The notes below the pieces were generated by a model. It was not told where the DNA came from and did no database searches. It was given only the letters and a program-made list of their open reading frames with translations. A stretch of 64,000 bases of DNA from Thermocrinis ruber. Its GTDB lineage: Bacteria > Aquificota > Aquificia > Aquificales > Aquificaceae. Where the stretch lies: positions 1,240,001 to 1,304,000 of the forward strand of contig NZ_CP007028.1 of the NCBI RefSeq assembly GCF_000512735.1. The letters run 5' to 3'. Every line of letters starts with the position of its first letter. Position 1 is the stretch's first letter. Made by a program: the position numbers and the translations under genes. Below are positions 1-64,000 of the stretch, in pieces.

Positions 1-96
1 TGGTACAGGATAGAAGCCCTGCCCGGCTTTAAGAGGTGGAACGAACCCATTTCCGATGATGTCTTTTATCTTGACGAGGAAGGCTCCACCACTTGA
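1..96 (+). CDS. 3' end of an unidentified gene (cut by window edge)
   Basis: An open frame enters from the left edge and ends at TGA 94-96, giving 31 C-terminal residues (ending LDEEGSTT). Its composition is coding-like. It overlaps the first ATG of the following methyltransferase gene by about 40 nt, so either that overlap is real or the next gene starts later. Too short to assign a family. Confidence 0.45.
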   Translation, partial: WYRIEALPGFKRWNEPISDDVFYLDEEGSTT

Positions 97-994
97 GGAG
101 AGACTGAGGGAAATTTTAGAAAAGGAATACGGAATTTCTGACGAAGGGACCTACCAAGCCCTCCTCAAGCTAATGAAGGGCTGGCTAAAGCCTTCCGTAC
201 CAGGGGAAGGCATTTCTCTTACAAAGGATGGTTCTTACACCTTAATAGCCAAAGAGTATGGTGAGCCCTACCATAGCCTTACCGCAGGAGCCCTAAGTGA
301 ATGCGTAGAGAAGTTCCTAAAACCCTCCGGACTTCTTGAAAGGGTAGAAGGGAGTAAGATAATCAGAGTGGTGGATGTAGGCTTTGGACTGGGCTACAAT
401 GTGGTGGTCATGCTTAAGCACCTGAGGGATGTGAAAAAGGACTTATACATTGAGGTTCTATCCTTTGAAAAGGAACTACCCAAAGAAGTTCCCCCACCGC
501 CGGAGGAATATTTGCCATACTGGAAGCTACTTTGGGATAACCTACCCTCCTTTGAAAAGGATGGTATCTCCTTCAGACTACTTTTGGGGGATGCGAGGGA
601 AAGGGTAAAAGAGATTAAAAGTTTTGATGCAGATGCCATTTTTCACGATGGGTTTTCTCCTTACAAAAATCCCGAGCTATGGACCTTGGATTTTTTGGCT
701 CTTCTCACAAAGCTTTTAAAAAGGGATGGTGTGTGGGTTTCTTACACCTCTTCCCTTGCGGTTAGAAAAGCCCTAAAGCTTTTGGGCTTTAATCTGCAGA
801 GCACGTATCCTGTAGGAAGGAAGATGGGAGGGACAAAGGCAGGCTTTGAAATTGAGGAGTCTTTGACGGAAGTAGAAGCTCAAAAGCTCAAAAATTCTCC
901 CTTTGCGGTGCCCTTTAGGGATCCCACTCTGAACAGAGAACCCTTGCACATACTAGCAGATTATGGGCTTAGGGTGCTTTATAATAAAAGTTAA
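56..994 (+). CDS. mnmC: tRNA U34 methyltransferase, MnmC2/DUF752 type
   Basis: SAM-dependent methyltransferase predicted to finish the 5-methylaminomethyl modification of wobble uridine in tRNA. The protein (312 aa) has the SAM-binding segment VVDVGFGLGYN near residues 105-115 and the DUF752 signature FHDGFSPYKNPELW near 205-220. It lacks the FAD oxidase half (MnmC1) found fused in enterobacteria. A stand-alone form of this kind is known in Aquifex. The tandem ATGs at 56 and 59 have no good ribosome-binding site and overlap the upstream gene by about 40 nt, so a later start (for example TTG 71) is possible. It is followed 11 nt later by the FBP aldolase/phosphatase gene. Confidence 0.85.
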   Translation: MMSFILTRKAPPLEERLREILEKEYGISDEGTYQALLKLMKGWLKPSVPGEGISLTKDGSYTLIAKEYGEPYHSLTAGALSECVEKFLKPSGLLERVEGSKIIRVVDVGFGLGYNVVVMLKHLRDVKKDLYIEVLSFEKELPKEVPPPPEEYLPYWKLLWDNLPSFEKDGISFRLLLGDARERVKEIKSFDADAIFHDGFSPYKNPELWTLDFLALLTKLLKRDGVWVSYTSSLAVRKALKLLGFNLQSTYPVGRKMGGTKAGFEIEESLTEVEAQKLKNSPFAVPFRDPTLNREPLHILADYGLRVLYNKS

Positions 995-1005
995 GGAGGT
1001 GCATT

Positions 1006-2151
1006 ATGAAAATCACACTGAGCGTAATAAAGGCAGACATAGGGGGATTTGTGGGACACTCCGGTGTGCATCCGGAGGTTTTGCAAAAGGTTCAAGAGGT
1101 AGGGCTTAAAGAGGTAGAAAAAGGTAATCTCATTGATTGTCAAACACTGGTCTGCGGTGACGATATTGCCCTGGTTATGACCCATCAGCACGGTGTGGAC
1201 AGCGAGCTGGTGCACGGTATAGCCTGGAGGGCCTTTGAGGAGGGAACGGCAGTTTCCAAAAAACTAAAACTGTATGGCGCAGGACAGGACTTGCTCTCGG
1301 ACACCTTCTCCGGGAATGTTAAGGGTATGGGTCCGGGTGTGGCAGAGATGGAGTTTGAAGAAAGACCATCCGAGCCTGTAATTGTGTTTTTTGCGGATAA
1401 AACCTCCCCCAGTGCGTGGAACTTGCCCCTTTATGAGATGTTTGCAGACCCAATGGTCTGCGCAGGCTTGGTCATAGACCCCAAAATGCACGACGGCTTT
1501 ACCTTTGAAGTGTTGGATACCTATACAGGAAAGGCAGTTAAGCTATCAACTCCCGCGGAGCTGTATGACCTTCTGGCGCTGATCGGCAGTGTGGAAAGGT
1601 ATGCGGTCAAGAGTGTATGGAGGAATTCGGACGGAGAGATTGCGGCGGTTGCTTCCACCCAAAGGCTCTCCCTTATCGCTGGCAAGTATGTAGGAAAGGA
1701 TGACCCGGTTATGATCGTTAGGGCTCAGTCTGGTTTTCCTGCGGTTGGTGAAGTGCTTGAGCCCTTTGCAAGACCTTGGATAGTGGAAGGATGGATGAGA
1801 GGGTCCCACAACGGACCTCTTATGCCCGTATCCTTTAAGCAGGCAACTCCCACCCGTTTTGATGGACCACCGAGGGTAATAGCGGCGGGCTATCAGATCG
1901 CCAACGGCAAGCTAATAGGTCCTAGGGACCTCTTTGATGACCCAGCCTTTGACAGGGCAAGGGAACAAGCCCAGCTTATGGCAGACATCCTCAGAAGGCA
2001 GGGTATTTTTGAACCCCACAGGCTACCCTCCGAAGAGATGGAATACACAACCCTTCCTAAGATCCTCAAAAAGCTGGAAGACAGGTTCTACGAGCTGGAA
2101 GAGGGCAAAAAAGCCCCCACCGGTGAAGAGCATCACACAGAAACGGACTGA
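1006..2151 (+). CDS. fbp: Fructose-1,6-bisphosphate aldolase/phosphatase (archaeal type)
   Basis: Bifunctional gluconeogenic enzyme that condenses triose phosphates to FBP and hydrolyses it to fructose 6-phosphate in one Mg-dependent active site. The N-terminus MKITLSVIKADIGGFVGHSG is the diagnostic start of the family, with the first Asp a metal ligand. The 381-aa length is normal. FADKTSPSAWNLP and the RVIAAGYQIANGKL segment are also typical. This family is found in archaea and deep-branching thermophilic bacteria and fits a CO2-fixing thermophile. Translation starts from ATG 1006 behind a perfect AAGGAGG (994-1000). A TATAAT at 980-985 inside the end of the upstream gene may give it its own promoter. 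The next small gene starts 3 nt after its stop. Confidence 0.95.
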   Translation: MKITLSVIKADIGGFVGHSGVHPEVLQKVQEVGLKEVEKGNLIDCQTLVCGDDIALVMTHQHGVDSELVHGIAWRAFEEGTAVSKKLKLYGAGQDLLSDTFSGNVKGMGPGVAEMEFEERPSEPVIVFFADKTSPSAWNLPLYEMFADPMVCAGLVIDPKMHDGFTFEVLDTYTGKAVKLSTPAELYDLLALIGSVERYAVKSVWRNSDGEIAAVASTQRLSLIAGKYVGKDDPVMIVRAQSGFPAVGEVLEPFARPWIVEGWMRGSHNGPLMPVSFKQATPTRFDGPPRVIAAGYQIANGKLIGPRDLFDDPAFDRAREQAQLMADILRRQGIFEPHRLPSEEMEYTTLPKILKKLEDRFYELEEGKKAPTGEEHHTETD

Positions 2152-2154
2152 AAG

Positions 2155-2583
2155 ATGGAAAAGGTCTATAGTATAGAAGAAAGGGTGGTCCTCATAGTGG
2201 AAGAGTTTCTGGATAATGTGAAGGAAAAGGAGCCCTTTGCCTATTATTTGGAGGATTATCGTTTTAGGCTCAGGGCGAAGCTGGTGGAACTTTTGGCTAC
2301 TCCCGCCTTTGACAGTGCCTTGGAGGGCATGTTAAAGTGCATAGAAGCCCGTATAAACAAGCTTGACCTTGAAAACGAAAAGGAGCTCAGAAGGGTTTTA
2401 GAGGCGGTAGAAAAAACCAATGAACTCTTAAAGGAGTTCCTTGAAGGGGACAAGGTAAAGGACAAATCGGTGCTATCTAAAGTATCTGGAAGGCTAGGCA
2501 CCATAGCGGAGGAGCTAAGGCTGGAGATAAACAGAAGGTTCGGAGGATTCTTCAACAGAATAAAGAAGCTCTTTGGTAGGTAG
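2155..2583 (+). CDS. Hypothetical helical protein (142 aa)
   Basis: Not recognised. The protein is strongly charged and predicted almost entirely alpha-helical, with no membrane segment, no signal peptide and one Cys. The C-terminus is basic (FFNRIKKLFGR). ATG 2155 lies 3 nt after the FBP aldolase/phosphatase stop, so it is almost certainly co-transcribed and probably translationally coupled. Its stop is only 3 nt from the convergent reverse gyrase stop. The codon use resembles that of its neighbours, supporting a real gene. Confidence 0.7.
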   Translation: MEKVYSIEERVVLIVEEFLDNVKEKEPFAYYLEDYRFRLRAKLVELLATPAFDSALEGMLKCIEARINKLDLENEKELRRVLEAVEKTNELLKEFLEGDKVKDKSVLSKVSGRLGTIAEELRLEINRRFGGFFNRIKKLFGR

Positions 2584-2586
2584 CTC

Positions 2587-5500
2587 TTAGTGCTTTTCTT
2601 CTACTTTCACCGCAAGGATTTGATGGTAAAGCTCCCTTAAAATTTTCACATAATCCTCTTTGCCCTCCTCCACCAAGTCCATGAGGGCTTCCAGCTCCTT
2701 TGTCCATTCCTCAGAAAGAAACTTCTTTATGCTCTCTTCGGAGCTCAAAAATTCGTAGACCTTTTTGCCGAGGTTCGTAGGTATAAGAAAACCTTTCTTT
2801 TCTATCACATAACCCCTCTCTACGAGCTTGGCTATTATGGTGGCGTAGGTGGAGGGCCTGCCTATGCCTCTATTTTTCATCTCCTGCACCAACTCGCCGT
2901 GGGTGTAAAGGTAAGCCTTGGGTTGAACCTTTAGCGTCTTTCTATCTTTAACGTCTAACTCACCAAAAAGTGGAGGTTGCAGTTCAAACCTGAGGATTCT
3001 GTTCCAGCCATCCTCCAAAATATCTGTGACTAACTCCCGGGAAATTTCAAAGTCCCCCGCCCTTATGAGCACATCTATAACTTTAACCTTCACCGGTCTC
3101 ATCTGGCTTGCCATAAACCTCTTAAAGATGAGCTCATACAAGAGGAGGTGATCTTTGCTAAAGCCGTCCACTCCTAACTGACCGCTGAGCCATAGGGACC
3201 TTAGTTCTTCTGGTTCCAAAGCTTTGGTAGGTCTAATACATTCATGGGCTCCACCTTCTCCCCACACCCTTGGGCTAAAGTACTCCTTTCCAAATTCCTC
3301 CTTTATGTATTCACCCGCTAAAGCTATGCCGTAGTCTGAGACCCTAACTGAATCTGTTCTGTGGTAGGTTATAAACCCCCATTCAAACAGGCTTTGGGCA
3401 AGCTCCATGGTCTTTGGCAGAGAAAACCTGTACCTATCGCTGGCATCCTTTAGCATAGTATCCGTTCTGTAGGGTGGAGGAGGATTTCTTAGCTCCTCCC
3501 TCTCTCCGAGGACTTTTATATCCACCTTTTCCAAGCTTTCAAAGAAGGCTTTTGCTTTATCCTTTTCCTCAAAGGTAAGCTCAAGCAAAAACTTCCTGCC
3601 ATTTTGGGAGAGGTCTATTTGCACCTTATAAACTTTCTGCCTGTATTCCTTTTCCCTTTGTATGATCCAGCCCAACACGGGCGTTTGAACCCTGCCCGCA
3701 GAGAGCCAGTTTTTGCCGAGGGCACTCCAAAGTCTTTGGGAAAATTCAAAGCCTACCCACCGGTCGGAGACCCTTCGGACCACCTGAGCTTTAACCTTGT
3801 TTTCGTCTATGTCCCTGAGTTCTTTTAGGGATTTGATTATTGCCTTCTTGGTAACCTCGTGGAACTCCATACGCCTTATGCTTTTGACAAAGGGTCTGAG
3901 CAGGTTCGCTATGTCCCAACCGATCTTTTCACCCTCCGCGTCCGGGTCTGTGGCTATAAAAACTTCTTGACTCTCAAGGGCTAATCTTCTAAGGCTGTTG
4001 ATCACATCCTCCTTTCCTTCAATTGCTTGATAAATTGGGCTAATATACCCATCCACCAAAACTCCGTGAAAGCCACCCTCGGTCACTAAATCAAGGACAT
4101 GCCCCAAAGACGCACTGATCATCAAATACAGACTTTCGGTGGATGTTTCATAAACCTCATGCCCGTTTACTCTCCTCCTGACAGGCTTTCCAAAGAAGTT
4201 GGCTATGGTGCGCGCCTTGTTGGGAGACTCCACCACCAAGAGGATGGGCTTTAGCAATGTGTTCCTTTCTTGAACCTCCTGTCCCTCAAGGAACTTTCTT
4301 ATCAAAAGCCTATCCCTGTCTATTTCAGCAAGGACGCTTTCAAGGTCAATTTGCCCTAGCTCCACAAACTCTATATCGTCGCTGAACCATCGGACTTTTT
4401 TCTGTAAATGCTTAAAAACCCTTCTGTCATCCACCAACACCAGGCTTAGACCTTTGCTTATTCCACCCGCAAACATACGGGATGTCCTACCGCTGGCTTG
4501 AAGATAGCCGGTGGCATCGGAAACAAAAAGCTTACCACCATCCTCTTCAAGCTTAAGGGTAATATCCTCCGAAGTTTGCAAGAGCCTTGAGACCTCCTCC
4601 GAATTGAAAAATTCCTCTATCTCCCTCTTGAGGTTTTCAATCTTTTCCCTAAGCTGAGGTTTATCTTGCAAAAACTCCTCGCTCAGGTATTGGTATTTTT
4701 TCAAGGCTGTAAGCCAATTGTCAATTTTCTGAGATAGATGCGGAAGCTTTTTGACGATCTCCGCCCTTATGCTACTCAAAGCCCAGAGCAGGTGGGAGAG
4801 GTTCTCCTCAAACCTCAGAGAAACAACGATCTTTGGCACTCCGTAGAAGATGGCATACCTTACTACGTGAGGCATGTCAAAGCCCCTCGCCAGAGGGTTC
4901 CTATAGGACGCAATACCTATGAGCACATCTACCTCTCCCTTTTCATAACTGGCTAAGTTTTCTTCTGAGAGCTCCTCGTAGGTTAAACAGGCTATCCCCT
5001 TTTGGGAGAGTTCCTCCTTTAGGACATCCACGTACTCCTTCCCTCTGTCGGAGGGAACAAAGATCAGCCCTCCCTTGCCAAGCTTTCTGATCCACTCCTC
5101 CAAGGGAAGTTTGTTTATGTCTTCGTAGGTGTCCAACACGTTCCTAAGGTAAAAGGTGGGAGTTCCTACCTCAAAGCCCAAAAGTTCCCTAAAGAGCTTG
5201 ATCCTGCTTGACCTTGGGTTAGAGGTAGCGGAGGACACCACAAGGACACCCTTTCTCTTTTGGGATACTCTGGCAACTTGTTCAGAGAGTTTTTTTATCT
5301 CCTCCCAATCCTCTTGACTCTTATTTAGCTTTTCCTTCAAACGGATAAGCCTTAGGGCTAGCTCTATATCCTCGGGAGAGAAGTTAAGAAGATAAAGGGC
5401 TTTGTCTATGTTTTTAGCAGTCTTCAAAAAGGAATCCACATCATCCACAAAGATAAAGGCAAAATCCTTCGGTAGGCTCTCATAGTTTTTGTAAAGAAAC

Positions 5501-6024
5501 ATGGAGGTGGAAACGAGCACCAAAAAGTCCCCCTCCTCTAACCTTTTCTTCTTTTCCCTTTTTTCCTTCTCTGTATCGTCTCCAAAATAGAGGATGTGCT
5601 CTTCGTCCAATCCAAAGCTTTTTAGCTTCCTTACAGTCTGTTCCACCAACAGCTTTGTGGGAAGGATCACATAGGACCTTTTGTTTTTCTTTGCCAAAAA
5701 AGAGACCATAGAAAGACCGAAGGATGTCTTGCCCACGCCAGTAGGTGCCAGTAGCCCAAAGGAATGTCCCATAAGCACCCTCTTTGCCCATGTCCTTTGC
5801 AGATCCCAAGGTTCCGCAGACACACCCTTTCTGAACTCCTCCACCCATTCTAAAAGTTCTTTTTCCACTTGGCAAACTTCCCAAAGGGTTCCTTCTTTTA
5901 GGCTCTTGCAAGGGTCCCCCTCTTTGGGCATACACCTTTCGCAGGGAAGTCCCTTCTCAAGCCTCTCTACGCTTATATCTCCACCGCAATTAGGACAAAG
6001 CTTGCTAAATATCGCCTTTACCAT
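2587..6024 (-). CDS. rgy: Reverse gyrase
   Basis: ATP-dependent type IA topoisomerase that introduces positive supercoils; the hallmark enzyme of hyperthermophiles. The 1145-aa chain has an N-terminal zinc finger (Cys10, 13, 28, 31), an SF2 helicase domain with Walker A APTGVGKT (93-100) and the VDDVD Walker B, then a TOPRIM domain starting near 598 (LLVVESPNKARTIA) with DPDAEGE near 693. The active-site tyrosine lies in FITYHRTDSVRVSD near 886. The second zinc finger that many reverse gyrases carry within the TOPRIM region is absent: no Cys pair occurs between GHVLDL and DPDAEGE. ATG 6024 lies 10 nt downstream of a TATAAT (6035-6040) with no Shine-Dalgarno, so the mRNA may be nearly leaderless. 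Confidence 0.97.
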   Translation of the reverse strand: MVKAIFSKLCPNCGGDISVERLEKGLPCERCMPKEGDPCKSLKEGTLWEVCQVEKELLEWVEEFRKGVSAEPWDLQRTWAKRVLMGHSFGLLAPTGVGKTSFGLSMVSFLAKKNKRSYVILPTKLLVEQTVRKLKSFGLDEEHILYFGDDTEKEKREKKKRLEEGDFLVLVSTSMFLYKNYESLPKDFAFIFVDDVDSFLKTAKNIDKALYLLNFSPEDIELALRLIRLKEKLNKSQEDWEEIKKLSEQVARVSQKRKGVLVVSSATSNPRSSRIKLFRELLGFEVGTPTFYLRNVLDTYEDINKLPLEEWIRKLGKGGLIFVPSDRGKEYVDVLKEELSQKGIACLTYEELSEENLASYEKGEVDVLIGIASYRNPLARGFDMPHVVRYAIFYGVPKIVVSLRFEENLSHLLWALSSIRAEIVKKLPHLSQKIDNWLTALKKYQYLSEEFLQDKPQLREKIENLKREIEEFFNSEEVSRLLQTSEDITLKLEEDGGKLFVSDATGYLQASGRTSRMFAGGISKGLSLVLVDDRRVFKHLQKKVRWFSDDIEFVELGQIDLESVLAEIDRDRLLIRKFLEGQEVQERNTLLKPILLVVESPNKARTIANFFGKPVRRRVNGHEVYETSTESLYLMISASLGHVLDLVTEGGFHGVLVDGYISPIYQAIEGKEDVINSLRRLALESQEVFIATDPDAEGEKIGWDIANLLRPFVKSIRRMEFHEVTKKAIIKSLKELRDIDENKVKAQVVRRVSDRWVGFEFSQRLWSALGKNWLSAGRVQTPVLGWIIQREKEYRQKVYKVQIDLSQNGRKFLLELTFEEKDKAKAFFESLEKVDIKVLGEREELRNPPPPYRTDTMLKDASDRYRFSLPKTMELAQSLFEWGFITYHRTDSVRVSDYGIALAGEYIKEEFGKEYFSPRVWGEGGAHECIRPTKALEPEELRSLWLSGQLGVDGFSKDHLLLYELIFKRFMASQMRPVKVKVIDVLIRAGDFEISRELVTDILEDGWNRILRFELQPPLFGELDVKDRKTLKVQPKAYLYTHGELVQEMKNRGIGRPSTYATIIAKLVERGYVIEKKGFLIPTNLGKKVYEFLSSEESIKKFLSEEWTKELEALMDLVEEGKEDYVKILRELYHQILAVKVEEKH

Positions 6025-6034
6025 TTAGTTAAAG

Positions 6035-6040
6035 ATTATA
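6035..6040 (-). promoter_or_regulatory. -10 box of reverse gyrase promoter
   Basis: A perfect TATAAT on the minus strand, 10 nt before the reverse gyrase ATG. No convincing -35 is seen at 16-18 nt spacing. The predicted transcript would begin only a few bases before the start codon. Confidence 0.55.
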
Positions 6041-6111
6041 CAAGACCTCCAAACTTAACCATTTCTTAACACACACTGCATAAACTCTCAAACTGAAAGG
6101 AGGTGGAAAAA

Positions 6112-6264
6112 ATGAAAAGGTTGATAGTGAAGGACAGAAAGTTAGCCAAGAAGTTGGAAGATAGGCTAATAAAGAAGGGCTTGGTGGTAGCCCTTTGTGA
6201 AGGAGAGGAAAACTCTCCCCTTCTCAAAAAGGCGCAGGTGGTTATACAGGTCAAAAACGCTTAA
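6112..6264 (+). CDS. Small basic hypothetical protein (50 aa)
   Basis: Short frame, MKRLIVKDRK...VKNA, led by a near-perfect AAAGGAGGTGG site ending 6 nt before ATG 6112, which is the main evidence that it is translated. The product is Lys-rich (about 12 of 50), soluble, with no obvious domain. The gene sits in the divergent gap after reverse gyrase and its 3' end overlaps the convergent pgsA stop by 14 nt. A possible promoter is TTAACC...CATAAACT around 6056-6086, but this is weak. No family recognised. Confidence 0.6.
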   Translation: MKRLIVKDRKLAKKLEDRLIKKGLVVALCEGEENSPLLKKAQVVIQVKNA

Positions 6265-6742
6265 AGAAGTTAAGGGTGTATTCTAAGGCAGAGAGGTAAG
6301 CTAAAAGGACCGAAAACCAAAGCACAGGGCTACCCAAAGGGCTACCGAGGGCGAGCAAGACCAAGGTGGTAAATTCTGCAAAGGTCTTGAGCTTACCAAG
6401 GGAGGAGGCACTCATAAGGTAGCCCTTTTCCACTGCAAAGCTTCTCAAAAAGGATATGTAAAGCTCCCTTATCAGCAAAAGGACAAAGGCGTAGGGAGAA
6501 ACTTGCCCAAGGTAGAGATAGGCAGAAAGGCAGGAGAGCACAAAGACCTTATCCACGAAAGGGTCAAGGAGAACACCCAATTTGCTTACCTCATTCCTTT
6601 TCCGGGCAGTGTCTCCGTCCAACCAATCGCTGAGTGCTCCCAAAAGGATCAGAAGAAGGGCTAACTTGTGATGTTGGTTCAAGATGGAGGGTACAGCTAG
6701 AAAGATCAGCAGGAATCTAAAGAGGGTTATGTAGTTTGCCAT
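6251..6742 (-). CDS. pgsA: CDP-diacylglycerol--glycerol-3-phosphate 3-phosphatidyltransferase
   Basis: Integral membrane enzyme that makes phosphatidylglycerophosphate from CDP-diacylglycerol. The CDP-alcohol phosphatidyltransferase signature D-x2-DG-x2-AR-x8-G-x3-D-x3-D is complete, from DWLDGDTAR to LLDPFVD (residues about 39-64), including the Asp residues that bind metal. Several hydrophobic segments follow. The length of 163 aa is slightly short for the family (about 180). The start ATG 6742 follows an extended -10 (TGTTATAAT) by 8 nt and lacks a Shine-Dalgarno. PgsA rather than phosphatidylserine synthase is inferred from the small size. Confidence 0.88.
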   Translation of the reverse strand: MANYITLFRFLLIFLAVPSILNQHHKLALLLILLGALSDWLDGDTARKRNEVSKLGVLLDPFVDKVFVLSCLSAYLYLGQVSPYAFVLLLIRELYISFLRSFAVEKGYLMSASSLGKLKTFAEFTTLVLLALGSPLGSPVLWFSVLLAYLSALEYTLNFFKRF

Positions 6743-6750
6743 TTGGGAAA

Positions 6751-6759
6751 ATTATAACA
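6751..6759 (-). promoter_or_regulatory. Extended -10 promoter of pgsA
   Basis: TGTTATAAT, matching the extended -10 form TGN-TATAAT, ends 8 nt before the pgsA start. There is no TTGACA-like -35, as expected for extended -10 promoters. A transcript from here would have a leader of about 0-2 nt. Confidence 0.6.
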
Positions 6760-6829
6760 CGCAAAAATGTGCGTATACCGATATTATGAAATCTTAGTCT
6801 ATTATGCTTAATTTTTTAAACAAGACCCC

Positions 6830-6858
6830 TTGACAAAGGTGCAGGATGTTAATATAAT
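6830..6858 (+). promoter_or_regulatory. Sigma-70-type promoter of groES-groEL
   Basis: TTGACA (6830-6835), a 17-nt spacer and TATAAT (6853-6858): an exact consensus housekeeping promoter. It would start the groESL mRNA around 6865, giving a leader of about 30 nt that contains AAGGAGG. No CIRCE operator (TTAGCACTC-N9-GAGTGCTAA) is present, so HrcA-type heat-shock control is not evident. Confidence 0.9.
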
Positions 6859-6894
6859 ATCTATTAGCAAAACCCCAATAAGGAGGTGGAAAAC

Positions 6895-7188
6895 ATGGCA
6901 AAGCTGAAACCACTTTACGACAAGATTGTGGTTAAAAGGCAAGAAGAACAAGAACAAAGAACTGCATCAGGAATAATCATACCCGATACAGCCAAAGAAA
7001 AGCCACAAATCGGAGAAGTAGTAGCAGTGGGAGAGGGCAAACGCCTAAACAATGGTGAAATTGCCCCACTAAGGGTAAAGGTGGGGGACAAGGTAGTCTT
7101 TAACAAGTATGCGGGCACAGAGATAGAGCTTGACGGTGAAAAGTATCTCATAATGTCTGAAGATGAAGTTTTAGCAATCCTTGAATAA
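6895..7188 (+). CDS. groES: Co-chaperonin GroES
   Basis: Heptameric lid of the GroEL chaperonin. The sequence [13 protein letters not shown] at the N-terminus, the mobile-loop region [20 protein letters not shown] and the C-terminal [14 protein letters not shown] are canonical. The frame is open from GTG 6886, but that codon lies inside the ribosome-binding site AAGGAGGTG (6880-6888), so ATG 6895 (97 aa) is the real start. groEL follows after 21 nt with its own AAAAGGAGGTG. Confidence 0.97.
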
Positions 7189-8850
<1,662 letters not shown>

Positions 8851-8857
8851 CATAACC

Positions 8858-8880
8858 AGCCCCCGTCAGGGGGCTTTTTT
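8858..8880 (+). terminator. Intrinsic terminator of groESL
   Basis: A 7-bp stem AGCCCCC/GGGGGCT with a GTCA loop, followed by a run of T. On the opposite strand the same DNA encodes the last residues (KKAP) and the stop codon of the convergent gene. Confidence 0.92.
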
Positions 8881-9684
8881 TAATTGGACCTTTTTACGAG
8901 CCATTATCTCAGAGACCTGTGCTGCCTTTTGGGAATCCATAGCAGACAAAATAGCCGCTGATTGAGTCGCCTTTAGGTTCAGAAGGATCTCCGCAGCAAG
9001 GTTTGGGTACATGTTGTTCATTATAGCTCCCGCTTCGTCAGGATCTGCCTTGTTGAAGATGGCAATCAGCTTTTGAAAATCTGGAGGGATCTCTTCCTTT
9101 TTGGGTTCTACCCTTTTGAGTTCTTCAAGCTTTTTTCTTTCCTCTTCTAACTTCTTTAACTTTTCCTCCAACTCCTTGGAAACAGCCTTCAACTCGCTTT
9201 CTACCTTTGCCTCTTTCTTTGCCTTTATCTTCTTCTGAAGGGCACTCTGGTCAAAAGAGATCAAAGGAAAGATCAGCGAAAACACAAGGAATTTTTTTAT
9301 AAGATGGAAAAAGTTTGCCCTTTGCATCTCAATAGAAAACTCTTTTCTTCTCATCTCCGTTTCCAACTTTCCCTTTACTACTTCAACCGCCTTTATGTCC
9401 TTGTATATGATCTTTAGTTCATCCTTCCTTTTTTCAGCTTCCTTTTCAAGCTCTCCCAAAGCCCTTTCAAGCTCACTTTTTTTAGAAAGAAGGCTTTTAT
9501 ATTCTATAAGCTTTTCAAAGCTGAAGGCTTGCTTTATGGTCCTTTCAAGCTCTGTCATTCTGTCCTCAAGAGAAGCTATTTCCTCTTTTAACGCTTGGGC
9601 TCTTGCCCTTAACTGCTCCAGCTCCCTCGCCCTTTCCTTTTTTTGCCAATCCTTTATCCTCAAAACTCCTTTAATCCACCGCAT
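8866..9684 (-). CDS. Flagellar FliJ-like / MotE-like (MgtE-N) fusion protein
   Basis: 272-aa protein that appears to join two flagellar proteins normally encoded separately. Residues 1-118 form a long coiled coil starting WIKGVLRIKDWQKKERAREL, resembling the export chaperone FliJ. Residues about 128-145 are a hydrophobic membrane anchor (KKFLVFSLIFPLISF). Then come a Lys/Glu coiled coil (150-195) and a helical MgtE N-terminal-type domain (203-265, FNKADPDEAGAIMNNM) as in the stator chaperone MotE. The family assignment is from sequence character, not a search. Met120 could be an internal start producing the MotE part alone. ATG 9684 has a GAGGGG site and overlaps the hpt end by 14 nt. It is last in the aspS-mazG-hpt run. 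Confidence 0.6.
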   Translation of the reverse strand: MRWIKGVLRIKDWQKKERARELEQLRARAQALKEEIASLEDRMTELERTIKQAFSFEKLIEYKSLLSKKSELERALGELEKEAEKRKDELKIIYKDIKAVEVVKGKLETEMRRKEFSIEMQRANFFHLIKKFLVFSLIFPLISFDQSALQKKIKAKKEAKVESELKAVSKELEEKLKKLEEERKKLEELKRVEPKKEEIPPDFQKLIAIFNKADPDEAGAIMNNMYPNLAAEILLNLKATQSAAILSAMDSQKAAQVSEIMARKKVQLKKAP

Positions 9685-10195
9685 ATATTCCCCTCAGGTT
9701 CCTACCCTCCTCGTCCCAATCCAAACCGTAGCCCACCAAAAATTTATCGGGCACTTCAAAACCCACATAGTCCGCCTTGAGCTCCACCTTCCTCCTTTCT
9801 TTTTTATCAAGCAAGACGCAGACCTTAAGCACAGAGGGCTCCTTTTCTCTCAAAAACTCTACCACCTTCTTTAGGGTGTAGCCCGTGTCTAAGATATCAT
9901 CCACAAGGAGCACCTTTTGGTCTTTTATATCCATAGAAAGGTCCTGAAGGATACGCACACTGCCCGAAGACTCCTGAGAGGAACCGTAGCTTGAGACCCA
10001 CATAAAATCCACCTTTACTGGCACCGAAAACTCCCTTATGAGGTCTGCGGTAAAGACAAAGGAACCCTTAAGCAAAGACACCACCACAAAGTTTTCTCCC
10101 AGATCCTTCTCTATCTCCTTTGCAAGCTCTTTGACCCTCTCCTTTATCTTCTCCTCCGGGATTAAAAGGCTGAGGGACCTTCCTTTTATGTGCAT
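9671..10195 (-). CDS. hpt: Hypoxanthine phosphoribosyltransferase
   Basis: Purine salvage enzyme that joins hypoxanthine or guanine to PRPP to give IMP or GMP. The 174-aa chain has the PRPP-binding motif VLLVDDILDTGYT (about 95-107), the flexible-loop Ser-Tyr (SSYGSSQESSG) and VVSLLKGSFVF near the N-terminus. Length is normal. It lies 10 nt after mazG. There is no Shine-Dalgarno, but a TAAAAT overlapping the mazG stop lies 7 nt before ATG 10195, so an internal promoter making a leaderless mRNA is possible. Confidence 0.93.
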   Translation of the reverse strand: MHIKGRSLSLLIPEEKIKERVKELAKEIEKDLGENFVVVSLLKGSFVFTADLIREFSVPVKVDFMWVSSYGSSQESSGSVRILQDLSMDIKDQKVLLVDDILDTGYTLKKVVEFLREKEPSVLKVCVLLDKKERRKVELKADYVGFEVPDKFLVGYGLDWDEEGRNLRGIYAVD

Positions 10196-10205
10196 GGTTT
10201 AAATT

Positions 10206-10955
10206 TTATTCGTAATCAAAGTTTTTCGCTTCCAGCCAAAGCTTATCCATCTCCTCCAGGGTCATATCCCTTAGTTCCCTTCCCATCTCTTTTGCCCTTT
10301 TTTCCATATATCTAAAGCGCTTTTCAAATCTGTCGTTTGCCTTTTGCAAACACTCTTCCGCATCCACCTTTAAAAACCTCGCCAACTCCACCACTGCAGT
10401 AAGCAGGTCTCCAATTTCATGCTCCACATCCCGTTTATCCCCCTTTTGAATTGCCTCCTTCAGTTCTTCCAGCTCTTCCGCTATCTTTTCAAAAACCTGT
10501 TCTATGCTTTCAAAGTCAAAGCCCACAAGGCTTGCCCTGTCTTGCAGTTTTTGGGACCTCATTAAGGCAGGAAGGCTCCTCGGCACTCCATCCAGAATGC
10601 TTTCTCTATCCTTAGCCTTCTTTTCCTCCCACCTCTTTAACACCTCCTCCGCACTTTCACACCCAAAAACATGGGGATGCCTTTCTATAAGTTTTTGATT
10701 TAACGCCTTTATAACATCCCACACATCAAAGGCTGAACGCTCCTTTGCAATTTGGCTATGAAAAACCACCTGCAACAGTACATCTCCGAGCTCTTCCTTC
10801 AGTTTTTGATCGTCTTTGCTGTCTATGGCGTCCAAAAGTTCATAAACCTCTTCAATTGCATACTTTCTTAAGCTTTCGTGGGTTTGCTTTCTGTCCCAAG
10901 GGCACTTTTCCCTCAGGTTCTCCATTATCTTTAAAAGCTCCTCAAAGGGAGTCAT
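10206..10955 (-). CDS. mazG: Nucleoside triphosphate pyrophosphohydrolase MazG
   Basis: House-cleaning enzyme hydrolysing (d)NTPs to monophosphates and pyrophosphate. The 249-aa protein has two MazG repeats: the first holds the E-x2-E...E-x2-D metal-binding set (EEVYELLDAID...EELGDVL, about 32-60), the second a similar HEIGDLLTAVVELARFL near 190-206. The frame is open further upstream, but ATG 10955 overlaps the aspS stop as ATGA and gives the canonical MTPFEELLKIMENLREKCPWD start. Translational coupling to aspS is likely. Confidence 0.93.
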   Translation of the reverse strand: MTPFEELLKIMENLREKCPWDRKQTHESLRKYAIEEVYELLDAIDSKDDQKLKEELGDVLLQVVFHSQIAKERSAFDVWDVIKALNQKLIERHPHVFGCESAEEVLKRWEEKKAKDRESILDGVPRSLPALMRSQKLQDRASLVGFDFESIEQVFEKIAEELEELKEAIQKGDKRDVEHEIGDLLTAVVELARFLKVDAEECLQKANDRFEKRFRYMEKRAKEMGRELRDMTLEEMDKLWLEAKNFDYE

Positions 10956-12751
10956 TGGTATTCCACCGTTTTTATGTGCACTTCCTTTAGCTGTTTGGGA
11001 GACACATAGTCCGGCGCACCCGTTAGGGGGCATATACCCTTTTGGGTTTTTGGAAAGGCGATCACATCCCTTATGGAGTCCAACCCACGCATTATGGCAA
11101 GCAGACGGTCCAAGCCTATGGCTAGACCTCCGTGGGGCGGTGCTCCAAAGCTCAAAGCCCTCAAAAGAAAGCCAAACTTCTCCTCCGCCTCCAAGGGAGA
11201 TATGTTTAAAAGTTTAAAGACCAGCTCCTGAAGGTCCCTACGATGGATCCGAATGGAACCACCACCCACTTCATAGCCGTTGATGACAAGATCATACGCC
11301 CTCGCCCTTACCGAATGCACAAGCCTTTTCCTCTCTTCCAGATCCTCCGTCTCTAAGGCTTTTTGTAAAATCGGAATATCCTCCTCCCTTGGAGAGGTAA
11401 AGGGATGGTGCAAAGACACAAACCTGCCCTCTTCTTCGTCCCACTCCATTAGGGGAAAGTCTACCACCCAGAGAAAGTCAAAGCGGTCCTTTTGCTGAAG
11501 GTTAAAGAGTTTGGCAAGATGAAGCCTTAAATTTCCAAGGATTTTATAAACCATCTCCCTTTTGTCTGCGGAGAACAGTACGGTATCTCCGGGCTTTGCC
11601 TTTGTTCTCTCAAGGATTCCCTTGATCTCCTCTTCCTTTAAAAACTTGGTTATAGGGGAGGTTAGCTTGTCCCTTTCAACCTTTATCCATGCCAAGCCCT
11701 TTGCACCCAATGATCGAACGAACTTGGTAAGCTCATCCAGGTCCTTCCTTGAAAGCTCTCCCAAGTTAAAGTTTATAGCCTTTATTACACCACCCTTATC
11801 TATGACATCCTTGAACACTTTAAACTCGGTGTTTTTGAAAAGGTCTGTAAGTTCCACAAGCTCCAAGCCAAACCTTCTGTCGGGCTTGTCGGAGCCGAAC
11901 CTCTCGATGCACTCTTGGTAGCTGAGCCTTTCAAAGGGTGTTTTTACCTCAACTCCCAAAAGCTCCTCAAAGAGGGTCTTTATCAACTGCTCTGTGATGG
12001 CTATAACATCCTCCTCATCCACAAAGGACATCTCAAAGTCTATTTGGGTGAATTCGGGCTGTCTGTCTGCCCGCAAGTCTTCATCCCGCAGACATCTGAC
12101 AATCTGAAAGTATCTGTCAAAGCCCGCAACCATAAGAATTTGTTTAAAAAGCTGAGGAGATTGTGGCAAAGCGTAGAACTTACCCGGATGCAACCTTGAG
12201 GGCACTATAAAGTCCCTTGCTCCCTCTGGTGTAGATTTGGTCAAGAAGGGCGTCTCCACCTCCACAAAGCCGTTCTCCACAAAGACCTTTCTTATTATCT
12301 GATAAGCCCTGTGCCTGAAGAGGAGGTTTTCTTTCATACTTTCCCTTCTAAGGTCCAAGTATCTGTACTTGAGCTTTAGCTCTTCTGAGATGGGTGTTTC
12401 TTCATTCACCGGAAAGGGCAAAGGCTCTGCACTGTTTATAAGTTCCACATAGTTTGCCAAAACCTCAAAGTTTCCCGTTTTTAGCTTTGGGTTTTCTGTA
12501 CCGGGTGGTCTTCTTCTGACAACTCCCTTTATACATATAACGTCCTCTGAGCCCAGCTTGTCTGCCACTTCGTAAGCGGAGGGAGAGCTTTGCTCCTCCA
12601 CCACCACCTGCACTATACCCTCTCTGTCCCTCAGGTCTATGAACACCACCCCTCCGTGGTTTCTGACCCTATGGACCCAACCGCAGAGAACAACCTCCTT
12701 GTCTAAATCCTCTTGGGATATTTGTCCGCAGTATTTGGTGCGTTTCATCAT
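10952..12751 (-). CDS. aspS: Aspartyl-tRNA synthetase (class II)
   Basis: Charges tRNA-Asp, and possibly tRNA-Asn if non-discriminating. About 599 aa, the bacterial long form: N-terminal OB-fold anticodon domain (GWVHRVRNHGGVVFIDLRDR), class II motif 2 (FDRYFQIVRCLRDEDLRADR), the inserted GAD domain (about 280-420) and motif 3 (GLAIGLDRLLAIMRG). The frame opens at TTG 12757, but ATG 12751 sits 9 nt after a TATAAT at 12761-12766 with no Shine-Dalgarno, so ATG 12751 (or 12748) of a near-leaderless mRNA is preferred. First gene of the aspS-mazG-hpt-FliJ/MotE run. An IS605-type relic lies immediately upstream. Confidence 0.96.
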   Translation of the reverse strand: MMKRTKYCGQISQEDLDKEVVLCGWVHRVRNHGGVVFIDLRDREGIVQVVVEEQSSPSAYEVADKLGSEDVICIKGVVRRRPPGTENPKLKTGNFEVLANYVELINSAEPLPFPVNEETPISEELKLKYRYLDLRRESMKENLLFRHRAYQIIRKVFVENGFVEVETPFLTKSTPEGARDFIVPSRLHPGKFYALPQSPQLFKQILMVAGFDRYFQIVRCLRDEDLRADRQPEFTQIDFEMSFVDEEDVIAITEQLIKTLFEELLGVEVKTPFERLSYQECIERFGSDKPDRRFGLELVELTDLFKNTEFKVFKDVIDKGGVIKAINFNLGELSRKDLDELTKFVRSLGAKGLAWIKVERDKLTSPITKFLKEEEIKGILERTKAKPGDTVLFSADKREMVYKILGNLRLHLAKLFNLQQKDRFDFLWVVDFPLMEWDEEEGRFVSLHHPFTSPREEDIPILQKALETEDLEERKRLVHSVRARAYDLVINGYEVGGGSIRIHRRDLQELVFKLLNISPLEAEEKFGFLLRALSFGAPPHGGLAIGLDRLLAIMRGLDSIRDVIAFPKTQKGICPLTGAPDYVSPKQLKEVHIKTVEYQ

Positions 12752-12760
12752 AAGCAAAAG

Positions 12761-12766
12761 ATTATA
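12761..12766 (-). promoter_or_regulatory. -10 box of aspS
   Basis: Perfect TATAAT on the minus strand, 9 nt before ATG 12751. It lies about 7 nt beyond the right end of the upstream IS605-type relic, so the relic abuts the aspS core promoter. Confidence 0.55.
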
Positions 12767-12772
12767 AGGGAT

Positions 12773-12926
12773 GTGAACTACCCCACCTCCTATAAGGTGG
12801 AGCTTCCTGCTTCAACGCATGATGGCTTTTTAGGTATCCCGTAAGGGATACGGTCATCCACCAGAGCATGCTCCACAGGCTTAACTTCGGGTCGTTCCAA
12901 CCCTAGGTCCCTTGATTATCGGGACG
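12773..12926 (-). ncRNA. Orphan omega-RNA (reRNA)-like transcript
   Basis: A roughly 150-nt region expected to be transcribed on the minus strand from the promoter at 12933-12961. It folds into hairpins: GTCCC-N9-GGGAC (5' end, 12906-12924), GTATCCC-TTAC-GGGATAC (12835-12852) and CCACCT-N6-AGGTGG (12784-12801), then a GGTAGTTCAC-type right end near 12773. In IS605 elements, the tnpB 3' end plus right end is processed into the guide RNA of the TnpB nuclease. Here no tnpB body is present. RNA production is inferred only from the promoter and the intact folds. Confidence 0.45.
12790..12912 (-). pseudogene. tnpB: 3' remnant of an IS605-type tnpB
   Basis: Reading the minus strand, 40 codons then TAG (12792-12790) encode a typical TnpB C-terminus: GLERPEVKPVEHALVDD ... 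VEAGSS, where PEV-PVE and VEAG are hallmarks of this family's tail. Upstream (12913-12930) the bases for a further RPDNQG-like piece are in another frame, so the relic is frameshifted and everything 5' of it is gone. Only the 3' coding end and element right end are left. It is unrelated in sequence to the complete TnpB-like gene at 42.4-44.0 kb. Confidence 0.8.
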
Positions 12927-12932
12927 CTTATT

Positions 12933-12961
12933 AGTATAGACCAAAATAAGAACCCTGTCAA
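12933..12961 (-). promoter_or_regulatory. Consensus promoter facing the IS605 relic and aspS
   Basis: TTGACA (12961-12956), 17-nt spacer, TATACT (12938-12933), minus strand. The start point would be near 12926, exactly where the folded relic begins. It could drive the small RNA, the aspS operon, or both. It lies just past the 3' end of the transaldolase gene. Confidence 0.65.
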
Positions 12962-12973
12962 GTCTGATTTAGG

Positions 12974-13627
12974 TTAAAAAGGTTTCCCGGGCACCTTTTC
13001 CCAATCCTTGAGGAAAAGCTCTATGCCTTTGTCGGTTAGCGGATGTTGGAAGAGTTTCTTCATCACCTCAAAGGGCATGGTGCATATGTCTGCCCCTATG
13101 AGCGCTGCCTCCAACACATGCATGGGATGTCTTACGCTTGCCACTATTATCTGAGTGTCAAAATCATAGTTGTCAAAAATGGTCTTTACATCCCTTATGA
13201 GCTTCATGCCATCGCTGGAAACATCATCCAACCTGCCTATGAAGGGAGACACAAAGGTGGCTCCCGCCTTTGCGGCAATAAGTGCCTGAGTGGGAGAAAA
13301 GACCAAGGTAACATTAGTGGGTATTCCCTCAGATTCAAGCTCCTGAACCGCTATCATACCCTCCGGCGTCATGGGGATTTTCACCACCACATTATCACCA
13401 AGCTCCGCCAACTTTCTTCCTTCTTCCACCATACCCTTGGCATCCCTTGATACCGTCTCCAGGCTAACGGGACCATCCACCAACTGCAGTATTTCCTTTA
13501 CAACTTCCATAAAGGGTCTTCCTGTCTTGGCTATGAGGGTTGGGTTGGTTGTAACGCCATCCAGTATGCCCCATTCTAAAGCCTGCTTTATCTCATCCAC
13601 ATTTCCTGTATCTAAAAAGAACTGCAT
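12974..13627 (-). CDS. tal: Transaldolase / fructose-6-phosphate aldolase (TalC type)
   Basis: Small Schiff-base aldolase of the pentose phosphate pathway (217 aa, typical of the TalC/MipB subfamily). [28 protein letters not shown] and the catalytic-Lys segment [12 protein letters not shown] (about 80-92) are canonical; SPFIGRLDD follows. It starts at ATG 13627 with AAAGGAGG upstream. True transaldolase versus F6P aldolase cannot be separated by eye. It sits 17 nt after the PDO gene on the same strand, so the two are probably co-transcribed. Confidence 0.93.
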
Positions 13628-13644
13628 GGCAAACCTCCTTTACC

Positions 13645-14313
13645 TTATTTTAATTCCCTCTTGATCTTTTCGTAGGCACTCACCAGGTATCCTAGGAAGG
13701 CGTTTTCCGGTTGAGCTCCCACAAACTCTGCCACACCCCTGTTTATAACGATCTTTGGCACACCAACCACCTGATAGGCCTCCGCAAGGTCCATGTTTTC
13801 GCTGGCGTCCACGATCACTGCGCTTATATAGTCGCTTGCGATGGCAAAGTTCATAGCCATCAGTGCAGCAGAGGGACAGTAGCCACAGGATGTGGTCACA
13901 AAGACCAAAATTTCCATGGGTATGTCTATGGACTGGAGTATCTCTAAGGTTCTTTCGCTAAGTCTGGGTTTTCTCTTTGAAACTTGAATGATGCCGTTTA
14001 TGAGGGTTGAAAACTCAAGCCCCGCAGGAAGTCCCACATACCTTATGCCATAATCCTTATCTCCCTCTATAACAATGGTAGGCACCCTCTCAATGCCATA
14101 GGCGGATGCTTTGTCTTTGTCTATCAACGGTGAGTATATTTCAAGCTTTACTTTACCTTGGGATAGGCTTTCCACTTCCTTAAGAAGTTCTTCCGCAGTA
14201 GAGCATGTCTCACAACCTATAGCTTGGCTAAAAAGCTTTAGATTCACAGGGTTTTCAAGCTCCTTTTCGAACATATCCCTTAGCTGTGCTCTCACTTCTA
14301 AGCTCAAAAGCAT
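13645..14313 (-). CDS. Protein disulfide oxidoreductase (PDO), two thioredoxin folds
   Basis: 222-aa cytoplasmic thiol-disulfide oxidoreductase characteristic of thermophiles, where it supports disulfide bonds in cytosolic proteins. Two redox centres are visible: CETC in AIGCETCSTAEELL (N-terminal fold, about 33-36) and CGYC in TTSCGYCPSAALMA (C-terminal fold, about 145-148). Each is followed by a cis-Pro segment (GIERVPTIVI and QVVGVPKIVI). The gene has an AAAGGAGG site and is divergent from pdxA with only 39 bp between start codons. Confidence 0.93.
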   Translation of the reverse strand: MLLSLEVRAQLRDMFEKELENPVNLKLFSQAIGCETCSTAEELLKEVESLSQGKVKLEIYSPLIDKDKASAYGIERVPTIVIEGDKDYGIRYVGLPAGLEFSTLINGIIQVSKRKPRLSERTLEILQSIDIPMEILVFVTTSCGYCPSAALMAMNFAIASDYISAVIVDASENMDLAEAYQVVGVPKIVINRGVAEFVGAQPENAFLGYLVSAYEKIKRELK

Positions 14314-14335
14314 TTTTTGACCTCCTTTATGAGTT

Positions 14336-14341
14336 TATAAT
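14336..14341 (+). promoter_or_regulatory. -10 box of pdxA
   Basis: TATAAT located 11 nt before the pdxA ATG, inside the 39-bp divergent gap with the PDO gene. No Shine-Dalgarno for pdxA; the -35 region is poor. Confidence 0.5.
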
Positions 14342-14352
14342 TATAAGCTCAA

Positions 14353-15312
14353 ATGCTTAAAATCGGCATCACCATAGGAGATCCGGCAGGAGTGGGACCA
14401 GAGATAATAGTGCGTCTGATGGACCACCTGGATCCACAGTACGCATACATGATATACGGAGAGGAGAAGATCTTAAAAGCCTGTGCAAAGGAACTTGGAA
14501 GGGATTTTACCGCCAATTTAATAAACAGCCCACAGGAAGTAAACGCTCCGGGCGTTTATCTCATTGACCTGAACATATGCGACGTAGAAAGACCATCCCC
14601 CTCTTACACTTCAGGAAAGGTGGCAGTAGCCTATTTGGCAAGGGCTGTGGTGGATGCAGTCTATGGCAACATAGACGGGCTTTTGACCATGCCCATAAGC
14701 AAGTTTTGGGCTAGGATGGCGGGCTTTTCTTACGAGGGTCAGACGGAGTTTTTGGCACAGGCTTTTAGGGTAAGGGATTATGCCATGTTGATGTATTCAG
14801 AGACTATAAAAGTTGCCCTGCTCAGCACCCATATATCTCTGAAGGAGGCAATAGAAAGGGTCAAGAGGGAAAACATAGTAAAAAAGGTCAAACTTTTGGC
14901 GGAGGAGTTTAAAAGGTGGTTTAAAAAATCCCCCCAGATTGGAGTTTTGGGATTGAACCCCCATGCAGGAGAGGGTGGAACCATTGGAGAGGAGGATATA
15001 AAAGAAATTGCTCCCGCGGTGGAGGAGTTAAAGTCTATGGGATACATAGTGGATGGTCCCCTATCCCCGGACATTGCCTTCTTAAACAGAGACTACGACC
15101 TATTTTTGTGTATGTATCATGACCAAGGGCTAATACCCTTTAAACTTTTAGCCTTCAGAGAAGGAGTAAATATGACCCTTGGAATTCCCTTTCCAAGGAC
15201 TTCTCCCGACCACGGAACCGCTTACGATATAGCCTGGAAAGGAATAGCAGATATCTCTCCCTCCCTACATGCTTTAAGGCTATGCGAAAGGTTGGCTAAA
15301 AACAACAGGTGA
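14353..15312 (+). CDS. pdxA: 4-hydroxythreonine-4-phosphate dehydrogenase
   Basis: NAD-dependent enzyme of DXP-dependent pyridoxal phosphate synthesis, acting with PdxJ. The N-terminal signature ITIGDPAGVGPEI and the C-terminal PFPRTSPDHGTAYDIAWKG (metal-binding Asp/His) are present. MYHDQGLIPFKLLAF supplies a further metal-ligand His. Its 319 aa are normal. It is a single transcription unit starting within about 5 nt of its promoter -10. A GC hairpin follows the stop at 15315-15331. Confidence 0.95.
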   Translation: MLKIGITIGDPAGVGPEIIVRLMDHLDPQYAYMIYGEEKILKACAKELGRDFTANLINSPQEVNAPGVYLIDLNICDVERPSPSYTSGKVAVAYLARAVVDAVYGNIDGLLTMPISKFWARMAGFSYEGQTEFLAQAFRVRDYAMLMYSETIKVALLSTHISLKEAIERVKRENIVKKVKLLAEEFKRWFKKSPQIGVLGLNPHAGEGGTIGEEDIKEIAPAVEELKSMGYIVDGPLSPDIAFLNRDYDLFLCMYHDQGLIPFKLLAFREGVNMTLGIPFPRTSPDHGTAYDIAWKGIADISPSLHALRLCERLAKNNR

Positions 15313-15314
15313 AA

Positions 15315-15331
15315 GGGGGCGCAAAGCCCCC
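15315..15331. terminator. GC hairpin between convergent pdxA and small exported protein gene
   Basis: GGGGGC-GCAAA-GCCCCC, a 6-bp stem between two convergent stops. T-runs after it are short on both strands, so it may act as a weak bidirectional terminator. A near-identical hairpin (GGGGGC-TAT-GCCCCC, with the same flanking CCTGTG) follows the other low-complexity protein gene at 57.7 kb. Confidence 0.6.
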
Positions 15332-15340
15332 ACAGGAAGA

Positions 15341-15562
15341 TTACTTCTTCTCTTCCTTCTTTTCCTCTTTCTTTTGTTCTTGCTTTTGCTCTTGCTTTTG
15401 CTCAGCCTTTTTAGCCTTCTTGTGTTTCTTTTCCTTCTTCTGCTCTTGGGAAGCGGGCTTTTCTTCCTTCTTTTGCTCAGCTTGTGCGGGCTGAGCGGCT
15501 TGTTGTGCCATTGCGGCACCTGCAAAAGCTACTGCTAAAAGGGCTGCTAAAAGTTTCCTCAT
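15341..15562 (-). CDS. Small exported Lys/Glu/Gln-rich protein (73 aa)
   Basis: Starts MRKLLAALLAVAFAGAAMA-QQ, a clean Sec signal peptide with an AMA cleavage site. It then consists only of Q, K, E, A, P, S and H, in repeats such as EQKKE and KQEQ. No family recognised; the mature part should be an extended, highly charged periplasmic peptide. ATG 15562 has a strong AAGGAGGTG. Upstream (15595-15630) lies TGAAATTTTCAT followed by TAATATAAA, resembling the sequence upstream of the small exported gene at 20.5 kb. Confidence 0.75.
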   Translation of the reverse strand: MRKLLAALLAVAFAGAAMAQQAAQPAQAEQKKEEKPASQEQKKEKKHKKAKKAEQKQEQKQEQKKEEKKEEKK

Positions 15563-15622
15563 GGCAACACCTCCTTATAGGGTTTTGATGTGATTTATAT
15601 TACAGTTTTAAAGATGAAAATT

Positions 15623-16294
15623 TCATGAAAAAATGGCGGAGCCTATCCTAACTATGGTGGCACCCTCTTCTACGGCCACTTCAAAGTCCTCAGACATGCC
15701 CATGGAAAGGTGAGGAAGCTTTATCTTATACAACTCCTCCAGCTTTTCTTTTAACTTTCTTAGCTTCACAAAGTAGGGTCTTACCTCCTCTGGGTTTTCC
15801 TTGTGAGGAGGGATCGCCATAAGCCCGAGAACTCTCAGATTTTTTAAACTCAGGCAGTATTCAAAGAGTTTTTCTAAGTCCTCCTCATAAACACCTCCCT
15901 TCGTCTCTTCCTTCCCTACATTTACCTCAATGAGAACATCCTGAACCTTTCCGAGCCTTTCTGCCCTCTTTTGAATTTCCTCCGCAAGGGACGGCCTGTC
16001 TAAGGAGTGGATTAAAGATACTTTGTCTATGATGTACTTCACTTTGTTGGTTTGCAAGTTTCCTATAAAGTGCCAGTCTATGGGTAGGTCCTTGAGCTCT
16101 TCAAACTTCTTAAGAAAGTCCTGGGCTCTGCTCTCTCCAAAAACACGCACGCCACATTGATAAGCCTCTCTTATCTTTTCTGCGTTGGCATACTTTGATG
16201 CACCAAGGAGCAGGACCTCCTCTCTTTTTCTTCCTGCCCTTTCGCAAGCCCTTGCGAGCCTCTGCTCAATCTCTTGGATTTTGTGGCAAATCAC
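15623..16294 (-). CDS. yggS: PLP homeostasis protein, YggS/PROSC family
   Basis: Pyridoxal-phosphate-binding TIM-barrel protein that maintains PLP homeostasis. The PLP-Lys segment LLLGASKYANAEKIREAY (Lys about 33), FGESRAQDFLKK, WHFIGNLQTNKVKYI and LSMGMSEDFEVAVEEGATIVRIGSAIF are all canonical. 223 aa is normal. It starts at GTG 16294, 6 nt after a -10 box, with no Shine-Dalgarno. It is divergent from the tRNA-Leu gene, sharing an 18-bp gap. Functionally related to pdxA nearby, though on its own promoter. Confidence 0.94.
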   Translation of the reverse strand: MICHKIQEIEQRLARACERAGRKREEVLLLGASKYANAEKIREAYQCGVRVFGESRAQDFLKKFEELKDLPIDWHFIGNLQTNKVKYIIDKVSLIHSLDRPSLAEEIQKRAERLGKVQDVLIEVNVGKEETKGGVYEEDLEKLFEYCLSLKNLRVLGLMAIPPHKENPEEVRPYFVKLRKLKEKLEELYKIKLPHLSMGMSEDFEVAVEEGATIVRIGSAIFS

Positions 16295-16306
16295 ATTATA
16301 ATTATA
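16295..16306. promoter_or_regulatory. Overlapping back-to-back -10 boxes (yggS / tRNA-Leu)
   Basis: ATTATAATTATA contains TATAAT on the plus strand (16297-16302, serving tRNA-Leu, with TTGGAT 17 nt upstream at 16274-16279) and TATAAT on the minus strand (16306-16301, serving yggS). The two polymerases could not occupy the site at the same time. Confidence 0.6.
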
Positions 16307-16312
16307 TCCTTA

Positions 16313-16396
16313 GCCGGAGTGGCGGAACTGGCAGACGCGGGAGATTCAAAATCTCCTGCCCGCAAGGGCGTGGGGGTTCGAATCCCTCCTCCGGCA
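16313..16396 (+). tRNA. tRNA-Leu (CAA)
   Basis: Cloverleaf read directly: acceptor GCCGGAG/CTCCGGC with discriminator A, D-loop AACTGGC, anticodon stem GGAGA/TCTCC with loop TTCAAAA (anticodon CAA, reading UUG), a long variable arm (GCCCGCAAGGGC) as expected for Leu, and the T-arm loop TTCGAAT. CCA is not encoded. Its promoter -10 is 10 nt upstream. queC begins 14 nt after the tRNA with only a run of A between them, so both may share a transcript. Confidence 0.96.
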
Positions 16397-16409
16397 TAAA
16401 AAAAAAACG

Positions 16410-17051
16410 ATGAAAAGCATAATAGTTCTCTTTTCTGGAGGATTGGACAGCACCACCCTTCTGTGGCTTGCAAAAAAGGAGTTTGACAGGGTTATTGCCA
16501 TATCCTTTGATTACGGGCAAAGGCACAAGGTAGAGTTAAAGCACGCAAAAGAGTTAGCAAAGCTGGCGGGCGTTGAGCATCTAATAGTGGATGTGCCATC
16601 TTTGAAGGGAATAACCACCTCCGCCCTTTTGGAGGGAGGTCCAGAGGTGCCTTCAGAAGATTACTCCAACGCACCACCCATTACCACAGTGCCCATGAGA
16701 AACCTGATCTTTTTAGCCATCGCGGGGGCTTACGCGGACGCCTTGGGGATAGACACGGTGGGCATAGCGGTGCATTCTTTGGATACTCCTTATCCCGATT
16801 GCAGACCGGAGTTTATAACCTCCGCCCAAAGTGCCCTCACTGCAGGTTCTATCTTAACTGCTACAAAGAAGGTTCCCATGAAAATTTACGCACCCTTTTT
16901 GGGCATGACAAAGAGGGAAATTGCCCTTTTGGGGAAGGAGCTGGGAGTTCCCTTTGAAAAAACATACTCCTGCTATAGGGGTACAGAGCCACCCTGTGGA
17001 GAGTGTGCCACCTGCAAACAAAGGGAGGAAGCCTTAAAAGGACTTTTATGA
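16410..17051 (+). CDS. queC: 7-cyano-7-deazaguanine synthase
   Basis: ATP-dependent conversion of 7-carboxy-7-deazaguanine to preQ0 in queuosine synthesis. The PP-loop motif LFSGGLDSTTLLW is at residues 7-19; the zinc site is the C-terminal Cys set CYRGTEPPCGECATCK (about 190-205). 213 aa, normal. It has no Shine-Dalgarno or promoter of its own beyond the A-run after tRNA-Leu, suggesting processing from a tRNA-queC precursor. The stop overlaps the next ATG as ATGA. Confidence 0.95.
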   Translation: MKSIIVLFSGGLDSTTLLWLAKKEFDRVIAISFDYGQRHKVELKHAKELAKLAGVEHLIVDVPSLKGITTSALLEGGPEVPSEDYSNAPPITTVPMRNLIFLAIAGAYADALGIDTVGIAVHSLDTPYPDCRPEFITSAQSALTAGSILTATKKVPMKIYAPFLGMTKREIALLGKELGVPFEKTYSCYRGTEPPCGECATCKQREEALKGLL

Positions 17052-17791
17052 ACAGCCTTGAGCCAAGCCACTTACCTCAAGCTTTTATTTTGGTCCTCTT
17101 TGCGGTAGCCTTATCTTACTTTTACAACCTACGGGCAGAAAAGGATTTGCTTGAGAGCTCCATAAGGACTACGGTCCAACTTCTTTTGGTGGGCTATATC
17201 CTCCAGTTTGTCTTAAAAGTGCAATCCTTTGCCTTTCTAATGCTCATTCTCTTTTTGATGTCTATCTTTGGGAGCATAACTGCAGTGGAAAGGTTCAGGC
17301 TACAGGGTAGCTTTGGAAAGCTCTTTTTAAAGAGCTACATAGCTCTGGTGGTCCCGTCCTCCTTTGTGTTTGTTCTGCTCTATCTGATGGGCTACGTTAG
17401 AAAGGACCCGGTTAGTATGATCACTCTTTGGGGCTTGGTGCTTGGCAATTCCCTCAGCAACGTTTCTTTGACCTTTGAAAGGATGCGTTCAGAAGCCTTC
17501 AACCGAATAAGGGAGATAGAGGCAAAGGTTGCCTTGGGTACTCCGTTAAAGAAGGCTATGGAGGAGGTTATCCAAAACGCTATAAGAGTGTCTATGATGC
17601 CAAAATACAACATGCTCAGGTCTGCGGGGCTTGTGCACATACCGGGCGTGGCGGTGGGCATGATCGTGGCTGGTGCAGACCCAATCGGTGCAATGGTCTT
17701 TCAGGTGGTGGTGATGTTTGTCTTGCTTACGGTATCCTTCTTCACTTCCTTTTTAACAGCCCTTTTGACTTATAGCTCTGTGCTTAGATAG
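17048..17791 (+). CDS. ABC transporter permease, UPF0014/FetB family
   Basis: Integral membrane protein of about 247 aa with six to seven predicted helices, of the family that includes the E. coli iron exporter permease FetB. Typical features are the early hydrophobic helix LLLVGYILQFVL, the conserved middle GLVLGNSLSNVSLTFERM and the C-terminal MPKYNMLRSAGLVHIPGVAVGM block with VGMIVAGADPIGAMVFQ. ATG 17048 overlaps the queC stop as ATGA and is preferred over the upstream open frame. No ATP-binding partner (FetA) is adjacent. Iron export is inferred from family only. Confidence 0.85.
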   Translation: MNSLEPSHLPQAFILVLFAVALSYFYNLRAEKDLLESSIRTTVQLLLVGYILQFVLKVQSFAFLMLILFLMSIFGSITAVERFRLQGSFGKLFLKSYIALVVPSSFVFVLLYLMGYVRKDPVSMITLWGLVLGNSLSNVSLTFERMRSEAFNRIREIEAKVALGTPLKKAMEEVIQNAIRVSMMPKYNMLRSAGLVHIPGVAVGMIVAGADPIGAMVFQVVVMFVLLTVSFFTSFLTALLTYSSVLR

Positions 17792-17801
17792 TTATAATAC
17801 T

Positions 17802-20036
17802 ATGCCTGTGGAGGAGGTTTATAAGCTTTACGGGCTCACGAAGGAGGAATATGAGAGTATAGTCAAAAGGCTTGGTAGAGAGCCAAACCATGTGGAACTT
17901 GGTATTCTTGGTGCCCTTTGGTCGGAGCATTGTTCTTATAAATCTTCAAAGAGGCTTTTGAAGCTCTTTCCTACCCAAGGAGAGCATGTAATTCAGGGAC
18001 CGGGGGAAAATGCAGGCGTTGTAAAGCTTGATGATAAAGTCTGGCTCGCCTTTAAGATAGAAAGCCACAATCATCCTTCCTTCATAGAACCCTTCCACGG
18101 CGCTGCCACAGGTGTGGGTGGGATCATAAGGGATGTGCTCTCTATGGGTGCAAGACCTATAGCCTTGATGGATTCTCTGCGGTTTGGTTTGCCACTAGAT
18201 TCAAAGACAAAACACATAGTAAAAGGCGTAGTAAAGGGCATATCCCACTATGGCAACTCGGTGGGCATTCCCACGGTGGGCGGAGAGACCTTTTTTGAAG
18301 AGTGCTACAAGACCAACCCTCTGGTGAATGCTTTTTGCCTTGGCATAATTCCTGCGGGCAGGATGTTCCGGGCGAGGGCAACAAAACCCGGACAACTGCT
18401 CTTTTTAATAGGCTCTTCCACTGGAAGGGATGGCATACACGGTGCGGTTATGGCGTCCGGTGAGTTCAGCGAAGACACAGAGAGCAAAAGACCCAACGTG
18501 CAGGTGGGAGACCCTTACTTTGAAAAAAAGCTCATAGAAGCGCTCATGAGGATAATAGAGGAAGATCTGGTGGTGGGTATTCAGGACCTTGGCGCCGCGG
18601 GTCTTGCGGGTGCATCCTCCGAGCTGGCAAACAAATCCAAAATGGGCGTGGTGCTATACCTTGAAAGGGTGCCTCTCAGAGAAGAGGGAATGAACCCTTA
18701 TGAAATTCTCCTTTCTGAGAGCCAAGAGCGAATGCTTTTGGTGGTAGAAAGGGACAAGGTTCAAAGGCTGAAAGAACTGGCAAAGGATTTCCACTTGGAG
18801 GGTGAGGTGGTGGGGGAAATGACCGATGATGGTATGTTCCGTGCCTACTTCCACGGGGAGCTTGTGGCAGAACTGCCCGTAAGCCTAATAACCGAGGAAG
18901 CACCCGTTTACGAAAGACCAAGCAGGGAGCCCGATTACATAAAGCAGGTTAGGTCCTTCAAAGAAGAGGAGTTAGAGCAAAAGGACATAAAGGATTCCCT
19001 TCTTAAGCTTTTGTCCTCTCCCAACGTGTGCTCCAAGGAGTGGGTTTACAGTCAGTATGACTATCAAGTGGGGACAAACACGGTGTTGGTGCCAGGGGGA
19101 GATGCTGCGATTCTGCGTATAAAGTGGGTAGTAAGCCCGGAGATAAAAAGCGAAAAGCTCGTAGCCTTGAGCTGTGAGGGGAACGGCAGGATGGTCTTTC
19201 TGAACCCTTATGAAGGCGGAAAGTACGTAGTGGCGGAAGCCCTCAGAAACCTTGCCTGTGTGGGTGCACAGCCCTTGGCCATAACGGATTGTCTGAACTT
19301 TGGAAATCCAGAAAGGCCGGAGGTAATGTGGCAGTTGGAGATGGCAATAAGGGGGATGGCGGACGCCTGCAAGTTCTTTGGGGTGCCCGTAGTAAGCGGA
19401 AATGTGTCCCTCTACAACGAAACGGTGGAGGAAAAGGAAATCAGAAACATATACCCAACTCCCATTTTGGTGGCAGTGGGTGCCATAGAAGGGAAAAGGT
19501 TCGTAACCCACAAGTTTGAGGAGGAGGGTAGTTTGGTCTTTTTGATAGGAGACCTGAAAAGAAGCTGGGGCTTGGGGGGTAGCGAATACTTAAAGGTGGT
19601 GCACGGAATTGTGGCTGGAGATGTGCCCGCGGTGGACCTGAAGAAAGAAAAGTTACTGCATGAAACCCTAATAAAGCTAATAAAAGAGGAAATAATTCTT
19701 TCTGCCCACGATGTATCCACCGGCGGACTTATGATTGCCCTCTTAGAGTGCCTCTTTGGCACGGGACTTGGTCTAGAGCTAAACCTTTACACCGAGGAAG
19801 CCCTTGATAGGTTCTTCTTCTCCGAAAGTCCCACAAGGGTGGTGGTTAGCGTAGAAAAGGATAAAGAAGAACTTTTGAAAAACTATGTGGAAAGCGTGGG
19901 ATTGGATTGGCTATATTTGGGTAAAGTAAAGGGTGAGCCAGAGCTTATTGTGAAACTCTACGAAGAGCCCATACTCAAAGAGAATGTTGAAGATCTGGAA
20001 AAACTATGGAGAGATTCTTTAGCCAATATGCTTTAA
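17802..20036 (+). CDS. purL: Phosphoribosylformylglycinamidine synthase subunit PurL
   Basis: Purine synthesis enzyme converting FGAR to FGAM with glutamine-derived ammonia from PurQ (small-type system). 744 aa, normal for small PurL. Visible motifs: ALWSEHCSYKSSK (catalytic His), FKIESHNHPSFIEPFHGAATG, GGETFFEECY and, in the second half, ADACKFFGVPVVSGNVSLYNE and LSAHDVSTGGLMIALLE. A TATAAT at 17793-17798 lies only 3 nt before ATG 17802; if that is the promoter, GTG 17808 might be the functional start. No purQ or purS in the window. Confidence 0.96.
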   Translation: MPVEEVYKLYGLTKEEYESIVKRLGREPNHVELGILGALWSEHCSYKSSKRLLKLFPTQGEHVIQGPGENAGVVKLDDKVWLAFKIESHNHPSFIEPFHGAATGVGGIIRDVLSMGARPIALMDSLRFGLPLDSKTKHIVKGVVKGISHYGNSVGIPTVGGETFFEECYKTNPLVNAFCLGIIPAGRMFRARATKPGQLLFLIGSSTGRDGIHGAVMASGEFSEDTESKRPNVQVGDPYFEKKLIEALMRIIEEDLVVGIQDLGAAGLAGASSELANKSKMGVVLYLERVPLREEGMNPYEILLSESQERMLLVVERDKVQRLKELAKDFHLEGEVVGEMTDDGMFRAYFHGELVAELPVSLITEEAPVYERPSREPDYIKQVRSFKEEELEQKDIKDSLLKLLSSPNVCSKEWVYSQYDYQVGTNTVLVPGGDAAILRIKWVVSPEIKSEKLVALSCEGNGRMVFLNPYEGGKYVVAEALRNLACVGAQPLAITDCLNFGNPERPEVMWQLEMAIRGMADACKFFGVPVVSGNVSLYNETVEEKEIRNIYPTPILVAVGAIEGKRFVTHKFEEEGSLVFLIGDLKRSWGLGGSEYLKVVHGIVAGDVPAVDLKKEKLLHETLIKLIKEEIILSAHDVSTGGLMIALLECLFGTGLGLELNLYTEEALDRFFFSESPTRVVVSVEKDKEELLKNYVESVGLDWLYLGKVKGEPELIVKLYEEPILKENVEDLEKLWRDSLANML

Positions 20037-20497
20037 CCTACTTGGCGGTCTGCTTTTTTGTATTGATGGTAGACCTTTATACAAAACACCTGGCGGAGCA
20101 GTTTATAGAGGGAGAGGTCCAAATACTGCCTTTTCTCAAGCTGGTTATGGTTTATAACAAGGGCGTAGCCTTTGGACTCTTTTCCCAAGCTCCCGACTGG
20201 CTGAGGCTTCCCATCTTGCTACTTTTTCCACCCATTGCGGTCCTTATAACCTTTATATACTCCATAAAGCAAAAGGATCCTGTGGTTTCCCTTTGCATGG
20301 GTGCCATAGGTGGTGGAGCCCTTGGGAACCTATACGACCGCCTCTTTTTGGGACAGGTAAGGGACTTTATCTACCTTTCCTACGGGAAATTTTCCTACCC
20401 TGCCTTTAATTTGGCGGATGCCTCAATCTCTGTTGCAATAGTTGTTTTTCTTTTTTATGAGTTTTTCAGGAAAAGAAAAACTTACGATCTGCACTGA
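20006..20497 (+). CDS. lspA: Signal peptidase II (prolipoprotein)
   Basis: Inner-membrane aspartyl protease that cleaves lipoprotein signal peptides. 163 aa with four hydrophobic segments. Catalytic Asp residues lie in GALGNLYDRLFLGQVRDF and FNLADASI; MVYNKGVAFGLF is the conserved N-terminal block. The start overlaps the purL end by 31 nt. Relevant to the several lipoprotein-like products in this window. Confidence 0.94.
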   Translation: MERFFSQYALTYLAVCFFVLMVDLYTKHLAEQFIEGEVQILPFLKLVMVYNKGVAFGLFSQAPDWLRLPILLLFPPIAVLITFIYSIKQKDPVVSLCMGAIGGGALGNLYDRLFLGQVRDFIYLSYGKFSYPAFNLADASISVAIVVFLFYEFFRKRKTYDLH

Positions 20498-20555
20498 AAA
20501 TTTTCATTTTTTATTCATATAAAAGTCGTAAGCTATAAATTAAGGAGGTGTAAAA

Positions 20556-20804
20556 ATGAGGAAGTTGGTTTTGGCACTTCTTATGATTGGCGGACTGTCC
20601 TTTGCAAAGGATCGTGTCTTCTTTTCCGTGGGAATAAACCTAGGCATTCCTTATTACTGCCCTGAGAGGGTGGTATACGTGGAAAGACCGGTGGTTTATC
20701 GTTCCTACTACACTCCCGTTTATTACATGACAGTGGAGAAAAGGATAGTCATAATTCATAAACACAAGCACAAACATCGGAAACACTGGAAAGAGTGGGA
20801 GTAA
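20556..20804 (+). CDS. Small exported protein with His/Lys-rich tail (82 aa)
   Basis: MRKLVLALLMIGGLSFAKD is a Sec signal peptide. The short mature part is Tyr/Val/Arg-rich (PVVYRSYYTPVYYM) and ends HKHKHKHRKHWKEWE, a possible metal-binding tail. A strong AAGGAGGTG precedes ATG 20556. Upstream (20495-20530) is TGAAAATTTTCATTTTT, similar to the region before the 15.3-kb exported protein. It precedes the molybdenum hydroxylase genes by 65 bp but a separate promoter-like site lies between. No known family identified. Confidence 0.75.
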   Translation: MRKLVLALLMIGGLSFAKDRVFFSVGINLGIPYYCPERVVYVERPVVYRSYYTPVYYMTVEKRIVIIHKHKHKHRKHWKEWE

Positions 20805-20819
20805 TTTAGAAAAGAAAAT

Positions 20820-20848
20820 TTGACAACATATATCCTGCGGATTAAGCT
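20820..20848 (+). promoter_or_regulatory. Possible promoter of the molybdenum hydroxylase operon
   Basis: TTGACA (20820-20825), 17-nt spacer, TAAGCT (20843-20848, 3 of 6 matches). The -35 is perfect, the -10 weak, which would suit an activator-dependent promoter. Confidence 0.4.
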
Positions 20849-20869
20849 TTTCGGGGAAGGGGGTTTATT

Positions 20870-21328
20870 ATGACTGAAATCTACATCAACGGAAATTTAT
20901 ACAAGGTAAGCTTGCCCGAGGATACTCCTCTTCTTTGGGTGATAAGGGAGCATATTGGCTTGACTGGCACCAAGTTTGGATGTGGTAAGGGTATATGTGG
21001 AGCTTGCACAGTCCTTTTGGAAGAGGAGCCCATCCGCAGCTGCATAACTCCCTTAAAGGCGGTAAAGGGTAAGAGGATAACAACCATAGAGGGTATCCCC
21101 GCCAACCATCCGGTAAAGAGGGCTTGGGTGGAGTTGAACGTGCCCCAGTGCGGTTATTGTCAGCCCGGTCAGATAGTGGAGGCTTACGCACTCCTTAAGA
21201 AAAACCCAAGGGCGAGCAGGGAGGAGATAGTAAGAACCATGTCTTCCCACCTTTGCAGATGTGGAACTTATCCAAGAATTTTGAGGGCAATACTTAGAGC
21301 CCAAAGTATGATGGGGGTTAAAACATGA
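20870..21328 (+). CDS. Molybdenum hydroxylase 2x[2Fe-2S] subunit (IorA-like)
   Basis: Electron-transfer subunit of a xanthine dehydrogenase-family enzyme, 152 aa. The plant-ferredoxin-type cluster ligands are in FGCGKGICGACTVLL (about 40-54) plus a later Cys, and the second cluster is CGYCQPGQIVEAY with CRCGTYPRI (about 100-140). No signal peptide; it is probably exported with the Tat-tagged large subunit. ATGA overlap with the next gene. No FAD subunit is present, as in isoquinoline 1-oxidoreductase and periplasmic aldehyde oxidases. Confidence 0.92.
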   Translation: MTEIYINGNLYKVSLPEDTPLLWVIREHIGLTGTKFGCGKGICGACTVLLEEEPIRSCITPLKAVKGKRITTIEGIPANHPVKRAWVELNVPQCGYCQPGQIVEAYALLKKNPRASREEIVRTMSSHLCRCGTYPRILRAILRAQSMMGVKT

Positions 21329-23442
21329 TAGACAGAAGGGATTTTGTAAAGCTTACTGGTTTGAGTTTGGTACTTGTTTTAACAGAGGGAGGGTTCAAGA
21401 TAATCAAAGGAGCACAAGAAGAAATAATAAACCCAGTTCTCTGGGCAAACATAACCAAAGACAATCACCTTGTTTTTTTGGTTAACAAGTCGGAGATGGG
21501 GCAGGGGGTATGGACAGGGCTTGCTATGTTGGTGGCGGATGAACTGGACTTCCCTTGGGAGAGGGTAAGGGTAAGGTCTGCACCCGCAGGACCTCAATAC
21601 ATAGACAGAAAGTTAGGCATGCAACTGACGGGTGGAAGCACCAGCGTAAGGAATATGTACGACTTTTTAAGACAGCTTGGTGCCACAATGAGGGAGATGA
21701 TAATAAATCACGCCTCTGAAGAGTGGAAGGTGCCAAGGGAAAGGCTAAAGGCAAAAGGAGGCTATGTTTTTGGAAATGGAAAAAAGGCTTCTTACGGAGA
21801 GCTTTGGGAAGGGGCGGTAAAGCTTCCTATTCCCCATAAGGTTAAACTAAAGGAGCCCTCCGAGTTTATATACATTGGCAAAAACATTCCAAGAATAGAC
21901 GCCAAAGAAAAGGTGGATGGAAGTGCTATCTTTGGTATTGATGTAAGGCTCAAAGATATGGTCTATGCGGTGGTGGAAAGACCTCCAGCTTTTGGCTGTA
22001 AGCTAAAGAGCTTTGACCCAAGTCAGGCGAAGCAGGTGGAAGGGGTAATAGATGTGTTTGCCATATCCACTGGGGTGGCGGTGTGTGGCAAGGATTTCTA
22101 CTCAGCCCAAAAGGGAAGGGAGAGCTTAAAGGTAGAATGGACCGAGAGCTCAATAAAGGATTTTAACGACCAAAAGTTAGCACGCTACTACCTTAATGCC
22201 CTAAACAGGGCGGGTGCGGTGGCAAGGCATGATGGAAACCCAGAGGATGTAATATCAAAGGCTAAGGTAAAGGTGGAAGGCGTTTATCTTTTGCCCTATC
22301 TCTATCATGCCACTATGGAACCCATGGCCTGCGTGGCGGATGTGAGAAAGGATAAGTGTGTGGTTTATGCGCCCATTCAATCTCAAACTTGGGCTTTAAA
22401 AACCGTCAGCAAAATAACGGGCTTGGACGAAAAAGACATTGAAATATACACCACCTATTTGGGTGGAGGCTTTGGAAGAAAGGCAAACGTGGAGTTTTTA
22501 AGAGAAGCAGTGGAGGTATCCAAAAAGCTTGGAAGACCAGTAAAGCTAATATACACCAGAGAGGATGACGTAAAATCCGGCTGGTATAGACCTATGAACG
22601 CCACAAAGTTTGTGGGAGCCTTGGATGAAAAGGGGAGGGTAGTAGCCATACATCACAAAATAGCTGTGCCTGCGGTCTTTGAGTGGGCAGGAATGCCCTC
22701 AAAAATAGATAGGGCGGCGGTGGAAGGAATAGAAAACATGCCCTATTCGGTTCCCAACTTGCATGTGGAGTTTGTAAAAATTGACCTTCCTATACCTGTT
22801 TGGTTCTGGCGTTCGGTGGGAAGCTCCCACAATGCCTTCACCCTTGAGACGTTCATAGACAGGCTAGCAAAGGCGGGTGGTAGAGACCCAGTGGAGCTAA
22901 GGCTTGAACTACTCTCCAAAAATCCAAGAGCTCGGCGGGTAGTAGAGGTGTGTGCTGAAAAATCGGGATGGGACAAGGGTTCTCACAGGGGAAGGGCTAT
23001 GGGATTAGCTTATCATTTCTCCTTCGGAAGTCATGTAGCCCAATGTGCAGAGGTTTCCTTGGACAAAAAAACGGGCAAAATAAGGGTACATAAGGTTGTA
23101 TGCGTGATAGATTTGGGTCCCACAGTGGTGCATCCAGATTTGGTGGTTTCTCAGATGGAGAGCGCCATAGTTATGGGCTTAAGTGCGAGCCTAAAGGAAA
23201 GGGTGAGCTTTTCAGAGGGAGGTCCTCAGAGCCTTAACTTTGATACATATCCTCTCCTTATTATGGAAGAAACGCCGGAGATAGAGGTGCATATAGTAAA
23301 AGGGCAAGGACCCATGGGTGGCGTGGGAGAGCCCGGTCTTCCACCCATAGCACCCGCGGTGGCAAACGCATTACTCTGGGGATACGGCATAGAGGTCAAT
23401 CAACTTCCCATGACTCCCGATTACATAAAAACTCTCCTATAA
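21325..23442 (+). CDS. Molybdopterin-binding large subunit, isoquinoline oxidoreductase/aldehyde oxidase type (Tat-exported)
   Basis: Catalytic molybdenum-cofactor subunit of 705 aa. The N-terminus IDRRDFVKLTGLSLVLVL is a twin-arginine signal. Family segments: NKSEMGQGVWTGLAMLVADE, GGSTSVRNMYDFLRQ, YLGGGFGRKANVEF (Moco contact), WRSVGSSHNAFTLETFID, and the terminal GVGEPGLPPIAPAVANA holding the catalytic Glu (GEPG). The substrate cannot be read from sequence; hydroxylation of an aldehyde or N-heterocycle with electrons passing to periplasmic carriers is inferred. No XdhC-type maturation factor or cytochrome is nearby. Confidence 0.9.
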   Translation: MIDRRDFVKLTGLSLVLVLTEGGFKIIKGAQEEIINPVLWANITKDNHLVFLVNKSEMGQGVWTGLAMLVADELDFPWERVRVRSAPAGPQYIDRKLGMQLTGGSTSVRNMYDFLRQLGATMREMIINHASEEWKVPRERLKAKGGYVFGNGKKASYGELWEGAVKLPIPHKVKLKEPSEFIYIGKNIPRIDAKEKVDGSAIFGIDVRLKDMVYAVVERPPAFGCKLKSFDPSQAKQVEGVIDVFAISTGVAVCGKDFYSAQKGRESLKVEWTESSIKDFNDQKLARYYLNALNRAGAVARHDGNPEDVISKAKVKVEGVYLLPYLYHATMEPMACVADVRKDKCVVYAPIQSQTWALKTVSKITGLDEKDIEIYTTYLGGGFGRKANVEFLREAVEVSKKLGRPVKLIYTREDDVKSGWYRPMNATKFVGALDEKGRVVAIHHKIAVPAVFEWAGMPSKIDRAAVEGIENMPYSVPNLHVEFVKIDLPIPVWFWRSVGSSHNAFTLETFIDRLAKAGGRDPVELRLELLSKNPRARRVVEVCAEKSGWDKGSHRGRAMGLAYHFSFGSHVAQCAEVSLDKKTGKIRVHKVVCVIDLGPTVVHPDLVVSQMESAIVMGLSASLKERVSFSEGGPQSLNFDTYPLLIMEETPEIEVHIVKGQGPMGGVGEPGLPPIAPAVANALLWGYGIEVNQLPMTPDYIKTLL

Positions 23443-23457
23443 ACCGCAAAAAGCTCG

Positions 23458-23486
23458 TTGCCTGAGGAAGACTACTGCCTTATAAT
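23458..23486 (+). promoter_or_regulatory. Promoter of nitroreductase-MFS operon
   Basis: TTGCCT (23458-23463), 17-nt spacer, perfect TATAAT (23481-23486), followed 33 nt later by the start codon with an AGGGAGG site. Confidence 0.75.
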
Positions 23487-23519
23487 TATCTTAGTCAAAG
23501 CTTACAAGGGAGGTTTGCC

Positions 23520-24140
23520 ATGAAAGAATGCCTAAGGTTGATAACCGAAAGGAGGTCAATTACCTTCTTTGACCCAACCAAAGAAGTTCCCGATGAACTT
23601 ATAAAGGAGATTTTAGAGATTTCCGCCACCGCACCCTCCGGATACAACCTCCAACCTTGGGAAGTGGTAGTAGTAAAGGACAAGGAGAAAAAAAGGCAGT
23701 TAAAGGACATATGCTACGGACAGCAAAAGGTAGAGGATGCCTCCGCCAACATAGTGTTTATTGCAAACCCAAGGGCAGGCTTTGAGCATGTGGATAAGGT
23801 CCTGGACAGCTGGGTGGAGCTCGGCTACGTACCCAAAGAGGCAAAGGAAAATCTAAAGGAGAACATCCAGAGGGGATGGACCGACAGAGATAAAGCTATA
23901 AGAAAGGCTATAAGGGATACCGCCCTCTTTTGTATGACGGTTATGATCGTAGCAAGGGCTTACGGGCTTGAGACCCATCCAATGGAGGGCTTTGACGAAG
24001 AGAGATTAAAGGAGTTTTTGGGGGTAGATAAGGATAAGGTTATACCCGTCATGCTTGCCATAGGATACAAGGACCCTCAAAAGGAACTACTTCCAAGGGC
24101 ATACCGCTTTAAATTTGAAGAATTTGGCAGGTTTCTATGA
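23520..24140 (+). CDS. Nitroreductase-family flavoprotein
   Basis: 206-aa FMN-dependent NAD(P)H oxidoreductase fold. RRSITFFDPTKEVPDELI and SATAPSGYNLQPWEVVVV (FMN-binding Arg and Ser/Asn residues) open the protein; GLETHPMEGFDEERLKEFLGV and VIPVMLAIGYKD close it. The family acts on nitroaromatics, quinones or other acceptors; the substrate is unknown here. Its stop overlaps the MFS transporter start as ATGA, so the two are one operon. Confidence 0.9.
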   Translation: MKECLRLITERRSITFFDPTKEVPDELIKEILEISATAPSGYNLQPWEVVVVKDKEKKRQLKDICYGQQKVEDASANIVFIANPRAGFEHVDKVLDSWVELGYVPKEAKENLKENIQRGWTDRDKAIRKAIRDTALFCMTVMIVARAYGLETHPMEGFDEERLKEFLGVDKDKVIPVMLAIGYKDPQKELLPRAYRFKFEEFGRFL

Positions 24141-25480
24141 AGTTTATAAACACAGACCTAACCTGCAGGCTTGACGCCCTTCCCTGGACAGGATTTCACA
24201 CCAGGTTTGTTTTAGCCCTCGGCATCACTTGGGTTTTAGACGCCTTTGAAGTGGTTATAGTCAGTGCAGTCCTAAAGCCCATGGCAGAAGCCCTCCAATT
24301 TACCACCCAGCAGGCTTCCCTGATGGTAAGCGGTTTTCTCATAGGTGCCATACTGGGCTCCTTGATCTTTGGCTACTTGGCAGACAGGTTCGGCAGAAAA
24401 AAGCTCTTTATTCTTACATTGCTTCTGTATGCCGGGGGCACTTTTTTAACGGGCTTTGCCAACAGCTTTGAGTCCGCCTTGCTCTTTAGGATCTTGGCGG
24501 GTGCGGGCTTGGGTGGAGAGTTTGCAGCGATCCAGTCCGCAATAGACGAGTTTGTGCCCGCCCGCCACAGGGGAAAGGTGGATGGCACCATCACCGCCCT
24601 TTGGAACTTGGGAAGTATTATGGCTTCTTTATCTGCTTTGTATCTTTTAAAGCATTTTGACGAAGGCTTTGCTTGGAGGCTCGCCTTTTTTATTGGTGGT
24701 CTTTTGACCCTTTTGATCATATACATAAGGATATATGTGCCCGAGTCTCCCAGGTGGCTCATTTCCAAGGGAAGGCTGAAGGAGGCGGAGGAAATTGTCA
24801 AAAAGGTGGAAAGGGAGGCGGGCATCTCTCCAAAGGTGGAAAGTTGTCAGATTCCCGTTTTTGAGGGTAGCATATGGGATGCCACCAAGCTGATCCTAAC
24901 CAAATACCGGTGGAGGTTTCTTTTTAGTGCGTCAATGAGTTTTACCATACTTACCACCTACTACGGCATGATCACCTTTTTACCTCTGGGTCTTTCAAAG
25001 GTCTATAATCTTAGCTCCAAGCAGGTCTCCGAGGTGCTCTTCTTTGGAAGTGTGGGAGGACTGATTGGAGGTCTTGTGGTAGCCTTTCTAAACGACAGGG
25101 TAGGGAGAAAGGTGCTTGGGGTTAGCATAAGTGGGCTCTCCGCTTTGGCGGTTTTTCTGTTTTTGCTAACGGACGCAAACCCTAAAGTTCTTTACTTTTT
25201 GTATTCGTTGATCGCCTTTTCCTTTGCCTCTGTGGCTTATGTGATCGCAACGGAGATATACCCATCCTACATTAGGGCATACGCCATAGGAGTGCTCTCC
25301 GTTGTAGGAAGGCTCTCGGGTGCCCTTGCACCACTGCTTGTGACAACCTTGGCTAGCAGAGACTACCTGCTCGGACTTTTGTGTATATCCCTCTTTTGGT
25401 TGGTGGGCTTTCTTGCCTTTGTGATATACGCCATCAAGGGAAAAGAGACCAAGGGCATGCCCATAGAACAGATAAGTTGA
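24137..25480 (+). CDS. MFS transporter, metabolite:H+ symporter-like
   Basis: 447 aa with 12 predicted membrane helices. The inter-helix 2-3 motif GYLADRFGRKKLF and its repeat FLNDRVGRKVLG in the second half identify the major facilitator superfamily. The GLGGEFAAIQSAIDEFVPARHRGK region and YVPESPRWLISKGRLKEA resemble sugar/aromatic-acid/organic-acid symporters. The substrate is unknown; coupling to the nitroreductase suggests a shared small-molecule substrate or product. Confidence 0.85.
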   Translation: MKFINTDLTCRLDALPWTGFHTRFVLALGITWVLDAFEVVIVSAVLKPMAEALQFTTQQASLMVSGFLIGAILGSLIFGYLADRFGRKKLFILTLLLYAGGTFLTGFANSFESALLFRILAGAGLGGEFAAIQSAIDEFVPARHRGKVDGTITALWNLGSIMASLSALYLLKHFDEGFAWRLAFFIGGLLTLLIIYIRIYVPESPRWLISKGRLKEAEEIVKKVEREAGISPKVESCQIPVFEGSIWDATKLILTKYRWRFLFSASMSFTILTTYYGMITFLPLGLSKVYNLSSKQVSEVLFFGSVGGLIGGLVVAFLNDRVGRKVLGVSISGLSALAVFLFLLTDANPKVLYFLYSLIAFSFASVAYVIATEIYPSYIRAYAIGVLSVVGRLSGALAPLLVTTLASRDYLLGLLCISLFWLVGFLAFVIYAIKGKETKGMPIEQIS

Positions 25481-25500
25481 GGGTGATTTTCCTCAGTTTA

Positions 25501-25529
25501 TTGACCTAAAATCCAGCTTATCTTATAAA
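25501..25529 (+). promoter_or_regulatory. Promoter of the dehydratase/activase-like operon
   Basis: TTGACC (25501-25506), 17-nt spacer, TATAAA (25524-25529), 22 nt before the first start codon, which has a GGAGGGG site. Confidence 0.75.
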
Positions 25530-25551
25530 AAAACTTTGCAGGAGGGGTATC

Positions 25552-27066
25552 ATGGAAGCGGTAAGCTTTGAGTATAAAGCCTACAAGCCAAGACCTTTTA
25601 CCAAGGAGGAGAGACCATACACTACCATACTCTTTGGTGGGCTTACCTTTAAACACGAAAGGCTCATAACGGGTGCCCTGGAAAACATGGGCTATAAGGC
25701 AAAGCCCTTGCCCAACATAGAGAGGATAGATTTGGACATAGGGAAGGAGTACATAGATGTGGGTGCTTGCTGTCCTACCACCTTTACCGCAGGAAACTTA
25801 GCAAGGGCCCTTATGGACATTGAAAAGAGGGAAGGAAGGGATGCGGTAAGGGATAGGTACATTTTTGTTACGGTCGGTGCCTGCGGACCTTGTAGGTTCG
25901 GACAGTATCACGAATCCTACGAGAGGGTCCTTGAAGGGCTAAACCTACGGGACTTTAGGCTCTTTCTTTTGGACCTTTTGCAGCTTGAACAGTCTGCAGA
26001 GGGTGGAGGTTTGGAAGTAAGCATGCCTCTTACCCTTGGGCTCGTCTATGCCATGTTCATGGGAGACCTGATAACGGACATGGAATACGCCACAAGACCT
26101 TACGAAGTAAAAAAGGGTCAAACAGACCAAGTGGTAAAGGACAGTGTGGAAGTGCTTTATGAAAGACTCAAAAAGAGACCCATAGTGGGCAAAAAGCTCG
26201 GGAACTTCCTTTGGCACATACTCACCGATTACTTCGTGGATGCCCTAAAGGAAGTTAAAAAGCTCTGGGATGAGATAGAGGTGGATAGGCTTCAGCCTAA
26301 GGCAAGGGTAAAGATCACCGGGGAGTTTTGGCTTCAGACCCACGAAGGAGACGGAAACTACAACATAAAAAGATGGTTGGAGGAACAAGGTGCGGAGGTT
26401 ATCCCACCACCGGTAGCGGTCTGGATGGACTATCTTATAAACATGGAACTTTTCAAGCTTGAAGACGCCAAACCCTTTGTAAAGAACTACTACCTTAAAA
26501 AACTTGCCATTTCATTTTTTGCGTGGCTATATAGGAGAACCTACGACAAGCTCAGAAAGGCTTTGAATAACATTCCCAACCCATTGCCCTCCCAGAGGGA
26601 ACTGAAGGAACTGGCAAGACCTTACTTTTACTACAGGCTAGCTGGGGGCGAGGGGCATATGCTTATCGGCAAAGCCCTCTACGCACTAAAACACAAGCAA
26701 GCCCATATGGTCTGCGAGCTGTCTCCCTACGGATGCCTTCCCAACACTATGTCTGTTGGTGCCATGGCAAAGGTACTGGCAGACTATCCGGAGCTCCTGT
26801 ACGCACCAATAGAAATTAAAGGAGACTCGGAAGTACATGCATACTCCCGCTGTCAGATGGTTCTTACAGAAGCCAAGAGGAGGGCAAAGGAGGGGTTTGA
26901 ACAAGCCTTGGAGAGAACGGGCTTGAGCTTGGAAGAGATCAGAGACTTTGAAGAAAAACATCCACAGCTCAAAAGGGCAACCTACAAGGTGCCAAACTAT
27001 GGCTATGTGGGAACATCTGCTAACTATGTGATGCACGTAGCAAAACTCATGGGGAGGCTGAGATGA
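25552..27066 (+). CDS. 2-hydroxyacyl-CoA dehydratase-like Fe-S component (HgdB-related domain)
   Basis: 504-aa soluble protein corresponding to the C-terminal part of the very large acyl-CoA dehydratase activase-type fusions of other bacteria. Conserved Cys occur as a pair in DVGACCPTTFTAGN (73-74), two in TVGACGPCRFGQYH, and in VCELSPYGCLPNTMSVGAM and SRCQMVL: seven in all, suited to an Fe-S cluster. Its stop overlaps the next ATG as ATGA. The family performs ATP-driven low-potential reductions; no substrate is known. The assignment is by recognition, not a search. Confidence 0.75.
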   Translation: MEAVSFEYKAYKPRPFTKEERPYTTILFGGLTFKHERLITGALENMGYKAKPLPNIERIDLDIGKEYIDVGACCPTTFTAGNLARALMDIEKREGRDAVRDRYIFVTVGACGPCRFGQYHESYERVLEGLNLRDFRLFLLDLLQLEQSAEGGGLEVSMPLTLGLVYAMFMGDLITDMEYATRPYEVKKGQTDQVVKDSVEVLYERLKKRPIVGKKLGNFLWHILTDYFVDALKEVKKLWDEIEVDRLQPKARVKITGEFWLQTHEGDGNYNIKRWLEEQGAEVIPPPVAVWMDYLINMELFKLEDAKPFVKNYYLKKLAISFFAWLYRRTYDKLRKALNNIPNPLPSQRELKELARPYFYYRLAGGEGHMLIGKALYALKHKQAHMVCELSPYGCLPNTMSVGAMAKVLADYPELLYAPIEIKGDSEVHAYSRCQMVLTEAKRRAKEGFEQALERTGLSLEEIRDFEEKHPQLKRATYKVPNYGYVGTSANYVMHVAKLMGRLR

Positions 27067-29216
27067 TTTTGGGCATAGATGTAGGAAGCACCACCTGTAA
27101 GTATGTTTTGGTGGATGATCGTGGGAACATCTTAGATAAAGCCTACGAAAGGCACAACACAAAGACCGCAGAGAAGGTGTATGAGTTCTTAAAAAAGCTT
27201 GAAGAGAACTTTGGTTTTAAGCCCGGAAGGGACAGGGTCTATTTCACTGGCTCTGGTGCTACGCTGATCGCTCCGCTGGTAGGGGGAAAGTTTGTTCAGG
27301 AGGTGGTTGCGGTCTCCACCGCAGTGGAAAAACTCCATCCGGATGTGAGGTTTGTTAGCGAAATCGGTGGGGAGGATATGAAGGCGATCTTTTTCAAGGA
27401 GGTTGATGGGAAAAGGGTAAAGCAGGTCTTTATGCAAAACGCCTGCGCGGGAGGAACGGGCACCTTTATAGAAAAGACCGCAAGAAAGCTTGGAATTCCT
27501 CAGGAAAAGCTGGGTTCTATGGGATACAAGGGCTACAATCTCCACAAGGTAAGTGCCAAATGTGGCATCTTTGCAGAAGCAGATGTGAATACCTTGCAAA
27601 AGGCTGGAGTGCCACCGGAGGAGATCATGGCTTCCCTCTTTGAGGCGGTGGTCTATCAGAACCTCTCCCAACTTACCAAGGGAAACACTCCCATGTGGAA
27701 GGTGCTACTGTTGGGAGGTCCCAATCTATTCTTTAAGGGGCTTAGGGAGGCTTGGCGTGTGCACCTTCAGAGAATTTGGAAGGAAAAGGGCTTGAGGGAT
27801 TGCACAGACCAAGAGATGGAGGAACTGGTGGTAGTTCCCGAAAACTCCCTTTACTATGCGAGCCTTGGTTGTGTCTTTTATGCCATGGAGGAAGAGGGCG
27901 GAGTTTATGAGGGCTTGGATAGGCTCAGGTGGTGGATAGAGGAGGGACAATACCAAGAAAAGCTAAAGGAGGGAAAGAGAGGGCTCGTGTCCTCTGAAGA
28001 GGAGCTAAGGGAGTTTTTGAAAGAGTACGAAGGGCAGTATAAGAAGATCGTTCCAAAGAAGGTTAAAAGGATAGCCATAGGGTGTGATTTTGGCTCTACC
28101 ACCGCCAAGGCGGTGTGCGTCTCTGAGGAAGGAGAGCCAGTTTTTTCCTGCTATCAGATCAGCAAGGGCAATCCCATAGAGGATGCCAAAAGCATCTTCA
28201 GACAGATAAGGGAATTCTTTGGGGATGATGTGGAGGTTATAGGCTTGGGGCTTACGGGCTACGGAAAGGACCTTCTGAAGGATGTTTTGGGGGCGGACTG
28301 TGCGGTGGTGGAGACGGTTGCCCACGCTACGGGTGCCATGCACTTTTTTAAGGATGCGGACTGTATATGCGATGTGGGTGGGGTGGATGTAAAGATCCTT
28401 ATCCTTCGCAACGGTTCTGTGGTAGATTTTAGGCTAAATTCTCAGTGTTCTTCCGGAAACGGTGCCTTTTTGCAAGGAGTGGCAGAAAGGTTCAACATAC
28501 CACTGGAGGACATTGCCAAGCTTGCCTTTAGTGCAAAGGCCATTCCCAATTTTACCATGGGCTGTGGTGTTTTCTTACAGAGCGATATAGTCAATCAGCA
28601 GAGGAAGGGTTGGAAGGCGGAGGAGATCCTTGCGGGGCTATGCGCTGTTCTGCCCTTGAACGTGTGGATCTATGCGGGCAACATAAACAACTTGGCGCAG
28701 GTGGGCAAAAAGTTTGTGCTTCAGGGTGGAACCCACAAGAACTTGGCGGTGGTAAAAGCCCAAAGGGACTTTATAAAGTCCAAGGTGCCAGAGGCACAGG
28801 TGTTTGTACATCCCTACCCGGGAGAGGCGGGAGCTTTGGGTGTAGCCTTACTTGCCCTTGAGACAAAGGGTAAAAGCCAGTTTAGGGGCTTTGACGCTGT
28901 AGAAAACCTAACCTACAGGGCAACCACCTCCCAAGAGACGGTCTGCAGATGGTGTCCTATGAACTGTCAAAGGACCTTCATAGATGTGTTTGTAGGAGAA
29001 GGGGAAGGAAGACCTTGGAGTAAAGTGCCCTTGGAGAGGGGTTGGCTCAGGCTCATAGTTGGCAACGCATGTCCAAAGGGGCTTGTAGAAGACGAAAGCG
29101 AGCTTAAGATCCTTCAACAGGAGCTAAGGAGGGTGCAGGATGAGTTTCCTAACATTGCCCAAATTGCTAGGAAAACTGCGTTCAAGCCAAAAAGGGCAAG
29201 CCAGAAGGTCCATTAA
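27063..29216 (+). CDS. Double BadF/BcrA-type ATPase activase (acyl-CoA dehydratase activase family)
   Basis: 717 aa with two ASKHA ATPase domains. Each starts with the nucleotide-binding DxGST loop: ILGIDVGSTTCKYVLVDD (residue 2 on) and IAIGCDFGSTTAKAVCVS (about 337 on). Each has the cluster-ligand-like Cys segments QNACAGGTGTFIE / KCGIFAEAD and NSQCSSGNGAFLQ / MGCGVFLQSD, as in the Fe-S activase HgdC/CompA. A C-terminal CRWCPMNC motif near 626 begins the DUF2229-type region. The 3' end overlaps the next gene by 77 nt in another frame; in many bacteria these regions form one chain. Role inferred: ATP-dependent electron injection into the partner subunits. Confidence 0.85.
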   Translation: MILGIDVGSTTCKYVLVDDRGNILDKAYERHNTKTAEKVYEFLKKLEENFGFKPGRDRVYFTGSGATLIAPLVGGKFVQEVVAVSTAVEKLHPDVRFVSEIGGEDMKAIFFKEVDGKRVKQVFMQNACAGGTGTFIEKTARKLGIPQEKLGSMGYKGYNLHKVSAKCGIFAEADVNTLQKAGVPPEEIMASLFEAVVYQNLSQLTKGNTPMWKVLLLGGPNLFFKGLREAWRVHLQRIWKEKGLRDCTDQEMEELVVVPENSLYYASLGCVFYAMEEEGGVYEGLDRLRWWIEEGQYQEKLKEGKRGLVSSEEELREFLKEYEGQYKKIVPKKVKRIAIGCDFGSTTAKAVCVSEEGEPVFSCYQISKGNPIEDAKSIFRQIREFFGDDVEVIGLGLTGYGKDLLKDVLGADCAVVETVAHATGAMHFFKDADCICDVGGVDVKILILRNGSVVDFRLNSQCSSGNGAFLQGVAERFNIPLEDIAKLAFSAKAIPNFTMGCGVFLQSDIVNQQRKGWKAEEILAGLCAVLPLNVWIYAGNINNLAQVGKKFVLQGGTHKNLAVVKAQRDFIKSKVPEAQVFVHPYPGEAGALGVALLALETKGKSQFRGFDAVENLTYRATTSQETVCRWCPMNCQRTFIDVFVGEGEGRPWSKVPLERGWLRLIVGNACPKGLVEDESELKILQQELRRVQDEFPNIAQIARKTAFKPKRASQKVH

Positions 29217-30276
29217 GGTAGGCATTCCCAAGTTTTTAAACATCTGGGGCACAGCGCCCTTTTGGGTGGGCTTTTTTGACAGCCTGGGTATGAAAGTGGT
29301 TTTTAGCTCAGACACCTCCGAGGAGCAGTACAGAACTTACGGCAAGGGTAGGATCACCATGGACAGTTGTTTTCCAGTGAAAGCCCTTGCGGGACACATC
29401 GGAGAACTCTTACATAAGGACATAGACATCCTCTTTGTGCCCATGATCTATTCCCTGCCCTCCTTTTTGAGGGGGCATGTGATGGATACACTGTGTTGCA
29501 CTCGGGTGATGATGGCACCGGAGAACATAAAGGCGGGATTTCTTAAAGAGAAGGATGAGTTCAAAGAGAGGGGTATAAAGTATGTTTCTCCCTTCGTGCC
29601 CTTTGGGGAGCCGGAGCTTTTACCCAAGTATCTCTTTGAAGGCTTAAAGCCTGCGGTGGAGGACCTCACCTACGAAGAGGTGGTAGAGGCGGTAAAGGAA
29701 GGCTTTGCATCCCTTGAGGAGTTTGACAAAAGCATGCGGGAAAAGTCTTTGGAAATTCTGCGCTGGTGCGTCAAAAACAACAGACCTGCCCTATTGGTAC
29801 TGGCAAGACCCTATCACATGGACCCGGGCATAGGACACGAAATAGACGCAGAGTTTCAGCTTTATGGCTATCCGGTTCTTTGGTACAACTACCTACCGAT
29901 AGACAAGTGGCTCTTGGACTGGCTTGGCATTTCCCTTGATATATCGGATGTATGGACCTCCTCTTACAGCTCTAACACCAACGAGATCATCTGGGGGGCC
30001 AAGTTTGCCAGCAGATTTCCCTGGATCACAGGGGTCATAAGGCTCTCTTCTTACGAATGTGGTATGGACCAGCCAACCTTTACGCCCGCCCAGAGGATCG
30101 TAGAATCCTCCGGCACTCTATTTTTCAAGTTTGGGGAGTTAGACGAAACAAAGCCCGCAGGCAGTGTAAAAATAAGAGTGGAGACTATAGTCTATTACCT
30201 TGAAAAGTACTCCCAAGACATCATCAAGAGGAAGCTAAGCAGGTTGGGGGAAGTGCCAAAAGAGTTGACATTATGA
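29140..30276 (+). CDS. DUF2229/HgdB-like partner of the activase
   Basis: 378-aa protein starting with the DUF2229 core IKVGIPKFLNIWGTAPFW (about 25-42), then MDSCFPVKALAGHIGELL, MDTLCCTRVMMAPE, LVLARPYHMDPGIGHEID and a Cys in SSYECGMDQPTFTP. ATG 29140 has a GGAGGG site inside the preceding gene. The overlap of 77 nt in a different frame suggests fission of an ancestral fusion protein. It is the last gene of the operon. Confidence 0.8.
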   Translation: MSFLTLPKLLGKLRSSQKGQARRSIKVGIPKFLNIWGTAPFWVGFFDSLGMKVVFSSDTSEEQYRTYGKGRITMDSCFPVKALAGHIGELLHKDIDILFVPMIYSLPSFLRGHVMDTLCCTRVMMAPENIKAGFLKEKDEFKERGIKYVSPFVPFGEPELLPKYLFEGLKPAVEDLTYEEVVEAVKEGFASLEEFDKSMREKSLEILRWCVKNNRPALLVLARPYHMDPGIGHEIDAEFQLYGYPVLWYNYLPIDKWLLDWLGISLDISDVWTSSYSSNTNEIIWGAKFASRFPWITGVIRLSSYECGMDQPTFTPAQRIVESSGTLFFKFGELDETKPAGSVKIRVETIVYYLEKYSQDIIKRKLSRLGEVPKELTL

Positions 30277-30301
30277 TTAAACCCTCACTGTGCGTGTTTC
30301 T

Positions 30302-30643
30302 TCAGCCTCCCTCCTCTGGAGTGCATCTATTCACATTTCCAAAGCATTGGGGACAAAGGTCAAAGAAAACCAAGACTCCAAGCCCTCCTAACATCATATT
30401 CACCTGCGTGATCACCAGGTTTTCCTGCCTTTCTGGGAGGATCTGATACTTTTCTAACCTTTTCCCGCAGGCAGTCAAAGCCTCCTCCTGTCCGAGCTTG
30501 TGAAACTGGAATACGAGCCTTCTTGTACGCCTGCATTTCATCCACCTTGGCTGTAAGTCAAGCATTACAAAGTTTATCTGAACATTTGGATCCACCAACT
30601 GTGCCCTTTGCAATAGCTTTTCATACTTTCCCTTTTCCGTCAT
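30302..30643 (-). CDS. Hypothetical protein with C-terminal Cys motif (113 aa)
   Basis: Unrecognised. The frame overlaps the ispG 3' end by 23 nt and would be translated from the same mRNA. It is basic in the middle (MKCRRTRRLVFQFHKLG), has a hydrophobic stretch (MMLGGLGVLVFFDL) and ends with CPQCFGNVNRC, a possible zinc or Fe-S site. Codon choice (AGG, AAG, GAG) fits its neighbours. The alternative frame at 30360-30545 is less convincing. Confidence 0.55.
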   Translation of the reverse strand: MTEKGKYEKLLQRAQLVDPNVQINFVMLDLQPRWMKCRRTRRLVFQFHKLGQEEALTACGKRLEKYQILPERQENLVITQVNMMLGGLGVLVFFDLCPQCFGNVNRCTPEEGG

Positions 30644-31685
30644 AGTTTAGTACCTCCTCCAGCAGGGCTTGAACCATCTCCTCTTCGCTAACTCTCTTTA
30701 TGGGCTTTCCTTCCTTAAAGAGCCAAGCAAAGCCTCTTCCGCAGGCTAGACCCAAATCTGCTTCCCTTGCCTCTCCTATGGCATTGACCACACAGCCCAT
30801 TATGGCAACCTTTAAGGGCTTTTCAAGACCCTTTAGCTTTTCCTCCACTTCCTTTACCACCTTTGGTAGGTCCACTTCAATCCTTCCGCAGGTGGGACAG
30901 GCTATGATCTCTATACCTCTCCGCCTTAGTCCCAAGGACTGTAGAATGGCGTAAGCAGTTTCCACCTCCACCTCCGGGTCGTCCGTCAAAGAGACCCTAA
31001 TCGTGTCTCCTATGCCCTTGTAAAGAAGTATGCCTATGCCCACTGCGGACTTTACTATACCCTTTAGTCCCATGCCCGCCTCGGTAATGCCTATGTGCAG
31101 GGGAATGTCTGTGTGCTGTGCAAAGAGCTCGTTTGCCCTGATGTTTTCCAACACATCGGAGCCCTTTATGGAGACTTTAAAGTTATAAAAGCCCCACTTT
31201 TCAAACTTTTCTGACCAACGCATGGCACTTTCAAAGAGTGCCTCCGCCTTCGGATAGCCATACTTTTCCAAAAGGTCCTTTTCCAAAGAGCCCGAATTGA
31301 CGCCTATCCTTATGGCAACACCCTTCCGCTTTGCCTCTTGGACAATATCCCTGACGATCTCTTCTTTTCCTATGTTCCCCGGGTTTATGCGAATTCCATG
31401 AACACCAGCCTCCATAGAGCCAAAGGCGTAAGAGGGCGCAAAGTGTATGTCCGCTATCACTGGTATGGGAGAGTTCTTTACTATATCCGGAAGGGCTTCC
31501 AGGTCCTCCCGATGGGGAACCGCAACCCTTATTATCTCACAGCCTGCCTTGGCTAGCCTGTTTATCTGAGAAAGGGTCTCTTCCACTTGGTGGGTCTTGG
31601 TGGAGGTCATAGACTGCACCACTATGGGGGCATCTCCTCCAACCTTAACCCATCCTACGCTTATCTGCCTTGTTTTTCTTCTCAT
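30621..31685 (-). CDS. ispG: 4-hydroxy-3-methylbut-2-enyl diphosphate synthase
   Basis: [4Fe-4S] enzyme of the MEP isoprenoid pathway converting MEcPP to HMBPP. Bacterial short form, 354 aa. The N-terminus RKTRQISVGWVKVGGDAP, the VQSMTST block and the cluster-binding Cys in IIACPTCGRIEVD and MGCVVNAIGEAREADLG are canonical. It lies 11 nt downstream of pgk on the same strand. Confidence 0.96.
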   Translation of the reverse strand: MRRKTRQISVGWVKVGGDAPIVVQSMTSTKTHQVEETLSQINRLAKAGCEIIRVAVPHREDLEALPDIVKNSPIPVIADIHFAPSYAFGSMEAGVHGIRINPGNIGKEEIVRDIVQEAKRKGVAIRIGVNSGSLEKDLLEKYGYPKAEALFESAMRWSEKFEKWGFYNFKVSIKGSDVLENIRANELFAQHTDIPLHIGITEAGMGLKGIVKSAVGIGILLYKGIGDTIRVSLTDDPEVEVETAYAILQSLGLRRRGIEIIACPTCGRIEVDLPKVVKEVEEKLKGLEKPLKVAIMGCVVNAIGEAREADLGLACGRGFAWLFKEGKPIKRVSEEEMVQALLEEVLNYDGKGKV

Positions 31686-31696
31686 AGACCTAAAAG

Positions 31697-32893
31697 TTAT
31701 TCCTCATCGTCCAAAACTTCAATGCAGGGCAGGGTTTTACCCTCCAAAAGCTCCAAAAAGGCACCACCACCGGTGGAAACAAAGTCTATGGCGTTATAAA
31801 CTCCAGCCCTGTGGATGGCGTGGTCTGTATCTCCACCACCGGCAATGGTTAAGGCGGGAGATTCTGCAAGCATTTTTGCGGTTTGATAGGTACCGTCCTT
31901 GAACCGGTCCAGCTCAAAAACACCCATAGGACCGTTCCAAATTACCGTCTGGGCGTCTGAGAGGATCTCCCTTAGTAGACTGACGGAAACGGGACCTATG
32001 TCAAGCCCCATCCAGCCATCGGGAATCTCTTGCCAGGGAACCACCTTGGTGGGAGTTTTGTCGGACACCTCCATTCCTATCACAAAATCCACAGGCAAGT
32101 AAAACTTGACCTCAAGCTTCTTTGCCACATCCATTATGTCCTTGGCAGTTTCCAAAAGATCCTCTTCCACCAAAGATTTGCCCGTAGGATAACCCATAGC
32201 CCTTATAAAGGTAAAAGCCATGGCTCCACCCACAAAGAGCTTATCCACCCTTCTCAGAAGGTTTTTCAGAATACCTAACTTAGAAGAGACCTTGGCACCC
32301 CCTATGATGGCAACCACCGGCCTTTGGGGGTTGATCATTGCCCTTTCAAAGTAGCTTATCTCCTTTTCCAGCAAAAAGCCCATAACCGCAGGCTTGAGAA
32401 ACTGTGGCACCAAATAAACAGACGCATGCTTTCTGTGGCAGGTGCCAAAGGCATCGCTAACGTATATATCTCCGTAGCTTGCCAGCTCCTTGGCAAACTC
32501 TGGGTCTTTACCCTCTTCTCCGGGGTGAAACCTCAAGTTCTCCAAAAGCAAAACCTCTCCCTCCTTCAGGTTCTCCACCATCCTCTTGACCTCTTCTCCC
32601 ACGCAGTCCGGTGCCATTTTAACCTCCCGGTTCAAATACCTTGAGAGCCTCTTGGCTACCGGCTGTAAGCTGAGCTTAGGGTCCCTTTTGCCATTAGGTC
32701 TTCCAAGATGAGACATCAGAATAACCTTTGCCTTTGCGTCCAAAAGATACTCAATGGTAGGCAAAGAAGCTTTTATCCTTGTGTCATCCTCAATGTTTCC
32801 AAACTCATCCATGGGCACATTAAAATCCACCCTAACCAAAACCCTCTTACCAGAGACGTTTTGACCCCTTAGAGTTTTTTTCTTAAAGGGCAT
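31697..32893 (-). CDS. pgk: Phosphoglycerate kinase
   Basis: ATP-dependent interconversion of 3-phosphoglycerate and 1,3-bisphosphoglycerate; in this organism probably in the gluconeogenic direction. About 398 aa. VLVRVDFNVPMDE, MSHLGRPNGKRDPKLSL, ENLRFHPGEEG and GGGDTDHAIHRAG (nucleotide-binding Gly cluster) are present. The frame allows ATG 32899, but GGGAGG (upstream) is 7 nt from ATG 32893 and nearly abuts 32899, so 32893 is preferred. Followed by ispG. Confidence 0.96.
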   Translation of the reverse strand: MPFKKKTLRGQNVSGKRVLVRVDFNVPMDEFGNIEDDTRIKASLPTIEYLLDAKAKVILMSHLGRPNGKRDPKLSLQPVAKRLSRYLNREVKMAPDCVGEEVKRMVENLKEGEVLLLENLRFHPGEEGKDPEFAKELASYGDIYVSDAFGTCHRKHASVYLVPQFLKPAVMGFLLEKEISYFERAMINPQRPVVAIIGGAKVSSKLGILKNLLRRVDKLFVGGAMAFTFIRAMGYPTGKSLVEEDLLETAKDIMDVAKKLEVKFYLPVDFVIGMEVSDKTPTKVVPWQEIPDGWMGLDIGPVSVSLLREILSDAQTVIWNGPMGVFELDRFKDGTYQTAKMLAESPALTIAGGGDTDHAIHRAGVYNAIDFVSTGGGAFLELLEGKTLPCIEVLDDEE

Positions 32894-32906
32894 GGGCATG
32901 CCTCCC

Positions 32907-33239
32907 TCAAAAGTCTAAGTCTATGTCCTCGTCGTCAAACTCAGTATCTGGCTCCGGAGAATAAACGCCCCTCATCTGAAGGGCAAGGTTCTTCAGGAGC
33001 TCCAGATAGTAAAGCACATCTTCATAGAGTTCTATCATAGACTTGTATTTGGACACCTCTTCGTAGGATGCTTTCTTTGTTCTCAAAAGCTTTTTGATGG
33101 CGATCCGGGTCATGTATGCTCGGGAGAACTTATCTTGCCACTCCTTCCAAAAATCCCTTGAGTTCAATGGGGCTTTCACTATAAAATACTCCAAGTTGGA
33201 AAGCTCTTCTAGGAGTTGAACATCAAGAGGATTTTTCAT
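32907..33239 (-). CDS. Hypothetical helical protein (110 aa)
   Basis: Not recognised. Predicted mostly helical, with an acidic tail (DTEFDDEDIDLDF). No Cys or membrane segment. It starts at ATG 33239 with a GGAGGTG site and ends 13 nt before pgk, so it probably heads the unit with pgk, ispG and the 113-aa gene. The start is divergent from the NifA-like regulator with 84 bp between, where no clear minus-strand -35/-10 pair was found. Confidence 0.7.
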   Translation of the reverse strand: MKNPLDVQLLEELSNLEYFIVKAPLNSRDFWKEWQDKFSRAYMTRIAIKKLLRTKKASYEEVSKYKSMIELYEDVLYYLELLKNLALQMRGVYSPEPDTEFDDEDIDLDF

Positions 33240-33323
33240 TTACACACCTCCTAAGGGATATTTTAACTTATTCCTTATAGGCTTCCAACTTTTCTGGCTT
33301 AGGTTTTAAAATTAAAATAAGGA

Positions 33324-34835
33324 ATGGCGGAAAAAACCTTGGAGGTTGGCATACTTTCTGTAGTTAATCAAACCGCGCGGATTCTTAGCAAAAGTCTGAG
33401 CTTTGAGGAGGGTGCGGAGGAGTTTCTCAAAATACTGTACTCCTTTTGGGACGTGCCCTACAGCTACATAGCCCTCTACGATAGACCTAATAAGGTTCTC
33501 AGGATAGTCAAATCCTTTGGCTTGAGTAGGGAGGAGGTAGAAAGAGGAGTGTTCAAAAGAGGAGAAGGGATCATAGGAAAGGTTTATAAAATGGGCGTGC
33601 CGGTCGTGCTTTCTGACCTTCACGTAAGTCAATACTTAAACAAGACAGGTTTGAGGGATAGACTGAGCGGAAGGGAAACCTTTGTGGCGGTGCCCATAAA
33701 GGTAGGTGAGGAAACGGTGGGTGTGCTGGCGTTTTTTAAGGAGTTCAAAAGGGAAAGCGTAGAGGAAGGAATAAAACTCGCCATGATCCTTTCAGCCATG
33801 TTAGGGATGCTTTACAAGATAAGCCAGAGGGTGGAACAGGAAAAGCAGGAGTGGGAAGAGGAAAAGAGAATGCTAACGGAAGCCCTCTCAGAGAACTTCC
33901 GCATAGAAGGGATCGTAGGCAACAGTCCAGCCATAAGGCACTTGGCTGAGCTCGTCCGAAAGGTGGCACAAACGGACATAACTGTCTTGATCACTGGAGA
34001 GAGCGGAACTGGTAAAAGTCTTATTGCCAAGGCTATACACTTTGCAAGCCCCAGAAAATCAAAACCCATAATAACCATAAACTGTTCAGCCATACCAGAA
34101 AGTCTTTTGGAGGCAGAGCTCTTCGGATATGAGAAGGGAGCCTTCACGGGTGCCTATGCACCAAAGAAAGGAAAGTTTGAGCTTGCCAACGGTGGCACCC
34201 TCTTTCTGGACGAAATAGGAGACATGCCTCTGTCTATACAGCCCAAGATCCTGAGGGCTATACAGGACAAGGAGATTGAAAGGCTGGGAGGAGAAAAGAC
34301 CATAAAGGTGGATGTGCGTATTATATGTGCCACCAACAAAAACTTGGCAGAGATGGTGGAAAAGGGAGAGTTCAGAGAGGACCTCTTCTATAGGATAAGC
34401 GTGTTTCCTATACACATTCCACCCCTGCGAGAAAGAAAGGAGGACATTCCCTTGCTCGTGGAACACTTTTTAAGGATCTTCAACCAAAGATACAAAAAGA
34501 ATGTGCGGATAAGCTGGAGGGCTATGGAAAAGCTGATGGAGTATCCTTGGTATGGAAATGTGAGGGAGCTGGAGAATTTCATAGAAAGGCTCGTTATTTT
34601 GAGGGATGGGTTGCTAACAGAAAAGGACATTCCCGAATACTTCCATCCGGAGCATGGAAAGGTGAGCTTTAAACACCTGCCGAGCTTTGTAGAAGCCACG
34701 GAGAGAGAAGAGATCATAAAGGCTTTGGAAAAAACCGGATACGTAAAATCCCGCGCCGCAAAGCTCTTGGGTCTTACCCTAAGGCAACTTGACTATAGAA
34801 TAAAGAAATACAACATAGAAGTGAAAAAGTTCTAA
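33324..34835 (+). CDS. NifA-like sigma-54-dependent transcriptional activator
   Basis: 503-aa enhancer-binding protein. Residues about 15-165 form a GAF sensor domain (GEGIIGKVYKMGVPVVLSDL). The AAA+ domain has Walker A GESGTGKS (about 225-232) and the sigma-54-contacting GAFTGAY loop (about 272), plus GGTLFLDEIGDM. The C-terminal Fis-type HTH (SRAAKLLGLTLRQLDYRIKK) is of NifA type. There is no Cys cluster between AAA+ and HTH, so the oxygen-sensing NifA subclass is excluded. The gene converges (4-nt overlap) on the glnB operon whose promoter region carries NifA-type sites. ATG 33324 follows TAAAAT by 5 nt. Confidence 0.92.
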   Translation: MAEKTLEVGILSVVNQTARILSKSLSFEEGAEEFLKILYSFWDVPYSYIALYDRPNKVLRIVKSFGLSREEVERGVFKRGEGIIGKVYKMGVPVVLSDLHVSQYLNKTGLRDRLSGRETFVAVPIKVGEETVGVLAFFKEFKRESVEEGIKLAMILSAMLGMLYKISQRVEQEKQEWEEEKRMLTEALSENFRIEGIVGNSPAIRHLAELVRKVAQTDITVLITGESGTGKSLIAKAIHFASPRKSKPIITINCSAIPESLLEAELFGYEKGAFTGAYAPKKGKFELANGGTLFLDEIGDMPLSIQPKILRAIQDKEIERLGGEKTIKVDVRIICATNKNLAEMVEKGEFREDLFYRISVFPIHIPPLRERKEDIPLLVEHFLRIFNQRYKKNVRISWRAMEKLMEYPWYGNVRELENFIERLVILRDGLLTEKDIPEYFHPEHGKVSFKHLPSFVEATEREEIIKALEKTGYVKSRAAKLLGLTLRQLDYRIKKYNIEVKKF

Positions 34836-35506
34836 ATTAGCCTTCTTATAAGGCTTTCAATAAGCCGGTAATTTTGTTCATACGCCCAGTCCTCCACCCG
34901 TAGCATGTCTTCTCCTATCTTCTCCTCCTGAAGCTCATCGTGGTAAAGCTCCGCCCACTCTTTAACCATATCCTGATCCACCTCTATGTGAAACTGCAAG
35001 CCCACAGCCTTTCCATACACAAAGGCTTGGTTTTCATACCTTTCAGAGGCATAAACCCTTACTGCACCCTTTGGAAGCTCAAAGGTGTCTCCGTGCCACT
35101 GAAAGACCTTCAATGTGTTTGGGAACTCTTGGAAAAGCTTATGCTCTCCCACCTTAAAAACATCCATCCACCCTATTTCCTTCCCCCTATCGCCCTTAAA
35201 GACCCTTGCCCCCAAAACCTTTGCAAGCATCTGGGCTCCCAAGCATATGCCCAAAATAGGAATGTTCAATTTCAGGGCTTGTTCCATGAGCCTAAACTCG
35301 TAAGAGAGAAAGGGATAAAGGTTCTCTTCGTAAGCACCCATATACCCACCGAGAACAACAAGAAGGGAGTATTCCTCCAATGGCTCTTTTAGAGTTTCCC
35401 CCTTTGCGGTGTCCAGATATTCCACTTTAAAGCCTAAATTTCTCAGGGACCTTTCCATCATTCCCAAGTGTTCCGCAAGCACATGCCTTATAGCCAAAGC
35501 CTTCAT
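34832..35506 (-). CDS. Class I glutamine amidotransferase-like protein
   Basis: 224-aa GATase1-fold protein. The nucleophile elbow ILGICLGAQMLA holds the catalytic Cys (about residue 88) and LQFHIEVD the His/Glu pair (about 171-173), so the triad is complete. FQWHGDTFELP is typical of the stand-alone GMP-synthase-like group. The partner and substrate are unknown; hydrolysis of gamma-glutamyl compounds is a possibility. It is the last gene of the glnB operon, 1 nt after the HAD gene. Confidence 0.8.
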   Translation of the reverse strand: MKALAIRHVLAEHLGMMERSLRNLGFKVEYLDTAKGETLKEPLEEYSLLVVLGGYMGAYEENLYPFLSYEFRLMEQALKLNIPILGICLGAQMLAKVLGARVFKGDRGKEIGWMDVFKVGEHKLFQEFPNTLKVFQWHGDTFELPKGAVRVYASERYENQAFVYGKAVGLQFHIEVDQDMVKEWAELYHDELQEEKIGEDMLRVEDWAYEQNYRLIESLIRRLI

Positions 35507-35507
35507 T

Positions 35508-36269
35508 CTATAGCACCTCCATTAAAGCTTTTGGTAGTTCATTTACACTTTCCAGCAGAAGGTCTGGCTTTATACCCTTCTCAAGGTCGCTTTCCCTGAA
35601 TTTCCCAGTCTTTACAAGGCAAGCCTTCATTCCAACTTTTTGGGCTCCCAAAATATCAAACTCAATGTTATCACCCACCATCAAAGCCTCTTCAGGTTTA
35701 ACTCCTAAGTGTTCTAAAACCAATCCGAAGAATTCTGCAGAGGGCTTACCTATCACGGTGGCAGTCTTTCCGCTTGCATACTCAAGAGCTTTTACAAAGG
35801 GTCCCGCATCAAGGGAAAGCTTTCCATCTTCGTCCAGAAAATATCTGTTTGGAGCAACCGCTATGAGCTCCGCACCCTCTAAAAGTAGCCTAAAGGCAGT
35901 GTTTAGGTTTTGGTAGTTAAAGTTTGTGTATGCATCTGCAACAACCACATACTTTATTGGATATTCCTCCAAGCCTTCAAACTCCTTCCGTGCCATGTCA
36001 GAAACCAAAAGGTAGGCATTGGCTTTGTTCTTTACTAAGAACTCCCTTGAAACCTTGAGTGCGGTAAAGAGTTCTTCCCTTTCCAGATCAAAGCCGAGAT
36101 TTCTCAGCCTTTCAAAAATTATGCGAGAGGGAACCCTCGTCGTGTTGGTGACGAGGGCTATTTTGAAGTTTTTTCTGAGTTCTTTGAGGGCCCGCGGGGC
36201 CCCCTCTATTACCCTATCCCTTATGGTTAGCACCCCATCTATGTCCAAAAGGATAGCCTTTATGCCCAT
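35508..36269 (-). CDS. HAD-superfamily phosphatase, NagD/LHPP-like
   Basis: 253-aa HAD subclass IIA hydrolase. Motif I is AILLDIDGVLTIRD (catalytic Asp near 8 and 10), the Thr motif II is IALVTNTTRVPS, and motif III/IV is MVGDNIEFDILGAQKVGM, with a C2 cap between. Related enzymes dephosphorylate NMPs, sugar phosphates, or phospho-His/Lys; the substrate here is unknown. It starts 3 nt after the porin stop in the glnB operon. Confidence 0.85.
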   Translation of the reverse strand: MGIKAILLDIDGVLTIRDRVIEGAPRALKELRKNFKIALVTNTTRVPSRIIFERLRNLGFDLEREELFTALKVSREFLVKNKANAYLLVSDMARKEFEGLEEYPIKYVVVADAYTNFNYQNLNTAFRLLLEGAELIAVAPNRYFLDEDGKLSLDAGPFVKALEYASGKTATVIGKPSAEFFGLVLEHLGVKPEEALMVGDNIEFDILGAQKVGMKACLVKTGKFRESDLEKGIKPDLLLESVNELPKALMEVL

Positions 36270-36272
36270 ACC

Positions 36273-37331
36273 TTAAAACATAAACCCAACTTCCACACCT
36301 ATACGCGTTTGATCCTTCTTTCCGTTCACAGTAAATTCTTTGTCTGCCTTTACGTAAGAGAGCTCACCCCTCAAGAATAAGGGACCATGGGTGTAGGCGG
36401 GAGTTACGGTAAAGGTCAAACCCTTGTTTCCGTCGCCAAGACCCACTAAATCTAAACCCCCAGCGTCGGAGTTGTCCTTTACATACTCTATCCTACCAGA
36501 GAGCTTAAAGGGTTTTAGATCATAAGATACATGCAGTGCTACACCGCTTGCCTTTGCCTTTTCTGGAACATTTGCTTTGTCGCTTTTTGGAGCCTCCACA
36601 TAGAGCAAGTCTGCACCAAGGGAAAGTTTATCCAGTGTGTAGGAAGCTACCAGGTTTATCTCCCTCTTGTTGGAAGGATCTGCGGTATCATTTGGTCTTG
36701 AGTTTTTATCGGGAAGGATAACATTAAGGGCTATTGAGCCATCTTTTATGGGAGTTAGTCCAAGGCTTGCCTCAAGGGCGGGTTTTGGGTCGGTTGTGCT
36801 GAGAGTATAAAAGCCGTCGTTTACTCCAAACTTTACAAAGAAGAGGTCTGTGCTGTAGGTTATCCTAACGCCGTTGTTTATTACGGGTTGCATGTTCCAA
36901 ACCAAACCCCTTTGGATGTAGTTGTTTTGGTAAGTAAAGGCGGACTCATAGCCTATTATGGTGGGAAGCTTTCCTGCTTGAATGGAGAGTCCTTTCATGG
37001 GAGAGTATTCCAAGTATGCCACGGGAATTGGGCTGAACAGGTCTGTGGATTCGGAAGTCTTTGAGAGTGCCACACCCACCACTGGAGTTGCGTATGCACC
37101 ACCGATCAAGGTAAAGCCAAAGGGCTCTGCGGACTTGGAAAGACTAATAATGGTTGAGCCCACATCGTAGCGGGTATTTTTGTTGTCATTTAAAGCTTTG
37201 TTGTTGGAGTGGATGGTATAGACGGTTAGGGCACCGCTAACGTTGATTGTACCCATGGGCTCAAGCTTTAGCTCGAGGGCTTGTGCAAGGGCTACGGAGC
37301 CAAAAAGGCTGAGAAGGGCTAACTTTTTCAT
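36273..37331 (-). CDS. Outer-membrane beta-barrel porin-like protein
   Basis: 352-aa exported protein: signal peptide MKKLALLSLFGSVALAQA, then alternating amphipathic strands with many Gly/aromatic residues and a C-terminal Phe (IGVEVGFMF) as needed for BAM recognition. GYESAFTYQNNYIQRGLVW resembles putative porins of the DUF3138/bbp2-like kind. An upstream open stretch exists, but ATG 37331 has GAGGAGG and begins the signal peptide. It lies 16 nt after amt, so a role in admitting ammonium or another nitrogen source through the outer membrane is inferred. Confidence 0.75.
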   Translation of the reverse strand: MKKLALLSLFGSVALAQALELKLEPMGTINVSGALTVYTIHSNNKALNDNKNTRYDVGSTIISLSKSAEPFGFTLIGGAYATPVVGVALSKTSESTDLFSPIPVAYLEYSPMKGLSIQAGKLPTIIGYESAFTYQNNYIQRGLVWNMQPVINNGVRITYSTDLFFVKFGVNDGFYTLSTTDPKPALEASLGLTPIKDGSIALNVILPDKNSRPNDTADPSNKREINLVASYTLDKLSLGADLLYVEAPKSDKANVPEKAKASGVALHVSYDLKPFKLSGRIEYVKDNSDAGGLDLVGLGDGNKGLTFTVTPAYTHGPLFLRGELSYVKADKEFTVNGKKDQTRIGVEVGFMF

Positions 37332-37347
37332 GGCAAAACCTCCTCTG

Positions 37348-38622
37348 TTAAAGGTTGTAAGCCTTTTCACGGTGCTGGGAGTTGTCTAGCCCAGCTATTT
37401 CCTCTTCAGGGCTTACCCTCAGACCTGTGAGGGCTTTTGCCACGATGAGGATCACAATGGTGGCTATGGCATCGTAGACTATAGTTACTACAACTGACAA
37501 GATTTGGATCAAAACTTGCCCTGGGTTTCCATAAAGAAGACCTTTGCCCGCTTCGTTGATGGAAGGGTCCGCAAAAACACCGGTAAGGACTGCACCGATT
37601 ATTCCCGCCACTCCGTGAATGCCGAACACATCAAGGGCGTCGTCATAGCCAAGCTTGTGCTTTAGCACTGCCACCGCAAAGTAGGGCACAACGCCAGCCA
37701 CCAAGCCTATGATGATGGCACCTATCACGTTCACAAAGCCCGCTGCTGGAGTTATGGCTACAAGCCCAGCTATGGCACCAGACGCAAGACCAAGGACGGT
37801 GGGCTTTTTGGCGTGGAGCCATTCCACAAACATCCAAGATAGGGCTGCAACCGCTGTGGCAATGTTGGTGTTCAGAAGAGCCGCCGATGCCAGAGCATTT
37901 GAAGCTACCGCGGAGCCTGCGTTAAAGCCAAACCATCCAAACCACAAAAGCCCAGTACCTATAACAACCATGGGAAGGTTGCTGGGAATGAGGGCAGTAT
38001 CCTTACGCCTACCCAATATCAAGGCACCCACCAAGCCCGCAATACCTGCGTTTATGTGCACCACAGTGCCACCCGCAAAGTCCAAGGCACCCAGCTTTGC
38101 CAAAAAGCCATTACCCCATACCCAGTGGGCTACGGGCACATACACAAAGCTCACCCAAAGGATGCTGAAAAGTAGCCATGCGGAAAACTTCATTCTCTCT
38201 ATGTAGGAACCGCTTATGAGGGCAAGGGTTATCGCCGCAAAGGTTCCTTGAAAGGCTACGAACAGAAGCTCGGGAATTGTACCCTGAAGGCTTTTAACAT
38301 CAACACCGCTTAGAAAGAGCTTTTCAGGGCTACCTATTATTCCTCCAATGTCCGTGCCAAAGGCTAAGGTGTATCCGTAGATTACCCACACCACGGAAGC
38401 AATGGCATAAGCGGTAAAGACCATGGCTATAGTGTTTAGGGTGTCCTTTGCCTTCGCCAATCCGCCGTAGAAGATGGCAAGACCGGGCAGGCTCATGAGC
38501 ATAACTAAGGCTGTAGATGTAAGCATCCAAGCGGTGTCCCCCGTGTCTAACTTGGGGGCTTGCCCTTCTGCAAAGGCTAAGCTTGAAAGCAATAGTGGTA
38601 TAATACTTGCTACGCGACGCAT
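37348..38622 (-). CDS. amt: Ammonium transporter (Amt family)
   Basis: 424-aa inner-membrane ammonium channel with a cleavable leader (SSLAFAEG) and 11 predicted helices. The twin pore His are in [16 protein letters not shown] and [16 protein letters not shown]; the Phe gate is in FVAFQGTFA. It follows glnA by 48 nt with an AAAGGAGG site, and glnB is in the same operon as usual for Amt regulation by PII. Confidence 0.96.
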
Positions 38623-38637
38623 TCTATCTCCTCCTTT

Positions 38638-38668
38638 GCCCCGCCTTGAGGGCGGGGCGGTTTTTTTT
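38638..38668 (+). terminator. GC hairpin with T-run between glnA and amt (plus-strand orientation)
   Basis: GCCCCGCC-TTGAG-GGCGGGGC followed by GG and eight T on the plus strand. In the direction of the operon (minus) the hairpin is followed by AAAGGAGG, the amt ribosome-binding site, with no T-run. It therefore looks like an antisense terminator or a structural element tuning amt expression. Confidence 0.6.
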
Positions 38669-38670
38669 AA

Positions 38671-40080
38671 TTAAATGTCAAAGTAAAGTTCAAACTCCTT
38701 GGGGTGAGGTATGAACCTTATCTCGTCTATTTCCTTTCTCTTGGCTTCTATCCAAGTTTGGATTAGATCCTCGGTGAAGACACCACCTTTCAGAAGGAAC
38801 TCAAAATCGTTCTCGAGGGCTTTTAGGGATTCCTCCAAGGAGCCGGGCAGTTGGGGTATGTCCTTTAGCTCTTCCGGAGGCAGTGAGTATATGTCCTTGT
38901 CAAAGGGCTCTCCGGGATGGATTCTGTTCTCTATTCCGTCTATTGCAGCCATCAGTATGGCGGAGAAAGCCAAGTATGGGTTGCAGGTTGGGTCTGGGAA
39001 CCTGATCTCAATTCTCTTTGCCTTGGGAGATTGGGAGTAGGTGGGTATTCTTATTGCAGCAGAGCGGTTCCTTGCAGAGTAGGCGAGCCTTACAGGTGCC
39101 TCAAAACCGGGCACAAGCCTGTGGTAAGAGTTTATGGTGGGGTTGGTGAAGGCGGTCAGTGCAGGTCCATGTTTTAGAATACCGCCTATGGCATAAAGGC
39201 ATATCTCAGAGACGCCCGCATACTCGGAGCCCGCAAAGAGGTTTTGCCCATCCTTCCATATGGAGAAGTGGGTGTGCATACCATTTCCGTTGTCGTTGGG
39301 AAGAACCTTGGGCAAGAAGGTAGCAAACTTACCATACTTGTGAGCCACCATTCTAACCACATATTTGTAGATGAACAGCTTGTCCGCCTGATTTACCAGA
39401 GAATCGTAGCGTATGTCTATCTCTCCTTGCCCGGCAGTGGCAACCTCATGGTGGTGAAGTTCTACCACAATACCGAGCTGGGACAAAATGGATACCATCT
39501 CGCTACGGAGTGCGTGGGTCTTATCCAAAGGTGGCACTGGGAAGTAGCCCCTCTTGTGAGGTATCTTGTAGCCAGAAGAAGTAATCTCCCTATTCCACCA
39601 TCCTTCCTCTGAGTCCACCTTCCAGAAGGCGTAGTTGGCGGAAGTGCCAAACTCCACCGAGTCAAAGATGAAAAACTCCGCCTCAGGTCCATAGTAGGCG
39701 GTGTCTCCTATGCCCGTTTGTCTCAAGTACTGCTCTGCCTTTTGGGCTACATAACGGGTGTCTCTGCCATAACGCTCCCTGGTGATAGGATCGTAAATGT
39801 CGCATATCATCACAAGGGTTTTTGGCTCCATGAAGGGGTCTATGAAGGCAGTGGTTGGGTCGGGAATGGCTAGCATGTCCGACTCGTGTATAGACTGCCA
39901 ACCCCTTATGGAGGAGCCATCAAAGCCTCTACCCTCTTCAAAGGTAGAGAGAGACAGCTCGTAGGCTGGGATGGTAAGGTGTTGCCACTGACCAAAAAGG
40001 TCAGAGAATCGGAGGTCCACATACTGGACCCCTTCCTGCTCAATGAGGCTCAGCACCTCCTCCGGTGAATACTTTGGCAT
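38671..40080 (-). CDS. glnA: Glutamine synthetase, type I
   Basis: ATP-dependent synthesis of glutamine from glutamate and ammonium. 469 aa from ATG 40080 (AAAGGAGG upstream); the longer open frame is not used. Motifs: GFDGSSIRGW, the glutamate-binding NGNGMHTHFSIWKDG, the ATP-loop KHGPALTAFTNPTINSYHRL, and DKDIYSLPPEE containing the Tyr adenylylated in GSI-beta enzymes. It lies between glnB and amt in a sigma-54-type operon. Confidence 0.97.
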   Translation of the reverse strand: MPKYSPEEVLSLIEQEGVQYVDLRFSDLFGQWQHLTIPAYELSLSTFEEGRGFDGSSIRGWQSIHESDMLAIPDPTTAFIDPFMEPKTLVMICDIYDPITRERYGRDTRYVAQKAEQYLRQTGIGDTAYYGPEAEFFIFDSVEFGTSANYAFWKVDSEEGWWNREITSSGYKIPHKRGYFPVPPLDKTHALRSEMVSILSQLGIVVELHHHEVATAGQGEIDIRYDSLVNQADKLFIYKYVVRMVAHKYGKFATFLPKVLPNDNGNGMHTHFSIWKDGQNLFAGSEYAGVSEICLYAIGGILKHGPALTAFTNPTINSYHRLVPGFEAPVRLAYSARNRSAAIRIPTYSQSPKAKRIEIRFPDPTCNPYLAFSAILMAAIDGIENRIHPGEPFDKDIYSLPPEELKDIPQLPGSLEESLKALENDFEFLLKGGVFTEDLIQTWIEAKRKEIDEIRFIPHPKEFELYFDI

Positions 40081-40105
40081 GGTTTGACCTCCTTTATAGG
40101 ATTTT

Positions 40106-40585
<480 letters not shown>

Positions 40586-40588
40586 CAG

Positions 40589-41320
40589 CTAAAAGCTAAC
40601 TGTATCAAGAAAGAGCATAAGAAGAACTCCCACCAAAAAGCCAAGGGTGGTGGCAAAGGTTCTACCTTCCGAGTAAGCTTCCGGGAAAACTTCCTTAACG
40701 GTTATGTAAAGCATGGCACCCCCTCCAAAGCCCATACCCACTGGCAGGGAACCTTCAAAGACCTTCATGAAAACGAAGCCAAGGAGGGAAAAAAGCCCCT
40801 CTATCGCACCGCTCAAAAAACCAACCGCCAAAGCAGTTATCATTCCTCCCCCTAAGGCATATATAGGCAGGCTAACCACCAAGCCCTCAGGTATATCCTG
40901 AAGGGATATAGCCAGTGCGGTTGCTAGTCCATCCTTACCTGAGTATGCGGTAGCTATACCTACACTGAGACCTTCTGGGATGTTGTGAATGGTTATTCCC
41001 ACCACGATCAATGTTAGCTTTTTCATCTTCAAAGGCAGTATACCCTCCTGTCCCATAGTAGGGTGTTCGTGAGGAAAGAGCCTCTCCACAAGAGCCATAA
41101 CTCCAAAGCCGATGGTTACACCCAAGGCGGTTTTGAAAAAGCCACCCTTTTCCACTGCGGGCAGTATAAGACTTGTAAAACTGGCGGTTAGCATCACACC
41201 ACCCGCAAAGGACAGGCTAACGTTCAGGGATGAGAGGGCTGTTCCTCTGAAGAACAAAACCATAAAACTGCCTACAGCAGTGCCTATTACCAAAAGCAAA
41301 GAACCCAGCCAAATTTCCAT
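40589..41320 (-). CDS. ZIP-family metal transporter
   Basis: 243-aa membrane protein with about eight helices. The metal-binding helix pair HNIPEGLSVGIATA (helix 4) and SLQDIPEGLVVSLPIYA (helix 5) is diagnostic; the usual second His-x-x-Pro-Glu-Gly is QDIPEG here. Zinc or iron uptake inferred. ATG 41320 overlaps the pyrE stop as TGATG. The 3' end lies beside the glnB enhancer sites. Confidence 0.9.
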   Translation of the reverse strand: MEIWLGSLLLVIGTAVGSFMVLFFRGTALSSLNVSLSFAGGVMLTASFTSLILPAVEKGGFFKTALGVTIGFGVMALVERLFPHEHPTMGQEGILPLKMKKLTLIVVGITIHNIPEGLSVGIATAYSGKDGLATALAISLQDIPEGLVVSLPIYALGGGMITALAVGFLSGAIEGLFSLLGFVFMKVFEGSLPVGMGFGGGAMLYITVKEVFPEAYSEGRTFATTLGFLVGVLLMLFLDTVSF

Positions 41321-41865
41321 CAAATCAACTGGGAGAGCTTAAAAAGAGAATAAAGCTCAACACCCTCTTTACTCAAGTTTTCTTGAGCCCCCTCCTCTCT
41401 ATCCACCACCGCAAAAACGCCCACCACCTCCAAGCCCTCCCTTCTGCAAGCCTGCACTGCCTTTAAGGAGGAACTACCGGTGGTAATCACGTCCTCCACC
41501 ACCGCCACCCTTTCCCCTGCACTCAGGAGTCCCTCCACCTGCTTTCCTGTGCCGTGTCCCTTTGGCTCCTTTCTGACTACAAAGGGCTTTATAGGATTTC
41601 CGTCCAAATAGGATACAAAGGCTACCGCGTAGGCTATGGGGTCTGCGCCAAGCGTGAGCCCACCTACTCCTTGAACGCCAAACTGCCTGACCAATTCATA
41701 CATGAGCTTGCCCACCAAATAGGCTCCCTCCGGGTCAAGGGTAACCTGCTTTAGGTCTATGTAGTACCTACTGAGTTTCCCGGAAGAGAGCTTAAAGATG
41801 GGCTCCTCTGCCACCTTTAGGGCTCTGCTGAGTATGAGCTCCTTTAACCTATTATCCGCTGACAT
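41320..41865 (-). CDS. pyrE: Orotate phosphoribosyltransferase
   Basis: Pyrimidine synthesis: orotate + PRPP to OMP. 181 aa. The PRPP motif VAVVEDVITTGSSSLKAV (about 115-132) and SGKLSRYYIDLKQVTLDP near the N-terminus are characteristic. The start overlaps the leuD end by 14 nt and the gene is coupled to the ZIP transporter. Confidence 0.95.
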   Translation of the reverse strand: MSADNRLKELILSRALKVAEEPIFKLSSGKLSRYYIDLKQVTLDPEGAYLVGKLMYELVRQFGVQGVGGLTLGADPIAYAVAFVSYLDGNPIKPFVVRKEPKGHGTGKQVEGLLSAGERVAVVEDVITTGSSSLKAVQACRREGLEVVGVFAVVDREEGAQENLSKEGVELYSLFKLSQLI

Positions 41866-42361
41866 TTTTGCTCAGTTTTGCTTTTGCATACTCCATAAGC
41901 CCACCAGCCCGCAGGATTGCCTGAAGCTCCTCTGGGAACTTGGTAGCTTTGTACTCTTTGCCCGTGGTAAGGTTTCTTATTATGCCACTGTCCAAATCCA
42001 CCTCCAGCTCATCACCGTGATTTATCTCATCCACCGCCTCTGGTGCCTCCACAATAGGAAGCCCTATGTTTATGGCATTTCTGAAGAAGATCCTCGCAAA
42101 AGACTTGGCAACCACTACAGGAACCCCCGCATACTTTATGGCGATGGGCGCATGCTCCCTTGAAGAGCCACTGCCAAAGTTCCTACCCGCCACTATTATG
42201 TCTCCCGGCTGATGTTCCTTGGCAAAGTTGGGGTGTTCTGAATCCTCCATAACATGCTGTGCCAATTCATAAGGGTCCGAGGTGTTCAAATAGCGGGCAG
42301 GTATGATCTGGTCTGTGTCCACATTATCTCCAAACTTCCAAACCTTTCCTCTAAAGCGCAT
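41852..42361 (-). CDS. leuD: 3-isopropylmalate dehydratase small subunit
   Basis: Small subunit of isopropylmalate isomerase in leucine synthesis (169 aa from ATG 42361). Signature: [16 protein letters not shown] at the N-terminus and the swivel-domain loop [21 protein letters not shown]. The frame also allows ATG 42367, but a TAAAAT at 42373-42368 directly abuts that codon, so the second ATG, 6 nt beyond it, is favoured for a leaderless mRNA. leuC is not in the window. Head of the leuD-pyrE-ZIP unit. Confidence 0.94.
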
Positions 42362-42427
42362 GGGCATATTTTAACACCAAAATTTCTGAATATAACCCTC
42401 TGTTCAATGTTATAATCTATGAGGCTG

Positions 42428-42439
42428 TTCTAAAAATCC
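42428..42439 (+). repeat. Left terminal inverted repeat of the TnpB-like element
   Basis: TTCTAAAAATCC, perfect 12-bp inverted match to 44044-44055. Confidence 0.6.
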
Positions 42440-43998
42440 CTTATCGGGACCGTCCCCCCAGCCTCTAAGGGAACTAACCTACTCCTCACCCTATCCCACA
42501 CCCCTTCCACCAACAATGGCTTCAGAGGAGAAAGGTCTCTTGGTAAGACCTTTCCAAGGATAGGGAAGAGGAGGGCTACCTTCAGAACTTGCCAAGCACT
42601 TTGAAGGGTAGTTTTTGCCACCCTTCCCTGCTCGGGATTCCTTCCATAGGCTCCCTCGCAGGAGCTTGGTTCACTCTGAAGGCTTTGTATGAGATTGGTT
42701 AATAGCTCCTTTGCATACTCTACACTCCTTAGTTCGCTTTCTAAGGCATTCCTCTTATATTGGTTTGTTTCTTCCTCTAAAAGTTCCCTGAGTTCCTTTT
42801 CTTTCTCTTCATACCTTTTCAGTGCAAACTCCAGATATGTTTTGTCTTTCAAAAGTTTCTCGTAATTCTCAGGCATGTCCTCTTTAAATCCCAGTGCTCT
42901 TCTTCCTATCACATAAGCTCCAGCTATGTCTTTATCTATGTTCAACTGTGGTGCATACTTTAGCATGCCTATAACTGAGGTGTAGGCAGGGTTTACCTCT
43001 ATCACCTCCACTCCCTTTATCATTGCTACCCTCTTTAGCTTTTGCAAGAATTTTTTGGCGTTCCAGTTGTGAAGTATTTTTCTTAGCTTGGCTTTCCCAT
43101 CTCCACGCTTTCCCTTCCTAAGCTTTTTCAAATTCTCTACGGCTATAGCTTTACCTTTCTCAATAGCTAAATTCACCATTTGATGGGCTAATATCCACTC
43201 TTGGTGGTCTTTGCTGTTTTGAGAAAGCCCTAAAAGGTGGTGTAGGCTGATGGTTTGATAGCTTAATAGCTCTCCAGTTTTTGAGACTTCTGCTACCGCT
43301 AAGTGTATGGGTGATGCGTTAATGTCTATGGCTATTACTCCGTTCTCTTTGGTGTATCTAACTTCAGGTGTTGGAATTTCAAAGGATACGCTTCCATAAA
43401 CTTCTCCATTTCTTAGCTTTAATTCCACTGTATAAGGGAAATAGCTTGGAATTTGCCAACTTTCTAAAAGCATAGCCATAAAAGTGAGCCACTTGTCTTT
43501 ACTATTGCTTGGCTCTCTTAACACTTTGGCATAAATAAACTCTCTGTTTCCTGTGGTAATTCTAAGGCAAAGCTGTCCGTTTAGTTCTTCAAATCTCATT
43601 AGTCTGTTTCCTCTGTCTGATTTTGACCCAATGCTTACAAGTGTTCCCTGCCTTTGTTCTTTCCATTGCTTTTTAAGTTTTTCTCTTGCTTTTCCTGTAA
43701 GGTGATTTTTGCAGAGTTTTTCAAAAAGCCTTTTGCCTCCAAATACCACCGGTTTATCGGTAGAATATTGCTTAGCCTTGTAAATAGCTGAATCAATGTA
43801 TTTTGTTGGTAATTCAGGGAATAGCTGTCTTAGTCTTTGGTATATTTGGGCGTGTGGGTTTCTTGTTTTCTTTTTCTCCAGCTCTTTTAGCATGTTGTAT
43901 GCTACACGAATGGCAGAGGATTGCTTACGCATAAGCTTTATGAGTTTTTCTTTGTCTTCCCTTTTCAGTTCAAGCTTGAACTGTAGGCTAACAAACAT
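42430..43998 (-). CDS. TnpB-related RuvC-like nuclease lacking the zinc ribbon
   Basis: 522-aa protein of the IS200/IS605 accessory TnpB-related kind. RuvC motif I is GVIAIDINASPIHLAVAEV (about 218-236), motif II IAVENLKKLR (about 286), motif III DKDIAGAYVIGRRALGF (about 355). All three acidic residues are present, so it could be an active nuclease. Between II and III the usual CxxC...CxxC zinc ribbon is replaced by VNPAYTSVIGMLKYA with no Cys. A coiled-coil and long C-terminal tail (about 385-522) is atypical. ATG 43998 (or TTG 44001) follows a TTGACG-N17-TAAAAT promoter. The single open frame is uninterrupted, so it is not decayed. Confidence 0.8.
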   Translation of the reverse strand: MFVSLQFKLELKREDKEKLIKLMRKQSSAIRVAYNMLKELEKKKTRNPHAQIYQRLRQLFPELPTKYIDSAIYKAKQYSTDKPVVFGGKRLFEKLCKNHLTGKAREKLKKQWKEQRQGTLVSIGSKSDRGNRLMRFEELNGQLCLRITTGNREFIYAKVLREPSNSKDKWLTFMAMLLESWQIPSYFPYTVELKLRNGEVYGSVSFEIPTPEVRYTKENGVIAIDINASPIHLAVAEVSKTGELLSYQTISLHHLLGLSQNSKDHQEWILAHQMVNLAIEKGKAIAVENLKKLRKGKRGDGKAKLRKILHNWNAKKFLQKLKRVAMIKGVEVIEVNPAYTSVIGMLKYAPQLNIDKDIAGAYVIGRRALGFKEDMPENYEKLLKDKTYLEFALKRYEEKEKELRELLEEETNQYKRNALESELRSVEYAKELLTNLIQSLQSEPSSCEGAYGRNPEQGRVAKTTLQSAWQVLKVALLFPILGKVLPRDLSPLKPLLVEGVWDRVRSRLVPLEAGGTVPIRDF

Positions 43999-44007
43999 CA
44001 AGCTTAG

Positions 44008-44036
44008 ATTTTAGAGGAAATACCTTTTTGCGTCAA
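44008..44036 (-). promoter_or_regulatory. Promoter of the TnpB-like gene
   Basis: TTGACG (44036-44031), 17-nt spacer, TAAAAT (44013-44008), inside the element and 9 nt before ATG 43998. Confidence 0.7.
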
Positions 44037-44043
44037 TAGGTCT

Positions 44044-44055
44044 GGATTTTTAGAA
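44044..44055 (-). repeat. Right terminal inverted repeat of the TnpB-like element
   Basis: GGATTTTTAGAA on the plus strand, complement of 42428-42439. Confidence 0.6.
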
Positions 44056-44062
44056 TACCCTT

Positions 44063-44068
44063 TATAAT
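44063..44068 (+). promoter_or_regulatory. -10 box of dnaN
   Basis: TATAAT 8 nt before the dnaN ATG and 7 bp from the element's right repeat. Any -35 would lie inside the element; none matching TTGACA is seen. Confidence 0.5.
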
Positions 44069-44076
44069 TTATTGCC

Positions 44077-45174
44077 ATGCGTCTGTTTGTGGATAGGGTG
44101 GAGCTGGAGGATGTGCTTACAAAGGCAAAATCTGCTACAGAAAAGAAGTCAGCCCTTCCTGTTCTAAACAACTTTAAGCTGTTAGCGGAAGAAGATCGGC
44201 TTATCATTTACGCCACAGACCTGGAGAACTTCTTGGTTTTAAACCTACCCGCAAGGGTGGAATCTCCCGGAGAGACCTCTGTCAACGCAGACAAGCTGAC
44301 ATCCATAATAAAGAATCTGTCCTCCGCCGAAGTATATATGGAGCTGGAAGAGGATAAACTGATTATCAAAGGAGGAAAGAGCCAGTTTAAGCTGGTTTGT
44401 GGCGACCCTTCCGAGTTTCCTGAATTTCCCGAGGTTGTGTGCAAAGGTGATATTCCGAGCAGTTTGCTTTTAAAGGGGATATCCAAGGTAGATTATGCAA
44501 TATCCAAAGAGGACACGAGGTATGCCCTTCAGGGCATGTATGTGGGAAGTAAAGAAGGCAGGCTTCACTTTGTGGGTTCTGATGGACACAGGCTTGCCCT
44601 CTATATGCCCGAGGGTGTTTCCTTTGACGAGGAGCTTTTGCTTGCCCGTAAGAGCCTAAAGGTCTTAGAAAAGCTTTTAAAAGACGCCATAGGTTCTGTG
44701 GAAGTGGGCAAAGACGAGAATTTTGCCCATGTGAAGGGAGAAAACTGGTCCCTCTCTGTTAGGCTTTTGGAGGGAGAATACCCTGACTATATGGCGGTTA
44801 TCCCTACCGACTACACGATAAATGTGCTACTTGATAGGTCTGAGTTTGAAAATGCCCTAAAAAGACTTTCTGCAATAGCATCAGCCAAAGCCTTTCCTGT
44901 GAAGCTTTCGTTCTCCTCTGAGGTCATTTTGATGGAGATATCGGAGCCTGAGTTTGGTGAAGGCAAGGATGAGGTGGAAATACTGGAGAGCCTTTCCGCC
45001 ATTGAGCCTATGGACATAGGTTTTAACGGAAAGTATCTTTTAGAAGCCCTTGGAGAGTTTGACTTTGACAGGGTATATCTAAAGGCAATAGATGCAGACA
45101 GCCCTGTGATACTTGAAAGCGCAAACTTGGAAAAGGATCCCTATCTCTGCGTAATCATGCCAATGAGGCTCTAA
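44077..45174 (+). CDS. dnaN: DNA polymerase III sliding clamp (beta subunit)
   Basis: Ring-shaped processivity factor, 365 aa with three repeated clamp folds. Recognisable segments: KSALPVLNNFKLLAEEDRL, SRYALQGMYVGSKEGRLHFVGSDGHRLAL-like block near 148-172, and the C-terminal SPVILES...YLCVIMPMRL that ends all clamps. ATG 44077 without Shine-Dalgarno. dnaA is not adjacent. The 3' end overlaps the convergent gcvPB by 20 nt. Confidence 0.96.
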   Translation: MRLFVDRVELEDVLTKAKSATEKKSALPVLNNFKLLAEEDRLIIYATDLENFLVLNLPARVESPGETSVNADKLTSIIKNLSSAEVYMELEEDKLIIKGGKSQFKLVCGDPSEFPEFPEVVCKGDIPSSLLLKGISKVDYAISKEDTRYALQGMYVGSKEGRLHFVGSDGHRLALYMPEGVSFDEELLLARKSLKVLEKLLKDAIGSVEVGKDENFAHVKGENWSLSVRLLEGEYPDYMAVIPTDYTINVLLDRSEFENALKRLSAIASAKAFPVKLSFSSEVILMEISEPEFGEGKDEVEILESLSAIEPMDIGFNGKYLLEALGEFDFDRVYLKAIDADSPVILESANLEKDPYLCVIMPMRL

Positions 45175-46576
45175 GAATTGGCTTTCTGTTGGCTTCTGCC
45201 TCCTTTATTCTTCTCACCGGTGTAGTTTTTGGACTGGTTTTTACCTCCTCCGGGTCCTGCTGGAGTATTTCCTTTATGGCATTGGCAAAAGCCCTTATAG
45301 TTCTTGGGCTCTCTGTTTCTGTAGGTTCAATCATGAGTGCATCCTTGACCACGAGGGGGAAGTAGACAGTGGGTGCGTAAAAGCCTTTGTCCAAAAGGGC
45401 TTTAGCTAAGTCTAAGGGACTTATGCCGGTTTTTTGCATAGAAAAGACCACTTCGTGCATTTTGGGTGAGCTTGGGTATGGATCCCATAGAACATCCTTA
45501 AGAAGGCTGTATAAATACCTTGCGTTCAAAACTGCAAACTTTGATACCTTGTCTATCTCCTTGCCGTAGGACAGGATGTATGCCAGAGCCCTAAGCATCA
45601 CACCCACGTGTCCGTAAAAGGTAAGCACCTTACCCACGCTTTTGGGAATGTCCCAATTGAGGTAATACCTTTGACCGTTAAACTCCACCTGTGGCACAGG
45701 CAGGTAGGGCTTTAATTTTTCTGAAACTCCCACGGGACCAGCACCCGGACCACCACCTCCGTGGGGCGTGGAAAAGGTTTTATGGAGGTTAAAGTGCATA
45801 ACATCCACTCCCCAAGTAGCGGGCTTTGCCACATCAACTAAGGCGTTGAAGTTGGCACCGTCCATGTAAAGGAGAGCATCCTTTTGATGCAGGGCATCTG
45901 CGAGCTTTTTTACCTTTCTCTCAAATATGCCCAGGGTGTTCGGATTTGTTAGCATAAGCCCTGCGGTTCTGTCGTCAAGCTTTTTTATGAAATCCTCCCA
46001 GTCTAACTCTCCGTTTGCGTCGCTTTTAACACTTACCACCTCCAAACCACATATGCTGGCAGAAGCTGGGTTTGTGCCATGGGCGGAGTCTGGCACCAAT
46101 ATTTTGTTTTTGTGGGTATTTCCTCTATCTCGGTGATAGGCGGTTATTAGCAGTAAGCCAAGTAGCTCCCCCTGTGCACCGGCAGCGGGCTGAAGACAAA
46201 CCTCCGCAAAACCGCTAAGCTCCTTTAAAAGCTCCTTGAGCTCATACATAAGCCTGAGGGTGCCTTGGACGCAATCTTCCGGAACAAAGGGGTGCATCTG
46301 TGTGAAGGCTTCTATCCTAGCCAGTTCTTCGTTGATCTTGGGGTTGTATTTCATGGTGCAGGAGCCAAGGGGCACCATGGTGGTGTCTATGGCGTAATTT
46401 CTCTGGGAGAGCTTTGTGTAATGTCTTACCACGTCAAGCTCCGAGACCTCCGGGAAGTTCAAGTCCTCTCTGTAGTATTCGCCAAGATACTGGGCTACAT
46501 CCACCGCCGGCACATCCAACTTGGGTAGCCTGTACCCTTTCCTTCCTTTCTCAGAAAGCTCAAATATCAGCTCCAC
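45155..46576 (-). CDS. gcvPB: Glycine dehydrogenase (decarboxylating) subunit 2
   Basis: PLP-dependent half of the P-protein of the glycine cleavage system; thermophiles have two P subunits instead of one long chain. 473 aa. The PLP-Lys lies in MHFNLHKTFSTPHGGGGPG. STMVPLGSCTMKYNPK-type sequence (TTMVPLGSCTMKYNPK), LQPAAGAQGELLGL and the C-terminal VVKDALMIEPTETES are canonical. gcvPA, gcvT and gcvH are not in the window. Starts at 46576, 4 nt after the lipoprotein-like gene. Confidence 0.95.
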   Translation of the reverse strand: MELIFELSEKGRKGYRLPKLDVPAVDVAQYLGEYYREDLNFPEVSELDVVRHYTKLSQRNYAIDTTMVPLGSCTMKYNPKINEELARIEAFTQMHPFVPEDCVQGTLRLMYELKELLKELSGFAEVCLQPAAGAQGELLGLLLITAYHRDRGNTHKNKILVPDSAHGTNPASASICGLEVVSVKSDANGELDWEDFIKKLDDRTAGLMLTNPNTLGIFERKVKKLADALHQKDALLYMDGANFNALVDVAKPATWGVDVMHFNLHKTFSTPHGGGGPGAGPVGVSEKLKPYLPVPQVEFNGQRYYLNWDIPKSVGKVLTFYGHVGVMLRALAYILSYGKEIDKVSKFAVLNARYLYSLLKDVLWDPYPSSPKMHEVVFSMQKTGISPLDLAKALLDKGFYAPTVYFPLVVKDALMIEPTETESPRTIRAFANAIKEILQQDPEEVKTSPKTTPVRRIKEAEANRKPILRASLA

Positions 46577-46580
46577 CTTT

Positions 46581-46949
46581 TTACCTCTTTTGCTCTTTTT
46601 TGTCCACGGGTTGTTCCGGAGTTCGTGGCAATCTCTCCGTCAAAGGCTTACAGCTTACCGTGTTTATTATGAAGGTATCTCCCGATGTAGTATAGCATCC
46701 GTAGGCGTTGTATGGCACACATTCATCGGTTTCCGCCACCACAAGCCTATTCCTCTGGGGTTCAAAGGTTATCTTGCACCTCCCACACACCTGAGGTCTA
46801 AGGCTTTCCTTCTTTAGCAAGCTCTCGCAGTTTTCCACGTTTTCTATAATCGTAGTGCGCAGGCTGTATTTATAAAGTCCTTCTTCGCCCGTTCTCACCA
46901 TCCCACAGGAGGCAGAAAGTATTAACAAAGCTAAGGTTAGTTTCCTCAT
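46581..46949 (-). CDS. Small Cys-rich exported (lipo)protein (122 aa)
   Basis: MRKLTLALLILSASCG is a signal peptide with a lipobox-like ending (weak, Ser at -3). The mature part has six further Cys (CESLL, CGRC, ECVPY, GCYTT, SCKPL), suggesting disulfides. It ends in a Lys-rich tail. Family not recognised. No Shine-Dalgarno. Divergent from tyrS with 41 bp between starts and apparently co-transcribed with gcvPB. Confidence 0.65.
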   Translation of the reverse strand: MRKLTLALLILSASCGMVRTGEEGLYKYSLRTTIIENVENCESLLKKESLRPQVCGRCKITFEPQRNRLVVAETDECVPYNAYGCYTTSGDTFIINTVSCKPLTERLPRTPEQPVDKKEQKR

Positions 46950-46990
46950 AGCTATAAAAGTTTAACAGAAAAGCGTTTAAAATTTTACAC

Positions 46991-48175
46991 ATGCTCTCTC
47001 CTGAAGAACAGCTGAGCATTATAAAAAGAGGTACTGTTGAGATCATTGAAGAGGAAGAGCTTTTGAAAAAACTGAAGGAAGGAAGACCCCTGAGGGTAAA
47101 GGCGGGCTTTGACCCAACCGCACCGGACCTGCATCTTGGTCATACGGTTTTACTTCAAAAACTTAGGCAGTTCCAACAGCTTGGACACGAGGTCTATTTT
47201 GTGATCGGAGACTTTACTGCCATGATTGGGGACCCCACAGGCAGGAGCGAAACAAGGCCTCCCCTCTCAAGGGAGGAGGTATTGGAAAACGCCAAAACTT
47301 ACGAGCATCAGGTTTTCAAAATCCTTGACCCAGAAAAGACCAACATAGTTTTCAACAGCGCCTGGCTTTCTGAGCTTGGAACCGAAGGGATCATAAGGCT
47401 GGCAGGAAAATACACGGTGGCAAGGATGTTAGAAAGGGATGACTTTTCAAAGCGCTTTAAAGAAGGCATTCCCATATACATTCATGAGTTCATATATCCT
47501 CTACTGCAGGGCTACGACTCGGTTTTTTTGAAGGCGGATGTAGAGCTCGGTGGCACAGACCAAAAGTTTAACCTTCTGGTGGGAAGGGACCTACAGAGGG
47601 CCTTTGGACAGGAACCGCAAGTTTGCATAACCCTGCCACTGCTTGTAGGCTTAGACGGCGTGAGAAAAATGTCCAAATCCTACCAAAACTACGTAGCCAT
47701 ACAGGAAGAGCCGGAAAGTATGTTTGGCAAGATCATGTCCATCTCAGACGACCTTATGTGGGAGTACTACACCCTCTTAACCGACTACACAGAGGAGGAG
47801 ATAGAGAACTTCAAGAAAAACTTGCACCCAATGGAGGCTAAAAAGAAGCTTGCCCACTATATAGTAGAGCGTTTCCACGGCAAAGAGCAGGCGGACAAGG
47901 CTTTAGAGTTCTTCGTTAAAACCTTCTCCCAGAGAGAATTTCCCGAGGATGCCCCCATCATAGAGGTTCCCTATGGTCTTAAAAGGAGGGCTTACGAGCT
48001 TTTGTTTGAGCTTGGTATAGAGGGTTCCAAAAACTCCGCCCGAAGGGTGGTGGAAGGAGGAGGCTTAAGGATAAACGGTACAAAGGTGGAGGACCCAAAC
48101 CAAGAGATAGAGGTAAAAGAAGAGCTTCGCCTTCAGGTGGGTAAAAAGAGATTTTACAGGGTGGTGCCTAAATGA
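46991..48175 (+). CDS. tyrS: Tyrosyl-tRNA synthetase
   Basis: Class I synthetase, TyrRS type with 394 aa. HIGH-like motif [16 protein letters not shown] (about 46-61), [19 protein letters not shown], the KMSKS motif [10 protein letters not shown] (about 229), and a C-terminal S4 RNA-binding domain ([21 protein letters not shown]). TAAAAT at 46978-46983 is 7 nt before ATG 46991; no Shine-Dalgarno. The stop overlaps lpxD by 4 nt. Confidence 0.96.
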
Positions 48176-49143
48176 GGTTTAACTCTAAGGATATTGCAGA
48201 CTTGGTAGGTGGTTTGCTTTTTGGTGAAAACTTAGAACTTGTAGGCGTGTCTTCTCTGGAGAACCCAAAGGAGAAAACTTTGATCTTTTGTCCCTCCGAG
48301 AGGGATGCGGAAAGGGTAAAGGATGTAAAAGACACCACCTTGGTGGTTTCAAAGCCAGTAGAACATCCAAGCTACATACTGGTAAAAGACACAAGGCTTG
48401 CCTTGGCTATCGTTCTGGAAAAGCTATATCCAGAAGAGCATCCCACGGGCATCTCCGAAAAGGCCCACGTGGAAAGCTCGGCAGTGTTGGGAGAGGATGT
48501 CTATGTGGGACCATTCGCTTACATTGGAAAAAACGTAGTCCTTGAAAGAGGCGTAAAGGTTTATCCTTTTAGCTACATCGGAGACCACTCCTTTGTGGGA
48601 GAAAACACGGTTATCTTCAGCGGAGTTCATATATACCCAAGGACCGTTATAGGAAAGAATGTGCGTATCCACAGTGGAGCGGTCATAGGGGCAGACGGCT
48701 TTGGCTATCACATAACCAAGGAGGGCATAATCAAGCTGAACCATATAGGCAATGTGGTCATTGAGGACAATGTGGAAATAGGCGCAAACACTACCATAGA
48801 CAGGGCAATGCTTGACAGCACCATTGTGGGAAAGGAAACCAAAATAGATAACCTTGTTATGGTTGCCCACAACTGTCGTTTGGGGGAGAGAAACATAATA
48901 GTAAGTCAGGTTGGGCTCTCGGGAAGTGTAAAAACTGGCAGGAATGTCGTTCTTGCTGGGCAGGTGGGTGTAGCGGACCATGTGAATATAGGCGACAACG
49001 TGCAAGTTGCCGCAAAGTCTGGGGTATCAAAGGACTTGGAGCCCAACAAGATTTACGGAGCAGCACTGCCAGCTATGGAGTGGAGCAAGTGGAAAAGGAT
49101 CTACGTTTATCTTTTAAAACTTCCGGAGCTCTTCAAGAAATGA
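48172..49143 (+). CDS. lpxD: UDP-3-O-acylglucosamine N-acyltransferase
   Basis: Third step of lipid A synthesis. 323 aa: N-terminal uridine-binding domain (1-95) and a left-handed beta-helix of hexapeptide repeats (about 100-290; [18 protein letters not shown] with the catalytic His after [19 protein letters not shown]). NHIG and [11 protein letters not shown] are characteristic. ATGA overlaps on both sides (tyrS, MBL hydrolase). Confidence 0.94.
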
Positions 49144-49775
49144 TCCTAAAGGTTATTCCTGTGGGACCTTTAAGTATGAACTGTTCTGTGATTATAGATG
49201 AGGACACGGGGCAGTCGGTGGTAATAGACCCGGGGGCAGATTTGGATGCGATTTTAAAGGCATTGGAGGGAACCACGCCCAAGTATATCCTTGCTACCCA
49301 CGGACACATAGACCACGTGGGACAGGTTAAGGGTTTAAAGGAAAGGTTGGGTGTTCCCTTTTTGGTGCATAAGGAAGACCTTTTCTTGCTCAACGACCCA
49401 ATATGGAAGGGCTTTGACCTTTATGTAGGTGCAGACCTGCCCTGCCCTGAGCCCGATGACTTTTTGGAGGAGGGTATGGAACTTAGCTTTGGAAAGATAA
49501 GGTTGAAGGTCCTACACACACCCGGGCATACACCCGGACACTGCTGTTTTTACTCAGAGGAAAACCTGCTCATTGCAGGCGACTTGCTCTTTAGGGGTTC
49601 CGTAGGACGCTGGGACCTACCGGGTGGTAACTTGGAGGATTTGAAAAAGTCCTTGCGTAGGGTGGTTTTGGAACTTCCGGAGGATGTGCGCGTGATCACC
49701 GGACACGGAGAGGAAACTACCATAGGAAGGGAAAAAAGGTTCAACCCACTGCTGAGGGAGATTCTGAGCCGTTGA
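49140..49775 (+). CDS. MBL-fold metallo-hydrolase, glyoxalase II-like
   Basis: 211-aa metallo-beta-lactamase fold protein. The metal motif ATHGHIDHVGQVKGL (THxHxDH), then HTPGHTPGHCCFY, AGDLLFRGSVGRWDLPGG and a late His (ITGHGEETTIG). Typical of YcbL/hydroxyacylglutathione hydrolase-like thioesterases; substrate unknown. ATG 49140 overlaps the lpxD stop; an earlier in-frame codon in lpxD is not needed. TGATG overlap with the next gene. Confidence 0.88.
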   Translation: MILKVIPVGPLSMNCSVIIDEDTGQSVVIDPGADLDAILKALEGTTPKYILATHGHIDHVGQVKGLKERLGVPFLVHKEDLFLLNDPIWKGFDLYVGADLPCPEPDDFLEEGMELSFGKIRLKVLHTPGHTPGHCCFYSEENLLIAGDLLFRGSVGRWDLPGGNLEDLKKSLRRVVLELPEDVRVITGHGEETTIGREKRFNPLLREILSR

Positions 49776-50542
49776 TGGGTCTTTCTGTTTTGATCCTAAC
49801 AAAAAACGAAGAGAAAAACATAAAAAGGGCAATTGAAAGCGTGAAAGACATTGCCGACGAAATTGTAGTTCTTGATTCGGGCTCCACCGACAGAACGGTA
49901 GAAATTGCCAAAAGCCTTGGAGCAAAGGTATTTTTCCATGAGTGGGATGGATATCCACAACAACTCAATAGAGGTATAGGGCTATGCTCAGAGGATTGGG
50001 TTTTGGTCTTGGACGCAGACGAAGAAGTCTCGGAGGAGCTAAGAAATTCTATATCAAAAGCCATATCTTCCCATACTGCGGAGGTTTATATGGTTTGCAG
50101 AAAAACCTACTACCTTGGTAAATTTCTTGAGCACACTTGGTATCCCGAATGGAGGGTTCGGCTTTTTAAAAAGGGTCTGGTAAGGTTTGAAGGAGATCTC
50201 CACGAGCAAGCGGTCTTCAAAGGAAAGGCGCACAAGCTAAAGGGAGACCTCTATCACTACTCTTATGAAAACCTCTACCATCAGTATGAAAAGACCTTAA
50301 AGTATGCAAAGATAATGGCGGAAGCTTACCATAAGAAGGGCAGAAAGTTTAGGTTTTATAATCTTCTGTTTAACCCACTGTGGAGCTTTTTTAAGGTTTA
50401 TTTTCTTCAAAGGGGCTTTCTGGACGGTGTTAGAGGCTTTTTGGTAGCCTTTTCCTCATTTTTTTATACCTTTTTGAAATACATGTTTCTCCTTGAGCTT
50501 GAGCTAAAAGAGAAATACAAAGAGAACCTTTGGAAGAGATAA
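49775..50542 (+). CDS. Family 2 glycosyltransferase (WaaE/KdtX-like)
   Basis: 255-aa inverting glycosyltransferase with a GT-A fold. LSVLILTKNEEKNIKRAIES, VVLDSGSTDRTVEIAKSLGA and the DxD-bearing VLVLDADEEVSEEL are visible. WYPEWRVRLFKKG and DLHEQAVFKG match the LPS core glucosyltransferase-like group, and two C-terminal hydrophobic stretches could attach it to the membrane. Its position after lpxD supports a role in LPS. Confidence 0.88.
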   Translation: MGLSVLILTKNEEKNIKRAIESVKDIADEIVVLDSGSTDRTVEIAKSLGAKVFFHEWDGYPQQLNRGIGLCSEDWVLVLDADEEVSEELRNSISKAISSHTAEVYMVCRKTYYLGKFLEHTWYPEWRVRLFKKGLVRFEGDLHEQAVFKGKAHKLKGDLYHYSYENLYHQYEKTLKYAKIMAEAYHKKGRKFRFYNLLFNPLWSFFKVYFLQRGFLDGVRGFLVAFSSFFYTFLKYMFLLELELKEKYKENLWKR

Positions 50543-50641
50543 TTACCTGCTTAGCACACTTCTTAGCCATCTAAAGGCAAAGCCGGAGAGAAAAAGAACG
50601 GTTATCAGACCTATGAAAGCTAAGATCAAAAACCACTTCAA
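50543..50641 (-). CDS. Small single-helix membrane protein (32 aa)
   Basis: Frame from TTG 50641, overlapping the fumarase stop (TTGA), preceded by GGAGGTGGAG at good spacing. The product MKWFLILAFIGLITVLFLSG... is one membrane helix followed by a basic end (FRWLRSVLSR). It exactly fills the gap to the convergent glycosyltransferase stop. No family known; translation is inferred from the ribosome-binding site and composition. Confidence 0.5.
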   Translation of the reverse strand: MKWFLILAFIGLITVLFLSGFAFRWLRSVLSR

Positions 50642-51486
50642 AGCTCCACCTCCGCGTGCCTTGATGCATGACATTGAATATTCACAGCTACGGGCAAGGA
50701 CGCTATATGGCACGGATAGAGCTCCACCTTCACGTCAATGGCTGTTGTGGTACCACCAAAGCCCATGGGTCCCCATCCGATCTTGTTTATCTCCTCAAGG
50801 AGCTCCTCCTCTATCCTTCTCGCTACAGGGTCTTTGCTTCTTTCTCCCACTGGTCTGAGCAGGGCTTTCTTTGCTAGCAACGCACAGTACTCAAAGTTTC
50901 CACCTATGCCCACACCCACCGTAAAGGGAGGGCACGCATTGGGACCTGCCAGCTTTACCGTCTCCAGAACGAACCTTTTTACTCCTTCCCACCCATCGGC
51001 GGGCTTTAGCATTGCCAAGCGTGAAGTGTTTTCTGAACCTGCACCCTTTGGAGCAAAGATGAGCTTTAACCTATCACCAGGGACAATTTCATAGTGTATT
51101 ATGGGTGGTGTGTTGTCCTTTGTGTTCTTTCTTTCAAAAACAGGGTCATAGACCATGGAAGCCCTAAGGTAGCCCTCCGTGTATGCCCGCCTTACACCCT
51201 CCTCTATGGCATCCCTCAGAGAGCCTCCCACTACGCAGACTTCCTGCCCTATCTCCACAAAAACCACCGCCACACCTGTATCCTGACAGTAAGCCATCTC
51301 CTCCTTTTCTGCAGCCTCTGCGTTTAGTAGAATCTGCCTGAGAACCTCCCTTCCCAGTTCAGACTCTTCCCTTTCCAAGGCCTGCTGGAAAGCATGAACC
51401 ACATCTTTGGGCAACTTATAGTTTGCCCTAAGGGCAATTTCTTTCACCGCCTCCACTATCTTTTCATATTCAATTTCCCTCGGCAT
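50638..51486 (-). CDS. fumA: Fumarate hydratase class I, alpha subunit
   Basis: [4Fe-4S] N-terminal domain subunit of the two-subunit class I fumarase, used in the reductive TCA cycle. 282 aa. Cluster Cys in AYCQDTGVAVVF (about 68), GPNACPPFTVGVGIGG, and IQCHASRHAEVEL at the end. MGFGGTTTAIDVKVELYPCHIASLPVAVN is typical. L(+)-tartrate dehydratase is the alternative. The beta subunit is not in the window. Confidence 0.92.
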   Translation of the reverse strand: MPREIEYEKIVEAVKEIALRANYKLPKDVVHAFQQALEREESELGREVLRQILLNAEAAEKEEMAYCQDTGVAVVFVEIGQEVCVVGGSLRDAIEEGVRRAYTEGYLRASMVYDPVFERKNTKDNTPPIIHYEIVPGDRLKLIFAPKGAGSENTSRLAMLKPADGWEGVKRFVLETVKLAGPNACPPFTVGVGIGGNFEYCALLAKKALLRPVGERSKDPVARRIEEELLEEINKIGWGPMGFGGTTTAIDVKVELYPCHIASLPVAVNIQCHASRHAEVEL

Positions 51487-51529
51487 AGCTTATATATTAA
51501 CGCATCATGAGAAATTCGCAAGAACGCAC

Positions 51530-51639
51530 CATTTAGTAAAGTCCCACCGATTTTAAAAACTCTTCCCAACTACTGCGTGTGTATTTTAGCTCATCTATAT
51601 TTTCAATCCAGCCAACAGTTTGCTCAGCATTTAGTAAAG
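51530..51639. repeat. 12-bp direct repeat pair, 98 bp apart
   Basis: CATTTAGTAAAG at 51530-51541 and again at 51628-51639, bracketing the coding-like remnant between fumarase and the VWA gene. Together they could be the scar of a deletion or an insertion. Confidence 0.55.
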
Positions 51640-51649
51640 ATTTTAAACC
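51533..51649 (-). pseudogene. Start-less coding remnant (38 codons)
   Basis: Minus-strand frame overlapping the VWA gene stop, with no ATG/GTG/TTG near its beginning, ending at TAA 51535-51533. It reads like the C-terminus of a real protein (EQTVGWIENIDELKYTRSSW then EEFLKSVGLY). It may be the tail of a lost gene. The family is not recognised. The rest of the 156-bp gap holds no convincing feature apart from the direct repeats. Confidence 0.35.
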
Positions 51650-53484
51650 TCAGACCAAGCCCGTTTCAAATAGTTTTCTACCACTCTTAAAAAAGCCTGC
51701 CCAAGCTGAGAAACTTCTGAGATCCTTATGCCAGTGCCCTCAAAGTACTCTTCTATATAGTTTTTCTCTTTTCCCACACCCACGCCCACTACGGGAAACT
51801 TCCCCTTGACTTCCCTTACGAGAGACCTCAGGGCTTCCCCCTTTAGTCCCCTCGTAGGCTCTCCGTCCGAGAAGGCTATGAGCACACCCCTAAGATGGTT
51901 CTTTTTGCAAAAGAGCTCCAACTCCTCCGAGCCTTGAAGGATTGCCTTTTCTAAGTTTGTGCCACCACCCAAAAGGTTTGGAAGGTTCAAGAGCTTGGAT
52001 TTAACCTGCTTGTAGTCCTCGTCAAAGGACTTTAGGCTAAAAACATTATCGCTAAAGGCGGATATGGAAAAGGGCATGTTTAGGGCGTTAAGTGTTTCAC
52101 AAAAGAGCAAGAGTGCCTTTAGGGCGTTTATGGCTTTGTTTTCCTTCTTCATAGAGGAAGAAACGTCTATTAGAAGCTTAAAGGCGAGCTTTTTTTCCTG
52201 TGGCACCTCCCTTCTCATAAAAAACTTCCCCCTCTTTATGGGTACCTCCCTTTGAATTCTCTTGTAATCTATTCGCTTGCCAATGGCATAAGAGGATTGC
52301 CAACCCTCTTCCTCCTTTGGCAAGAACCTCTCAAACTTCCTTTTAAAGGCATCCACATAGATCCTCACATCCTTCAAAAGCCTACTGTAAGTTTTGAATT
52401 CTTCTTCGGTTAAGCCATGCTCTTTTATGTATCTTTTATCTCTATCGGATAACTCTCCGTAGTTTTTGTTCTTGAACTTTCCCTCCAAAGCACTGCTCAG
52501 ATCCCAAGGCTTTATCAAAAACAGCAAAAAGCCCTTGTGCTCTAAATCTGTCTCCAGGGTTTTGGGCAAAAAGTTTGTTATGAACCTTAGGTCCCTTTCC
52601 ACCATATCCAAGTAAGACATCTGTTTTATGTAGTCCCTCATCCACTCAGGGAGGGTTTTAAGATGGGCAAGCACCTTTTCCCTTATATCTTCAGGGATCT
52701 CTTCAGCCCTGAGTTCTTTGCTATTTTGAATCACCGTCTGCAAACTCTCAGGGAGCTTTTTCAAAATATCGGTCATAATCCTACCCTTGTGGGCATCCTT
52801 TCTTACCCTTCCCTTTGCCTCTTCCAAAAGGAGGTCTATGTAGTTTAATGCTTGGGATTGCTCAATGTACGCCCTGTATCTGCCAAAGATTTCACCCATA
52901 AGCACTTCGTAAGCGTCCTTGCTTTTGCTCTGCAAATACTGCTGAAGGCTCCTGTAAAGTTCCCTTGAAAGCCCCGAAGAGCCAAGCCAAGTCCTCGCGA
53001 ACTCCACCGCAAAGCCCTGATGTGGATATAGATCCTTTAAGTTCTTTAAGACCTCCTCCCACCTTTGCTTTAGAGCTCCCTCTGAAGAAGGATGGCTCCT
53101 TAAAATCTCCTCATCCACCCTCAAAGACTCCAAAAGGGAATATAGCACCAAAAAGACAGTGGGCGGGTAGCCAAACTTGAAAACCTCCCTTTGCCCCAAC
53201 CTCCACAAAAAGAGGTCCGTGTGTAAAAGATAGTATATTTCATGCCTTACTGAGTTTATGGCATAATCTTCACTCTTCTTTGAAAGCTCCAACGCATTAA
53301 AGACTACACCCTTTGGCACCTTTGCAATGGGAGGGATCTCCTCAAGCTCTCCCCTTGCCCACATCTCCAAGAGTGGAACATAAACAGGGTCATATCCAGC
53401 CCCCCAGCCCTCATAAGAGGGTTCCACCATTACGCCTGTTTCCTTCTCCAAAAGGTTGGCAATAGCTTTCCACTTGTCCTTCAT
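51643..53484 (-). CDS. VWA-domain protein (CobT/NorD-like)
   Basis: 613 aa. The C-terminal third is a von Willebrand A domain with a MIDAS site: KLLIDVSSSMKKENKA (DxSxS, about 436-451), a later Thr in LGGGTNLEKAI and Asp in IAFSDGEPTRG. The N-terminal 430 residues are helical and contain HEIYYLLHTDLFLWRLG; no known domain was identified. Proteins of this build often work with MoxR-type AAA+ ATPases in metalloenzyme maturation, but no such ATPase is adjacent. ATG 53484 follows AAGGTTGG; 6 nt after the GT39 gene. Confidence 0.75.
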   Translation of the reverse strand: MKDKWKAIANLLEKETGVMVEPSYEGWGAGYDPVYVPLLEMWARGELEEIPPIAKVPKGVVFNALELSKKSEDYAINSVRHEIYYLLHTDLFLWRLGQREVFKFGYPPTVFLVLYSLLESLRVDEEILRSHPSSEGALKQRWEEVLKNLKDLYPHQGFAVEFARTWLGSSGLSRELYRSLQQYLQSKSKDAYEVLMGEIFGRYRAYIEQSQALNYIDLLLEEAKGRVRKDAHKGRIMTDILKKLPESLQTVIQNSKELRAEEIPEDIREKVLAHLKTLPEWMRDYIKQMSYLDMVERDLRFITNFLPKTLETDLEHKGFLLFLIKPWDLSSALEGKFKNKNYGELSDRDKRYIKEHGLTEEEFKTYSRLLKDVRIYVDAFKRKFERFLPKEEEGWQSSYAIGKRIDYKRIQREVPIKRGKFFMRREVPQEKKLAFKLLIDVSSSMKKENKAINALKALLLFCETLNALNMPFSISAFSDNVFSLKSFDEDYKQVKSKLLNLPNLLGGGTNLEKAILQGSEELELFCKKNHLRGVLIAFSDGEPTRGLKGEALRSLVREVKGKFPVVGVGVGKEKNYIEEYFEGTGIRISEVSQLGQAFLRVVENYLKRAWSEV

Positions 53485-53490
53485 CCAACC

Positions 53491-54984
53491 TTAAAAATAT
53501 AAGCAAACACCAAACTGAGAGAAGTTCTTCTTTCTTTTCGTGTCTAACATAAACTTAAAGAGTCTCGATTCGGAGCCTTTATACAGTTCAAAGGTTTTCA
53601 AAGGTGTACAGCGGTCAAAAGAACTAAGCTCAAAGACCACTATTGAACCTTTCTCGGGCGCTTGATCCCTTATGATCTTTCTCTTTGCATAAAAAGGTAG
53701 ATTATGGTTAAAGTGTCCCACCTGATAGGTTTTTAGCTCGCCCTTTGGGTCCAACTCCCTTATGAAACTTCCCAGTTCTCTGTAATGCCTGTACCCTTCT
53801 AAGTAAGGAAGGACAGCCCCCAAAAGGAAAAGGTAAAAGACTACCGTACCAAACAGAGGTGCAAGCTTTCTTTCAAAGAGTAGTGCTAAAGGAGGCACCA
53901 AGGAGAGTAAAGCCCAACCCTTGGCAAGGTCAAAGTAAAATACACCCAAAAGGATCACCAACGAAAAGAGAGAACACACAAAGACCGCCCAAAATCTTTT
54001 TAACCTTTCCCAGGGACCTTCCATCAAAAAGTGGGCGGTAATTACTGCCATGGCAGGATAGGCAGGCATCACATAAACGGGAATTTTTTGCTTTATCAGG
54101 CTAAAGACCAGAAAAAAAGAAAGGGTCCAAACAACCGCAAACCTCAGTTCCTTTCTTAAAAGAGCCCAAATCAAGGCAGGAAAGAACAGCACAGAGTAGG
54201 GCAAAAAGCTAACCAGTGTATCCAAAAGATAAAAATAGATAGGGTCTTCTCCTGCGTAAATCCTTTTAAAGTTTTCTGAGAAGAAAACATTCAAAAAATC
54301 CCTTCCGTTAACCCAAGTTTGGTATATGTGCCACCAAAGACCCAAAAGTAGGGCAAAGGGCGTTAAAAGATAATACTTTTTGTTTAGAATTTCCCTCCGG
54401 TCCTCTAAAAGAAGGAAAATAAAAATAATCAACGCTGGCATTACAAAGGCTACTGGACCCTTTACCAACATGCCAAGGGAAGAAGAAAGAAAGGCAAAGA
54501 CCAAAAGGGATGTGTTTTTTGTTATGTAATAACCATACCACAGGGTCAGAGTAAGGGCAATGAAAAAGGCTAAAGGCACCTCCGGAGATGCGTAATGGGC
54601 GTTAGCAAAAAACTGCAAAGAGAGAACCACAACAAGAAAGGAAAGCAGGGCGGTTTTAAGGTTTTTTGTTAAAAGCCATGCCAAAATGCCAGACAAAAGC
54701 CCAGTGCAAAGCCCCAAAAGGGCATGAAAGAACCTCAGGGCAAACTCGTTGACACCAAAGATATAAAAGCCCAAGCTAACCAACCAATAGGTCAAAGGAG
54801 GCTTTTCTAACCTCAGCTCCCCGTTGTATATGGGCGTTATAAAGTCCTTTGTCTCTAACATACGCCTGCTTGCGTCCGCATAAAAGGCTTCGTTGGGTTG
54901 CCAAACCTGAAAGGCACCAAGGTTGAAAAAGTAAATCAAAAGAGAGAGAAGGATCAGAGGGTAGATAGCCATCCTATATATCAT
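53491..54984 (-). CDS. GT39 (ArnT-like) polyprenyl-phosphate glycosyltransferase
   Basis: 497-aa membrane protein with about 12 helices. The periplasmic catalytic loop follows helix 1: WQPNEAFYADASRRMLETKDFITPIYNG with the catalytic Glu/Asp and LRLEKPPLTYWLVSLGFYIFG. LVKGPVAFVMPALI and KQKIPVYVMPAYPAMAV are typical of ArnT/PMT relatives that modify lipid A or proteins. Acceptor and sugar are unknown. Start ATG 54984 or Met5; divergent from accD. Confidence 0.85.
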   Translation of the reverse strand: MIYRMAIYPLILLSLLIYFFNLGAFQVWQPNEAFYADASRRMLETKDFITPIYNGELRLEKPPLTYWLVSLGFYIFGVNEFALRFFHALLGLCTGLLSGILAWLLTKNLKTALLSFLVVVLSLQFFANAHYASPEVPLAFFIALTLTLWYGYYITKNTSLLVFAFLSSSLGMLVKGPVAFVMPALIIFIFLLLEDRREILNKKYYLLTPFALLLGLWWHIYQTWVNGRDFLNVFFSENFKRIYAGEDPIYFYLLDTLVSFLPYSVLFFPALIWALLRKELRFAVVWTLSFFLVFSLIKQKIPVYVMPAYPAMAVITAHFLMEGPWERLKRFWAVFVCSLFSLVILLGVFYFDLAKGWALLSLVPPLALLFERKLAPLFGTVVFYLFLLGAVLPYLEGYRHYRELGSFIRELDPKGELKTYQVGHFNHNLPFYAKRKIIRDQAPEKGSIVVFELSSFDRCTPLKTFELYKGSESRLFKFMLDTKRKKNFSQFGVCLYF

Positions 54985-55018
54985 AAACCTAAACTTCCCT
55001 TAAAATTTATTCTTGCAG

Positions 55019-55855
55019 ATGGGCTTTTTAGATAGGTTTAAGAAAAAGGATCAAGAGAAAGAGGCACTATGGACCAAATGTCCCTCTTGCAAGTCCATAC
55101 TCTATGTGCCAGAGCTAAAGGAGAACCTAAATGTTTGTCCTAAGTGCAACTATCACTTCCCCATGGGTTCAATGGAAAGGGTCAAGTCCATACTCACCGA
55201 TTATTCTGTGCTCTTTGAAAACATTCTTCCCACGGACCCTCTGAAATTTAAAGACAACAAACCATACAAAGAAAGGCTCAGCCAAGCCCAAAAGGAAACA
55301 AACCTCACAGAGGCTATCGTAGTTGCCCGTGGAAAGTTAAAGGATATAGAGATAATCCTCTGCGCGATGGATTTTAACTTTATAGGTGGCAGTATGGGCT
55401 CGGTGGTGGGCGAAAGATTTTACAGGGCATGTATGCTAAGCGCAGAGCAAAAGATACCCCTCTTTGCTGTCATAACCTCCGGTGGTGCAAGGATGCAGGA
55501 AGGCATACTTTCCCTTATGCAGATGGCAAAGACCTCCATCGGAGTAGGCTTTTTGAAGGAAAGGAGAGTACCCTACATAACCCTTCTAACGAATCCCACC
55601 ATGGGTGGAGTATCTGCCAGCTTTGCCTTCCTCGGAGATATTATCATGGCAGAGCCGGGTGCTTTAATAGGCTTTGCGGGACCTCGGGTAATAGAGCAGA
55701 CCATAAAGCAACAGCTTCCAGAGGGTTTTCAGACTGCAGAGTTTTTGCTTGAAAAGGGTATGATAGACATGATCGTGCATAGAAAGGATATAAAAGATAC
55801 AGTCTATAAACTCCTTAAGATAGCCACCTACAGGAAAGGATGCCATGCTGTATGA
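55019..55855 (+). CDS. accD: Acetyl-CoA carboxylase carboxyltransferase subunit beta
   Basis: Forms malonyl-CoA together with AccA. 278 aa. N-terminal zinc ribbon Cys pairs in TKCPSCKSILY and NVCPKCNYHF (about 21-43), then the crotonase-fold domain with TSGGARMQEG and TNPTMGGVSASFA. The frame opens at TTG 55013, but ATG 55019, 12 nt after TAAAAT (55001-55006), is preferred. The 3' end overlaps scpA by 11 nt. accA is not in the window. Confidence 0.95.
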   Translation: MGFLDRFKKKDQEKEALWTKCPSCKSILYVPELKENLNVCPKCNYHFPMGSMERVKSILTDYSVLFENILPTDPLKFKDNKPYKERLSQAQKETNLTEAIVVARGKLKDIEIILCAMDFNFIGGSMGSVVGERFYRACMLSAEQKIPLFAVITSGGARMQEGILSLMQMAKTSIGVGFLKERRVPYITLLTNPTMGGVSASFAFLGDIIMAEPGALIGFAGPRVIEQTIKQQLPEGFQTAEFLLEKGMIDMIVHRKDIKDTVYKLLKIATYRKGCHAV

Positions 55856-56453
55856 AGAAGAGCACCCCTTTGCCATAGCCTACCGGTTGGTGGAGGAAGG
55901 GAAGTTGGACCCTTGGAATGTGGATATAGCACAGCTTGCAAACCTGTACATTCAAGAAATAAGAAAAATGGAACTTCTTGACCTACGGGTTCCCGCAAGG
56001 GCGCTCTCTGCGGCGGTCTTTCTGCTAAAAAAACAGGTGGAAGTTCTCTTTCCAGAACCCAAAAAGAGGAGGGAGAGAAAATATACCCTGGCAGAAATCG
56101 TTCAAATGTTTGAAGAGGAGTCAACAGAACAAGCACAGCACGATAACCAAACAGACACCAATGAAATTGTGGAGGAACAGATAAAAACCATAAAAAGAAA
56201 GCTACAGGCTTACAAGAGGGAAGTAAAGAAAAAAGGGAAAAAAATACCCATACATGTATCAAAGTTTGAAGATGCCCTAAGGGAGATTGAAGAACTAATA
56301 ATGAAAGGTATCAGGAAATTTTCCTTTTTGGGCTTTGTGGCAAACAGAAATCCGGTTCCCTACCTTATGGGTCTGATGACCCTGTACCAAGAGGGTAGAG
56401 TGGATGCCTACCAAAGAGAGCCATACTCAGACATTGAGGTGGAAGTGCTATGA
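55845..56453 (+). CDS. scpA: Segregation and condensation protein A
   Basis: Kleisin subunit of the bacterial SMC condensin. 202 aa, slightly short. N-terminal GKLDPWNVDIAQLANLYIQE and LRVPARALSAAVFLLKKQVEVL are the kleisin SMC-binding helices, and the C-terminal winged helix is SFLGFVANRNPVPYLMGLMTLYQEGRVD...YSDIEVEVL. scpB is not adjacent. ATGA overlap with the next gene. Confidence 0.92.
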   Translation: MLYEEEHPFAIAYRLVEEGKLDPWNVDIAQLANLYIQEIRKMELLDLRVPARALSAAVFLLKKQVEVLFPEPKKRRERKYTLAEIVQMFEEESTEQAQHDNQTDTNEIVEEQIKTIKRKLQAYKREVKKKGKKIPIHVSKFEDALREIEELIMKGIRKFSFLGFVANRNPVPYLMGLMTLYQEGRVDAYQREPYSDIEVEVL

Positions 56454-57103
56454 AGCATAAACAAATTATCGCCGACGTTTTTTCTTCGGTTAGCAGGCAT
56501 TACGACACTTTTTTGAACCTTATAACCTTTAGAAGGATCAAAGATTGGCAGAGGGCCATGTTGAAAGAAGTTGAAGGAGCAAAGACTCTTTTGGATGTGG
56601 GCACGGGAACAGGAGAGGTGCTTTTGCAAGCAGACCCTCAAGCCATGAGGGTAGGTATCGACCTTTCCTTAGGTATGTTAAAGGTTGCACGCAAAAAGTG
56701 TCCCAATTGCGGTTTTGTTCTTGCAGATGCGGAAAACGTGCCCTTTAAAACCTCATCCTTTGACGCCATTACCCTATCTTTGGTATACAGACATCTCTAT
56801 AACAGGGATCAGTTTTTGAAGGAAGCCCGAAGGGTTCTAAAGCCCGAAGGAAGATTGGCAATTCTTGACATAAACAAGTTTTGGCTCACTCCCCTTTTGG
56901 TTTTTCTTATGAAGTTTCCCATAAAACCTTTGGGTCTTATGCTCTTCGGCAGGGATAAGTGGGAATTTTTTATACACTCATTGGAAAACAGTTTGAGTGA
57001 AGAAGAACTAAAAAGGGAGCTTGAATCCAACGGCTTTAAAGTGATAAAAACACAAAAAAGACTATTTGGTATAGTCTATATCGTCTCCGCCCAAAGGATT
57101 TAG
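56450..57103 (+). CDS. Class I SAM methyltransferase, UbiE/MenG-like
   Basis: 217 aa. [19 protein letters not shown] (N-terminal UbiE signature), the SAM loop [36 protein letters not shown] and [17 protein letters not shown] match C-methylases of quinone biosynthesis. Aquificales use menathioquinone/methionaquinone-type quinones, so a demethylmenaquinone-type substrate is plausible but inferred. Its stop overlaps the convergent rpmA stop by 4 nt. Confidence 0.82.
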
Positions 57104-57354
57104 GTTATTGGAATAACGCTAACGAACTTTTTGTTCCTTCTTGTTTCAAACTTTACCACACCATCCACCAAAGCAAACAGGGTAAAGTCAGAACCCATAC
57201 CCACATTCTTGCCCGGGTAGATTTTAGTACCCCTTTGCCTTACCAGTATGTTTCCTGCGCGAACTATCTGCCCGTCAAACCTCTTTACACCTAACCTTTT
57301 CGAATGACTATCTCTACCGTTTTTCGTTGAACCACCGCTTGCCTTGGACGCCAT
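57100..57354 (-). CDS. rpmA: 50S ribosomal protein L27
   Basis: 84 aa. The basic N-terminal arm [16 protein letters not shown] reaching the peptidyl-transferase centre and [20 protein letters not shown] are diagnostic. Downstream of rplU by 3 nt with a GGAGGTG site in the rplU end, the usual L21-L27 order. Confidence 0.97.
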
Positions 57355-57357
57355 CTT

Positions 57358-57657
57358 TCACACCTCCTGTATTTCTTTTATTATAATCTCCGTGTAGGGC
57401 TGTCTATGTCCTCTCCATCTCTTGTAATTCTTCTTAGCCCTAAATTTAAAGACGATAACCTTCTTGTGCTTTCCGTGACGTAAAACCTCCGCTATAACCT
57501 TTCCTTTTTGAAGGACAACTTCGCCGTTTTCCTTTCTTACTAAAACAGGCTTAAACTCCACAAGCTCTCCCTCATTTAAATTCAACTTTTCAACCTTTAA
57601 CTTATCACCAGGGCTTACCATATATTGCTTTCCGCCTGTTTCTATGATAGCGTACAT
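57358..57657 (-). CDS. rplU: 50S ribosomal protein L21
   Basis: 99 aa from ATG 57657 (MYAIIETGGKQYMVSPGD). The frame has another ATG 6 nt earlier; GGAGG upstream is compatible with either. The C-terminal FRAKKNYKRWRGHRQPYTEI is the rRNA-binding signature. Confidence 0.97.
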   Translation of the reverse strand: MYAIIETGGKQYMVSPGDKLKVEKLNLNEGELVEFKPVLVRKENGEVVLQKGKVIAEVLRHGKHKKVIVFKFRAKKNYKRWRGHRQPYTEIIIKEIQEV

Positions 57658-57674
57658 GTACATTCCTCCAATTT

Positions 57675-57694
57675 AAAAAGGGGGCTATGCCCCC
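57675..57694 (-). terminator. Terminator after the Gln-rich lipoprotein gene
   Basis: On the minus strand GGGGGC-ATA-GCCCCC followed by TTTTT, 15 nt past the stop at 57710 and just before rplU, insulating the ribosomal genes from the strong lipoprotein promoter. Confidence 0.85.
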
Positions 57695-57709
57695 CACAGG
57701 TTTTAATGC

Positions 57710-57949
57710 TTACTTCTTTTCGCCTGCAGGTTGTTGTTGTTCACCAGCGGGTTGTTGCTGTTGTTGTTCGCCGGCAGGTTGTTGTTGCTGTTGTTGCTGT
57801 TGCTCGCCAGCAGGTTGTTGCTGCTCTTGAGCAGGCTGCTGTTGTTCAGCGGGCTTTTGCTCTCCTGCAGGCTGTTCCGCAGGCTTTTGCTGGCAGGATA
57901 CAGCAAACAGAGCTATGCTTGCTACTCCAAGTAGCAGTAACTTTCTCAT
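57710..57949 (-). CDS. Gln/Pro/Ala/Gly/Glu-repeat lipoprotein-like protein (79 aa)
   Basis: MRKLLLLGVASIALFAVSC-QQKP is a lipoprotein-type signal (AVSC lipobox). The mature part is built of PAGEQ and PAEQ units separated by Gln runs of two to eight, with no other residues after position 25 except Lys near the start and end. It would be an extended, tethered surface or periplasmic peptide. A strong AGGAGG site and TTGACA-N18-TATAAT promoter suggest high expression. It resembles the 15.3-kb exported protein in style and terminator. Repeat number probably varies by slippage. Confidence 0.78.
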   Translation of the reverse strand: MRKLLLLGVASIALFAVSCQQKPAEQPAGEQKPAEQQQPAQEQQQPAGEQQQQQQQQPAGEQQQQQPAGEQQQPAGEKK

Positions 57950-57980
57950 TTCATCTACCTCCTAATGAGTTTTGTTCTTA

Positions 57981-58010
57981 ATTATATAGTAATATTCAAA
58001 GGGCTGTCAA
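57981..58010 (-). promoter_or_regulatory. Consensus promoter of the Gln-rich lipoprotein gene
   Basis: TTGACA (58010-58005), 18-nt spacer, TATAAT (57986-57981) on the minus strand; leader of about 25 nt with AGGAGGT. Confidence 0.85.
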
Positions 58011-58072
58011 GTTTTTTATAAACTACATCGCACATGATAGAATACTTGTAACAAAAGCACAGGGATGAAAAA

Positions 58073-59077
58073 ATGCTAGTTTATGTTTTTGAAACCAAGG
58101 AGTGGGAAAGAAGGTATCTTACAGAAGTAGTAAAGGACATTGAACTGAAATTTTCGGAAGACAGGCTTAACAAGGACACAGTGCATAAATACAAGGATGC
58201 GGAAGCGGTGATTGTGTTTGTAGATTCACGAGTGGACAGGGAGGTTATAGACCAACTTCCAAGGCTCAGGCTTATTATTACAAGGAGCACAGGCTATGAC
58301 CACATAGATGTAAGGTATGCAATGGATAGTGGCATTGTAGTTTGTAATGTGCCCGACTATGCATCCATCACAGTGGCAGAATACACAATAGCCCTTATGC
58401 TTGCCCTTTCAAGAAAGCTGAAGGAGACAGTGCAGAGAACTTCAAGGGGGACTTTTTCTCGGGAAGGGTTATCTGGCTTTGACCTTTCTGGTAAAACCTT
58501 AGGAGTTATTGGAACAGGTAGGATAGGGAAGTATGTTGTAAAACTCGCCCATGCCTTTGATATGAGAATCTTTGCCTACGACCTTGTGGAGGATGAAAGC
58601 CTGGTGAGAAACTATCATGTGGAGTATGTGGAGCTTGAGAGGCTTTTGAAGGAGTCAGACATAATAACCATCCATGTGCCGTACACTCCTCAAACCCATC
58701 ACCTTATAAATGCGAGTAATATAGACCTTCTTAAACCCACAGCTATGCTAATAAACACCGCCAGGGGTCCTGTGGTGGAAACAAAAGCTTTGGTTAAGGC
58801 TCTGAAGGAGGGGAAACTACTTGGGGGCGTTGCCTTGGATGTTTTTGAAGGAGAAGAAGCCCTCATAGAGGATGCTTATCTGGATAGAAGTTTTTCTTCA
58901 GAAACTTTGCAAAATTCTCTCTTGGTTTCCTATCTTGCCAAGCAAGAAAGAGTTATAGTCACACCCCATAATGCATACAACACTAGGGATGCCCTCTTTA
59001 GAATGCTTAGCACTGTTGTAGAAAACCTAAGGGCTTTTTTGGAAGGGAAACCCAAGAATGTGGTCCATGATCATTGA
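58073..59077 (+). CDS. D-2-hydroxyacid dehydrogenase (NAD-dependent)
   Basis: 334 aa. The Rossmann motif LGVIGTGRIGKYVVKLAHAF (about 143-162) and the catalytic Arg (NTARGPVVE), Glu (DVFEGEEA) and His (VTPHNAYNTRDA) are all present. Closest in character to D-lactate dehydrogenases; 3-phosphoglycerate dehydrogenase is less likely because the ACT domain is missing. No clear ribosome-binding site (AGGGATGA). A possible TAGAAT lies at 58039-58044. Confidence 0.88.
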   Translation: MLVYVFETKEWERRYLTEVVKDIELKFSEDRLNKDTVHKYKDAEAVIVFVDSRVDREVIDQLPRLRLIITRSTGYDHIDVRYAMDSGIVVCNVPDYASITVAEYTIALMLALSRKLKETVQRTSRGTFSREGLSGFDLSGKTLGVIGTGRIGKYVVKLAHAFDMRIFAYDLVEDESLVRNYHVEYVELERLLKESDIITIHVPYTPQTHHLINASNIDLLKPTAMLINTARGPVVETKALVKALKEGKLLGGVALDVFEGEEALIEDAYLDRSFSSETLQNSLLVSYLAKQERVIVTPHNAYNTRDALFRMLSTVVENLRAFLEGKPKNVVHDH

Positions 59078-59101
59078 AGGATTTTTCCAGCTTTTCTGGA
59101 T

Positions 59102-59130
59102 TTCTCACTTTAAGTTTTTTAGGATATAAT
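59102..59130 (+). promoter_or_regulatory. Promoter of the gltD-like gene
   Basis: TTCTCA (59102-59107, 4 of 6), 17-nt spacer, TATAAT (59125-59130), 9 nt before ATG 59140; leaderless mRNA predicted. Confidence 0.6.
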
Positions 59131-59139
59131 TACACTACA

Positions 59140-60561
59140 ATGCCCATAAAAATCCGCTACGAGGATAGAAACCATGAACCCCTGCTAGCACCACAGGAGA
59201 GGGTAAAGACCTTCAGGGAGTATGCCCTTGGGTATTCGGTCTCCCTTGCCTTGGACGAGGCAAAAAGATGTCTGCTATGCAAGGATGCGGACCAAAGGTG
59301 CATAAAGGCTTGTCCCGCTGGCATTGATATACCGGGATTTATAAAAAAGCTCTCGGAAGGGGACCTCTTTGGTGCTTACAGGGTTATAGTACAGTCTAAT
59401 CCTTTTCCCTCTGTGTGTGGTAGGGTGTGTCCCCAAGAGAAGCAGTGTGAGGGCTCTTGCATACTGTACTACGATACGGTAAGAAACAGAAAAAACAAAG
59501 GCTTGCCCGTTAGCATAGGAGCCTTGGAGAAGTTTGTGGGGGACTTTGTGCGTATCTCGGGGGTTCAGTTGGAGCAAAGGGCAGAACCCACCGGAAAGCG
59601 GGTTGCGGTGGTGGGTGCTGGTCCCAGTGGTTTGGCCTGTGCATACGAACTTTCTATACTTGGACACAGCGTGGATGTTTATGAAGCCCTTCCAAAGGCT
59701 GGTGGAGTTATGACTTATGGCATACCTACTGCAAGACTGGACAGGAGTATATTAGACTGGGAAGTGGAAAGACTCAAAAGACTTGGAGTACGTTTCTTTT
59801 TTGGATGGGTTGTGGGCAGGACTGTTAAGTTAGAGGAGCTTTTGGAAAAATACGATGCGGTGTTTTTGGGAGTTGGTGCGGGAAGGGGAAGCCTTGGTAT
59901 AAAGGGAGACCACCTAAAGGGCGTCTATTCTGCTATTGAGGTCTTAACTCGGGTGGGTCTGCTAAAGGCAAACGAGTTTCCTCACTCTGGCACGCCGGTA
60001 AAACTCGGTAAGCGCACTGCCATAATAGGTGGAGGCTTTACTGCGGTAGATTGTGCCATAACCGCCCTAAGGCTTGGTGTAGAGACTCACGTGCTATACA
60101 GAAGGACACGGGAGACATCCTCCGCAAGGGATGAAGAGTGGGACCATATAGCCCAAGAAGGTGCCATTTTACATTGGCTTACTCAACCGGTGGAAATTTT
60201 AGGCGATGAAGAAGGAAAGGTAGTGGGTGTTAAGTGTATAAAGATGCAACTTGGAGAACCAGACGAGAGCGGAAGACCAAAACCAGAACCAATTCCTGGC
60301 TCCGAACATATAATAGAATGCGATTCGGTGATCTTTGCCATAGGACAAAAGGCAAACCCAGTAGCCTACGGAGAGGTTAAGGGCTTGGAGCTAACTCCCT
60401 GGGGTACCGTCATGGTAGATGAAGAGTTTAGAACCAGCATAGAGGGCCTCTTTGCGGGCGGGGATGTGGTTAATGGGGGAGACACAGTGGTAAGGGCAAT
60501 AGCCCATGGCAGAAAAGCTGCAAAATCTATACACAAATACCTTATGGAGGTAAAGAAATGA
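59140..60561 (+). CDS. gltD: Glutamate synthase small subunit-like NAD(P)H oxidoreductase (GltD family)
   Basis: 473 aa. N-terminal Cys for two Fe-S clusters in AKRCLLCKDADQRCIKACPAG and SVCGRVCPQEKQCEGSC, then FAD motif VAVVGAGPSGLACAYEL (about 170), GVMTYGIPTARLD and NAD(P)-binding AIIGGGFTAVDCAITA. C-terminal LFAGGDVVNGGDTVVRAIAHGRKAAKSI. Either GOGAT beta subunit or a sulfide dehydrogenase/NfnB-like relative; gltB is not nearby. ATG 59140 is chosen over the open frame from 59074 because of the adjacent promoter. Confidence 0.9.
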   Translation: MPIKIRYEDRNHEPLLAPQERVKTFREYALGYSVSLALDEAKRCLLCKDADQRCIKACPAGIDIPGFIKKLSEGDLFGAYRVIVQSNPFPSVCGRVCPQEKQCEGSCILYYDTVRNRKNKGLPVSIGALEKFVGDFVRISGVQLEQRAEPTGKRVAVVGAGPSGLACAYELSILGHSVDVYEALPKAGGVMTYGIPTARLDRSILDWEVERLKRLGVRFFFGWVVGRTVKLEELLEKYDAVFLGVGAGRGSLGIKGDHLKGVYSAIEVLTRVGLLKANEFPHSGTPVKLGKRTAIIGGGFTAVDCAITALRLGVETHVLYRRTRETSSARDEEWDHIAQEGAILHWLTQPVEILGDEEGKVVGVKCIKMQLGEPDESGRPKPEPIPGSEHIIECDSVIFAIGQKANPVAYGEVKGLELTPWGTVMVDEEFRTSIEGLFAGGDVVNGGDTVVRAIAHGRKAAKSIHKYLMEVKK

Positions 60562-60986
60562 AAAAGGTAGCCATAATTCTTGCAGTGGTTTTGGCAGGCT
60601 TTTTTGTATTCAGGGCTTGCGGAACAAGCCCAGAGGAAGCCTCAGAGGGCACAGTAAAAGAGTTCATCTCTGCAATAAAGGACGGTGATGGCAAAGAAGC
60701 AGTAAAGCTACTCTATCCACCCTTCAGGGATGCCCTAGTGCAGGATGTAAAACTGCCCCTGCAACTTACAGAAATGAAGCCCTCCGAGATGCTTGCCTGT
60801 GTTTTAAGTTCTATGGGAGAAAACATTAAAAAGGTTAAGGTCTTGGATGTCAAAGCCATAGACGATAAGCATGGAGAAGTTATAGTCAAGGTAATAGACA
60901 AAAACGGAACGGAAAAGATACTGTCTTTTATCACCATAAAGGACGAGAAAAGGTGGAAGATCGCCAGCATATCCAATGTTAAATGA
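60558..60986 (+). CDS. Exported DUF4878-like small protein (142 aa)
   Basis: N-terminal signal/anchor MKKVAIILAVVLAGFFVFRAC with a Cys that could be lipidated, although the lipobox is poor (Phe-Arg-Ala-Cys). The remainder is an alpha+beta NTF2-like domain: GTVKEFISAIKDGDGKEAVKLL opens it and RWKIASISNV closes it. Linked by ATGA overlaps to gltD and the GT9 gene. Function unknown. Confidence 0.75.
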   Translation: MKKVAIILAVVLAGFFVFRACGTSPEEASEGTVKEFISAIKDGDGKEAVKLLYPPFRDALVQDVKLPLQLTEMKPSEMLACVLSSMGENIKKVKVLDVKAIDDKHGEVIVKVIDKNGTEKILSFITIKDEKRWKIASISNVK

Positions 60987-61927
60987 AAGTCCTTCTGTGG
61001 CAAACTGCCTACTTGGGGGATGTGGTCCTTGCCACATCCCTTCTTAGAATTCTAACAAAAAGGTTTCAGAAGGTCGGCTTTGTAGGCAGACCCTTCATAA
61101 AGGAACTGTTAAAGGGATACGATGTGGAGCTTATTCCATTCAACAAGGGATTTTTAGAGTCCTTCAGGATAAGAAAGACTATAAGATCATACGATGTGGT
61201 TCTTTCTGCCCACAGGTCTATGCGAACAGCCCTCATTCTTTACTTCTCTGGCATACCCTTAAGGGTAGGCTTTGACAAATCTGAGCTTGCCTTTTTGTAC
61301 ACCCACACAGTTCCCCACCGGTGGGGCATGCATGAGGTAGAAAGAAACGCACAGCTTTTGAAACCTTTGGGCATTGTCCCAGAACCGGAAGAACTCTATC
61401 CGAAACTTTTTGTGGAAGAGGAAGAGGTTAAAAGCGTAATGGGAAAATTCCAACTTCCTGAGGAGTACGTAGTATTATCTCCCTTTTCTAATTTTTTGCT
61501 AAAGGAGTGGGATATAAAGAATTGGTTAGAATTGGCTAAGGCTATAGGAAAAAAAGTAGTAGTGGTAGGCACGGGAAAGGATATGGAAAGGGCAAGGGTT
61601 TTTGATGCATACGCCATAAACTTGGTGGGTAAAACTTCTTTGAGGGAGCTTATGGCAGTTATTTCAAGGGCAAAGCTTGTGATCTCCTGCGATTCCTCCC
61701 CGGTTCATATAGCCAATGCTTTAGATGTGCCAGCTATAACCATTTACACCTCCACTTCCCCCATCTACGGCTTTTATCCCCTAAAGGGTGCGCACCTTAC
61801 TCCAGAGCTTGCCTGTTCTCCTTGTTCGCCCAATCCAAAAAAGTGCAAGACAGGAACCTACGACTGCGTAAGGGCAGTAAGCGTAGAAAAGGTCCTTTCC
61901 CTCTGCCAAACCCTTATCACAGACTGA
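60983..61927 (+). CDS. waaF: Family 9 glycosyltransferase (ADP-heptose:LPS heptosyltransferase-like)
   Basis: 314 aa, GT-B fold of LPS core heptosyltransferases: WQTAYLGDVVLATSLLRIL, YDVVLSAHRSMRTALILYFSG, SPFSNFLLKEWDIKNWLELA and the donor site ISCDSSPVHIANALDVPAITIY. A late Cys cluster (ACSPCSPNPKKCKTGTYDC) follows. WaaF versus WaaC cannot be decided. Its last 70 nt overlap the convergent ftsW gene. Confidence 0.87.
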   Translation: MKVLLWQTAYLGDVVLATSLLRILTKRFQKVGFVGRPFIKELLKGYDVELIPFNKGFLESFRIRKTIRSYDVVLSAHRSMRTALILYFSGIPLRVGFDKSELAFLYTHTVPHRWGMHEVERNAQLLKPLGIVPEPEELYPKLFVEEEEVKSVMGKFQLPEEYVVLSPFSNFLLKEWDIKNWLELAKAIGKKVVVVGTGKDMERARVFDAYAINLVGKTSLRELMAVISRAKLVISCDSSPVHIANALDVPAITIYTSTSPIYGFYPLKGAHLTPELACSPCSPNPKKCKTGTYDCVRAVSVEKVLSLCQTLITD

Positions 61928-62967
61928 GCCAAGCCTATCATGATCAAAGATGCAAGAAGGTTTGAAGTTCCGTAGCTGACAAAGGGCAGTGCTATACCCT
62001 TAGGTGGCAAAAGGTTGGATGCCATAGCCAAATTCCACAGAAAGGCAAGGGAAAAGTTCATGGCTACACCAAAGAGCAGGAGCTTTCCTAAGGGTTCACC
62101 CACCTTAACGGAATAGTAAAACAGCCTGCCCACCAGCAAAGCATAGAGCAAAACCACCATCATCACACCCAAAAAGCCCATCTCTTCTCCAATTATGGAA
62201 ATAACATAGTCTGTGTCTGCCTCGGGCAGTGCACCCATTTTTTGAATACCTTTACCTATGCCCACTCCAAAGGGACCACCCTTAGCGAGGGCATAGAGGG
62301 ACTGTATGATCTGATAGCCAGTATCCTCCGCGTCCGCAAAAGGGTCAATCCATGCAGATAACCTTTCGGATACATAACCCCTTTTTAGTAAAAAGAAGCT
62401 AAAAAAGCCCACGAGGGCAATGGCGGGGATATAAAGCCGGTAGGGTATTCCACCCACATACATAAGGCTAAAGGAAAGAAGGAGTATAAACAAGGCACCA
62501 CCTTTGTCCGGCTGTAAAACTAAAAAAATGGCGTGCAAAAGGACTATAAAAAAAGCCCAAGAGAAAGTCTTTATGCTTCTCAAAGACCCCTTGCTAACTA
62601 TGTAGTAAGACAGAAAGATGATTATTGCTATCTTTGCAAACTCTAAAGGTTGCACACTGCCACCAAAAAGCCACCGCTCTACTGCTTTGCCGGAGATCAG
62701 TTTTTTTACAAGAATAACAAATAGGGAAACCAAAGAAACGCCCACCAAAAGATATACATACTTTCCTTTAAATAACCTTCTGTAATCAATTTTAGCAATG
62801 TAAAAGGAAAACAAAAGTCCCGCAAAAAAGACCACAAACTGTAAGACCGGTCTTTTCAGTGTTTGAACGTCAAACTCCGAAGCGGAAAGTACGTTGGCAC
62901 TTATTATAGCGGTCTCCCCCATCAAAAAAAGCAAAACAACCGAGTAAAGGATCCATCTATCGGGCAT
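61858..62967 (-). CDS. ftsW: Cell division / shape protein FtsW (SEDS family)
   Basis: Lipid II glycan polymerase of the SEDS family, 369 aa, ten helices. The central loop with the conserved Asp region (WIDPFADAEDTGYQIIQSLYALAKGGPFGVGIGKG), PEADTDYVISIIGEEMGF and the C-terminal GIALPFVSYGTSNLLASL identify FtsW rather than RodA. The last 23 codons lie antisense to the GT9 gene. The start overlaps waaA by 11 nt. Confidence 0.93.
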   Translation of the reverse strand: MPDRWILYSVVLLFLMGETAIISANVLSASEFDVQTLKRPVLQFVVFFAGLLFSFYIAKIDYRRLFKGKYVYLLVGVSLVSLFVILVKKLISGKAVERWLFGGSVQPLEFAKIAIIIFLSYYIVSKGSLRSIKTFSWAFFIVLLHAIFLVLQPDKGGALFILLLSFSLMYVGGIPYRLYIPAIALVGFFSFFLLKRGYVSERLSAWIDPFADAEDTGYQIIQSLYALAKGGPFGVGIGKGIQKMGALPEADTDYVISIIGEEMGFLGVMMVVLLYALLVGRLFYYSVKVGEPLGKLLLFGVAMNFSLAFLWNLAMASNLLPPKGIALPFVSYGTSNLLASLIMIGLAQSVIRVWQRERTFSTLTALTQS

Positions 62968-64000
62968 CGCTTAGTATTTTATATAGGTTTGAAAGGTAGC
63001 ATTCCTTAACCTGCTTTGCAAAATCTTGCAGGTTAAAGTCTGGATATGCAAGCCTTCCCTCCAAAATCTCCTTTGCTATCACCACCGCTTCCTGAGGACT
63101 TATCACGTTAAAACCTAAATTCTTTGAAAGGATAAACTCTTCCAAATCCCTCACCTTGTGGGTGTGGGGACCAAACAGGACAAACTTTTTGTAATAGGCA
63201 GGTTCCAAGAGGTTGTGCCCTCCCACACCCTCCGCAAAGGTGCCACCCACCAAGGCCAAGTCTCCAAAGGCATAAAGATAAAAAAGCTCACCCAAGCTAT
63301 CCACCACAATAACCTGACAGTCTTCCCTGCTTTCACTCTTTAAACAAGGTTTGAACTCCTTAAACCCTTCCATAAACACATCCACCTTTGATACATGCCT
63401 TGGCACCACCACCAGATTGACTTGACCTATCTCCTCTAAAAGCCTTCTGTAAAACTCCTTCAAAAAGGGAAGTTCCTGCGGATGGAAGCTACCCGCCACT
63501 ACTGTCTTTCCCTCCCGGAGTGTTAGGGAGACCCTTTTCTCTTCCCTTTCCAAGACCACCTTTAAATTACCACAAGCTATTGCATTAACCCCATAGCCCT
63601 CAAAGATTTCTCTGTCTTTTTCCGTCCTGCATAGGATCAGGTCAAATTGCCTTGTAAGTACCCTTTCCCAAAAACTACCCTTTGCGTAGGCGTTGAGCAG
63701 AACCTTCTTTGCCTTTACACCTTTTAGCAAGAAATACCAAAGCTCCCTTTCCATGATCAAAAGGGCGTATGGATTTGCCTGTTTTTCAAAGAGTTTCACA
63801 GAAAGGGGATTGTCCAGAGGTAGCGGGTGCATTGCGTCGTAAAAACTTTCTTGAGTTTTCAGAAATTCCCTTGCCCTGGGCGAAAAATAGGTGAGCAGTA
63901 TAAAAAAGTCCTTTCTTAACGCTTTCAAGATGGGTTTGGCGGTGTTGAATTCGCCCACGCTGGCACAGTGAAACCAAAGGACGGGTTTTGTGGTGTTGAA
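62957..64000 (-). CDS. waaA: 3-deoxy-D-manno-octulosonic acid transferase (5' end beyond the window)
   Basis: Adds KDO to lipid A precursor. 347 codons are present and the frame stays open through the right edge. Residues WFHCASVGEFNTAKPIL (the conserved catalytic Glu segment, normally about 40-60 residues from the N-terminus) are encoded at 63925-63975, so only about 30-50 residues are missing. VVAGSFHPQELPFL, VVPRHVSK, ALVGGTFAEGVGGHNLLEPA are canonical. Membrane-associated GT-B enzyme. Confidence 0.93.
   Translation of the reverse strand, partial: FNTTKPVLWFHCASVGEFNTAKPILKALRKDFFILLTYFSPRAREFLKTQESFYDAMHPLPLDNPLSVKLFEKQANPYALLIMERELWYFLLKGVKAKKVLLNAYAKGSFWERVLTRQFDLILCRTEKDREIFEGYGVNAIACGNLKVVLEREEKRVSLTLREGKTVVAGSFHPQELPFLKEFYRRLLEEIGQVNLVVVPRHVSKVDVFMEGFKEFKPCLKSESREDCQVIVVDSLGELFYLYAFGDLALVGGTFAEGVGGHNLLEPAYYKKFVLFGPHTHKVRDLEEFILSKNLGFNVISPQEAVVIAKEILEGRLAYPDFNLQDFAKQVKECYLSNLYKILSDAR

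Follow-up and report, generated by a model that had tools for sequence, protein, structure and literature searches.

Results

An insertion between talB and aspS

The window analysed here is a stretch of 64,000 nucleotides, positions 1240001-1304000 of the Thermocrinis ruber genome (G000), which consists of one contig of 1,521,037 bases. Between talB and aspS it carries an inserted element of 201 bp on the minus strand (12773-12973), which we read as a decayed PATE/MITE of IS200/IS605 type and whose limits are set by an empty site in four congeners. Followed along the minus strand from 12973 to 12773 together with its flanks, the sequence runs from TTTAA into CCTAAATCAGACTTGACA-N17-TATACT, then through the omega-RNA region to GTAGTTCAC, and from there into the host sequence ATCCCTTATAATC. 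In the congeners G001, G004, G005 and G006, whose aspS proteins are 96-98% identical to that of the window genome, the end of talB (TTTTAA) is joined directly to the aspS flank. This clean empty site reads CCCTTTTAA immediately followed by ATCCCTTATAATC in G005 and G006, and G001 and G004 depart from this reading by 1-3 bases to the right of the junction. The insertion was found in one genome only, where the mini-element is present as a single copy. The left flank TTTAA (12974-12978, minus strand) is the target site, and its TAA doubles as the stop codon of talB, which stays intact. TTTAA also stands directly before the loci L070, L073, L074, L076 and L079, and GTTAA before the IMG/VR copy L089; by analogy with the TnpB literature (PMC8612924), TTTAA is presumably the TAM. 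On the opposite side the edge of the element is TTCAC, and the IS605 right end recognised in the initial annotation finishes exactly at 12773 by the empty-site comparison.

The initial annotation placed the feature at 12773-12961 and described it as an orphan guide-RNA locus with its own promoter and without a left end. The locus is real, but its true extent is 12773-12973, 12 bases longer. Alignment with the complete copies in G012, a Hydrogenobacter MAG, and in IMG/VR identifies an 8-nt left-end tip, CCTAAATC (12966-12973, minus strand), with which the insertion starts at 12973 directly after TTTAA; the stretch is thus not an orphan but a single inserted element that has a left-end tip and the left-end promoter of its family. 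The absence of a tnpB body and of tnpA had been seen correctly: within the 201 bp we found the tail of tnpB only, about its last 37 codons, and no transposase gene. The frame of this tail, GLERPEVKPVEHALVDDRIPYGIPKKPSCVEAGSSTL followed by a stop codon, is present as described, and it matches the tail (...EQPEVKPVEHALVDDRIPYGIPKKPSCVEAGSSTFYKVG) of an intact 408-aa TnpB in G012.

Sister copies and full-length relatives

Sister mini-elements, which have left end, promoter and right end in common with the window copy, occur several times in G012 and once in the IMG/VR contig 3300034404_000011, so that several dispersed copies of the family are known. In G012 the left end is retained in the copies on contigs C33, C49 and C4, the copies C16 and C4b are left-truncated, and C50 has a larger internal deletion. 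Complete copies open with TTTAA followed by CCCAAATC, a hairpin and AGACTTGACA, and the left end of the sister copies has the form CC(C/T)AA..., to which a hairpin like TCTCCATCTTCTGTAAGGTGGAGA and then AGACTTGACAGGGTTCTTATTTTGG are joined. A deletion between 12966 and 12965 has removed the 44-nt left-end hairpin from the window copy, which retains the whole sequence from AGACTTGACA onward; hence it has the subterminal hairpin at the right end and has lost the left one, whereas the sister copies have both. TnpA needs the left-end hairpin in the IS200/IS605 family, and the window copy should therefore be immobile; the hairpin was probably lost after the insertion.

The left-end hairpin and tip of the sister copies are common to L070, and the right end is common to L070, L071 and L072, which are relatives of the autonomous type. 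Such full-length relatives combine the same left-end hairpin and promoter with tnpB and the right end. Their TnpB proteins score best with the IS200_TnpB model, and in G048 (L072) a Y1 TnpA adjoins tnpB. The element DNA is 95% identical to the G012 copy whereas the aspS proteins are only 77% identical, which points to acquisition of the element by horizontal spread. On IMGVR_UViG_3300034404_000011 a complete mini-element is accompanied by a C-terminal tnpB fragment (L089 about 509-709, L126); this contig is phage-like, with terminase-, ThyX- and ribonucleotide reductase-like ORFs, and could serve to carry the family from host to host. In a congener, a decayed omega-RNA/right-end remnant of a different kind lies directly 3' of an ilvB-like gene (L120 1501-1596, G005:C105:3890-3985), and no counterpart of this ilvB-linked remnant turned up in the window genome.

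The left-end promoter

The promoter scan located TTGACA-N17-TATACT at 12933-12961 (minus strand), which agrees with 11 of 12 consensus bases and is the best of three promoter-like sites in the region, compared with 0.7 expected. The promoter is conserved in the sister mini-elements, and full-length elements have one at the same position before tnpB, TTGACA-N17-TAGAAT in G012 (L070) and TTGACA-N17-TATAAT in G022 (L071); the resident tnpB relic of the window genome likewise carries TTGACA-N17-TAGAAT at this place. Thus the consensus promoter reported earlier is real but is not private to the locus, being common to sister mini-elements and full-length relatives. Judging from its position, the promoter of the mini-element would drive the omega-RNA region directly. 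A 5' hairpin, GTCCC-N9-GGGAC (12907-12925, minus strand), was identified by folding and sequence search and is specific to the mini-elements: a search of 112 genomes of the order found it in G000 and G012 alone.

Omega-RNA scaffold and its fold

The 133 nt at 12773-12905 (minus strand) comprise the 3' end of tnpB, a complete omega-RNA scaffold and the right end, and they match the covariance model. Identity over these 133 nt is 95% to G012, 88% to G022 and 86% to G048. The nearest intact element (G012:C33) agrees with the window copy at 127 of 133 positions, and the six substitutions are divided between the 5' hairpin (three) and the right-end loop (three). The possibility that the tnpB-like tail, the hairpins and the promoter are coincidental intergenic sequence is refuted by this identity to an intact IS605-type element, by the clean empty sites and by the sister copies, and we regard its probability as negligible.

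The scaffold contains the omega-RNA hairpin GGGTTGGAACGACCC (12889-12903, minus strand), which is covarying helix 1; a RAGATH-18-like core (12806-12879, minus strand; helices 3-6), in which a CCTGT...GCAGG closing stem surrounds a variable arm with a perfect 7-bp stem, GTATCCC/GGGATAC, at 12851-12834; and the right-end hairpin (12780-12803, minus strand; helix 7), where both sides have changed in 7 of 10 pairs. In the G012 mini-elements the variable arm is shortened and the CCTG/CAGG core is kept. The three hairpins pointed out at the outset fold better than 200 of 200 shuffles (z -3.67). Moreover, standard pairs occupy 95.6% of the cells in 14 aligned relatives, and both partners have changed in 18 of 42 pairs. 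Double-change cells in these 14 relatives number 90, where shuffles gave 34.8 and slid structures 5-16, with the structure derived from the alignment being tested. The omega-RNA/right-end reading is upheld by this one covarying fold, and the RAGATH-18 model of Rfam hits 12804-12879 with 30.8 bits (E 9e-4), which lies under the gathering score of 44.9. Other Rfam families (HPnc0580 with 18.1 versus 37 bits, RMST_2 and sR39) were all below threshold and were rejected.

Perfect stems had been taken as a sign that the fold is maintained or recently formed. The stems are real, but the match at 127 of 133 positions indicates that they were inherited from a tnpB-bearing parent, so that they say little on selection at this locus, and we see in them no evidence of domestication. 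The fold is real and old and belongs to the transposon family rather than to the aspS locus.

Would-be guide sequence and partner proteins

The host DNA beside the right end, as defined by the empty-site comparison, provides a would-be 16-nt guide, ATCCCTTATAATCTTT (12757-12772, minus strand), which contains the aspS -10 box (12766-12761); the earlier statement that the aspS -10 region and start codon lie just past the right end is confirmed. A domesticated guide RNA could be envisaged, acting in trans by loading a TnpB or a nuclease-dead TldR-like repressor encoded elsewhere and by binding or cutting the aspS promoter sequence. The intact scaffold, the strong promoter match and a guide that spans the aspS -10 would suit such a role, as would three long and intact TnpB-related ORFs of another family in the genome. 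However, the sole match of the guide is to its own flank, where TTCAC stands in place of TTTAA, and TAM plus guide has no other occurrence in the window genome at up to 3 mismatches. The element is absent from the four congeners, and its stems show no pattern of selection relative to the parent, since all six substitutions fall either in the 5' hairpin or in the right-end loop.

The partner is also missing. The only TnpB of the same family in the genome (L009 3463-4679, minus strand), 87% identical to the G012 TnpB, is dead, since TGA replaces the codon of Trp36 and the frame shifts near the C-terminus, and the remaining TnpB-related ORFs come from other families. A covariance search of the window genome returned only two such RNAs, those of the element near aspS and of the resident tnpB relic. 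No Y1 transposase (Y1_Tnp) was detected in the window genome. A link of the three other-family ORFs to the aspS-side RNA is unsupported, and the empty sites, the dead same-family TnpB and the absence of a target with TAM make the domesticated guide RNA highly improbable.

The resident relic is a dead IS605-type element (L009 3345-5551, G000:C1 about 932844-935050) inside an opposite-strand tnpB, which it interrupts; it has kept its left-end hairpin and promoter and adjoins a 522-aa TnpB-related ORF. The three TnpB-related proteins are 518-524 aa long, 89-95% identical and assigned to TIGR01766, with intact reading frames near 123175 (L008), 327362 (L007) and 931250 (L009 1749-3317) on G000:C1. 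Weak PF07282 matches at 1463338, 327362 and 123175 were set aside, being a radical-SAM-like protein and two of the TnpB-related ORFs of the other family.

Possible consequences for aspS

Six bases separate the right end from a downstream TATAAT box, and a -10-like box is found at the matching position upstream of aspS in many relatives. In many Aquificaceae this TATAAT-like -10 (window 12761-12766) precedes the aspS start by about 9-12 nt, which suggests that the native aspS mRNA is nearly leaderless in this family. Because the right end sits directly before the -10 box, the insertion replaces the native -35 region. The scan gave no terminator-like site between the element promoter and aspS; it is plausible that the insertion adds an outward promoter toward aspS and affects its expression. 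One could therefore propose that the element is retained as a cis-regulatory leader or new promoter whose transcript hairpins or promoter set aspS expression, in accordance with the orientation of the promoter and the exchange of the -35 region next to a family-conserved -10 box. We consider this improbable, because the congeners manage without the element, the hairpins are those of a transposon omega-RNA, and retention is judged from one genome. A leader function could be a by-product of the insertion rather than the reason why the element exists.

Discussion

We estimate at roughly 0.88 the probability that the locus is an immobilised and decayed mini IS200/IS605 relic (PATE/MITE), most likely an ordinary one, and the decaying relic is the best supported of the three options offered in the initial annotation. 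The insertion, its ends, the sister copies and the family fold were observed directly, and the genome showed neither a Y1 transposase nor an intact TnpB of this family. An intact promoter and RNA fold would fit a functional locus, and a recent insertion should have them just as well.

In the origin that we propose, internal deletion of tnpA and tnpB would have left a left end with promoter, the tnpB 3' end with the omega-RNA, and the right end, a unit that TnpA could presumably move in trans. Such a mini-element, from an Aquificales lineage, would have inserted 3' of the TTTAA shared with the talB stop and immediately before the aspS -10. With the later loss of the left-end hairpin, in a genome without TnpA or a working same-family TnpB, it would have become an immobile relic. 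If it is transcribed, as its promoter would predict, the product would be an omega-RNA with the aspS promoter sequence as guide, running into aspS as a leader of ~175 nt. At present the element would most likely either provide aspS with an additional promoter and leader or have no effect.

A bolder proposal concerns the parent mini-element family, which could be a self-contained guide-RNA unit of about 245 bp, composed of left-end promoter, 5' hairpin and omega-RNA. Where a genome, like the Hydrogenobacter MAG, encodes an intact TnpB of the family, every copy might produce a guide of its own and use that TnpB in trans to cut its empty sites, with the window copy as a stranded descendant. We hold this to be unlikely; were it true, a gene-less element would profit from RNA-guided retention. 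Whichever applies to the parents, a suggestive locus is here resolved to an ordinary transposon derivative with exact ends, an empty site and a parent family, and the wider family, with promoter and omega-RNA, without tnpB and also on a virus contig, is convenient for testing the use of TnpB in trans by gene-less IS605 derivatives. Among the papers searched for PATE or MITE elements together with TnpB guide RNAs, none was on point.

Among known systems, the closest in architecture is the PATE-like IS605 element of Halanaerobium hydrogeniformans, about 271 nt long, with a left end, no tnpA, the terminal portion of tnpB and a complete right end (PMC7290912). The window copy, at 201 nt, has the same parts, but it lacks the left-end hairpin and keeps the left-end promoter, and its sister copies and full-length relatives are known from other genomes. 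In ISDra2 the omega-RNA (reRNA) combines the tnpB 3' end with the right end, takes its guide from the flanking DNA and has a TAM equal to the left target site (PMC8612924). The window element has a scaffold, a would-be guide from the flank and a presumed TAM of this same kind; unlike ISDra2 it lacks tnpB, and its presumed TAM is TTTAA rather than TTGAT. By this analogy, the mechanism from which it descends would be the ISDra2 TnpB-type guide RNA. RAGATH-18 (RF03064) is a TnpB guide RNA linked to IS607 TnpBs (PMC11061315), and its core fold is recognised here, though below the gathering score; the relatives of the present element, in contrast, fit the IS200_TnpB model and one has a Y1 TnpA. Finally, the guide RNAs of TldR, whose partners are TnpB-like nuclease-dead repressors, have guides that match promoters (PMC13418256). 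The aspS-side element resembles them as a TnpB-type guide RNA with a promoter-matching guide, and differs from them in that no tldR-like partner is adjacent, the guide is the flank of an insertion, and the element is absent from relatives.
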